Below, piece after piece: positions 1 to 39,142 of a stretch of 39,142 nucleotides of DNA (position 1 is its first letter; each line of letters begins with the position of its first letter). The DNA lies in contig JADHWO010000017.1 in assembly GCA_016783445.1 (NCBI GenBank), positions 1 to 39,142 on the forward strand, given 5' to 3'. The notes under the pieces are model-generated. The model was given only the letters and a program-made list of their open reading frames with translations, searched no databases and was not told where the DNA came from. This DNA is from Candidatus Aminicenantota bacterium. GTDB taxonomy: Bacteria; Acidobacteriota; Aminicenantia; Aminicenantales; Aminicenantaceae. The translations under genes and the position numbers were made by a program.

Positions 1-6
1 CAAGTT

Positions 7-88
7 GTCATTCCTGCGGAAGCAGGAATCCAGAAGAATAAAAAAAATATTTTATAATAGACTGGATCCCTGCTTCCGCAGGAATGAC
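7..88. repeat. Nested foldback repeat (dRS3-like palindromes)
   Basis: Two 27-bp arms (7-33 and 62-88) are inverted copies with a single mismatch, separated by an AT-rich 28-bp loop. Each arm is itself a hairpin: an 8-bp stem ATTCCTGC/GCAGGAAT closed by a GGAA tetraloop. The 20-bp palindrome ATTCC..GGAAT resembles in layout the dRS3 repeats of Neisseria, but this is resemblance only. The element lies downstream of the lytic transglycosylase gene and could stop or stabilise its transcript, although no U-run follows within the window. Confidence 0.8.
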
Positions 89-154
89 GAAAGGATAGGA
101 AAGACTTTTCATCAACTAAATGGGAGAAGAGCCTAAAATCTTAACTTTAGGTGC

Positions 155-766
155 TTAAATTGAATCTTTATTATCTTTTATCTTTTTTTTATGCTGGTAA
201 TAGAGAAAAGAACTGTTTGTCAGTACCATTCTTCCAGAGCTGTCATAAAATTTATAGATTCGCGTCTTGTTTCGGATGGTTGAATTTTTATATGAAGCCC
301 TGATTTTTTCAATGTAATTTCTTGTTTCTGGATACGGGGGGATTCCTCCATACTTTTTTATAGCCTCCTGTCCTGCATTATAGGCTGCAAGTACAAAGTT
401 AGTCTGTCTGTCGTAAAGTTTGATCAAGTCATTTAGATACTTTACTCCACCCTCAATATTATCCTTGGGATCAAAAACATTATTCACGCCATATTTCTTT
501 GCTGTTTCAGGCATGAGTTGCATAAGCCCCATTGCTCCTTTGGATGAGATAGCCATGGGATCATAATTGGACTCAGCTTTAATTATAGAACTGATCAGGG
601 AGGCTTCCAAATTGTATTTTGCAGCAATCGTCTTGATGATCCCATCATATATTTTATTTGTTTGCTGATTGGTCTGAGCTCCGTATCCTAAAAAAAACAG
701 AGCTAAAAGCAGAAAAATCCCAAAGGAAGCAAGAATTTTTAACTTATTCAATTTCAGGTCCTTCAT
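155..766 (-). CDS. Membrane-anchored lytic transglycosylase (SLT domain)
   Basis: Predicted murein-cleaving lytic transglycosylase of the Slt/MltC-type GEWL fold, 203 residues. Residues about 10-29 form a single hydrophobic segment (signal anchor or uncleaved signal peptide). The SLT domain follows: catalytic Glu65 in KAESNYDP, then GAMGLMQLMPETA at 77-89 and AAYNAGQEAI at 127-136, all family signatures. The last about 40 residues (KIYKFYDSSGRMVLTN) look like a DUF4124-type beta hairpin. The start is supported by a GAGGGA upstream. It is the last gene before the foldback repeat and is separated from alaS by about 120 bases. It acts in the periplasm on peptidoglycan; the specific role (turnover or assembly of an envelope machine) cannot be told from sequence. 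Confidence 0.88.
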   Translation of the reverse strand: MKDLKLNKLKILASFGIFLLLALFFLGYGAQTNQQTNKIYDGIIKTIAAKYNLEASLISSIIKAESNYDPMAISSKGAMGLMQLMPETAKKYGVNNVFDPKDNIEGGVKYLNDLIKLYDRQTNFVLAAYNAGQEAIKKYGGIPPYPETRNYIEKIRASYKNSTIRNKTRIYKFYDSSGRMVLTNSSFLYYQHKKKIKDNKDSI

Positions 767-883
767 TTCCCTCTTTATTTTATGCTTGTGTTTTTATGAT
801 GGCAAATTATTAAAATTAATTCAATCCTCTTTAGGGGTGATTTTAACTCGGAAAAGATAAAAAACAAAAACCTGTCCCCCACT

Positions 884-3523
884 CTAAGAAATCATTTTTT
901 CCAGGATAGAATAACTCTTTTTTAAAACCTGATCCAATTTCTCAGTTTTTGCTCCTCCTGCCTGGGCGAAGTCAGGACGACCTCCTCCCCCGCCGTCTAT
1001 CATTGAGGCAACCTCATCAATGAAAACATTGGCTTTTACGCGATTTAATATATCTTTGGTTACAGCTGCCACAATAAAGACCTTGTTCTCTGACGTTGTT
1101 CCTAAGATGACAATTCCTGAACCGATTTTCTGCTTGAGAGAATCAGCTAGCTCTCTAAGTTCTGTGTTATTCAAACCCTTTACCTTCTGAATAAGAACGG
1201 AAACTCCTTTGATTTTCTTTATTTGTTCTTCTTCTTTTTTGAATTTTAAATTGGCAAGCTTCTGTCTTAAAGATTTGGTTTCCTTCTCTTCCTCTTTTAA
1301 GGAACTCTTTAATCTATCAACCTGGGTAATGAGCTCTTTTTTTGGAGAGTTTAAAGCCTGTTGAACTTCATTCAAAAGCTCTTCTGTTTCTTGAATATGT
1401 TTTAAGGCTTCTTCCCCTGTTAAGGCTTCGATCCTTCTCATCCCGGCAGCAATGCTGGATTCTGAGATAATTTTTAACAGGCCCATTTGTGCAGTCGTAC
1501 GAGCATGGACACCGCCGCAGAGCTCTTTACTGAAGTCATTAATGATGATCATCCGAACCTTTTCACCGTATTTCTCTTCAAAGATGGCAACTGCGCCTTC
1601 CTTTAGTCCTTCTTCCAGAGTAGTAATTTTAACCTTAACTTCAATGTTTTCTCTTATTTTTTCGTTGATAAGCAATTCGATCTGCTCCAGTTCAGAACTG
1701 CTTAAAGGAGCAAAATGCGTAAAATCGAACCTCAACCGCGATGATGAAACAAGTGATCCTGCCTGTTTTACATGATCACCCAAAATCTGTCTTAATGAAG
1801 CATGTAGAAGATGAGTTGCAGTATGATTATTGCTGATAGCTTTGCGCTTCAAAATATCTATGGCTGCTTCCACCTTGTCCAAAACTTTAACCTTTCCTGA
1901 AATCACTTTAACTTTATGAGCTATGAGTTCATGTATTGGGAAATAGGCATGTTCAACAACTGCTGAAAAATGAGGATTTTTTAGAATTCCGGAATCACTG
2001 GTTTGACCTCCGGCTTCTGCATAGAACGGGGTTTGATTGAGAAAAATCTCTCCCGTTTCTCCTTCTTTAAGTTCCTGAACTTGATGACTATTTTTCAGAA
2101 GAGCAATGACTTTTGCATCTGAGACTTTATCCTTTTCATATCCAACATAACGAACCTGGAGGTCTTTCAGTTTTTCATATGCTTTAATTCCTTTTTGTTT
2201 GGCTGCTCCTTCCCATGCAAGGCGTGCCCGTTGGCGCTGTTGCTCCAGTTCATGATTAAAACCTTTCTCATCCACAATCATCCCTTCCTCTTCAGCCAAT
2301 TCTTTGGAAAGGTCAAGAGGAAAGCCAAATGTGTCATATAGTTTGAATACCTTTGCTCCGGGAAGAACTTTCTTTTTCTCCTTTTTTGCTTCATCTATGT
2401 ACTGGCTGAAAGTACGGACTCCAGAGGAAAGAGTTTTAGAGAAGCGTTGTTCTTCAGACTGGCATATTTTTGATATATAGTTTGCTGAATTAAGGAGTTC
2501 CGGATAGGCATCTTTCATGATATCACACACCACCCCTACCAACATGTATAGGAAAGGCTCTTCAATCCCTAATAAGTTCCCATGGCGAAAAGCTCTACGA
2601 ATTAGTCTCCTTAATACGTATCCCCTTCCTTCGTTAGAGGGCATTATGTCATCAGCAATTAAGAAAGATACGGCTTTAATATGGTCAGCAATAATTCTTA
2701 TGGAAATGTCCCCCTTATTTTTTGAAGGGTATTCCCTGCAGGATATATTACTGACAGCTTCAATGAGTGGAGAGAAAAGGTCTGTGTCAAAATTGCTCTT
2801 TTTCCCCTGAAGTGCCGCTGCGACCCTTTCAAGTCCCATCCCGGTGTCAATCGAAGGGGAAGGCAAGGGATGCTGCTTTCCTTTTTCATCCTGATAGTAC
2901 TGCATAAAAACCAGATTCCACAACTCTAAAAAGCGGTCACTTCCCTTTTCTATTAAGTTTGAAGGTTTTCCTTTTTCGACCTCAGGACCAATGTCATAAT
3001 GAATCTCTGAGCATGGCCCGCATGGCCCTGTATCTCCCATAGCCCAATAATTATCCTTCTTCCCAAGGCGGAATATACGATCAGATGAAAGCCCTAAAAC
3101 TTCATTCCAAATTCTGAATGCTTCATCATCTTCTTCATAAACTGTTGCATAAATATTATCTTTCTTTAGCTTAAAAACATCTATGATAAGCTCCCAAGCA
3201 TATTCAATAGCTTCTTCTTTGAAATAATTCCCAAAAGAGAAATTTCCCAGCATTTCGAAAAAAGTGTGATGCTTATTTGTTTCTCCGACCTGTTCTAAAT
3301 CGTTATGTTTTCCACTTACTCGCATGCACTTTTGAACAGAGGCCGCTCTTTTGTAGCTTCTTTTCTCAAGTCCCAAAAATACATTCTTGAATTGATTCAT
3401 TCCGGCATTTGTAAATAGAATGGTAGGGTCATCTTTTGGTAGGAGGGAAGAGCTCTTGACTATTTTGTGATTTTTTTTAGCAAAAAAAGCTAGAAAAGCT
3501 TCTCTTGTCTCCTGAGCCCTCAT
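884..3523 (-). CDS. alaS: Alanyl-tRNA synthetase
   Basis: Charges tRNA-Ala with alanine and edits mischarged Ser/Gly. At 879 residues it has the normal bacterial length and all domains. The class II catalytic core includes HHTFFEMLGNFSFGNYFK (85-102), GPCGPCSEIHYD (166-177) and GRGYVLRRLIRRA (299-311). The editing domain has zinc ligands H567, H571, C669 and H673 (HTATHLLH and CGGVH). A coiled coil (about 710-770) leads to the C-Ala/DHHA1 domain with the Gly-rich GGGGGRPDFAQAGG at 844-857. It starts 8 bases after the pilT stop, so the two are probably cotranscribed with ilvE upstream. Confidence 0.98.
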   Translation of the reverse strand: MRAQETREAFLAFFAKKNHKIVKSSSLLPKDDPTILFTNAGMNQFKNVFLGLEKRSYKRAASVQKCMRVSGKHNDLEQVGETNKHHTFFEMLGNFSFGNYFKEEAIEYAWELIIDVFKLKKDNIYATVYEEDDEAFRIWNEVLGLSSDRIFRLGKKDNYWAMGDTGPCGPCSEIHYDIGPEVEKGKPSNLIEKGSDRFLELWNLVFMQYYQDEKGKQHPLPSPSIDTGMGLERVAAALQGKKSNFDTDLFSPLIEAVSNISCREYPSKNKGDISIRIIADHIKAVSFLIADDIMPSNEGRGYVLRRLIRRAFRHGNLLGIEEPFLYMLVGVVCDIMKDAYPELLNSANYISKICQSEEQRFSKTLSSGVRTFSQYIDEAKKEKKKVLPGAKVFKLYDTFGFPLDLSKELAEEEGMIVDEKGFNHELEQQRQRARLAWEGAAKQKGIKAYEKLKDLQVRYVGYEKDKVSDAKVIALLKNSHQVQELKEGETGEIFLNQTPFYAEAGGQTSDSGILKNPHFSAVVEHAYFPIHELIAHKVKVISGKVKVLDKVEAAIDILKRKAISNNHTATHLLHASLRQILGDHVKQAGSLVSSSRLRFDFTHFAPLSSSELEQIELLINEKIRENIEVKVKITTLEEGLKEGAVAIFEEKYGEKVRMIIINDFSKELCGGVHARTTAQMGLLKIISESSIAAGMRRIEALTGEEALKHIQETEELLNEVQQALNSPKKELITQVDRLKSSLKEEEKETKSLRQKLANLKFKKEEEQIKKIKGVSVLIQKVKGLNNTELRELADSLKQKIGSGIVILGTTSENKVFIVAAVTKDILNRVKANVFIDEVASMIDGGGGGRPDFAQAGGAKTEKLDQVLKKSYSILEKMIS

Positions 3524-3531
3524 TTAGAATT

Positions 3532-4665
3532 TCATTCTTCAGTCCTAGCTTTAGCCCTTCCTTCTTCCATTTCCTCAAGAGCCATATCTGAAGAGGATTG
3601 AATGCCCGCTACTCTCAATTTAAAGTTGTTTGGACTTGATGAATACCTTAATCCCTGTTCAAATGAGATCGCATCATCTTTATAGAGTTGATATATAGAT
3701 TGATCAAAAGTCTGCATACCATATTCAGAGATCCCGGCTGCAATAGCATCTCTAATGAGAAGTGTTTTTTCCTTCTTTATTATGCATTCCTTAATATAAG
3801 GCGTATTGATCATAACCTCTACTGCAGGCACTCTTCCTTTTCCCCCTTTTTTAGGAATAAGCCTCATAGATATTACAGCCTTCAAGATGCTCGATAGCTG
3901 AAACCTGATTTGCTTCTGGCTGTGAGGTGGATAAACAGAAACAATACGGTTTATAGTCTCAACTGCATCCAGAGTGTGAAGAGTACTCAAAACTAGATGC
4001 CCTGTTTCAGCAGCAATAAGAGCTGTATCTATTGTATCTTTATCTCTCATCTCTCCGACAAGAATAACATCAGGGTCCTCTCTCAAAGCAGCTCTAATTC
4101 CCCTGCTAAAACTGGTTACATCAACTCCAACCTCTCTCTGGCATACAGAACATTTTTTATCTCTGTGTAGATATTCTATAGGGTCTTCAATAGTGACAAT
4201 ATTTTCTTTCCGATTTGTGTTGACATAGTCGATCATAGCAGCCAGGGTTGTGGTTTTTCCACTTCCTGTGGTTCCGGTCGCAAGAACAAGGCCTCTCTGT
4301 TCTAGGGATATCATCTCTAAAACTTCCGGCAATATAAGCTCTTTGATTGATTTGGGTTCCAATGGAATAATTCTCAAGGCGACAGCCAGTGATCCCCGCT
4401 GGTGGTAAATATTCCCCCTAAATCTCCCAAAACCAGGAAAACTATACGCCATATCCAGATCTAGATCCTCTTCCAATATATCTTTTTGAGAACCGGACAT
4501 AATTTGTTCTGCAAGCTCCTTCGTGAGTGCTGCGGTTAATCGAGGATAAGAAGTTAGAGGTTTGAGAACACCATTTATACGAAGGACAGGGTGATTTCCC
4601 GGCTTCAAGTGGAGGTCAGAAGCGTCACTTTCAATTGAAATTTTTAATAGCTCATCTATTTTCAT
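3532..4665 (-). CDS. pilT: Type IV pilus retraction ATPase PilT
   Basis: Hexameric secretion-superfamily ATPase that depolymerises type IV pili for twitching motility; cytoplasmic, at the base of the pilus. Visible motifs: Walker A GTTGSGKT (131-138), Asp box IVTIEDPIEY (156-165), Walker B ILVGEMRD (201-208) and His box GHLVLSTLHT (222-231). The PilT-typical GMQTFDQSIY lies at 316-325 and the C-terminal SPNNFKLRVAGI follows. The ribosome site AAAGGAG precedes the ATG. The short Glu/Arg-rich tail after residue 357 is not conserved in the family. No other pilus genes are in the window. PilT is more likely than PilB because of length and the GMQTFDQ signature; PilU cannot be fully excluded. Confidence 0.95.
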   Translation of the reverse strand: MKIDELLKISIESDASDLHLKPGNHPVLRINGVLKPLTSYPRLTAALTKELAEQIMSGSQKDILEEDLDLDMAYSFPGFGRFRGNIYHQRGSLAVALRIIPLEPKSIKELILPEVLEMISLEQRGLVLATGTTGSGKTTTLAAMIDYVNTNRKENIVTIEDPIEYLHRDKKCSVCQREVGVDVTSFSRGIRAALREDPDVILVGEMRDKDTIDTALIAAETGHLVLSTLHTLDAVETINRIVSVYPPHSQKQIRFQLSSILKAVISMRLIPKKGGKGRVPAVEVMINTPYIKECIIKKEKTLLIRDAIAAGISEYGMQTFDQSIYQLYKDDAISFEQGLRYSSSPNNFKLRVAGIQSSSDMALEEMEEGRAKARTEE

Positions 4666-4688
4666 AGTCCTTTCTCCTTTAATTTATT

Positions 4689-5615
4689 TTATATATATGT
4701 AAGCCAGTGATATTTATCTTCCTTTTCTCCATTAATATAAGCGAAAAATTCGTCCTGAAGAATTTTTGTGATTGGGCCTCTTTCACCTTTTCCGACAGGC
4801 AATTTATCGACAGAACGGATTGGTGTTATTTCAGCAGCTGAGCCAGTAAAAAAAACTTCATCAGCAATATAGAGTATTTCTCGGGGAATCGTCTCCTCGA
4901 TAAAGGGAAAACCTAGATCCTTTGCTAACTGAATGACCATTGCTCTTGTAATTCCGGGCAGAATGGATGCAGATAAAGGTGGAGTGTGAATTGTCCCATC
5001 GATCACAAGAAAAACATTCTCTCCGCTGCCTTCAGAGATATGACCTCTCACATTAAGACCTATTCCTTCTACATACCCTTCCAGGATGGCTTCCATTTTT
5101 ATTAGCTGGGAATTCATATAATTTGCTCCTGATTTAGCCAGAGCCGGGAAGGTATTGGGTGCCATCCTCTGCCATGTAGAAACCTTAACATCAACTCCTT
5201 TCTCTAAGGCTTCCTCACCCAGATACTGGCCCCATTCCCAAACAAGAATAGCGCAGTCCACTGGATTCGGGAAAGGGTTGACTCCCAAAGTTCCATAACC
5301 TCGATAGACAACGGGTCTTATATAACAGGCTTTTAGCTCATTAGTTTTGATTGTTTCTATAACAGCAGTGCTAAATTCCTCTTCAGTGTAAGGAATCTCC
5401 ATGCGGTACATCTTGCATGAGTTATAAAGCCTTTTTATGTGTGCGTCAAGGCAAAGAATCGCTGTTCCCTTGGGCGTATCATAAGCACGGAATCCTTCAA
5501 AAAGAGAGCTTCCATAATGAATAACATGGCTGGCAATATGAATATTAGCATCCTTCCATTGCACTAATTTACCATTCATCCAGACCATTCCCGTTTTCTC
5601 ATTAAAAGGACTCAT
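4689..5615 (-). CDS. ilvE: Branched-chain amino acid aminotransferase
   Basis: PLP enzyme of fold type IV that interconverts Leu/Ile/Val and their 2-oxo acids with glutamate/2-oxoglutarate. At 308 residues it matches the family. The PLP lysine is probably K161 ([12 protein letters not shown]). [13 protein letters not shown] (33-45), [10 protein letters not shown] and LPGITRAM are standard, and the tail ending DKYHWLTYI is typical of IlvE rather than of D-amino-acid aminotransferase or PabC. AGGAG lies 7 bases before ATG. It is first in the likely ilvE-pilT-alaS run, with a 200-bp foldback element directly upstream. No other branched-chain synthesis genes are near, so it may serve either catabolism or synthesis. 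Confidence 0.95.
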
Positions 5616-5729
5616 TTATTACTCCTGCTCACACTATAACGATGTTTTTTGAAGGTTGTATTGGACCTCTGAAACAGGCACCTCATCTTATCTCAATCGT
5701 TAGATTAAGTCAAATTATTAACAGATATG

Positions 5730-5929
5730 GTAAGCCTCCTTATTTCCATGATAATTTCTTTGGAAGTCAGGCAATATGGTTAGGAAGCCATCCGGAGGCG
5801 GGCGGGCATGGTTCCTCAAAGAGGAGAGCGAGCCGAGGAATAAGTGGATTTTCCTCGCTGGGGAAAATACACTGGCTGACGAATCAGTTTGCCTGACTGT
5901 TTCTTTATCACGGAAATAAAGATGCTTCC
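5730..5929 (+). mobile_element. 200-bp foldback element, family A copy 1
   Basis: First of three related 200-bp non-coding elements. The ends are imperfect long inverted repeats: left GTAAGCCTCCTTATTTCC pairs with the right end, whose complement reads GGAAGCATCTTTATTTCC. A second inverted match lies inside (GTCAGGCAA against TTGCCTGAC). A perfect 9-bp direct repeat, ACAGATATG, borders it at 5721-5729 and 5930-5938, which is the footprint of transposition. The middle holds hairpins such as CCTC-AAA-GAGG. It encodes nothing credible; the frame through it is not gene-like. It fills most of the gap between the kinase stop and the ilvE start. Confidence 0.85.
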
Positions 5930-5949
5930 ACAGATATGCAGTGCCTTAT

Positions 5950-6888
5950 TCAATTCGCTTCTCCGCAATGCGGACAAGTTTTTGACTTTAAAGGTAAAGG
6001 CCTACGACAATTCCAGCACTCAGCAGGTGTTGTTTTTTCTCTGGCTTTTATTCTCCCTAATATGTCATCAATTTCTGATTTTTTTGAATCTTTTCCCTTA
6101 AAAGCTGCAAGATGTCTTATAATCTCAGAAGCCTTTTGATATCTATCTTCAATTTTTGAGGAGAGGCATTTCATGATAATTTCATTAATTTCTTTAGGAA
6201 TCCTGTTATCTCTTACTCGGGGAGGCTTTATTTTTCCCTCTTGTGCTTTCTCTAATATTTTAAAGGGATCAGGATCTAGAATAGGGGGCTGACCGATTAC
6301 CATTTCATAAAATATACATCCTATAGAGTATATATCCGAGTTAAAAGTTGCCTTGCCCAGGAATTGCTCTGGTGCCATGTATGGAGGCGAGCCGATTCTT
6401 GTTGATGCATAAGGGATATTATTAAGCCAAACAGAGGTCCCGAAGTCAGTGATTTTTGCAGTCCCATCTTCAGAAATGATAATATTTGAAGGCCTTAAAT
6501 CCCTGTGAACGATTTTGTTTTTATGGGCGTGGTCAACACCGTAAGAAGTTTGTGTTATATAATCAATAGACCCTTCAATATCCAAAACTTTTTCCTTTTC
6601 CAAAATCTTCTCAAGGGTTTTTCCTTTAACATACTCCATCACCATAAAAAAGACTTTGTTTTCCTTTTCAGCAGAAATCATACGGACAATATTCGGATGA
6701 TTCAAAGCAGCCTGAAGCCTTGGTTCTTTTAGTAGCTTAAAGAGCTCTAAAGATTGTTTATGGGGAACCTTGATAGCAACTTTTATATTTAGCCATGTAT
6801 CCTTGGCCAGAAAGACAGAGCCGAAGCCACCACTTCCCAAGGAACGTAAAATCTCATATTTACCGACTTTTTGACCTTGTAAAAACAT
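5950..6888 (-). CDS. Soluble Ser/Thr protein kinase with C-terminal zinc ribbon
   Basis: Hanks-type protein kinase, 312 residues, no membrane segment. Seen: Gly loop GSGGFG (17-22), ATP lysine K40 in VAIKV, catalytic loop HRDLRPSN (128-135), DFG at 148-150, and APE in GSPPYMAPEQ (166-175). The usual lysine of HRDLKPxN is arginine here, while the catalytic Asp and the metal Asn are kept. A charged linker leads to CWNC...CPHC (C291, C294, C305, C308), a zinc ribbon likely to bind a partner or the kinase itself. The start lies 1 base after the rsmE stop, so it is translationally coupled to the tail of the heat-shock operon. The substrate is unknown. Confidence 0.9.
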   Translation of the reverse strand: MFLQGQKVGKYEILRSLGSGGFGSVFLAKDTWLNIKVAIKVPHKQSLELFKLLKEPRLQAALNHPNIVRMISAEKENKVFFMVMEYVKGKTLEKILEKEKVLDIEGSIDYITQTSYGVDHAHKNKIVHRDLRPSNIIISEDGTAKITDFGTSVWLNNIPYASTRIGSPPYMAPEQFLGKATFNSDIYSIGCIFYEMVIGQPPILDPDPFKILEKAQEGKIKPPRVRDNRIPKEINEIIMKCLSSKIEDRYQKASEIIRHLAAFKGKDSKKSEIDDILGRIKAREKTTPAECWNCRRPLPLKSKTCPHCGEAN

Positions 6889-6889
6889 A

Positions 6890-7642
6890 TTACGAATTCC
6901 AAAAGTGATAAATCAACGCAAGGCAACAAATAGCAGCGGTCTCTGCTCTCAAAACCCGCTCTCCAAGGCTAACTGCCTCAAACCCGTGGCTTATAATGCT
7001 TGCCTCTTCCTCCTCTGTCCAGCCTCCCTCAGGGCCTATAAGGACAAGAACAGAAGAAGGCGGGTTTTCTTTTTGATATTTAGAGCCAAGACCTTCAATT
7101 AAAATGTCTTTAAGATGTTTTCCTTGGTTTTCACTCAAGATAAGTTTTTTTACTTCACGTCTTTCCTCTATCAGTTTCTTAAGTGGCTTTGGAGATAGTA
7201 TGGCGGGCACAGAAGAGTGTTGGCTCTGTTTAGCTGCTTCATGTGCAATTTTCTGCCATTTTTCCAATTTTTTCTGAATCTTTCCTTCAATTTTTATGAT
7301 TGTCCGGGTGGAAATAACAGGTATAAAAGTTGTAACTCCCAGCTCTGTAGATTTTTGGATAATAATGTCCATATTTTTTGATTTTATAAGAGCTTGCGCT
7401 ACAGTAATCTTAACTTTAGGTTCAACCTTATCCATTTTCTCAAGTATAAACAAGCGTGTCCTGTCCTCTTTTACCTCCTCGACTCTCGCTAAATAATTTA
7501 TCCCCTTCTCATCAAACAGCCAGACTCTTTCCTGGGGTTTTATTCTGGCAACTTTACTTAAGTGAAAATGTTCCTTGCCTTGAAGAAGAACAGTGGAAGA
7601 ACGAAGGTTTTTTTGTTTAATAGAAAAACGATTTGAAGTCAA
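6890..7642 (-). CDS. rsmE: 16S rRNA (uracil-1498-N3)-methyltransferase
   Basis: SPOUT-class methyltransferase that methylates U1498 of 16S rRNA in the 30S subunit. At 250 residues it has the family length. The knotted SAM site is visible as LIGPEGGWTEEE (201-212) and SLGERVLRAETAA (225-237), with a PUA-like N-terminal domain before it. It lies 8 bases downstream of dnaJ and just upstream of the kinase. The dnaJ-rsmE neighbourhood is common in bacteria, which supports both the identity and the operon. Confidence 0.95.
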   Translation of the reverse strand: MTSNRFSIKQKNLRSSTVLLQGKEHFHLSKVARIKPQERVWLFDEKGINYLARVEEVKEDRTRLFILEKMDKVEPKVKITVAQALIKSKNMDIIIQKSTELGVTTFIPVISTRTIIKIEGKIQKKLEKWQKIAHEAAKQSQHSSVPAILSPKPLKKLIEERREVKKLILSENQGKHLKDILIEGLGSKYQKENPPSSVLVLIGPEGGWTEEEEASIISHGFEAVSLGERVLRAETAAICCLALIYHFWNS

Positions 7643-7650
7643 GCTTTACT

Positions 7651-8784
7651 CTAATGAACTATATATTTTTTTTCATTATTTCTATTTCGATCTACTTCCT
7701 CTAAATTCTCCCCCCTGGATTCTGCAAACTGCCTGAGTAAAACCTTTTGTTCTTTAGTCAAATTATTTGGGGTTTTGACATTAACCTTAACGAACAAATC
7801 TCCCTTTCGATGTCGTAAAAGGCTTTTAATTCCATTTCCCTTTAATTTAAAAACCTCACCTGATTGAGTTTCTGCAGGAATTTTGAGAAGTTCGTGGCCG
7901 TCAAGTGTGGGTATATCTATAGATGTTCCCAGAGCAGCCTGCGAAAAGGATAAAAAAACCTTGCAATAAAGATTGTTATCTTCCCTTTTAAAGAAATCGT
8001 GCTTTTTTACACGGATAACCACATAAAGGTCTCCTCTTGGAGCATCTTTATCTCCAGCTTCTCCTTCTCCTCCTAGCCTGAGCCGGTTGCCGTCATCAAC
8101 ACCAGCTGGAATTTTTATCTTCAGCTCTTTCTTTTTCTTTACACTGCCAGAACCGCGGCATTCTTTACAGGGAGTAGTAATAATTTCACCTGAACCATAA
8201 CATTGGGAACATGTACGTGAAACTACAAAAAAACTTTGCTGAAAGCGAACCTGTCCCTTGCCCTGGCATTGCTGGCAGACAGTTTTTTGCGTTCCAGGTC
8301 GAAGTTTTGAGCCATGGCAGACAGGACAGAGTTCTACTCGGTTAAGTTTGATTTCTTTCTCAATCCCAAAAGCAGCTTCCTCTAAAGTAACTTCAAATTC
8401 CAAAGCCAGGTCCCTTCCTCTTTGGGGATAGCGCGCTCTTGTCCGCTGTCCGGTTCCAAAAAAATCACCAAAGCTAAAATTAAAAAAATTCCCTAAAATG
8501 TCCTCAAAATCTGCAAAAATAGAAGAATTAAAGCCTGAAAAGCCGCTAAATCCTTCACCTCTTAATCCTTCATGACCTAACCTGTCATAAATAGATTTTT
8601 TTTCAGGATCAATAAGGACGCTGTAAGCTTCAGCTGTTTCTTTAAACATCTCTTCTGCTTCTTTGTCGCCAGGATTCCTGTCAGGATGGCACTTAAGGGC
8701 TAATTGACGATAGGATCTTTTAATCTCTTCTGCAGTCGCGTTCCGTGAAATTCCTAAGGTTTCATAATAATCTCTTTTAGTCAT
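7651..8784 (-). CDS. dnaJ: Chaperone DnaJ
   Basis: Hsp40 co-chaperone that delivers substrates to DnaK and stimulates its ATPase. The J domain carries HPD at 33-35. A Gly/Phe-rich stretch follows (about 70-115), then four zinc-binding CxxCxGxG-type repeats ([32 protein letters not shown]), and the C-terminal substrate-binding domain ending near residue 360. Length 377 is typical of type I DnaJ. Its ATG overlaps the dnaK stop by 4 bases (ATGA), so the pair is translationally coupled. Confidence 0.97.
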
Positions 8785-10547
8785 TTTTCTTCTTTGTCTT
8801 CTTCTTTTTTTATTTCTTCTTTTTTTATTTCTTCTTTTTCCGCTTCCTCTGTTTCTTCTTCTTCCTCTGTTTCTTCTTCTTCCTCTGTTTCTTCTTCTTC
8901 CTCTGTTTCTTCTTCTTCCTCTGTTTCTTCAATTTCAATCTCTTTTGTTTCCCTTTCTTCTTCCCTTTCTTCTTCCTCTTCTTCTTCGAATTCTTTGGAT
9001 TGAGCCTTTTCGATAATTTCATCTATCTCTTCCGGGGTTAGACCTGATGAAGGTTTAACTAATATCTTCTGGACCCTTCCTGCTTTTACATCCTTAGCGG
9101 AAACCTTAACAATTCCATCAGCATCTATATCAAAAGTTACATCAATTTGGGGAACCCCGCCTGGTGCAGGCTCGATTCCAACAAGATCAAATTTTGCCAA
9201 AGACATATTTCCAGAGGCTTTTTCACTCTCTCCCTGAAGAACATGGACCCGCACTCGCCTCTGGTTATGTCTTACAGTTGTAAAAGGCCTCTTCTTACTG
9301 GTTGGGATAGTTGTGTTTCTTTCGATTAATTTGATAAAAGTATCATTTTCTGTTTCTATTCCTAAGGATAGAGGAGTAACATCAAGAAGAACAACTGATT
9401 CCTCCATCTTATCTTTTAGAATCCCCGCCTGAACAGCTGCTCCTAAAGCCACGATTTCATCAGGATTAATGCTTTCTATTGGTTTTTTACCGAAAAAATC
9501 GGCTATCATTTTCTTAATCAAGGGCATTCGGGTTTGCCCTCCGACTAAAATAACCTCGTCGATATCTCCAGGATTCAATTTACTGTCCTGAATTGCACGT
9601 TCTACAAACGGAAACGTTTTAGCGATCAAGTCGTTCGCCAAACTCTCTAATAATTCTCTGGTGAGAGTTTTTTTAATATGCTTTGAACCATCTTGTTCAG
9701 ATCGAATAAAGGGGAGATGGATTTCGCTTTCAAGCGAAAAAGAAAGCTCTCGTTTTGCTTTCTCAGCGGCTTCTTTTATCCTCTGGCGGACTAATATATC
9801 CTGTGATAAATCAGTATTATGTTCCTTTTTGAATTCATCTATAAGCCAGTCAACAATTATATTGTCAATATCTTCTCCCCCCAGAAAAGAATTTCCATTA
9901 GTAGCTAAAACATGAAAAACGCCTTCGCTGATTTCCAATAAAGTAATATCAAAAGTTCCCCCTCCCATATCATAAACAGCAACAGTTGCGTTAATTTCTT
10001 TATTAAGTCCATAAGCCAGGCTTGCAGAAGTTGGTTCGTTTATAATCCTCAGTGTTTCTATGCCGGCGATTGTCGCTGCATCTTTAGTTGCTTTTCTCTG
10101 ATGGTCATCAAAGTTTGCAGGAACAGTAATTATGGCTTCAGTGACTTCCTCGCCAAAGAATGATTCAGCACATTCTTTCAAATAGCTTAAAATTTTCGCT
10201 GATATTTCCTGAGGACTAACCAATAAAGAATCTAGGGAGACCATTACATCGCCATTAGGCGCTTCTGATAACTTATAAGCCATTTTCTTTATTGTATCTT
10301 TCACTTCTTTTGAATCGAATTTTTTCCCTATGATTCTCTTGATAGACAACACAGTATTATTAGGATTGGTTGTGGCCTGCCTCAAGGCTAAATCTCCAAT
10401 CAGTTCTTCGTTATTACCAGGAAAACTTATAACAGAAGGCGTTGTTGGCAGACCATCCAGATTTGGGATGACTTTTGGCTGTCCTCCTTCGAGATAAGCC
10501 ATACAAGAATTTGTCGTTCCCAAGTCGATTCCGATAATACGCCCCAT
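8781..10547 (-). CDS. dnaK: Chaperone DnaK with acidic tail in place of the lid
   Basis: Hsp70 chaperone. The nucleotide-binding domain is intact: GIDLGTTNS at 6-14, [15 protein letters not shown] at 191-205, and the interdomain linker [12 protein letters not shown] at 385-396. The beta-sandwich substrate domain runs to about residue 503. After the first turns of the lid ([17 protein letters not shown], to 520) the sequence changes to Glu-rich low complexity to the end at 588. The roughly 100-residue helical lid of standard DnaK is therefore absent, although the protein is only about 50 residues shorter than usual. The EEVD-like terminus typical of other Hsp70s is not seen. It shares one base with the grpE stop (TAATG) and overlaps dnaJ. 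Another full-length DnaK may exist elsewhere in the genome. Confidence 0.95.
8843..8930. repeat. 18-bp tandem repeat coding TEEEEE units in dnaK
   Basis: Nearly five uninterrupted copies of an 18-bp unit (plus strand CTTCCTCTGTTTCTTCTT), with starts at 8843, 8861, 8879, 8897 and 8915. On the coding strand each unit adds six residues (one Thr, five Glu) to the DnaK tail. In-frame units of identical sequence suggest length changes by replication slippage that keep the frame. Confidence 0.95.
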
Positions 10548-11161
10548 TATTTATTATCCTTTTTGGGAACCACGACTTTGACGAGAGCAGGACGAAGGAG
10601 TCTGTCATGAAGAGTATATCCTTTCTGCAATTCCTCAGTGACCTCGGGCTCTTCAACATCTTCAGACTCTTCTGTTATAAAGGCTTGATGCAAGCGGGGG
10701 TCAAACTTTTTATCTTCTGTCTCTACAGGCTCAACACCTTGTTTTTTTAAAAGATCCTGATACTGTTTATATATCATCTCAATGCCTTCTCGGAAACTCT
10801 TGCTACTTGCTTGATCCGTAGCTTCAAGAGCTCTCTCAAAATTGTCCAGAACAGTAAAAAGTTCTTTTAAAAATTCGGAAAGCGCATATTGATAAAATTC
10901 AGTCTTTTCCCGTGCCAGCCTTTTTCTCAAATTTTCCATATCAGCTACTTTTCTCAAGTTTTCTTCTCTCAGCCTAGCATTTTCCTTTTTGAGGAATCTG
11001 ACTTCTGATTCCCTTTTCTTCAGCTTGTCCTTTAAACTCTTGATAATGTTTTGACCCTGTTTAGGGATCTTTTTTTTCTCGACTATAAATTCTATTTCTG
11101 CTTCATCCTCCAGTTCTTTTTTCTTTTTCTGTAATGGTTTTGTTTCAGCTTTTTTTACCAT
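10547..11161 (-). CDS. grpE: Nucleotide exchange factor GrpE
   Basis: Releases ADP from DnaK. The first about 45 residues are Lys/Glu-rich, followed by a long coiled coil (about 45-110) containing MENLRKRLAREK. The beta domain that contacts DnaK ends with TLHDRLLRPALVKVVVPK. Length 204 is normal. It lies between hrcA (9 bases upstream) and dnaK (stop and start share a base), the classical hrcA-grpE-dnaK-dnaJ order. Confidence 0.95.
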   Translation of the reverse strand: MVKKAETKPLQKKKKELEDEAEIEFIVEKKKIPKQGQNIIKSLKDKLKKRESEVRFLKKENARLREENLRKVADMENLRKRLAREKTEFYQYALSEFLKELFTVLDNFERALEATDQASSKSFREGIEMIYKQYQDLLKKQGVEPVETEDKKFDPRLHQAFITEESEDVEEPEVTEELQKGYTLHDRLLRPALVKVVVPKKDNK

Positions 11162-11170
11162 CTTGCCTCC

Positions 11171-12214
11171 CTACTGAATGTAACTTATTGTTTGGCTTAA
11201 CTGTTTTGCAACAGAATCCACCAATGGAATGATCTTTTTATACTGAATTCTTTTCGGCCCAATTATACCTAAGGATCCCAAAACCTGGCTGTGGTATCCA
11301 TAGTGGGAAAGCACCAGGGAGCAATCTGAGATATCAGGAACATTTAATTCAGAACCGATCAATACTTTCACCCTGTCAAGGCTGATAAAATCAGAGAGAA
11401 GCTTAGCGAGTTTCGACTTCTCTTCAAAATTTTGAAAAAGTGCCTTTAACTTATCCATATCAAAAAGCTCATGTTTTTCCAAAAGCTTTGGTGCTCCCTG
11501 TAAAAAGATCTGCCCTCTTAACTCTTCTTGAGACATATAAGTCTTGAGAAGAGAAATCAATTTATTAATTACGGCTTCATATCTTATCTTATATCTTGGA
11601 AGTTCCTGGAGAAGATAATTACGAACAAAAAGAAAATTCTTCCCTTTGAAGCTTTGGTTGATATAATGAGCGGCTTTATCAAGCTCCTCTTGTGTAAAAT
11701 ATGTATTTGTTTGGACAATTTCAGTTAAAACAAAGTTCGAAGAACTAAGTAAAATAATCATAACCTTGTCTTCGGATATACTGATAAAACGGACATGATG
11801 AAAGTTTATCCTTGAGATCCTCGGAGGAAGAACAAATCCTAAATTATCCGAATATTCAGCTAAAGTCTTAGATACCTGGTTAAGGAGAGTATTAATATCC
11901 CCTTTAACATTGGAAAAACCTTCTGTTATAAAATCAATGTGCTTTTCTGGAATAATGGTCTCTTCAAGCAGGCTGTTAGCATAAAACCTCAAACCCTTGT
12001 CTGTTGGGACACGACCTGCTGATGTGTGAGGCTGAGAAAGAAAACCATGTTCTTCTAGCTTTTTCATTATATTTCTCGCTGTGGCTGGGGAAATAGACAC
12101 AGGGCTTCTGTGGGAAATAACTGCAGAGCTTACGGGTTTTCCGATCTTTAAATAGTTTTCGACGATTAAGTTAAGAATCTGCGTGTCTTTTTCTTTTAAA
12201 ACACGAGCTTGCAT
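11171..12214 (-). CDS. hrcA: Heat-inducible transcription repressor HrcA
   Basis: Repressor that in other bacteria binds the CIRCE operator and depends on GroEL for activity. The N-terminal winged helix (about 1-75) includes ISPATARNIMKKLEEHGFL and the wing QPHTSAGRVPTDKGLRFY, both hallmark HrcA motifs. A GAF-like domain and dimerisation part follow; 347 residues is full length. A GGAG site lies 9 bases before ATG. It is the first gene of the heat-shock operon. No CIRCE (TTAGCACTC-N9-GAGTGCTAA) is visible in the 390 bases upstream. Confidence 0.95.
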   Translation of the reverse strand: MQARVLKEKDTQILNLIVENYLKIGKPVSSAVISHRSPVSISPATARNIMKKLEEHGFLSQPHTSAGRVPTDKGLRFYANSLLEETIIPEKHIDFITEGFSNVKGDINTLLNQVSKTLAEYSDNLGFVLPPRISRINFHHVRFISISEDKVMIILLSSSNFVLTEIVQTNTYFTQEELDKAAHYINQSFKGKNFLFVRNYLLQELPRYKIRYEAVINKLISLLKTYMSQEELRGQIFLQGAPKLLEKHELFDMDKLKALFQNFEEKSKLAKLLSDFISLDRVKVLIGSELNVPDISDCSLVLSHYGYHSQVLGSLGIIGPKRIQYKKIIPLVDSVAKQLSQTISYIQ

Positions 12215-12231
12215 GAATTTTCTCCAAAAAA

Positions 12232-12261
12232 TTTATAGCATTAAACCTTAAATTTTGTCAA
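12232..12261 (-). promoter_or_regulatory. Possible sigma-70 promoter of the hrcA operon
   Basis: On the minus strand there is a -35 TTGACA (12256-12261), an 18-base spacer and TATAAA (12232-12237) preceded by TGC, like an extended -10. The predicted start would fall near 12225, only about ten bases before the hrcA ATG and at its GGAG. That very short leader lowers confidence. Confidence 0.45.
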
Positions 12262-12327
12262 ATCAATTACTGGGATTTGACCTTATAAACTCAAAATAAA
12301 TATAAAATGAGGATGATTATTAATTCT

Positions 12328-12583
12328 GTAGGGATTTGATGAATCAAATCCGTTAACTGATTATACAAATGTAAATAATCTATTTAAAAAAATAGTGGGT
12401 TTGATAAATCAAACCCCTACAGATGAATCAACCCACTACGTTAAAAGCGGGACTGCCGCGCTTCGAGTGTAGTGACATTCTTAGAGGTGGGATTGATAAA
12501 TCAAACCCCCACCAGATGAATCAAGCCCCTACTCTACAATCTTTCTAAATTAGGTTTGATGAATCAAGCCCCTACAATAGTGG
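12328..12583. repeat. Cluster of TTTGAT/ATCAAA palindromic repeats
   Basis: The hrcA-amrB gap holds several degenerate copies of one palindrome. GGATTTGAT-GA-ATCAAATCC lies at 12332-12351 and GGGTTTGAT-AA-ATCAAACCC at 12397-12416. A GGTGGG..CCCACC version lies around 12486-12513 and a GATGAATCAAGCCCCTAC version near 12563-12581. Half copies (GATGAATCAA) sit between them. CCCCTAC follows most units, so they share more than the palindrome. No coding frame is seen. They may be REP-like repeats acting as transcript ends for amrB. Confidence 0.8.
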
Positions 12584-12600
12584 GATAATGGCAAAAAATT

Positions 12601-13407
12601 TTAGCTTATCCTTATCCCTGCATAACCAACAACTTTTTTATAATTTCCTGTTGTGTCTCCTGAAGTCTGGTACTTAATAAGGGTTGCTTTTTTTGCCCCC
12701 AATTCTTTTGAGGCAACAATGGCTGATGTAGTAGGCTGAAAACCACACATACTGATATCTTCATTTTGTACAGTATCATGAAGTCCCTTAGCATCAAGCT
12801 GAAGTATCTTATCGATCGCTAAAAAATCCTTTTTTTTAGCCACGTCCTGCTGCACATAATGGCTCATATCCGTACTGGCTACAATCATCACCTCCTTATC
12901 GAACTCTTTAATACCCATGGAAATGGCTTTCCCCAGCTCTTCCAGTTCCTCATAAGAGCTGTAATAGGAAATAAGGATAGGAACAATTGTGATATCCTCC
13001 TTGAAATACTGGATAAAAGGGAGCTGGACTTCAAGAGAATGTTCGTTTAAATGGGCTTCATAATCTTCTGTAACAAGAGAAGTAAACTTCGTAATAAGCT
13101 CTGCCAGGCGGGATTCAACCTGGATATGACCTAATGGGGTTTCCCACACCCCTTCTTTCATTATAGCTATACGGCACTGGATAGCTCTGTGGCTAGGTCC
13201 AAGGATAATGAAATGATCTGGAAGCTTAACTGATGAAAAAACAGCTCCAGCAACAGGTCCAGAGTACTCAAATCCAGCATGAGGGGAGATAACACAAATA
13301 GCCTTTTCTTTTTTAACTTCCACATCTACCATTCTCTCTACTGTTTTTCTAATATCCTCTGCTCTACCGGGATAAAAAGCTCCACTCACTGCAGGTTTTC
13401 GTCTCAA
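12601..13407 (-). CDS. amrB: MEMO1-family protein (AmmeMemoRadiSam system protein B)
   Basis: Full-length (268 residues) member of the MEMO/class III dioxygenase-like family. Candidate metal-site residues by comparison with the family are H43 (SPHAGFEYSG), H73 (ILGPSHR), H183 (STDMSHY) and C221 (SMCGFQP); the EHSLEVQLPF signature is at 122-131. In prokaryotes the gene usually travels with an AMMECR1 protein and a radical SAM enzyme. Neither is in this window, so it is an orphan here. The exact reaction is not established for bacteria. It lies 49 bases downstream of the saccharopine dehydrogenase gene, possibly in the same transcript. Confidence 0.9.
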   Translation of the reverse strand: MRRKPAVSGAFYPGRAEDIRKTVERMVDVEVKKEKAICVISPHAGFEYSGPVAGAVFSSVKLPDHFIILGPSHRAIQCRIAIMKEGVWETPLGHIQVESRLAELITKFTSLVTEDYEAHLNEHSLEVQLPFIQYFKEDITIVPILISYYSSYEELEELGKAISMGIKEFDKEVMIVASTDMSHYVQQDVAKKKDFLAIDKILQLDAKGLHDTVQNEDISMCGFQPTTSAIVASKELGAKKATLIKYQTSGDTTGNYKKVVGYAGIRIS

Positions 13408-13456
13408 ATTATCCTCCCAGATTAAAGATAGGCGTCTAATTTCTCTTTGTCAAATT

Positions 13457-14779
13457 TTATATGTCTTCCTTTTTTTCTTTAAAGGTTATCCCCAGCTCTT
13501 TTAACTCTCGAAGAACAGGTGTATAAATCTCAGGAATAACTGGAATATGCACCCCTGTTATCTTTATACCTCCCTCTAAAATGAGCCTTGTACAAATAGC
13601 AGCGGGCAAGCCTACTGTTCTGGCCATGGAAGTATCCCCATGAGGGATGCCAAAATCGATCAGTGTTGAAGTGATTTTTTCTTTTTTATCTCCAGGCAAG
13701 GAAGCTTCAAACTGATGCTGGAGTATGATCATATCCCTCTCCCCTTCTTCGTATTGGAGCTTCTCCAGCATCTTAACACCAAGAATATCTAAAGCCGACC
13801 CTTTTGATACAGGTAGAGGTTCTTCACTCAATAGACCAAGCCATTCGAACCTCTTGATAACATCCGAGCCTTTCTCAATATCTAAATAGACACTCAGGGC
13901 TTTATTGATGTCTTTTTCGGCAGGATTTTTCATTAAATCTCTGATAAGGTCTTTGTATGTTAATCCAGTACAATCCTTTTCAACTTCATCCAAGAATCCT
14001 AAATCAACAAGTTTCTTAATGGTTGAACACCATCCTTTATTTCTTAGTGTTCCACGAAGAATGGTTTTTGTGGATTGAATCCCGTAGAGCTGGATATAGG
14101 GAAGAGAATTTCGATTAGGGTATCCTTCAAAGTCGCCAAGCTCTTCGATATTGATAGTCGAATAATTTTCAAAAAGATTTTCAGATGGAATAAATATCTG
14201 CTGTCCGTCTTTTAGATATTGGGCTGAGTTTTTCCCTGCAAGAAGGACACCTAGAGGACTCCATGAGAATTTATATCCAAACGGATTAGTGTTCGCTTCT
14301 GGAGCAGGCAAACCTCCACAAAATGAAATAAAACTTAATATTTCTCCTCCCCTTTCTTCGACTTCATGAATAATTCTTTTGGCTTCCATATGATCGATTC
14401 CAGGGTCCAAGCCTACTTCATTGAGAATTAAAATCCCGGCTTTTTTTGCTTCTGTGTCCAGACTATTTATAACATCGCTTACATAAGAGGTGGTAACCAT
14501 ATTTTTTTTGAAATCAATACAGTATTTGGCGACCTTAGGATGAAAAGCATAAGGAACCATACTAATAACAATATCTGTTCCTGCTATTTCATTTTTTAAG
14601 CCTTCCTCATCCTTGAGATTTAACTCTTTAGCCATTCCCTGGGGATGATTGTCAATGAGCTTGATTGCCTTACTGACGGTCCGGCTAGCGACTACAACTT
14701 CAAAATCTGGCTGGTCAAGGAGATACCTGACCAATGGTTTTGCAACAAGGCCAGCACCAAGAATTAATACTTTTTTCAT
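13457..14779 (-). CDS. Saccharopine dehydrogenase (SDH part of a split LKR/SDH)
   Basis: Oxidises saccharopine to glutamate and 2-aminoadipate semialdehyde. The Rossmann start KKVLILGAGLVAKPLVRYLL binds NAD(P). The later segments GLDPGIDHMEAKR, FCGGLPAPEANTNPFGYKFS (two stretches about 15 residues apart) and RGTLRNKGW closely match, from memory, the SDH half of the animal/plant bifunctional enzyme AASS. Length 440 equals that half. It follows the LKR-like gene by 21 bases in the order LKR then SDH, the same order as the domains in the fused enzyme. Carboxynorspermidine synthase, a relative, is less likely given this partner. Confidence 0.88.
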   Translation of the reverse strand: MKKVLILGAGLVAKPLVRYLLDQPDFEVVVASRTVSKAIKLIDNHPQGMAKELNLKDEEGLKNEIAGTDIVISMVPYAFHPKVAKYCIDFKKNMVTTSYVSDVINSLDTEAKKAGILILNEVGLDPGIDHMEAKRIIHEVEERGGEILSFISFCGGLPAPEANTNPFGYKFSWSPLGVLLAGKNSAQYLKDGQQIFIPSENLFENYSTINIEELGDFEGYPNRNSLPYIQLYGIQSTKTILRGTLRNKGWCSTIKKLVDLGFLDEVEKDCTGLTYKDLIRDLMKNPAEKDINKALSVYLDIEKGSDVIKRFEWLGLLSEEPLPVSKGSALDILGVKMLEKLQYEEGERDMIILQHQFEASLPGDKKEKITSTLIDFGIPHGDTSMARTVGLPAAICTRLILEGGIKITGVHIPVIPEIYTPVLRELKELGITFKEKKEDI

Positions 14780-14800
14780 AATTAAATTTTCCTCCTGAGT

Positions 14801-16114
14801 TTATTTGATAAATTCCTTCATATATTCATAATCCCGGGTAAACTTGCCTCGGAAAAGAATAACAGCCTTCTTGACATCAGGTGGAAGATAACAGTCCTCA
14901 AACTCACCATCAAAGTTTGCTCTTGCAATAGCAGGTACATATGGCTTGAGCGCTCTGCTGAAATATATTGAGGACTCAAGAGAGAGCTCAGCTGGCAAAT
15001 TATCTATAGCCATTATTACTGGTCCTCTGCCTTCGACTCCATCTCTTGTTTTATCTTTTTCAGGCTCGTAAACAAAAACAGGGATTTCAGGGGTTGTTGC
15101 GCGGACTGTACACTCCACAGAACCTTCAATATCACACGAGATGTCTCCGATAATTCGCAAACGCGGTTTATTGTCCATCCTGTAAAGTTGATTCAAGTTT
15201 CTTTTTGTTACAAATCTCGGATATTTGGGCGTCCAGAATAAACAATTTATAAGGATAGTAAGGTAAGGAAGATAAGAATCAAAGACCGACTTATATTTTT
15301 CGGGAAAATCGTAGTAATCCTGGAGATCAAATTTTTGATCCGTTTTTATTGGCTTGACCATGTGTTCTTCTTTAAAGACAACTTTATAAACCCTGTTGGC
15401 TGAATAATTTTTATCCATAAAAAAAGAATCGATTTTCTCAGCAGAAATGTCTTCAAGAGGCAATAGATTAAATATTTCCTGGGCTCCCTTTGAAACGTAA
15501 CCATATCCTGCAAAACCACAGAACAATGGAACCAGCGAGGGATCAAGGCCTTTTTCGTGTATTTGCCATCCGACCTTTTCTATTTCCTCTTTGGCCTCGG
15601 TTAGACTTCCATATTGATATGCCTGTTTAATTTGCGAGAAAGGATTTTCCTTTTTTTCATAATTCAGCCTCTGTCCTAAAGCCCATAGACTATCAATCAT
15701 TCCTGCCTGGCCAGCCTGTTTTCCAAAAAACAACTGCCTCTGTCCTTGCTCATTGACAATTTTCTCATAATCAATCAAGGTACATTTAAGGTCTATCATC
15801 CTCTGAAGCATTGGCATATTGTGGGATTGGCCCTTTGTTGTATGAGAGAAAAACACATAAACCTTTTCTTGATTTAATAGATTATTGGGGATCTCCTTAA
15901 TTGCAAAAACTATCGAACAAGGAATGATATCCTCTTCAATCCTAGCACCTTCTTGAAGATAATCTTTGTCTGGAATAATACGGACCTGGGATGGCTGAAT
16001 CCATATTTCAAGTGGATGTTTCTGAATAATTTCCCGTACATGGGAAGGGATAAGAGGAACTCTTTTTTCCCATGGGTTTTTATCTTCCCGTCGAATCCCA
16101 ACTATGGCTTTCAT
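14801..16114 (-). CDS. Lysine-ketoglutarate reductase-like protein (LKR part)
   Basis: Probable first enzyme of the saccharopine route: condenses lysine and 2-oxoglutarate to saccharopine with NAD(P)H. The N-terminus (KAIVGIRREDKNPWEKRVPL) is the alanine dehydrogenase/PNT N-domain form found in LKR, with KRVPL in the substrate loop. GKQAGQAGMIDSLWALGQRL follows at the middle, then YRMDNKPRLRIIGDISCDIEGSVE, which matches the C-domain end of the family (positions about 300-340). 437 residues equals the LKR half of AASS. Promoter-like boxes lie upstream. Alone it could be mistaken for alanine dehydrogenase, but the adjoining SDH gene argues for lysine breakdown. Confidence 0.85.
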   Translation of the reverse strand: MKAIVGIRREDKNPWEKRVPLIPSHVREIIQKHPLEIWIQPSQVRIIPDKDYLQEGARIEEDIIPCSIVFAIKEIPNNLLNQEKVYVFFSHTTKGQSHNMPMLQRMIDLKCTLIDYEKIVNEQGQRQLFFGKQAGQAGMIDSLWALGQRLNYEKKENPFSQIKQAYQYGSLTEAKEEIEKVGWQIHEKGLDPSLVPLFCGFAGYGYVSKGAQEIFNLLPLEDISAEKIDSFFMDKNYSANRVYKVVFKEEHMVKPIKTDQKFDLQDYYDFPEKYKSVFDSYLPYLTILINCLFWTPKYPRFVTKRNLNQLYRMDNKPRLRIIGDISCDIEGSVECTVRATTPEIPVFVYEPEKDKTRDGVEGRGPVIMAIDNLPAELSLESSIYFSRALKPYVPAIARANFDGEFEDCYLPPDVKKAVILFRGKFTRDYEYMKEFIK

Positions 16115-16142
16115 GCCTTAAATCATCCATTTAAGTTTCAAG

Positions 16143-16171
16143 ATTATTGCACAAATATCCTACCCAGTCAA
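16143..16171 (-). promoter_or_regulatory. Sigma-70-like promoter for the LKR-SDH operon
   Basis: Minus strand: -35 TTGACT (16166-16171), 17-base spacer, -10 AATAAT (16143-16148). Transcription would start about 22 bases before the LKR ATG. The -35 lies immediately beside family A element copy 2. Confidence 0.5.
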
Positions 16172-16177
16172 CAAACG

Positions 16178-16377
16178 ATAAGCATCCTTATTTCCGTGAC
16201 AATTTCTTTGGAAGTCAGACAATCTGGTTAGGAAGCCATCCGGAGGCGAGCGGGCATGGTTTCTCAAAGAGGAGAGCGAGCCGAGGAATAAGTGGATTTT
16301 CCTCGCTGGGGAAAATACACGGGCTGACGAATCAGTTTGCCTGACTGTTTCTTTATCACGGAAATAAAGATGATTCC
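16178..16377 (+). mobile_element. 200-bp foldback element, family A copy 2
   Basis: Same element as at 5730 and 33012 and in the same orientation. Ends ATAAGCATCCTTATTTCC and GGAAATAAAGATGATTCC are inverted; the terminal base and the right end are mutated. No 9-bp direct duplication is visible. It lies between divergent LKR and cysS genes. Flanking it on both sides is the 10-bp inverted pair AGTCAACAAA (16166-16175) and TTTGTTGACT (16383-16392), which carries the two -35 boxes. Confidence 0.85.
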
Positions 16378-16386
16378 CTTTTTTTG

Positions 16387-16415
16387 TTGACTCAGTTGTT
16401 TGTTATCTTTAATAA
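16387..16415 (+). promoter_or_regulatory. Sigma-70-like promoter for cysS
   Basis: TTGACT (16387-16392), 17-base spacer, TAATAA (16410-16415). The expected start is near 16422, within a few bases of the cysS ATG at 16425, and no Shine-Dalgarno sequence precedes that ATG, so the mRNA may be leaderless. Confidence 0.45.
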
Positions 16416-16424
16416 TATGTTATC

Positions 16425-17828
16425 ATGATCCAATTTTATAACACTTTGAGTGGTAAATTAGAGCCTTTTAATCCAATTACGCCTGTAGAAATCAAGCTCT
16501 ACACCTGCGGCCCTACTGTTTACGATTATTCCCACATCGGCAATTGCCGCGCCTATATTTTTGAAGATTTATTAAAAAGATTCCTCATCTTCAAAGGCTA
16601 TAAAGTAAAACATGTCATGAATATCACGGATGTGGATGATAAAACAATTAAAGGAGCTAATGCTGAAGGAATCAAACTTCAGGAATATACAAAAAAGTAT
16701 ATTGATACATTCTTTGAAGATATCAATGTGCTGAATATTCTCAAAGCTGATTTTTATCCACGGGCTACAGAGCATATTCAGGACATGGTAAAAATGATAA
16801 AAGGGCTCCTGCAAAAAGGATATGCCTATAAAAAGGATGGTTCTGTTTATTTTAGTATCGCAAAATTTCCAAATTATGGACAGCTCTCAAAAATCAATCT
16901 CGAAGAGCTAAAACCAGGGGAAAGAATAGAATCGGACGAATATGAGAAGGAAAATGTTAATGATTTTGCTCTATGGAAGAACAAAAAAGAGGGAGAGCCA
17001 TTCTGGGAAACAGAAATTGGGGCAGGCAGGCCAGGCTGGCATATAGAATGTTCAGTAATGAGCTCGAAATACCTGGGTCAAACATTTGATATCCACTGCG
17101 GAGGGACAGATAATATTTTCCCTCACCATGAGAATGAAATTGCGCAATCTGAAGCTTATAGTGGGAAAAAATTTGTCAATTATTGGATTCACTGCCATCA
17201 TCTCATCGTTGATGGGGAGAAAATGTCAAAATCCAAAGGAAATTTTTTCACCCTGCGTGATCTCCTTAATAAAAATGTAAATCCATCCATTCTTCGGTTC
17301 TTGCTTCTATCTACCCATTACCGCAAAATGCTAAACTTTTCTTTTAAAGCTCTCGAACAGGCCAGCGCTTCCTTCCAGAGGATAAAAGACTTTCTCTATG
17401 AGTTAAAAAATCGTTCATTTGAAGAAGGAGAAAATGAGGAAATCCCTCTTCTTATTGAAGAGATGAATCAAAATTTCACAGGTGGACTCAATGATGACTT
17501 AAATATCGCTGTTGCTTTACGTGCTATCTTTGAGATGATCAGAAAAGTCAACATCCTTATTTCTCAGGGAAAAATATACAGAGAAGACGCGGATAAGCTG
17601 GTATCTTCCTTCAACTCTCTTGATGAAGTTTTGGGAGTCCTCCATGAAGAAAAAGAGGAGATGTTACCTTCTGAAATTTTAAAAATAATCGAGGAAAGAG
17701 AAAAAGCTCGAAAAGAAAAAAATTATAAATTGGCTGACCAGATCCGAGATGAACTACTCCGTAAGGGAATTGTTTTAGAGGACACAAAAGACGGCGTTAG
17801 GTGGAAAAGAGGAAAAGCTAAGAGCTGA
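16425..17828 (+). CDS. cysS: Cysteinyl-tRNA synthetase
   Basis: Class I synthetase charging tRNA-Cys, 467 residues, family-typical length. The zinc ligand C28 lies in YTCGPTVYDYSHIGN and the HIGH-equivalent HIGN is at 37-40. GWHIECSVMSSKYLG and FDIHCGGTDNIFPHHENEIA carry the remaining zinc and cysteine-binding residues, and KMSKSKGNFF is the KMSKS loop. The C-terminal helical DALR part and the REKARKEKNYKLADQIRDEL end motif are present. The next ATG-type start is far inside the catalytic domain, so this start is secure despite the missing ribosome site. yraN follows 15 bases later. Confidence 0.97.
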   Translation: MIQFYNTLSGKLEPFNPITPVEIKLYTCGPTVYDYSHIGNCRAYIFEDLLKRFLIFKGYKVKHVMNITDVDDKTIKGANAEGIKLQEYTKKYIDTFFEDINVLNILKADFYPRATEHIQDMVKMIKGLLQKGYAYKKDGSVYFSIAKFPNYGQLSKINLEELKPGERIESDEYEKENVNDFALWKNKKEGEPFWETEIGAGRPGWHIECSVMSSKYLGQTFDIHCGGTDNIFPHHENEIAQSEAYSGKKFVNYWIHCHHLIVDGEKMSKSKGNFFTLRDLLNKNVNPSILRFLLLSTHYRKMLNFSFKALEQASASFQRIKDFLYELKNRSFEEGENEEIPLLIEEMNQNFTGGLNDDLNIAVALRAIFEMIRKVNILISQGKIYREDADKLVSSFNSLDEVLGVLHEEKEEMLPSEILKIIEEREKARKEKNYKLADQIRDELLRKGIVLEDTKDGVRWKRGKAKS

Positions 17829-17843
17829 ATACAAGAGGGAATT

Positions 17844-18212
17844 TTGGAAAAGGATAAGGATACACCTCATGCTCTGGGAAGATCAGGCGAAGAAATTGCT
17901 CTTCGTTTCTTAAAAAATAAAAAATATAAAATTATAACAAAGAACTATCGTCTGTTTAGAGGAGAAATTGATATTATCGCGCAAAAAAGGAATATTTTAG
18001 TCTTTGTAGAGGTTAAAACAAGAAGGAGTAAAAATTTTGGTTTTCCTGAAGAATCCGTTACGCCCTCCAAGCAGCAGCAGATTAAAAAAATTGCTCAGGG
18101 TTTCCTTGTAAAAAATAATCTTCAGGATATTGAATGCCGATTTGATGTTATTTCTTTATCTTTTAACGATAACGAGAAATTCTCCATTTATCACATAAAA
18201 AACGCATTTTAA
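17844..18212 (+). CDS. yraN: UPF0102 (YraN-like) nuclease-fold protein
   Basis: Small (122 residues) restriction-endonuclease-like protein of the YraN family, role not established. The motif set is clear: GRSGEEIALRFLKNKKYKII, then NYRLFRGEIDIIAQKRNILVFVEVKTRR (34-61, with the acidic D and ExK of a PD-(D/E)xK fold) and the SVTPSKQQQIKKIA segment. It begins with TTG after GAGGGA. It is probably cotranscribed with cysS. Confidence 0.9.
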   Translation: MEKDKDTPHALGRSGEEIALRFLKNKKYKIITKNYRLFRGEIDIIAQKRNILVFVEVKTRRSKNFGFPEESVTPSKQQQIKKIAQGFLVKNNLQDIECRFDVISLSFNDNEKFSIYHIKNAF

Positions 18213-18246
18213 CAAGAGGTTTTCAAATGAATCTCTTAAACAAGAT

Positions 18247-18514
18247 GGTTCTCTTCCATTTTGTATGCGCAAAACATGTCTTGATAGATTAATAGAAAGT
18301 GTTCGGGGATGGATGAAGCGACCTTTGAAGATTTAGCCTCCCTGAATCGTTCTTCGAGGAAACCCGACAAAGTCGGGCGGCGAGTATGTTTGAGCGGAGC
18401 GAGTTACGCAGCCGCCGAGAAGAGCGATAAAGGGATGGCGTGAAAAATCTGAACGGGAGCGAGACCATTCACAAATACTTTCTGATTAATACCCATACAA
18501 AATGGAAGAGAACC
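18247..18514. mobile_element. 268-bp MITE-like element, family B
   Basis: Perfect 21-bp terminal inverted repeats (GGTTCTCTTCCATTTTGTATG at the left, its complement at 18494-18514) border a non-coding 268-bp unit. An exact 8-bp direct repeat AACAAGAT abuts both ends (18239-18246 and 18515-18522), a target-site duplication. Inside, a second inverted match (ATTAATAGAAAGT against its complement near 18475) extends the foldback. The core has a CCCGAC-AAA-GTCGGG hairpin (18363-18377) and a GCGGCG..GCCGCC stem around a GAGCGGAGCGAG sequence. No transposase is encoded. The remaining bases to 18665 hold nothing recognisable. Confidence 0.88.
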
Positions 18515-18665
18515 AACAAGATTAATCCGCAAATACAAGCCAAGGGAAGCTGAAGTCAATATTGTCTATAAAACTGATAGCCTCTATTCCAGCATGATCT
18601 GATACTAAAAAACTTCAAAGTCCAAGTCTTTATCTAAGCCTGCGTTCTATCTTATATACAGTGTT

Positions 18666-20777
18666 CTATTTTTTTATGTTTTTAAGGAAACGGTCGAAAA
18701 AACCAGCTGCAGAATTATAAACATTGAGCCATATGTCATGGCGAAGAAAACCATGAACTTCATCGGGAAATACAAGGATCTCTATGTGGGCTTTTCCTAA
18801 TTGCCTCAGACGCTGGACCAGGTCTGTTGTCTGGATAAAATCCACATTCCTGTCATCATCTCCATGAACAAAAAGGACAGGTGAAGTCCAGAAGTATACA
18901 TCAGCAACCGGTGAAGATTGATAAGCCGAACTCATCAGATCCTCTCCACGAATTCCCCATCCTCCTCCATCGCGACGCCGTCCTCTGAGAGACCAGTCAT
19001 GAACACCGTGTAAATCGACTCCTGCGGCAAATAGTTCCGAATCCCTGGCAAGGCCCAGTGCTGTGAGATAACCTCCATAGGAACCTCCCCAGAGCCCGAT
19101 TTTATTGGGATTAACTTCAGGCCGTTTCTGCAAATATCGTCCTGCTGCCACAATATCCTGGTATTCGGATGCTCCTCGAGGACCTTGATCTCGAGCCGTG
19201 CGGAAATCGAATCCATATCCAATTCCTGACCGGAAATTTACAGAAAGAACCACATATCCTTTATTGGCTAAATATTGATTCAAAGCATAGGCATTATGGT
19301 AATAACCTCGCATGTGCCAACCCAGAAGCATCTGACGGATGGGCCCGCCATGCATAAAAATTACCGCAGGCCGGTTGTCTCCGCTCTTTGCTACTTTGGG
19401 AAGGAAAAGCTGGCAGTGAATATCGAGTCCATCCGGAGCTTTGAACACAACCTGTTGTGGTTCGACCAGATCTTTTTTCGGAAATGTTTCTGGAATGGCC
19501 TCAGGTGCAATCAGTCGCTTTTTCTTTCCGTTAATACTCATAACGGCTGGAGCTGCAGGCTGGGAAGCAGTTGAACACAGGAAAACGAGATCCTTGCCAT
19601 TGGAAACTAAAGCTGGAGCCCATTCAATTCCTTTTCCCGGGGAAAGAAGCTTAACCTTTCCACCTGCAACTGGAACAGACCAGAGATGCCTGCGGTCGAT
19701 ATCACCGGAGTTTGAGTTGAAGATTAATATTTTTCCATCTGCTGAAATGTAGCTATCCTCTACTTCATACTCTCCTGGAGAAAGACAAACTATTTTTTTA
19801 TTTTTAACGGATATTGAGTAAAGATGCATCCATTTTTCATGTTCCGAGTAGAATACAAGAAAACCGTCAGCTCCCCAGCGGAGTGTTTGGGCAGGATAAT
19901 ACTGGGAAAAACCGCCGGTTTCATTCGGGCAACGCCATATTTCCTTTGCTTGTCCGTTTTTTATGTCTGCAACCATCAAAGAAAATTTTTGCCCATTATC
20001 CATTCTGTATGATGGAGTTCCCATGGCTCCTGGGAAACGTATAAATGCAATATATTTCCCACAAGGTGACCAAACCGGATAACCATCCCTGTCTACAGAA
20101 GGAGAAATCCACTTTATAGATTTATTTTCTAAATCATAAATACCTATAAAACTATGGTCTCCCCTGGAGCTTACAAAGACAAGTTTAGAGGCATCCGGTG
20201 ACCAGGTATAAGCTCTGTTCCTTCCTCGCGCTTTAAAAAGAAGTTTTGGTTTCGGAGATTCATCGAGGGATATCATGTAAATTCTTTCTCTTGAACTGTA
20301 GACAACTGAATTTCCATCAGGTGAAAGCACAGGATTACTACCTTGGCCAAGTCGCCATGGCTCTCCTCCTTCAACTTTAATAGCCCAAAGAGCCTGTTCC
20401 GCTCCTTCAATGTTTGAAGTGGGATTGGGAAATTCCCCGGCTCGATTTGCCGAACCGCCTCTAACATAAACGATGATAGTCCCCTCTGAATTAAAAGAAA
20501 GCTGACCCAATTCCTGACCATCATCCAGAGAATACTGAGTAAGTTGACGAGCTTTATATCCAGGTGCCTGGGCAATCCAGATATTTCGTTTTCCTTCCCA
20601 GTTAAACACCCATGCTACAAGGTCTCCCCTGGGAGATGCTACTAATCCCGAAGGAAACGCATAATTCATGATGGCTTCAAGTGGAAAAGACCAGGCCTGT
20701 TGTATGGTAAAAAGCGTTAATAAAAGAAATAAAATACAGAATAAATTAACCTTTCTCTTAAAAATTAAAAAGTTCAT
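18666..20777 (-). CDS. Secreted S9-family (prolyl oligopeptidase/acyl-peptidase) serine peptidase
   Basis: 703 residues with a signal peptide (hydrophobic about 12-28, cleavage near AWS). The N-terminal two thirds hold repeated PD40/WD-like blades (for example SPDGNSVVYSS and SPDASKLVFVSSRGD) forming a beta propeller that gates the active site. The C-terminal alpha/beta hydrolase has the nucleophile S566 in GGSYGG, an Asp in HGDDDRNVDF (about 638-647) and H675 in DEVHGF. It probably trims short peptides in the periplasm or outside, in keeping with a peptide-fermenting life. AAGGAGG precedes the start. Monocistronic as far as can be seen. Confidence 0.93.
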   Translation of the reverse strand: MNFLIFKRKVNLFCILFLLLTLFTIQQAWSFPLEAIMNYAFPSGLVASPRGDLVAWVFNWEGKRNIWIAQAPGYKARQLTQYSLDDGQELGQLSFNSEGTIIVYVRGGSANRAGEFPNPTSNIEGAEQALWAIKVEGGEPWRLGQGSNPVLSPDGNSVVYSSRERIYMISLDESPKPKLLFKARGRNRAYTWSPDASKLVFVSSRGDHSFIGIYDLENKSIKWISPSVDRDGYPVWSPCGKYIAFIRFPGAMGTPSYRMDNGQKFSLMVADIKNGQAKEIWRCPNETGGFSQYYPAQTLRWGADGFLVFYSEHEKWMHLYSISVKNKKIVCLSPGEYEVEDSYISADGKILIFNSNSGDIDRRHLWSVPVAGGKVKLLSPGKGIEWAPALVSNGKDLVFLCSTASQPAAPAVMSINGKKKRLIAPEAIPETFPKKDLVEPQQVVFKAPDGLDIHCQLFLPKVAKSGDNRPAVIFMHGGPIRQMLLGWHMRGYYHNAYALNQYLANKGYVVLSVNFRSGIGYGFDFRTARDQGPRGASEYQDIVAAGRYLQKRPEVNPNKIGLWGGSYGGYLTALGLARDSELFAAGVDLHGVHDWSLRGRRRDGGGWGIRGEDLMSSAYQSSPVADVYFWTSPVLFVHGDDDRNVDFIQTTDLVQRLRQLGKAHIEILVFPDEVHGFLRHDIWLNVYNSAAGFFDRFLKNIKK

Positions 20778-20988
20778 TTTCCCTCCTTTCCTTATTTTTT
20801 CCCTTTAACCAGATCTGTATGACTCTTTATTTTCTTTATTATTATTATTATATCTTTTAATAATTCTCTTAAATGAAGAATCCCCTTCTTGTCAATAGAG
20901 TTTTCTATAAATAGATAATAAGGCTTTAAGTCAGAAAAATTAGCCTTTTACTTTTATCCCTTATATTATCAGCTTAAAAAACATAATC

Positions 20989-23190
20989 TTAAAAAGTATA
21001 ACTTAAGCCAATAATAAAATTCCGCCCAGGCTCTTCAACGGAATCAGAATCAGGCCTAGCCAAATAACTTTTATTAAAAAGGTTGGAGAGTACAACATAA
21101 ACACGGAAAGATGAATCAAAAAAATAACTTGCTTTAAGATTGGCTATTGCGTAACCAGGAATCTGAATTTCTGCCGGACCTGGATCTTTTTTCTTCTGCT
21201 GGAAGGTGGAGTTAATTTCTGTTGAGAAATGACCCAGCCAGAGCCGTGTTCCAATAAACAAACGTGGAGGAGAGATATCATTCAAAACATTTCCTGTTTC
21301 CTTACTTTTTCCTTGAAATGAAAAGAAATTTCCGAATATTTTCCATCCTTGCACAGGGTAATATTCCACTTCCAGTTCATATCCGCAAATCTTTCCTCTG
21401 TTTATATTTCCGTAAGTGTAAATGTTTTCTTCCGGGTCTATTCTGTAACGTTCGATCAAATCATCAATTTCATAATAAAAGGCATAAAGACCTGCAAAAA
21501 ATCTCTTGTTGATGAATTTAATGCCCGAATCAAGATTCAAGCTTGTCTCTGGATTTAGGTCAGGTTGAGAAAGGATAAATCCCCTGCCTGATATTCCAGT
21601 ATAGAACATCTCGCTCAGACCTGGTGCCCTGTAAGCTCTGGACACGTTCCCAAAGACAATAAATTGCTTAAAGAGCTTAAATGAACATCCCAGAAAACCC
21701 GTCCATGCCCTGTAATTCCTTACCTCAGAGGGAGGAGCATTACCTGGCAAAGCCTCCATCCGCAGAAAATCCAAACGAAGCCCGCCAACTAGGTCGAGAT
21801 TTTTTATTCCATTATAATCAGCTGAGAGAAAAAAACCCAGATCTCTCCTGTTCCCATCTGTAAAGGGGCGTTGCTCTAAAACACTTTCCTCATAACCCGA
21901 GGAATCGAAATAAATGTCCTTATTATAAGATTCGACTGAAGATCGGCCGTAAAAATCAGCTCCACTGCTTAGACGAAAATATTCTCCAATTTTTTTTCCG
22001 TAAGAAATATTAAACCCGAAATTGAAACTCTGTATCTTGCTGTAAGATTCTTTTGTTTTGTAGTCTTCAATTTCCTCTTTTTTTGTCTCTAAAAAGGTTG
22101 GATTAAAATAGGCATGCAGGGCAAGTTCCCCTTCATGACCCAATTCCTTTTCTAGCCAATGAACCTGAAAAAGATTCTGGATTTCTCTGGGATACCATGT
22201 AGGTCTTGATAAGCTGTCCTGATTTGGTTTTCCAATATTCTCTCCCCTTGATCCCAAAAAGCTCAAGTCAATTTCTCTTTTTTCAGATATGTAAGAGACT
22301 TTCCCGAAAAGGCTGCCCTGCGTGAAATAAGACTGAAGAACCTTACCGGAAGGAGAGGAATAATTCTCAGCATCATTTCCATGGAAAGATAGGTAAAAAC
22401 CTGTCTTATTTTTGCTGCCTTGGAGTGAAAAACCGAGGCCTTTTTCCTTGTTTATTGTTCCATATTTAATATTAAAATTCCCTTGAAGTCTATCCTGCAC
22501 GGCAGGTTTTTTTGTCAGAATGTGAATAACCCCACCTATGGCATCAGAACCATAAAAAACTGAAGAAGGGCTTCTCAAAACCTCGATTTTTTCAATATCT
22601 CTAGGATCGACAAATGAAGCATTTGGACCTGTACGTCTGTCACTTGTCACACGGGCATTATCAATCAAAATCAATACTCTTCTTCTGGCTAAGCCGCGAA
22701 TATTGGGGACTAAAGAAAATCCACCAGTTCCAATACTGGATACTCCAGGAAGATTTACAAGCCCTTCTGTAATGTTTGGCGCCATCTCTTCTTCAAGAAT
22801 TTCTTTAGGAATAACTGTTTCTGCCGCAGGAACGCTTGCAGATGATTCAGGATGCCTTAAGGCAGTAACCATAATCTCTTCCCTCTTCATTATATAAGGA
22901 ATAAGTGTTACAACAATCTTTCTTTTAAGGTCTTGAGCACTAAGGACAATTTCTTGTGTAATATAATCCGGATGAATGATTTCAAGCCTGATCTTTTCCT
23001 TATCTGGAACAGATAAATAAAAAAGACCTTCCTCATCTGTAAAAATTCTGTTTCCGCTCGAGCGGTGAAGGACCTCAGCTTTAAAAACAGGCTTTCCTTC
23101 AGGATTGCGAACCTTTCCTTTGATTTCAGTGGCAAAGGATATCAAAACAGTGAGAAAGAATATGAAGAAATAAAGAGCAATTTTTCGCAT
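20989..23190 (-). CDS. TonB-dependent outer-membrane receptor with CarboxypepD_reg-like domain
   Basis: Active-transport receptor of the outer membrane. The start at 23190 is preferred over an upstream TTG at 23271 because the signal peptide (MRKIALYFFIFFLTVLIS) begins there, although its ribosome site is weak. A regulatory-like beta domain (KGKVRNPEGKPVFKAEV) comes first. The plug follows with NITEGLVNLPGVSSIGTGG and the signature IEKIEVLRSPSSVFYGSDAI. A roughly 550-residue barrel ends in GLSYTF with a terminal Phe. The ligand is unknown; the plug resembles the cobalamin/catecholate groups. No TonB-ExbBD or ABC transporter gene is adjacent. The gene follows folK closely. Confidence 0.92.
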   Translation of the reverse strand: MRKIALYFFIFFLTVLISFATEIKGKVRNPEGKPVFKAEVLHRSSGNRIFTDEEGLFYLSVPDKEKIRLEIIHPDYITQEIVLSAQDLKRKIVVTLIPYIMKREEIMVTALRHPESSASVPAAETVIPKEILEEEMAPNITEGLVNLPGVSSIGTGGFSLVPNIRGLARRRVLILIDNARVTSDRRTGPNASFVDPRDIEKIEVLRSPSSVFYGSDAIGGVIHILTKKPAVQDRLQGNFNIKYGTINKEKGLGFSLQGSKNKTGFYLSFHGNDAENYSSPSGKVLQSYFTQGSLFGKVSYISEKREIDLSFLGSRGENIGKPNQDSLSRPTWYPREIQNLFQVHWLEKELGHEGELALHAYFNPTFLETKKEEIEDYKTKESYSKIQSFNFGFNISYGKKIGEYFRLSSGADFYGRSSVESYNKDIYFDSSGYEESVLEQRPFTDGNRRDLGFFLSADYNGIKNLDLVGGLRLDFLRMEALPGNAPPSEVRNYRAWTGFLGCSFKLFKQFIVFGNVSRAYRAPGLSEMFYTGISGRGFILSQPDLNPETSLNLDSGIKFINKRFFAGLYAFYYEIDDLIERYRIDPEENIYTYGNINRGKICGYELEVEYYPVQGWKIFGNFFSFQGKSKETGNVLNDISPPRLFIGTRLWLGHFSTEINSTFQQKKKDPGPAEIQIPGYAIANLKASYFFDSSFRVYVVLSNLFNKSYLARPDSDSVEEPGRNFIIGLSYTF

Positions 23191-23264
23191 TAAAGAAAAA
23201 TTATTATAATAAAATATCTTCAGCTGCAAAATGAATTTTCTTTTATTGCTTGGAATCACTATTT

Positions 23265-23756
23265 TTAACAAATGGGAGTACTAATTTTCTTCACAAGAGA
23301 ACTGTCATTTGATTTCCTTAATAAATCTCCAATTCTTTCGTCAAGCATTGGATGCACTGTATCAGGGGAAATTTCTGCAAATGGGACAAGCACAAAATTC
23401 CTCTCCTCCATTCGGGGATGGGGAATAATTAATTCTTTTGTCTGGACAATAGTATCTTCTGCTAGAAGAATATCCATATCTATTACACGAGGACCTTTAT
23501 TGACGTGGTACTCTCTTCCCATTTTTTTTTCAATTTTTTTTATCAATTCCAGGAGAAGCTTTGGATTTACGTTAGATTTGACCTCTACAACCTGATTATA
23601 AAACCAGGGTTGAGATGGTAAATCTACAGGCTGGGTTTCATATAGAGATGAGACACTAATTACTTCAACTCCTTCTTTCTCCAGTAGAGATAATGCATCG
23701 GTCAAGTTCTTCTCTCTGTCACCAAGATTACTGCCAAAAATTAGGAAATATTTCAT
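23265..23756 (-). CDS. folK: 2-amino-4-hydroxy-6-hydroxymethyldihydropteridine pyrophosphokinase
   Basis: HPPK of folate synthesis: transfers pyrophosphate from ATP to the pterin before FolP. 163 residues, normal size. Visible motifs are FGSNLGDREKNL at the N-terminus, ETQPVDLPSQPWFYNQVVEV, GPRVIDMDILL (Mg-binding Asp pair) and IPHPRMEERNFVLVPFAEI. No other folate gene is near. The preceding 170 bases hold no gene. Confidence 0.96.
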   Translation of the reverse strand: MKYFLIFGSNLGDREKNLTDALSLLEKEGVEVISVSSLYETQPVDLPSQPWFYNQVVEVKSNVNPKLLLELIKKIEKKMGREYHVNKGPRVIDMDILLAEDTIVQTKELIIPHPRMEERNFVLVPFAEISPDTVHPMLDERIGDLLRKSNDSSLVKKISTPIC

Positions 23757-23926
23757 TTAATTGTTTCTAACTTTATTACAATAACACCTTTACTTTTACA
23801 TTTCAAAATTCCACTCGATTTTTAAGGATAATTTTGTCAAAATTTAGAATCATGCAGAAAATAGAGAAATGGAGAATCGAGGAACTTGCTAGAGTATATA
23901 AATTGAAAATTGGATAAAGATAAAAG

Positions 23927-24949
23927 CTAAAACTCAAACAATCCGAATCTTTTAAAAACTCTCAGAACAGCAAAAGTCACCCACAGATCATCTTCCAGAA
24001 CAGATTTTTTACTTCCTGACTCCCAATAACCCTGCTTAGTCTGTTTATTCAATAACCAGTTTAAACCTTTTTGTGCATCCTTACTATTCTCTGCGCTAAC
24101 TCCAATTTGGGAAAGAGAATCAAGACTGCTTAAGATATCAGTGGCCCAAAAAGGATATGTTATTTCTTCCCAGAAGGAAGGATGCCATCTGTCATCATAT
24201 TTATCTTCACTAAAAAACCGACTCTGCAACAACTCCCCTGCTTTCCACGCTTCTTTACTCTTTCTCCAGGTTGGAGACACCGCCAGGGCACGAAGAACCA
24301 TGCCTGTAACAAGGTGGGAAAAAGGACGAGATTTATCAGGTTTGACAGGGTTAAGTGTTAACTGGGCTTCAAAATTATAGCGACTTTTGAGCTGTTCTTG
24401 ATCTATAGTCCTGTATGGGATAACCCAGCCTCCATCATCCTGCCTGTTCTTGATAATCCACCTAAAACCTTTCTGAGTCCTTTCATCTTTATCCTGGCCA
24501 AGAAGGCACAAAATCTCAAGAGTTAATGCATGATAAGTGGGGGCATATTCATTGAGATAAGCCCCTCGAAAATCACCTGTTTTTGACTGTGTTGAGAACA
24601 GGAATTCAATCGCTTTTTTAATCCCTTCATCCTCGCAGCTACATCCAAAGTTATATAATTTGAATACATTTTTTAATGTCTCAACTATGTAATAAGTTTT
24701 CTCCCAGCGAGGGTGGCCTTCATACTTCTTTTTTCTCCACCCTCCGTTGGGCCCCTGGCTATTTAAAATCCTGATGCGGGCGGCAAATTTTTGCAGATTC
24801 TTGAATTCCCTCTCTACCGGAACTTCAAGAATATCCTTTTTCAACCAGTAAAGGATTGGGAGGTTCCCTCTTGCCAGGAGAAACTCTATGGCTTTATTGG
24901 GATTTATCTTCATCGGAAGTTCTAGCGAAGCAGTTTTATTTAATTTCAT
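23927..24949 (-). CDS. Alpha/alpha-toroid repeat protein (prenyltransferase/terpene-cyclase-like fold)
   Basis: 340 residues with repeated helix pairs marked by NGGW, TGDFRG, DDGGW and QGYWESG turns, as in the squalene cyclase/prenyltransferase toroid. No signal peptide, no DxDD cyclase motif, and no clear zinc set, so enzymatic activity is doubtful. A CSC pair lies near residue 113. Its ATG follows the cupin stop by one base, so the two are translated together and may act on the same small molecule or protein. Function unknown. Confidence 0.6.
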   Translation of the reverse strand: MKLNKTASLELPMKINPNKAIEFLLARGNLPILYWLKKDILEVPVEREFKNLQKFAARIRILNSQGPNGGWRKKKYEGHPRWEKTYYIVETLKNVFKLYNFGCSCEDEGIKKAIEFLFSTQSKTGDFRGAYLNEYAPTYHALTLEILCLLGQDKDERTQKGFRWIIKNRQDDGGWVIPYRTIDQEQLKSRYNFEAQLTLNPVKPDKSRPFSHLVTGMVLRALAVSPTWRKSKEAWKAGELLQSRFFSEDKYDDRWHPSFWEEITYPFWATDILSSLDSLSQIGVSAENSKDAQKGLNWLLNKQTKQGYWESGSKKSVLEDDLWVTFAVLRVFKRFGLFEF

Positions 24950-24950
24950 C

Positions 24951-25295
24951 TTATTCAGGATTAAGGATTATACATAAAAATTCAAATGGCTCATTAAAAG
25001 GATTTTTAAACTGATGCTTTTCGTTTCCTTTTACAAAAAGACTCTGTCCCGCTGAAACAACAATTTCCTCTCCTTCCTCATTTACCACTATCCCTTTTCC
25101 ATTTTCAATTTTGACAACATGCTCATGGTCATGGCTGTGAAAAGGAGTATGTCCTTCAGGAAGAACCTTAAAATGTCTCATTATAATATTATGGGAACCA
25201 TCATCTGGCCCTATAAGGATTCTTCTTTTAACGTTTTTAACTTCTTCTTCATTAACAGAATCTTCCGGCACATCGATATTATTCTTAATAATCAT
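24951..25295 (-). CDS. Small cupin-domain protein
   Basis: Single cupin barrel, 114 residues. The start at 25295 is chosen because AGGAG sits 7 bases before it, while an ATG 24 bases further upstream has none. Metal ligands are probably the histidines of HTPFHSHDHEHV together with the Glu of the first cupin motif and H in GNEKHQFKNP of the second. Cupin-2 proteins of this size are often metal enzymes or sensors. Coupled to the toroid protein. The 270 bases upstream separate it from the divergent aminotransferase gene. Confidence 0.85.
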   Translation of the reverse strand: MIIKNNIDVPEDSVNEEEVKNVKRRILIGPDDGSHNIIMRHFKVLPEGHTPFHSHDHEHVVKIENGKGIVVNEEGEEIVVSAGQSLFVKGNEKHQFKNPFNEPFEFLCIILNPE

Positions 25296-25478
25296 TTTTT
25301 TCTCCTGAAATTTTAACATTCATTTAAAGCATCTATCAAGAAGGCTAACCGAGTGCTTTCTTTAAAAAAAGCATGTATTATATTAAATCTGCTCATTCAT
25401 AACTTCCAAAAAAACAAAGATAAACATAGATTTTATTCCAAGTGGAAAAGCCCTGTCAATTTTTTGTTAAATAATTGT

Positions 25479-25506
25479 TTGATTTTAGCCTGGAATTTAA
25501 TATAAA
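25479..25506 (+). promoter_or_regulatory. Possible promoter for the class V aminotransferase
   Basis: TTGATT (25479-25484), 16-base spacer, TATAAA (25501-25506), giving a leader of about 50 bases before the ATG at 25565, which has GGAGG close by. Confidence 0.4.
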
Positions 25507-25564
25507 TTTGATTTCAAGCCTTTTCCCCGTTTTTTGGATTATTGACAGATTTTGGAGGTTATGA

Positions 25565-26731
25565 ATGGATAAACTCATCTTCCTTGATAATGGTGCAACA
25601 TCCTTCCCTAAACCTGAAGAAGTGTATACATTTATGGATAATTTTTACAGGAATTATGGAGTGAATCCTGGCCGCTCGGGATATGACCTTTGTTTGGAAG
25701 CAGGAGAACTGGTAGAAACAACCCGCAAGATGCTGACAGATTTCTTTAACGGAAAAGATCCAAACAGGCTTTGTTTCACTTATAATTCCACTGATGCTTT
25801 AAATCTCATCATTAATGGCATGCTCAAAAAAGGTGATCATGCAATTACCACAACCCTTGAACACAATTCTGTTTTAAGGCCGTTGTATCATCTGTATAAA
25901 TATAACGGCGTTGAAGTCGACTACATCCCTTTTGAAAACAAGGGATTCGTTGATCCAGACAGCTTCACCAAAAAGTTCAAGAAAAACACAAAACTTGTCA
26001 TCATCAATCATGCCTCCAATGTAATCGGCACCATTCAGCCTATCAAGGAAATCGGAAAGTATTGCCGAGAAAGAGGTATTCCTTTTGCTGTAGATGCTGC
26101 TCAGTCAGTTGGGAAGGTTCCCGTTGATATTGAAGATCTGAACGTGGATGTGGTTGCTTTCACCGGACATAAATCTCTCCTCGGCCCTACTGGAATTGGA
26201 GGTCTTTATGTCAGAGAAGGAATTGAAATACGGCATACACGTGCAGGTGGCACTGGAGTCCGTTCAGCAGTCCGCACCCACCTCTTTGAGTATCCCTACA
26301 GGCTTGAATACGGAACTTTAAACACCTCAGGTGTTGCAGGACTTAATGCAGGAGTGAAATGGATCGAGAAAAAAGGATTAAAGAACATCCATGAGCACGA
26401 AATGAAACTCACAACAATGCTAAGGGATGGGCTGAAAGATATCGAAGGGGTAATTCTTTACTGCCAGGATGACCTGACAGACCATATAAGCATTCTTCCC
26501 TTTAACATTGATGGATTTGAAGCTCTTAACACAGGCACTATACTGGATGTGGATTACAATATAGCCGCCCGCACAGGCCTTCATTGTGCTCCGCTTGTCC
26601 ACGAACAACTGGGTACAGATAAAATCCATGGAGCTGTCAGGTTCGGTATTGGCCCTTTTAATACGGAAGAACACATAAAGACAGCAATCGAAGCTGTTAA
26701 AGAAATAGCTGCTTCACAGAAAAAAAGATAA
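25565..26731 (+). CDS. Class V aminotransferase, cysteine desulfurase-like
   Basis: PLP enzyme of the NifS/SufS branch, 388 residues. H100 (ring-stacking), D177 (VDAAQS) and the PLP lysine K203 in TGHKSLLG are present. The catalytic cysteine of desulfurases is matched by C341 in RTGLHCAPLVHEQLGT. The N-terminal FLDNGATSFPKP and NPGRSGYD fit the subfamily annotated as cysteine desulfurase family protein (TIGR01977-like). GGAGG precedes ATG. It would take sulfur from cysteine as a persulfide. It converges on the dsrC operon, with stop codons 5 bases apart, so it is not in the same transcript but may supply sulfur to it. Selenocysteine lyase activity is an alternative. Confidence 0.88.
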   Translation: MDKLIFLDNGATSFPKPEEVYTFMDNFYRNYGVNPGRSGYDLCLEAGELVETTRKMLTDFFNGKDPNRLCFTYNSTDALNLIINGMLKKGDHAITTTLEHNSVLRPLYHLYKYNGVEVDYIPFENKGFVDPDSFTKKFKKNTKLVIINHASNVIGTIQPIKEIGKYCRERGIPFAVDAAQSVGKVPVDIEDLNVDVVAFTGHKSLLGPTGIGGLYVREGIEIRHTRAGGTGVRSAVRTHLFEYPYRLEYGTLNTSGVAGLNAGVKWIEKKGLKNIHEHEMKLTTMLRDGLKDIEGVILYCQDDLTDHISILPFNIDGFEALNTGTILDVDYNIAARTGLHCAPLVHEQLGTDKIHGAVRFGIGPFNTEEHIKTAIEAVKEIAASQKKR

Positions 26732-26736
26732 ACTGA

Positions 26737-28089
26737 CTAGCTTTTCTCTCTCTTTTTTATTACTAAAGCATCTGCAACAATTTCACAGACGGTTTTTATC
26801 TTGACTCCAAGCTTATAGTGCTTATTGAGTTCCATGAGCTGATCGATGCAGTTATGACAGGGTGCTGCAACAACTTTGGCGCCAGTATCCCGGATTTGAT
26901 CGGCCTTCACTCTTCCTGCCTCAAGACGTCTCTTGCTAAACCGGGTCATTGCCAGCTGTCCACCTCCACCTCCGCAGCAAAAATTTTTCTCCCTGTTAGG
27001 AGTCATTTCGATGAATTGAGTTAAAGCATGTTTAAGAATAAATCGCTGCTCTTCAACTATTCCTCCCAGACGGACAAGGTTACAGGGATCATGGAGAGTG
27101 ACCGGATCCGGATTAAGAGAAGGGTCAAGTTTAATGCGGCCTTGCAGTATATAATCGGCTACAATTTCTAGGATACTCTTTACTTCGAAGTTATATTTTT
27201 TGCTCAGCCATTCCGGCGCTTCCCACCTGTTGGAGTTAAATCCATGACCACATTCTGCCAGCACCAGAGTTTTACAGCCTAAATTTTTCATAGACTTAAC
27301 AAGCCGGTCTGACATAACTCCGGCAGCTTCATCATCACCACTGTATAGACCATAATTTGTTACATCATAGTTATCACTGGAGAAAGTCCAGCTCTCCCCT
27401 GCTGCATAAAATATTTTGCCGACAGCTGAAATGGATAAAGGGAAAAACATGGGCTCGCGAGGATTGACCGTATAAAAAAGCCTGGCACCTTTTAAATCCA
27501 GAGGAAGCCTTGCATTTTTGTCCCCCACCTCACTCTGAAGCTCCTCTTCCAGCCATTCCACTGTTTCAATCCAGTCTTCCCTGGGTATGCCCATGTTGTT
27601 CCCTTTTTCTAGAGCTGTATTTACAGTTGACTGCAGGCCAGGAGGAACAAGACCAATAGAAGCAAGAGCGCTTCTGGCTGTCCGGATAAGGTATGTAATA
27701 TTCAAACCAACGGAACAGTTCAAAGAACATCTGCCGCACAGCGTACACCTTCCAAAAAGAGAATCCACCCATTCTCTCACTATCGAGTGGTTGAATTTCT
27801 TTGCCCCTATCCATCCAGGGATTTTCTTTCCAGTGAAGCTAAAATATCTTTTGAATATTCCGGCTGCCAGATTCAATTTATATGCAGGCATGGACTGAAT
27901 ATTCCTGTCCGTTAAATAATAATGGCAGGAATCAGCACAAAGGCCACAATGAACACAGGAATTAAAATATGCTGCATATTCAGAATGTATTTTTTCTCTA
28001 AAGACCTGGAGAGCTTTCTTCAAATCTTCTGTTTTCAGTTGATCAATTTTTTCTTCAAAAGGATCTTTTTTTTCGGTTTCGTTGTCCAT
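26737..28089 (-). CDS. DsrK/HdrD-like Fe-S subunit with CCG site
   Basis: Cytoplasmic Fe-S protein of the HdrD/DsrK/TmcB group, 450 residues. Two [4Fe-4S] sets are seen: C45, C48, C51, C55 and C115, C118, C121, C125. The C-terminal cysteine-rich (CCG) domain has C336, the pair C371-C372 followed by Gly, and C411xxC414, the site of the special cluster that handles disulfide-type substrates in HdrB/D and DsrK. An earlier CGHGF (C280) marks the first CCG-type half. It starts 3 bases after the membrane subunit stop. It probably moves electrons between the membrane heme b subunit and DsrC. GlpC or lactate-utilisation proteins share the CCG domain but not this gene context. Confidence 0.85.
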   Translation of the reverse strand: MDNETEKKDPFEEKIDQLKTEDLKKALQVFREKIHSEYAAYFNSCVHCGLCADSCHYYLTDRNIQSMPAYKLNLAAGIFKRYFSFTGKKIPGWIGAKKFNHSIVREWVDSLFGRCTLCGRCSLNCSVGLNITYLIRTARSALASIGLVPPGLQSTVNTALEKGNNMGIPREDWIETVEWLEEELQSEVGDKNARLPLDLKGARLFYTVNPREPMFFPLSISAVGKIFYAAGESWTFSSDNYDVTNYGLYSGDDEAAGVMSDRLVKSMKNLGCKTLVLAECGHGFNSNRWEAPEWLSKKYNFEVKSILEIVADYILQGRIKLDPSLNPDPVTLHDPCNLVRLGGIVEEQRFILKHALTQFIEMTPNREKNFCCGGGGGQLAMTRFSKRRLEAGRVKADQIRDTGAKVVAAPCHNCIDQLMELNKHYKLGVKIKTVCEIVADALVIKKREKS

Positions 28090-28092
28090 GCC

Positions 28093-28722
28093 TTAAACCC
28101 TGTGTGTCTTTGGAGGTAAAATGTCTCTCCTGCCATAAAAAAGCCCAAAAAGAATTCTGGTATAGAAAAAGAAAAAACAATGGCGGATTTTTCCAACGGG
28201 AATATAGAGAAACATTACGATTGATATTAAAAAGAACAAGGGCGCAGTCTGTGCAACAAACGTATGAACAATAGCACAAATCAGGAACAGGTTAACAAGC
28301 ATGTTTGAAAAAAAATCATCCGGACAGCTTATTTTTCTCATTGTTTTAAGTAAAATCCTTTTAAAAAAAAGAACCAGGCCACTAAGAATTCCAAGGGATA
28401 ATAGAAGCCTGAGGAGAAAAACAACAGGTCGAGATAATCCGGAGTGGAAAATTTGGTAAAAAAGATAAATCAGGGCAACAAATATGCCAGTATGGTACAA
28501 AATTCCTCCACAATATGTGGGAAGATGTTTTCTTGCGCTTTCCTTCTCCCAGGGCATCATCCCCCGCCCAAAAGCATAAAGGATTCCCTTTTTTCCATCA
28601 CCCCGGGGTTCTGCATAAAGCAGCTTTTTACCGAATGAAAAAGTTTTTAAAACCAGTATGGTTAGTGAAATAATTGATAATAGAAAAGAGAGAATAACTC
28701 CGCACTTCAGGAAAAAGAGCAT
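28093..28722 (-). CDS. DsrM/NarI-like membrane cytochrome b subunit
   Basis: 209 residues with about five hydrophobic helices (roughly 4-26, 70-92, 100-120, 140-160, 160-177). Histidines H77 (ILYHTGIF), H153 (AIVHTF) and H181 (GKIRHCFF) sit at helix faces suitable for heme b ligation, as in NarI, DsrM and HdrE. GGAGGG lies before the ATG. The position between dsrC and the DsrK-like gene makes it the likely quinone-reactive anchor. It is shorter than DsrM of sulfate reducers and has no partner DsrJ/O/P here. Confidence 0.8.
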   Translation of the reverse strand: MLFFLKCGVILSFLLSIISLTILVLKTFSFGKKLLYAEPRGDGKKGILYAFGRGMMPWEKESARKHLPTYCGGILYHTGIFVALIYLFYQIFHSGLSRPVVFLLRLLLSLGILSGLVLFFKRILLKTMRKISCPDDFFSNMLVNLFLICAIVHTFVAQTAPLFFLISIVMFLYIPVGKIRHCFFFFYTRILFGLFYGRRDILPPKTHRV

Positions 28723-28737
28723 ACAGGTCGTTCCCTC

Positions 28738-29058
28738 CTAAACACAACCATCAGGCTTGGGGAGTCCTGCAACCTTGCAGGCTCCTTTAGCAGGCCCGGA
28801 AGGAAAGAGTTCATAGATATATTTAAGCTGAAAGCCTGTAGTTTTACAGATCTTTCGAACCATGGGAGCTAAATTCTTCTCCAGGTAATAATTTCGAATA
28901 TAATTTATAACTGCCCAATGGTCTTCAGTCAAAGCTTCTACTCCCTCTTCTTCTTTAGCTAAAAGTACGGCAACCTCCTTGGCCCAATCCTCATGATTGA
29001 TCAAAAATCCTTCTTCGTTCGTTTCTATTTTTTTTCCTTTAACTTCAATAAACAACAT
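28738..29058 (-). CDS. dsrC: DsrC sulfur carrier with both redox cysteines
   Basis: 106 residues. The start at 29058 is preferred over 29070 because GAGG lies 7 bases upstream of it. The family core is clear: EEGFLINHEDWAKEVA, LTEDHWAVINYIRNYY and a C-terminal arm GPAKGACKVAGLPKPDGCV. The arm keeps two cysteines spaced by ten residues (C94 and the penultimate C105), the pattern of true DsrC. TusE proteins and other DsrC-like forms with only the last cysteine serve tRNA thiolation or other roles. DsrC carries sulfur as a trisulfide between sulfite reductase and DsrMK in known systems. It leads a three-gene operon with DsrM- and DsrK-like subunits. Confidence 0.92.
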   Translation of the reverse strand: MLFIEVKGKKIETNEEGFLINHEDWAKEVAVLLAKEEEGVEALTEDHWAVINYIRNYYLEKNLAPMVRKICKTTGFQLKYIYELFPSGPAKGACKVAGLPKPDGCV

Positions 29059-29095
29059 AATATTCCTCATTTCTTTTTTTCTTTAAAAACGAGCT

Positions 29096-29124
29096 ATTAT
29101 ATCTTATTTGGGGTCGTGTCTCAA
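29096..29124 (-). promoter_or_regulatory. Sigma-70 promoter of the dsrC operon
   Basis: Minus strand: TTGAGA (29119-29124), 17-base spacer, perfect TATAAT (29096-29101). The start is expected near 29089, about 30 bases before the dsrC ATG at 29058. Confidence 0.65.
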
Positions 29125-29279
29125 CATTTGACATTTTAAATAAAATAAAAAAGATGGCGAGAGCCATGAATATTAGAACCTTGTTCAAGAAAAAAATACC
29201 AAAATTTATTTTTTAATCTTGCAGAAAGAAATGCTATCTTTTAGAATATCTTCTATAATATTTTTAAGAGGAGGACAAA

Positions 29280-30320
29280 ATGACCAAACACCGCTGGATA
29301 ATTTATTTATCATTTCTGGTGTTTTTCTTTGGTTCTGTTTTTTTATCCTACTCCCAAGCTGACAAAATTATAGAAAATAATATCCAGGCAGCAGGAGGAA
29401 AAGAGAATTTATCAAAGGTAAAGAATTATTCTTTTAAGTATGGTACTACGACATATTATATGTCTGCAGATGGCCTTATGAAGTTAACTGAGGGAAAAGA
29501 GCCTATCATTACTGAGGTCACCCTGGTTGAACAGGACAAAGTTAAAAGAAACTGCTTCAATAAAGTCACGGAGCTTTCAGGTCTTCAGAAATCCACTTAT
29601 TTATGCCTGGCGAAACTCCGGTGTGGTTTGTTCACCTTAAAAAATTTTAAGGATCAACTGGAGTCTAAGGGATTAAAAAGTTTTGGACCAAAAAGTCACC
29701 ATATGTTTACCACTCATGTAGGTGACCTTGAGGTTGACTTTTATCTTGACTCTGAAGAATTTACACTCAAAAGAATGGTATTAAAAGGTTTTGACCCATC
29801 TCAAGACAAATACGAAATCAACCACGACTTTGGACCCTATCAGGAGATAAACGGAGTAAAAATCCCTTCTTCCTGGTTTGGGTCTCAAGTGGGAACCCGG
29901 GGACGTAATTATGAAATTTCTGATGTAAAAATAAATCAGAACCTTGCTGATGGCTTCTTCTCCAAAATCGATATAAATGCTGGTAAAGTGGAAATTACAG
30001 ACGGAGCCTTAAAAGGAAATATCATTGAATCTGGATTCCAACGGAACATGCTCCAAATTGCCACCAACTGGACAGATGAGTGTATAAAGAGGGCCGGATT
30101 TAAACCAAAAAGCAAACTGGTTCTTCAGATAAGCGATAAGGAGATTGAAATAGATTTTTATGAGTCATTCCCGCCAAGAAGCTCAATTGGCCCAGGAGCA
30201 AAATTCATGGTGCCAAACCGAAGAGGTGATAATTATATTATTTACCTTATATCTCCAGAATATGAAAAGCTTGCTGAAAAATTAGAACCACTTCTACCTA
30301 TTCGGGTAAAAAAGAAGTAA
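29280..30320 (+). CDS. Secreted protein, possibly LolA-like (outer-membrane lipoprotein-sorting-like)
   Basis: 346 residues with a signal peptide (about 1-26, ending SYSQA). After it, ADKIIENNIQAAGGKENLSK and the later YQEINGVKIPSSW and YEISDVKINQNLADGFF are typical of periplasmic LolA/LppX-type half-barrel proteins found in many Gram-negative anaerobes. The C-terminal 100 residues are unlike that fold and may be a second domain. No lipobox. It precedes the Tat aldo/keto reductase by 16 bases with a strong AGGAGG site, so they are likely one operon and may share an envelope process. Function unknown. Confidence 0.65.
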   Translation: MTKHRWIIYLSFLVFFFGSVFLSYSQADKIIENNIQAAGGKENLSKVKNYSFKYGTTTYYMSADGLMKLTEGKEPIITEVTLVEQDKVKRNCFNKVTELSGLQKSTYLCLAKLRCGLFTLKNFKDQLESKGLKSFGPKSHHMFTTHVGDLEVDFYLDSEEFTLKRMVLKGFDPSQDKYEINHDFGPYQEINGVKIPSSWFGSQVGTRGRNYEISDVKINQNLADGFFSKIDINAGKVEITDGALKGNIIESGFQRNMLQIATNWTDECIKRAGFKPKSKLVLQISDKEIEIDFYESFPPRSSIGPGAKFMVPNRRGDNYIIYLISPEYEKLAEKLEPLLPIRVKKK

Positions 30321-30336
30321 TAAAAAGGAGGAAAAT

Positions 30337-31515
30337 ATGACTAATGTAAGCCGTCGTAATTTTTTAACAGCTTTTACTTCCAGTGTGCTGGGTTTTGGAC
30401 TGGCAAAAAATGTAAAAGCAGGCTTTAGGAATAAAGTTTCTACACACAACGGATCTTCACCCATAAAGGTTCAGAAATATAATATTCTTGGAAAAACAGG
30501 CATCAAAGTGTCTGATGTTAGCTGCGGTGCCATCTCGTTTTTTGAGCCGAATGTCTTAAGGTATGCCTACGATCTAGGAGTGAACTATTTTGATACAGCA
30601 GAAGGCTATATGCGCACTAAAAGTGAAACATTCATCGGCGAGGCTCTAAAAGACATAAGAAAAAAAATAACCATTACAACCAAACATGGTTTATCTCCCA
30701 AAGTTAAAAGAGATGAGATTATTAAAAGAGTTGAAGAAAGTTTGAAACGTTTGCAGACTGACTATATCGATATTGCCATGGTCCATGGCGTAAGCGACAC
30801 TTCATTACTTGAAGATGAAGAAATTCAGGCTGCTTATTCTCAGCTGAAAAAAGATGGGAAGATCCGTTTCACAGGATTTTCTACGCATAACGCAAAACTT
30901 ACCCTGAATCAGGTTCTAAAAAATGATTTTGCTCAAGTTGTTCTTATCATTTACAACCACATGGAAGGAAAAGAAATCGAACCTCTAATGGCGCCAGTCC
31001 ATAACAAAGGAATAGGTATTGTTGCTATGAAAATCTTTGCTGGAGGAAGGCATGGAAATTTAAAATCTCTCATCAGTCAAGAAGTGAGTTATCCTCAGGC
31101 TGCAATAAGCTGGGTTCTGAGCAATCCCAGCATACACTGCTGTATCCCAACGATGAGCAGCTATTCCCATGTTGAAGAATATGTGGCAGCATCAGGGAAA
31201 TCGTTAAACAGGGCCGATTTAAATGTGATAGCAGAGTATCAGCGCCAGTCTAACAATCAATACTGCAGAGTAAGCTGCAGTGAATGTCTCTCTTCCTGCC
31301 CGAATAATGTTGCTATTAACGATGTCCTTCGCTACAAAATGTACTTTGAGAATTACAGGATGGAAAAAGAAGCCATGCAGTATTATGCTGCACTTCCTAA
31401 AAGCAAAATGGCTATCAACTGTAGTAACTGTTCAGGTTACTGCGAATCATCTTGTCGCTTTGGACTTAAAGTCAAGGAAAACCTCATTCGTGCTCACGAA
31501 ATTTTAAGGGCTTAA
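30337..31515 (+). CDS. Tat-exported aldo/keto reductase with two [4Fe-4S] sites
   Basis: 392 residues. The twin-arginine signal SRRNFLTAFTSSVLGFGLA opens the protein, so it should be exported folded with cofactors. The aldo/keto reductase barrel (about 48-300) keeps the catalytic tetrad D86, Y91, K116 and H150. The C-terminus has two cysteine sets, CSECLSSCPNN (with an extra Cys before it) and CSNCSGYCESSC, fitting two [4Fe-4S] clusters. This AKR-ferredoxin fusion is a recognised family without a settled substrate. AAAAAGGAGG precedes ATG. A related but more divergent copy lies at 35615-36844. Confidence 0.85.
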   Translation: MTNVSRRNFLTAFTSSVLGFGLAKNVKAGFRNKVSTHNGSSPIKVQKYNILGKTGIKVSDVSCGAISFFEPNVLRYAYDLGVNYFDTAEGYMRTKSETFIGEALKDIRKKITITTKHGLSPKVKRDEIIKRVEESLKRLQTDYIDIAMVHGVSDTSLLEDEEIQAAYSQLKKDGKIRFTGFSTHNAKLTLNQVLKNDFAQVVLIIYNHMEGKEIEPLMAPVHNKGIGIVAMKIFAGGRHGNLKSLISQEVSYPQAAISWVLSNPSIHCCIPTMSSYSHVEEYVAASGKSLNRADLNVIAEYQRQSNNQYCRVSCSECLSSCPNNVAINDVLRYKMYFENYRMEKEAMQYYAALPKSKMAINCSNCSGYCESSCRFGLKVKENLIRAHEILRA

Positions 31516-31554
31516 CTTTAGCAACAGACATTTATACTTTAAGTATTTAACTTA

Positions 31555-32925
31555 TTAATAGAGCAAATAAGGTTTCCTCGATTCGAAAAAACTGTAAAGT
31601 TCTTTGTCAAAACTCTGAATTATTTCCTTGACAGGTATCCCCTTTTTTAGGGCTTCTCTTATTTTTGATGTTCCCATGATTTTATCAAAGTATTCACCGT
31701 GGAATTTAAAAAAATTGGGATATGCATCCATTATTGTTTTTATTATAAAGAGCGAAGATTCAAAAGGTTTGTACTTGCTTCTATCCAAAATATGTATCTG
31801 TGCACCTCCACATAGTTCTCCTTTATATTTCGAGAAAGTGGGCGTAAACCATGCTTCTCTGAAGATTACTCCCGGAAGATGGAGTTTATTGAGTTTTTCT
31901 GTTAATTCATACCCATCGATCCAGGGTGCACCAAAAAATTCAAAAGGCTTTGTTGTGCCCCTCCCCTCGGATATATTTGTGCCCTCTAAAAATACCTGAC
32001 CAGGATAAACAGTTGCTGTACTCAATGCTGGCATATTTGGTGAAGGGGTAATCCAGGGAAGAGATGTATCATCATACCACATTTCCCTTTTCCACCCTTC
32101 CATGGGAATAACCGTTAAATTGACTTTTTTCTCCAAGAATTTATCATTAAATAAAGCCGCGAGTTCGCCAACAGTCATTGCATGTCTTACTGGAATAGGA
32201 TAAAGGCCAACAAATGAGCTGTATTCCGGATACTCCAGGAGCGGCCCCTCTAAATCTCTACCGTTTATAGGATTTGGCCTGTCCAGGACTATAAAATCTA
32301 TGCCGCTCTTTGCGCTCGCCTGCATACAGTAAGCCATTGTTGCAACGTATGTATAAATCCTTGTTCCAGCATCCTGGATATCAAACAACAACACATCCAC
32401 GCTTTTTACCATAGAGCCTTCAGGAATTTTTCCAACTTTTTTAGTGTCAAAAGAACGCATATATTTATCGATATTTTTAAACATTCCTTTTTCAGGTCTA
32501 AGTGATTGCCCATATAGGCTGAATACAGGTATGTTAAATTCAGGAATGTTATACCTTTTATCAATATAAAAAGGAACATACTCGCCAGCCTGCGAATTTC
32601 CTCTTACTCCATGCTCAGGTCCGTATAGTGCTACAAGATTAATATCCGGATTTTTATAAAAAAGATCGACTGTGCTCACTAAATTACCGTCCATGCCTGT
32701 GGGATTAGTGATCAAGCCTACTCTTTTCCCTTTTACTAAATCCAGATGCTTTTTCAGGAAAACCTCAACTCCAAGCTTCACTTCTACTAATTTACCTGGA
32801 GGATGGCTCTCTTTTTTGCTCTTGCAGGAAGGCACGCTTACTAAAAACAAAAAAAATAAGGTAAAAGAAATTACCCCCCCCATTAACGTACTTGTTATAA
32901 GATTTTTATTCTTTATTATGCTCAT
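31555..32925 (-). CDS. namZ: NamZ/DUF1343 exo-beta-N-acetylmuramidase lipoprotein
   Basis: 456 residues. The signal has a lipobox ending at C34 (LVSVPSC), so it is a lipoprotein. The DUF1343 body has GLITNPTGMD, ALYGPEHGVRG, DVLLFDIQDAGTRIYTYV, DRPNPINGRD and EGRGTTKPFE, all conserved in the family that contains B. subtilis NamZ (YbbC), which releases MurNAc from peptidoglycan fragments. It would recycle or scavenge cell-wall sugar. AGAGGAA precedes ATG. It converges with the aldo/keto reductase gene across 39 bases. Confidence 0.92.
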   Translation of the reverse strand: MSIIKNKNLITSTLMGGVISFTLFFLFLVSVPSCKSKKESHPPGKLVEVKLGVEVFLKKHLDLVKGKRVGLITNPTGMDGNLVSTVDLFYKNPDINLVALYGPEHGVRGNSQAGEYVPFYIDKRYNIPEFNIPVFSLYGQSLRPEKGMFKNIDKYMRSFDTKKVGKIPEGSMVKSVDVLLFDIQDAGTRIYTYVATMAYCMQASAKSGIDFIVLDRPNPINGRDLEGPLLEYPEYSSFVGLYPIPVRHAMTVGELAALFNDKFLEKKVNLTVIPMEGWKREMWYDDTSLPWITPSPNMPALSTATVYPGQVFLEGTNISEGRGTTKPFEFFGAPWIDGYELTEKLNKLHLPGVIFREAWFTPTFSKYKGELCGGAQIHILDRSKYKPFESSLFIIKTIMDAYPNFFKFHGEYFDKIMGTSKIREALKKGIPVKEIIQSFDKELYSFFESRKPYLLY

Positions 32926-33011
32926 TTCTGTTCCTCTGTGGTCTTATTTACTCACTATATACGATAATTTAATGTAACTTAAAAAATTATACAATTAAAA
33001 AAAACTTTAAT

Positions 33012-33211
33012 GTAAGCATCCTTATTTCCGTAACAATTTCTTTGGAAGTCAGGCAATCTGGTTAAGAAGCCATCCGGAGGCGAGCGGGCATGGTTCCTCA
33101 AAGAGGAGAGCGAGCCGAGGAATAAGTGGATTTTCCTCGCTGGGGAAAATCCACGGGCTGACGAATCAGTTTGCCTGACTGTTTCTTTATCACGGAACTA
33201 AAGATGCTTCC
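33012..33211 (+). mobile_element. 200-bp foldback element, family A copy 3
   Basis: Ends GTAAGCATCCTTATTTCC and GGAACTAAAGATGCTTCC are inverted copies. The flanks AACTTTAAT (33003-33011) and GACTATAAT (33212-33220) match at seven of nine bases, an eroded version of the 9-bp duplication seen at copy 1. The internal hairpin GGATTTTCC..GGAAAATCC is perfect here and decayed in the other two copies. It sits in a 485-base gap (32926-33410) between NamZ and the outer-membrane protein; the rest of the gap is AT-rich with no gene seen. Confidence 0.87.
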
Positions 33212-33410
33212 GACTATAATTAACCTGTATTATTTATAAATATATATGTAAAGAAGTCGGCAGTTTTTTTGAATAATTCAGGTTGTATAAAATTGAATAT
33301 TATCTTATGAAGGCAGGAAAATTAAAAAGATGAGTATGGTTTTAAAAATAACATCAAAACCAAACTCTTTTTTGTATAACTAAATTTTTAAATTAAGAAA
33401 GAATTATGCT

Positions 33411-34556
33411 TTAGATTGCAAACATAAATCCCACTGTTATGGAATTATAATTTCCAATATTATAATCCGCATTGATATTAAACAGAAGCAGTCTCAGACT
33501 CAGGCCAAGTGTAATACGGCTTTTATTTTCTCCCTCTAGTGAAAAATCTATTTCAAATTCCTCATCATCCACGACAAAATCATAGGTAAAATTCAGCTCC
33601 GATTTTTCGAATAAAAATCCGGCATAAGGAGTTATGTTGAATGCTCCTGTTCCAAGTTGTTTACTCACAGTCAACCCGTAAGCCGTTGTATTTGCTTCAA
33701 AAATATCCCCAACTTTTAATGTCTGTTTAAAAAAGCCGACCGAAATATCAAGTGGAAGTGGGTTCGGAAAAAATACTCCTGGATTATGCTGTACACCCCA
33801 ACCAAACCAGCTAAACGCTCCAATGTCTTCAGTGAAATCAACACCTGGTATTTCAATCTCTGGTATGTAACGGAATACCGCTCGTGTTCCAAGAATAGTC
33901 CCAATTCCTACTTGAGGTGCTACAAACGGAAGGAAAGAAATATCTGCCAAGAAGTCACCGAGACCCCCAATACCCTCAAGGGTTACTACCCTCGGATCGA
34001 CTGCCTCTGTTCGAGGTAGTCCAGTGTTTGGATCAGTAAATTCAATACTTCCTCCATCAAATGAGATCTTAATATAATCATCTGAATCGCCAATGATAGT
34101 TGCGCCAGATATTCCTACAGTAAATTCCATATCCATAATTTGGTCTCTTAAGGCAGCTTCAACTTCTGTTGGCAAACTTAATCCGACAGTATTTAATACT
34201 ATTTCTGTTGCCTGCTCGGAGTTAAATTGGAATTTACCGCTTGTTGAAAAATGCCTGTACTCACGCTCCTCAGGGAAAAACGTTCCCATGCCCTTTAAGC
34301 CGAGTTCCAAATCCAGGCTAAATATTTTTGCGGGAGGTGCCTTGTGAAACCAGCCACCGTTCAAATTGGAACCAAAGGCAGAAACAACCGGTGAGACATA
34401 GCTTCGAGCAGCATCTTCTGAAAGCCTCTGTAAAGTCTCTTTCAGGTCCTCGCCATTCTCATCTTGTGCAGATGCGAATGAAACAACTGCAAACATAAAT
34501 ACAGCCAGAGTAAACACCGCTTTCCATCTAGGATTTAAAAAAGTAAATCGTTTCAT
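33411..34556 (-). CDS. Predicted outer-membrane beta-barrel protein (DUF6588-like)
   Basis: 381 residues, signal peptide about 1-31 (VVSFASAQ). The mature start GGWFHKAPPAKIF followed by alternating beta segments with Gly/aromatic content, and the end NYNSITVGFMFAI, is what DUF6588-type barrels of Bacteroidota and relatives look like; this match is from memory and moderate. The protein ends in a hydrophobic residue rather than Phe. No binding partner is identified. A textbook promoter and GGAGGG ribosome site point to strong expression. Confidence 0.6.
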   Translation of the reverse strand: MKRFTFLNPRWKAVFTLAVFMFAVVSFASAQDENGEDLKETLQRLSEDAARSYVSPVVSAFGSNLNGGWFHKAPPAKIFSLDLELGLKGMGTFFPEEREYRHFSTSGKFQFNSEQATEIVLNTVGLSLPTEVEAALRDQIMDMEFTVGISGATIIGDSDDYIKISFDGGSIEFTDPNTGLPRTEAVDPRVVTLEGIGGLGDFLADISFLPFVAPQVGIGTILGTRAVFRYIPEIEIPGVDFTEDIGAFSWFGWGVQHNPGVFFPNPLPLDISVGFFKQTLKVGDIFEANTTAYGLTVSKQLGTGAFNITPYAGFLFEKSELNFTYDFVVDDEEFEIDFSLEGENKSRITLGLSLRLLLFNINADYNIGNYNSITVGFMFAI

Positions 34557-34598
34557 TTGTTTCCCTCCGTTTTCAATTTTTTTTCTTAAACTTCCGAA

Positions 34599-34627
34599 TT
34601 TATAGAATATATTTCATGCCTTGTCAA
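34599..34627 (-). promoter_or_regulatory. Strong sigma-70 promoter of the outer-membrane protein gene
   Basis: Minus strand: TTGACA (34622-34627), 17-base spacer, TATAAA (34599-34604), followed by a leader of about 35 bases with GGAGGG before the ATG at 34556. The rest of the gap to 34892 shows no gene. Confidence 0.7.
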
Positions 34628-34892
34628 GCACATACAACAAGTTATGTCTTCAGAGCACAAACATCTTCGAGACATTTTTGCAATAATAGACTTAGAATTA
34701 TCAATATCCAAAAGAAAAGTAAATAGCCTAACGAGGTGATTTGCGGGGTGATTTTCCTTCCCCCTTTTAAGCTATAGAATAGATAATTAAAATAAACCCT
34801 TTATTCGAATTACATAGTAGATGTAATAACAACAAGAAAATAAGCTGTATAAACACACAAGTTTACCTTTCTAATTCCCGGTGTAAAAAAAC

Positions 34893-35243
34893 TTATTTGA
34901 TGAATCTTATTGCAAAAGGATATCGAAACTTCTCACCTTCGCTTGATTTAATAGCAGCAATTATAACTAATACTATAAACAATATTAGTAATCCGATCAG
35001 GAGAAAAACTCCGATGACTATAACGATAAGAATAGCCGAAATAATGCAATATATAGTAAAAGATATCTGGAAATTCAGAGCTTCTTTTCCCTGGTCATCA
35101 ACAAAAGAAGACTCGTCCTTCTTTATCAGCCAGAAAATCAGCGGTCCGATGATATTTCCAAGAGGAACTATAAAAGTACCCAGCGCTGCCAAATGACAAA
35201 TCATCGCCCATGTTCTTTCCTGTTTTTCATCCATTTTAGCCAT
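34893..35243 (-). CDS. DUF4870 membrane protein
   Basis: 116 residues, close to the usual DUF4870 length. Family features: ERTWAMICHLAALGTFIVPL at the N-terminus, GPLIFWLIKKDESSFVDDQG, GKEALNFQIS, and about three membrane helices (14-40, 60-80, 82-98). A perfect AGAGGAGG site lies before ATG. The fold resembles Tic20-type proteins and the function is unknown. It stands next to the 3' tRNA-Asn fragment that bounds the island. Confidence 0.9.
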   Translation of the reverse strand: MAKMDEKQERTWAMICHLAALGTFIVPLGNIIGPLIFWLIKKDESSFVDDQGKEALNFQISFTIYCIISAILIVIVIGVFLLIGLLILFIVLVIIAAIKSSEGEKFRYPFAIRFIK

Positions 35244-35280
35244 TATTAACCTCCTCTAAGGATCAAGATCAAGAATTTGC

Positions 35281-35339
35281 TGGCTCCTCGGGTAGGACTC
35301 GAACCTACAACATGGTGGTTAACAGCCACCCGCTCTGCC
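35281..35339 (-). pseudogene. tRNA-Asn 3' fragment (att-like repeat)
   Basis: 59 bases identical to the 3' three quarters of tRNA-Asn at 37178, including the anticodon arm, T arm and CCA end. The D arm and 5' acceptor strand are missing, replaced by unrelated sequence from 35340, so it cannot fold as a tRNA. The following stretch to 35614 has no gene beyond a doubtful 39-codon frame. Confidence 0.85.
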
Positions 35340-35614
35340 AAGACTCATTCATTCTAATTCACTGAAAACAATGAAGTCAAGGAGATTTCGGATTTTTCAC
35401 TCTCGGATTTTGTCACCATTTTGCGTGTGTTATTTTTTATCCTGCCTGATAAAATTTCAGAGGGCATAGTAAGGTCTTCACATATCTTCCTTAAAAAGGA
35501 CCTGTGACAATTACCGGCAAGGATACTTCTCTTGACCCCGATTTATATAAAGCTTCAAAAAAGCAGAAAATCAAAATAATCCCTATTTCATTATTAAAAA
35601 TAATTTTGCTAAGC

Positions 35615-36844
35615 TTAGCTTAGAAGAGCATGGGCTGATTCGAGTTTATCGGGAATCCTAAGACCCTGTGGGCAGTACGGAATACAGGTTCCGCAATTAA
35701 CACACGCATCACTCTTGCGAGGAAGCTTGGCGTAAAGCTTTCTGGCTTTATTCCAGTCATGGTCATCCATAGCATAACGCTCGAAACGCAGGATTTCGGC
35801 TATCGGCACCTGCTGAGGACAGTGGGGTTGACATTCTGTACACAAGCGGCAAGCTGTCCTGTCAGCCTGAGTTGTCATCATCTCGATTGCCCGTGCGTCC
35901 TGGGAACGCAGTTCCTTTCCTGCGCCTGAATATGTTTCCACGAATTCGTTGAGGTTTCTGACTCGGATAACAGCAGCGTCAAGCTTGGTACTTGTGGTCA
36001 GCCAACGCACCAGCGCATTGTGAGGGGATGTGCCGGATGGCAGCTTGTCCATAAATGCCTGATCCTGCTTCATGCGTCCGATGCCGCGTGCAGTCTTCAT
36101 GGCTATAGTGCCAAAGCCTTTTTTACGGGCAAATTCCATAAACCGGTCAATTTCTGGGTCAGCACCGTAGGAATAGATGAACTGGGCGTGTTCATATAGG
36201 CCGTCTTCAACCACAGCGGTCAGCACCTCTGCAGCGCTCTGTCCGCCCGGCACCCTGGAATTACCGGCATATCCATGCTGTGAAAGGCAGAGATGTTTCA
36301 CCAGTCCTTCTTTTTTCAGCCGTTCAAAAGCGCGTATAAAACCCATCTCTTTTTTGAGCTCGTCCGTATTGTGGTAGCCGTAATGGAGCTGCATGTCGTC
36401 GAAATACCCGAGACCTGTCCGTTTTAAAGTCTCCTTTACAAATGCGTAATGTTCTTCCTCGTCGATGCGGCCTATATAATGATCTCCGCCTACCCGGTCC
36501 ACTGTTACTTGGCAGTAGTGAGCTTCGCGGTTCCTAAGGATAGAATCCGGCACCCCGCTCCGCAGCCAACGGTTAACCTTATGCCAGTAGTTCACCCCGC
36601 ATAAAATTCCTGCTTCGGTGGGAGCCGCAGCAAGATCACCAGCTCCTATCAAAATGGAAACCTCCCGCCCGCTGTAGCCCAGCTTCCGGCGGGGCAGCCT
36701 TCCCACTTTGCGTGCGGCTTCTTCTATTGTAACCGCGCTGTCTGTCAACTGCTTGCCAGTCAGTCTCCCTGTCAGCCCGGCGACAACCGTAGCTGATGAC
36801 ATTTTAAGGAATTCACGTCTTTTTATTAAGCGTTTATCGCTCAT
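35615..36844 (-). CDS. Tat-type aldo/keto reductase-like protein with degenerate active site
   Basis: 409 residues from the ATG at 36844, chosen because GGAAGG precedes it and a Tat motif KRREFLK starts there; an upstream in-frame start at 36925 would bury it. The barrel aligns with the copy at 30337, but the tetrad is mostly lost: the Asp position is H88, the Tyr position W93, and the Lys position is in TVDRVG; only H154 remains (MQLHYG). Two [4Fe-4S] motifs are intact (CRLCTECQPHCP and CVNCGTCIPYCP). It may work by the clusters rather than by NADPH hydride transfer. It is the only gene in the tRNA-Asn island. Confidence 0.85.
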   Translation of the reverse strand: MSDKRLIKRREFLKMSSATVVAGLTGRLTGKQLTDSAVTIEEAARKVGRLPRRKLGYSGREVSILIGAGDLAAAPTEAGILCGVNYWHKVNRWLRSGVPDSILRNREAHYCQVTVDRVGGDHYIGRIDEEEHYAFVKETLKRTGLGYFDDMQLHYGYHNTDELKKEMGFIRAFERLKKEGLVKHLCLSQHGYAGNSRVPGGQSAAEVLTAVVEDGLYEHAQFIYSYGADPEIDRFMEFARKKGFGTIAMKTARGIGRMKQDQAFMDKLPSGTSPHNALVRWLTTSTKLDAAVIRVRNLNEFVETYSGAGKELRSQDARAIEMMTTQADRTACRLCTECQPHCPQQVPIAEILRFERYAMDDHDWNKARKLYAKLPRKSDACVNCGTCIPYCPQGLRIPDKLESAHALLS

Positions 36845-37177
36845 AACTTTTATCCCTTCCAATCTTGGTTTTTGAACAACCTTATAAGCTTTCCATATGT
36901 AATGAATTTCTCCCTCAGATGACATGCGAAAAGCTTTGCTTGGATTCCTTGACTAATTTACACAGCAAATATCTTTATATCAAGGAATTGTGGGACTGAA
37001 CATGATCGTTTACACACTGAGCTTAACTTTTTCTCTAAATCTTTCATATGGTGTATTACTCAAGGCTTGTATAACAAAAAACAACAAGAATACAGAGCTA
37101 AAATAGACCATGGAAGTCTAAGATATACTTTAAATTACCCTTTCTCTGCTATCTTTTCTTACACAAAGAGCCATAAT

Positions 37178-37253
37178 TGGCTCCTCGGGTAGGACTCGAA
37201 CCTACAACATGGTGGTTAACAGCCACCCGCTCTGCCGATTGAGCTACCGAGGA
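37178..37253 (-). tRNA. tRNA-Asn (GUU anticodon)
   Basis: Complete 76-base tRNA on the minus strand with encoded CCA. Acceptor strand TCCTCGG pairs with CCGAGGA, discriminator G; the anticodon loop reads CTGTTAA (anticodon GTT); the T arm has GGTTCGAGTCC. It serves as insertion site for the element bounded at 35281. Confidence 0.97.
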
Positions 37254-37266
37254 GCAAATCGTTTTT

Positions 37267-37295
37267 AATTTAACAAAATTAATCGAGAATATCAA
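37267..37295 (-). promoter_or_regulatory. Probable tRNA-Asn promoter
   Basis: Minus strand: TTGATA (37290-37295), 17-base spacer, TAAATT (37267-37272), placing the start about a dozen bases before the tRNA 5' end. The remaining bases to 37501 are very AT-rich with an 11-bp inverted pair (37373-37383 and 37474-37484) and no gene. Confidence 0.5.
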
Positions 37296-37501
37296 CGCTT
37301 CAGAGAAATTTCCCAGAGTACATAAAGAAAAAAAAAAGGAAAATATATAATTTCTTAATTAAAAGTTTTAAATTTGTTGTTAAAAGTATGGAATTCAAAG
37401 TTAATAGAGAAACTTAAATATAATAAATTTTAGCGTAATAATGTTATGGAGAAATTATTAAAATTCCGAGTTATTAACAACAAAACGTAAACTTTCAGTA
37501 A

Positions 37502-38248
37502 CTAAAAACGATAACCGGCTTGTTTGATCTCTTTGCGGTAATCCTTCCCCCACATCTCGACAATTTTGCACATCTCATAAATCCTGGACCTTAAGCGGAC
37601 TCCAATTCTGTCTACAAGAGTCTCTCCGCCTTTTTTAAAATATGACTCCCTGGTATCTTCTTCATCTTCTTCACTATCCAGATAATTAGAAGTGAAGATG
37701 GTCAATTTTTTATTGTTATACCGGTTATTAATAATATAAAAAACCGTTTCTTCTACCCAAGCAGTTGTTCTTTTTGCCCCTAATTCATCCAGGACAAGAA
37801 CATCTTTCTGAAAAATAGGTGTTAAAACATCGGACTCACTCTGCGAGGAATCAGGCGTGTATGTGCTCTGTATATTCCTTATCAATTCCCTGAAGTCACA
37901 AAAATAGCAAGGAACGCTCTTTTTTTCTATCAATTCATGAATTGTGGCAACAGCCAGATGTGTTTTCCCAACTCCGCATGGACCCATATAAAGAAGGCCG
38001 ATGTCCTGCACAGGGTGATTTTTGACAAATTTTTTTGCAATTTTAAGAGCATCCTTATGGGAATCATTATGAATTTCAAAATTCTTAAAAGCACAGTCTC
38101 TGTATCTTCTGGGGATATTAGCCTGGTCGAAAAGGATCTGATTCTCCCTCTCCTGGAAGCACTTACATCGTTTAGCGGCTGTCCCGGAGCCAGACTCTAC
38201 CAGAATCCATCCAGTTCCCTGACATTCCGGACATGTTCTTTCTGGCAT
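37502..38248 (-). CDS. DnaI/DnaC-like AAA+ helicase loader with N-terminal zinc motif
   Basis: 248 residues. A short zinc site (C6, C9, C28, C30; CPECQGTGW) is followed by the AAA+ ATPase with Walker A GPCGVGKTHLA (89-99) and Walker B VLVLDELG (150-157). VRLRSRIYEMCKIVEM near the end is the arginine-finger region of DnaC/DnaI/IstB proteins. No transposase lies beside it, so replicative helicase loading is more likely than an IstB transposition role. Its ATG shares one base with the sigma factor stop (TGATG), so it is translationally coupled to it. Confidence 0.85.
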   Translation of the reverse strand: MPERTCPECQGTGWILVESGSGTAAKRCKCFQERENQILFDQANIPRRYRDCAFKNFEIHNDSHKDALKIAKKFVKNHPVQDIGLLYMGPCGVGKTHLAVATIHELIEKKSVPCYFCDFRELIRNIQSTYTPDSSQSESDVLTPIFQKDVLVLDELGAKRTTAWVEETVFYIINNRYNNKKLTIFTSNYLDSEEDEEDTRESYFKKGGETLVDRIGVRLRSRIYEMCKIVEMWGKDYRKEIKQAGYRF

Positions 38249-39096
38249 CAGTTTAAATATCCTCTGAGTTGTTGAAGTGAGTGAGAATGGGCCAATTTTC
38301 TCATTGCTTTCTGCTCAATCTGCCTTATTCTTTCCCTGGATAAATTCATTATATCTCCTATTTCCTGAAGGGTACGAGGTTTATCATCATCTAATCCGAA
38401 TCTTAATTCTATCACATGTTTCTCTTTTTCATCCAGTTCCTTTAAAAGCTCTCTAATTTTCTTTTGTATAGAACTTTTTATTATCTGGTATTCTACAGAA
38501 GAGCTAAGGTTGTCCTTTATTTTATCTCCAACTGCCGCACTTTCATCAAAATATGTATCACTCAGGGAAATACCCTTTTCGTCCATCATTTCTAAATCCT
38601 CAACCTCGTCGGTGGCTATGCCCATGCTCTTTGCTATTTCCTTTCTAGTCGGCTCCCTTCCCAACTCTGTTTTCAGCTTGGATTCTTTTTTTTTCATTTC
38701 TGATATTTTATCGGATGACTTTTGTGGAATATGATAACTCCGTGAATATCGTGTCAAGGAATGTATTATTGCCTGCCTTATCCACCACACAGCATAGGAT
38801 ATAAACTTGACATTTCGGCTGGGATCAAACCGTTTTGCAGCCACAATAAGGCCCAGGTTGCCTTCATTGATAAGGTCAAATATGCCCAGTCCCATTCCCC
38901 TGTACCTTTTCACATAGGAAACAACAAATTTGAGATTCGCTTCGATTAATTGTCTAAGAGCCTTCTTGTCACCTTTATGTATGCGTTCTCCTAACTTTTT
39001 TTCTTCCTCTTGAGAGAGGACAGGAAATTTGGATATTTGATTTAAATAGAGCCTTAGATTTTTTAAATCGAGATAACTCTTGTAGTCATCTATCAT
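38248..39096 (-). CDS. RNA polymerase sigma-70 family factor (RpoD/RpoS-like)
   Basis: 282 residues: region 1.2 (LRLYLNQISKFPVLSQEEE), region 2 with IFDLINEGNLGLIVAAKRFD and the -10 recognition helix YAVWWIRQAI, region 3, and region 4 with the -35 helix-turn-helix DIMNLSRERIRQIEQKAM. There is no region 1.1, so it is a compact group 1/2 factor rather than a long RpoD; which genes it reads is unknown. Two ATGs, 39096 and a few codons downstream, are both possible; the first is used. It shares one base with the helicase-loader start. Confidence 0.9.
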   Translation of the reverse strand: MIDDYKSYLDLKNLRLYLNQISKFPVLSQEEEKKLGERIHKGDKKALRQLIEANLKFVVSYVKRYRGMGLGIFDLINEGNLGLIVAAKRFDPSRNVKFISYAVWWIRQAIIHSLTRYSRSYHIPQKSSDKISEMKKKESKLKTELGREPTRKEIAKSMGIATDEVEDLEMMDEKGISLSDTYFDESAAVGDKIKDNLSSSVEYQIIKSSIQKKIRELLKELDEKEKHVIELRFGLDDDKPRTLQEIGDIMNLSRERIRQIEQKAMRKLAHSHSLQQLRGYLN

Positions 39097-39142
39097 TATT
39101 CTTCTTTTTTCACTTTTTCAATTTTTATAATTTTAGCAGGGC

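Follow-up and report, generated by a model that had tools for sequence, protein, structure and literature searches.

Across the Aminicenantia, a DsrC protein, usually with both redox cysteines (CysA and CysB), and a minimal DsrMK-like pair are encoded in genomes in which we found no siroheme sulfite reductase, and their genes are linked to that of a cysteine desulfurase. In one clade, CysB has been replaced by alanine while DsrMK is intact. DsrC and DsrMK are normally tied to sulfite respiration, and a two-cysteine DsrC and DsrMK are taken to indicate dissimilatory sulfur metabolism. A few assemblies have been reported to carry DsrMK but not DsrAB (PMC10504309), and one Aminicenantes metagenome-assembled genome (MAG) was reported with a two-cysteine DsrC and no dsrAB, an observation that was left open (PMC6081815). 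The literature that we searched contained no earlier account linking DsrC, the desulfurase, and DsrMK, and none of the clade with alanine at CysB (CysB-Ala).

Results

The window is the whole 39,142-nucleotide stretch analyzed here, contig C151 of a Ca. Aminicenantes MAG (2.89 Mb, ~90% complete; G000 in locus names). As described in the initial annotation, it carries a three-gene dsrC-dsrM-dsrK set: three adjacent minus-strand open reading frames (ORFs), arranged head to tail and separated by 15 and 3 nt according to ORF coordinates (Table 1). This operon anatomy is solid. The genes dsrJ, dsrO, and dsrP, which were said to be missing from the neighborhood, are indeed absent from the window. 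As for the promoter described as clean, a sigma-70-like site with an 11/12 match does lie 5' of dsrC, although promoter-like sites across the region are no commoner than expected by chance. The window DsrK matches 39 named loci, mostly from Ca. Aminicenantes and at no more than 84% identity, and the gene order flanking the operon is common to the window and the matching Ca. Aminicenantes loci. A binning error is therefore unlikely.

TABLE 1 Features of the dsrC-dsrM-dsrK operon and its surroundings in the window
Feature	Position	Strand	Evidence or remark
Cysteine desulfurase (TIGR01977), convergent to operon	25565..26731	+	453 bits; PLP-Lys GHKS, catalytic-Cys RTGLHCAP
DsrK/HmcF/TmcB/HdrD-like iron-sulfur subunit, 450 aa	26737..28089	-	PF02754, PF13183, NCBIfam, AF2 fold
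CCG domain (C336, C371-C372, C411, C414), putative catalytic non-cubane cluster	26836..27102	-	PF02754; invariant in 38 relatives' sequences
Cubane [4Fe-4S] site 2 (C115, C118, C121, C125)	27715..27747	-	CxxCxxCxxxC; invariant in 38 relatives' sequences
Cubane [4Fe-4S] site 1 (C45, C48, C51, C55)	27925..27957	-	CxxCxxCxxxC; invariant in 38 relatives' sequences
DsrM/HmcE/NarI-like membrane cytochrome b subunit, 209 aa	28093..28722	-	HmcE score, alignments, AF2 fold
dsrC (TusE/DsrC/DsvC family)	28738..29070	-	PF04358, TIGR03342; C-terminus GACKVAGLPKPDGCV
DsrC CysA codon (C109)	28744..28746	-	Translation; invariant
DsrC CysB codon (C98)	28777..28779	-	Translation; Ala in five relatives
Sigma-70-like promoter TTGAGA-17-TATAAT, 5' of dsrC	29096..29124	-	Consensus scan, 11/12

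Neither dsrA nor PF01077 had a match in the source genome. The PF01077 model, which takes in the DsrAB, Asr, CysI, and Fsr types among the siroheme sulfite and nitrite reductases, detected 11 of 14 controls; it was found in none of 99 Aminicenantia genomes, 50 of them at least 90% complete, and in none of 14 other carriers (Aminicenantes, Zixibacteria, GN15, and Eisenbacteria). The fifteenth carrier, whose DsrMK is divergent, is a dsrAB-bearing Bacillota MAG, and its sulfite reductases were detected, as expected. Among 297 sampled Acidobacteriota genomes, dsrA occurred in 26, with none in the Aminicenantia listed in the sample. The absence of siroheme sulfite reductase is solid, and the initial reading of a stand-alone module without dsrAB is borne out. 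The accompanying suggestion that its sulfur source is not sulfite holds for sulfite reduced by a siroheme enzyme, since the whole lineage is without one. The survey of relatives that had been proposed as a check recovered DsrC in 81 of the 99 Aminicenantia genomes and a DsrK of type I or II (defined below) in 56. DsrC was present in 55 of these 56 DsrMK genomes vs. 26 of the 43 without DsrMK (Fisher p = 1e-6, not corrected for kinship); DsrMK implies DsrC.

The window DsrC is the only one in the source genome and belongs to its family by PF04358 (130 bits), TIGR03342 (120 bits, cut-off 53.5), and matches to DsrC structures in the PDB (E 5e-36). Both of the redox cysteines initially annotated are there, as C98 and C109 if numbering begins at the first ATG (C94 and C105 correspond to a start at Met5). 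All 59 distinct DsrC entries of the DsrAB-free group, some perhaps from the same genome, end in KPDGC(V/I). CysB is retained in 54 of the 59, so it has some use. Previously, CysB was described as occurring only alongside DsrAB, with few exceptions, and as almost always missing from the DsrC-family proteins of organisms without DsrAB (PMC3397948). The ending KPTGCV was seen in eight dsrAB-linked Acidobacteriota DsrCs, the DsrC of a dsrAB-bearing Bacillota, and the PDB DsrCs shown. The residue two positions before CysA (KPDGC vs. KPTGC, window 28741-28761) may be diagnostic.

CysB is alanine in five Aminicenantes with large genomes of 5-10 Mb (L037, L038, L039, L042, and L043). Each has a single DsrC and an intact DsrMK, with every cysteine of DsrK retained, and the four included in the DsrK tree group together with support (97*). 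Between L039 and L043, dN was 0.047, 0.094, and 0.046 and dS 0.275, 0.550, and 0.494 for C, M, and K, giving dN/dS of ~0.17, 0.17, and 0.09. By these values, the operon is under purifying selection. With CysB-Ala DsrC beside an intact DsrMK, a CysA-CysB disulfide or trisulfide cannot be the DsrMK substrate in those genomes. These natural variants show that such a bond is not obligatory and that CysB can be dispensed with. The initial annotation had envisaged a disulfide or a persulfide as the species turned over; the CysB-Ala DsrCs speak against an obligatory CysA-CysB disulfide and for the persulfide alternative. Neither these variants nor the desulfurase partner and the reduced set of heme ligands described below had been foreseen there. 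Separately, one genome (L104, G068:C2:240736-241023) encodes a second, TusE-like DsrC that has no CysB and ends in KKPEGCV, in addition to a two-cysteine DsrC.

The DsrK-like subunit matched PF02754 (43.6 bits) and PF13183 (39.6 bits), and its best NCBIfam scores (HmcF 294, TmcB 290, and DsrK NF045796 251 bits) were all far under the equivalog cut-offs of 750, 735, and 400 bits, respectively. The two cubane sites and the CCG site named in its initial description as HdrD/DsrK-like were all found and are conserved (Table 1). Its AlphaFold (AF2) model (pLDDT 87.9) matched the folds of EtfD (E 7.6e-14) and HdrB (E 2e-4 to 6e-4). In the DsrK tree, type I (window-like), type II (~40% identity), hydrogenase-linked type III, and dsrAB-linked proteins form separate clades, and a divergent DsrK from L096 falls outside type II. 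Type II DsrMK occurs in L088 and L090 in the same context, dsrC-M-K followed by cysteine synthase and cysteine desulfurase. The presence of two ~40%-identical DsrMK types in one gene context in different Aminicenantia suggests displacement or fast divergence.

The membrane subunit scored only 21 bits against HmcE (cut-off 275) and had no Pfam match and no PDB sequence match in single or profile searches. Its AlphaFold model (pLDDT 93.8), by contrast, had NarI as all eight of its best PDB fold matches (probability 1.00, E 0.012-0.039). The sequence of the dsrAB-linked DsrM can also be aligned with that of NarI, and the final two DsrM histidines then coincide with the NarI histidine pair; DsrM is described as containing two hemes b (PMC10504309). 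Of the four heme histidines of DsrMKJOP-type DsrM (L117/L118), the alignment shows just two in the window protein, His77 and His181, so that one of two heme sites is retained. Given this pair and the NarI-like alignment, we infer a single heme b. The aligned type II membrane subunits are also without His66. The NarI-like fold suggests quinone as the partner of this subunit, and a cytochrome bd gene in the source genome is consistent with a quinone pool.

The most constant partner of DsrMK is the cysteine desulfurase, which lies within 3.5 kb in 41 of 54 loci (some from the same genomes); the association is also conserved in Zixibacteria and GN15. In the window, its stop codon is 5 nt from that of dsrK, and its TIGR01977 score (452.9 bits) exceeds the cut-off of 377, with the catalytic Lys and Cys present. 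Among homologs, GHKS is found in 56 of 56 and TGLHCAP in 46, with RSGLHCAP and RAGLHCAP variants in most others. The pairing with dsrC also occurs without adjacent DsrMK (L002, L016, L022, L098-L100, L103, and L105). The desulfurase is convergent to the operon in most loci and is therefore mostly not co-transcribed with it; other arrangements are MK-desulfurase-dsrC (L132 and L133) and the co-directional desulfurase-C-M-K (L128) and C-M-K-desulfurase (L062). The desulfurase was not near dsrC in any of eight dsrAB-linked Acidobacteriota loci, and among the five CysB-Ala loci it is missing from the surroundings in L038, L039, and L043. The desulfurase-operon link is conserved; conservation of the locus is in part vertical synteny. 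In L033 (7338-8396), L088 (4623-5687), and L090 (5061-6110), a cysteine synthase-like gene (PALP) sits directly 3' of dsrK, before the desulfurase. Also conserved beside the desulfurase across Aminicenantia are two genes (window 23927-25319), one for a cupin and one for a 340-aa repeat protein resembling squalene-hopene cyclase.

That the operon adjoins the gene of a cysteine-splitting enzyme suggests cysteine as the source of the module's sulfur. In vitro, the CysA of Allochromatium vinosum DsrC is persulfurated by IscS with cysteine, or by sulfide, in a reaction that does not require CysB (PMC3397948). Elsewhere in the source genome, TusA adjoins a second cysteine desulfurase gene (G000:C89:11375-13073), another sulfur relay that could serve as an alternative feed for DsrC.

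Among the known systems close to the module, DsrMK/DsrMKJOP with DsrC, found in sulfate/sulfite reducers and sulfur oxidisers, shares CysA and CysB, two cubanes and a CCG site in DsrK, and a NarI-like membrane subunit. The module differs from it in having no DsrAB/siroheme sulfite reductase and no J, O, or P at the locus, a membrane subunit of 209 rather than ~330 aa with two instead of four DsrM heme histidines, a DsrC ending in KPDGCV instead of KPTGCV, a separate DsrK clade, and a desulfurase partner. Membership in canonical DsrMKJOP was rejected on the DsrK score (251 < 400 bits), the separate clade, and the incomplete heme histidine set. HmcEF/TmcBC of Desulfovibrio provide the nearest NCBIfam models for both subunits, but the scores (294/290/21 bits) are far under the cut-offs, Hmc/Tmc partner genes are absent here, and the pair is dsrC-linked. 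HdrDE of methanogens also combines a membrane cytochrome b with a CCG protein acting on a disulfide, although its substrate is CoM-S-S-CoB, whereas the bacterial module would use the protein thiol carrier DsrC. The IscS-TusA-TusBCD-TusE relay likewise has a cysteine desulfurase feeding the CysA of a DsrC-family protein; here, however, CysB is usually present and a dedicated membrane DsrMK is added.

Isp1-Isp2 of the Isp-type [NiFe] hydrogenase, a homologous DsrMK-like pair, is found in the related genomes L097 and L101. It belongs to another clade and to a hydrogenase operon without dsrC, and we rejected an assignment of our pair to these subunits. In L097 (2700-9600, G066:C5), genes for TusA, DsrE2, DsrE, and a GcvH-like (perhaps LbpA-like) protein precede the hydrogenase operon, a possible sulfur-linked hydrogenase in Aminicenantia. 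Contig C7 of the source genome (L082:1-7732) encodes a molybdopterin protein of PhsA/QrcB-like type, accompanied by ferredoxin and NrfD-like subunits, along with a NarI-CCG fusion resembling EtfD.

Discussion

Our leading explanation, which we hold tentatively and at somewhat less than an even chance, is that the desulfurase loads a persulfide onto DsrC CysA and that the minimal DsrMK links this cysteine-fed system to quinone, probably releasing sulfide. Cysteine-derived sulfane sulfur would be placed on CysA by the neighboring desulfurase, either directly or through a sulfurtransferase that it supplies. In most lineages, CysB would then attack the CysA persulfide, so that sulfide departs and CysA and CysB become joined by a disulfide. 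Where CysB is missing, either DsrK itself would have to reduce the persulfide or an external thiol would do the work of CysB. The CCG cluster of DsrK would restore DsrC with electrons passing from quinol through the single heme b of the DsrM-like subunit and the cubanes. Direct sulfur transfer, quinone as the partner, the reductive direction, and sulfide as product are what we infer here, and by our own estimate, electron transfer from menaquinol to persulfide would be favorable only at low sulfide.

An unlikely alternative makes DsrC a dithiol/disulfide electron carrier between soluble FlxABCD-HdrABC (NADH/ferredoxin) and the DsrMK of the membrane, with no need of a sulfur source, much as CoM/CoB shuttles between HdrABC and HdrDE in methanogens. 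The source genome does hold an HdrC-HdrB-KorABC-HdrA-MvhD-FlxBC-like cluster followed by a NAD-binding/DHODB-FeS gene (FlxA-like) on contig C43, and DsrC of Desulfovibrio vulgaris binds FlxABCD-HdrABC (Ferreira et al. 2023, as cited in PMC10504309). However, HdrA of the C43 type and DsrC were not associated in 64 Aminicenantia genomes (32/20 vs. 8/4, p = 1), the HdrA-DsrMK association was weak and phylogenetically confounded, and ten DsrMK genomes, some incomplete, had no HdrA of the C43 type. A disulfide between CysA and CysB is impossible in the CysB-Ala DsrCs, whose genomes nonetheless keep DsrMK, and the desulfurase is left unexplained. We therefore rejected this shuttle as a general explanation: the complex is present in the source genome, yet does not co-occur with DsrC. 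The C43 cluster (L081:7274-15943, L086:1-2001) itself appears to join FlxABCD-HdrABC with a 2-oxoacid:ferredoxin oxidoreductase.

It is distinctly unlikely that DsrC is instead a TusE-like anabolic relay, fed by the desulfurase for tRNA thiolation or cofactor sulfur, with DsrMK only repairing over-oxidised DsrC. The survival of the DsrC-desulfurase pairing without DsrMK fits such a role, as do the resemblance of CysB-Ala DsrCs to TusE and the passing on of IscS sulfur by Escherichia coli TusE (PMC3397948). Against it stand the retention of CysB, which contrasts with its reported near-universal absence in organisms without DsrAB (PMC3397948), and the near-complete restriction of DsrMK to genomes with DsrC (55 of 56). 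Improbable, too, is an oxidative run in which sulfide and DsrC yield DsrC-persulfide and electrons enter the quinone pool, serving sulfane sulfur supply or sulfide detoxification. A. vinosum DsrC takes up sulfur from sulfide at CysA (PMC3397948), the energetics would by our own estimate be favorable in sulfidic sediment, and cytochrome bd is encoded; still, the adjacent desulfurase already produces persulfide, and no sulfide:quinone reductase-like gene was recognized at the loci. Finally, an incomplete sulfite pathway, with a dsrAB or other sulfite reductase overlooked because the MAG is only ~90% complete, is extremely improbable, being refuted at the clade level by the PF01077 results in relatives and further carriers.

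Extending the desulfurase-loading proposal to a widespread membrane "DsrC-persulfide reductase" of anaerobes without sulfite reductase, in which a desulfurase-loaded DsrC and a one-heme DsrMK connect to the quinone pool and one clade uses a single-cysteine DsrC, is rather doubtful at present. If true, this enzyme would represent a cysteine-linked respiratory or redox-balancing release of sulfide outside the Dsr pathway. The CysB-Ala clade amounts to a natural mutant that makes the true substrate of DsrMK, whether trisulfide, disulfide, or persulfide, directly testable. A whole class and members of other phyla thus carry CysB and DsrMK with no sulfite reductase, so DsrC and DsrMK genes alone are not to be taken as evidence of sulfite or sulfate respiration in metagenomes.
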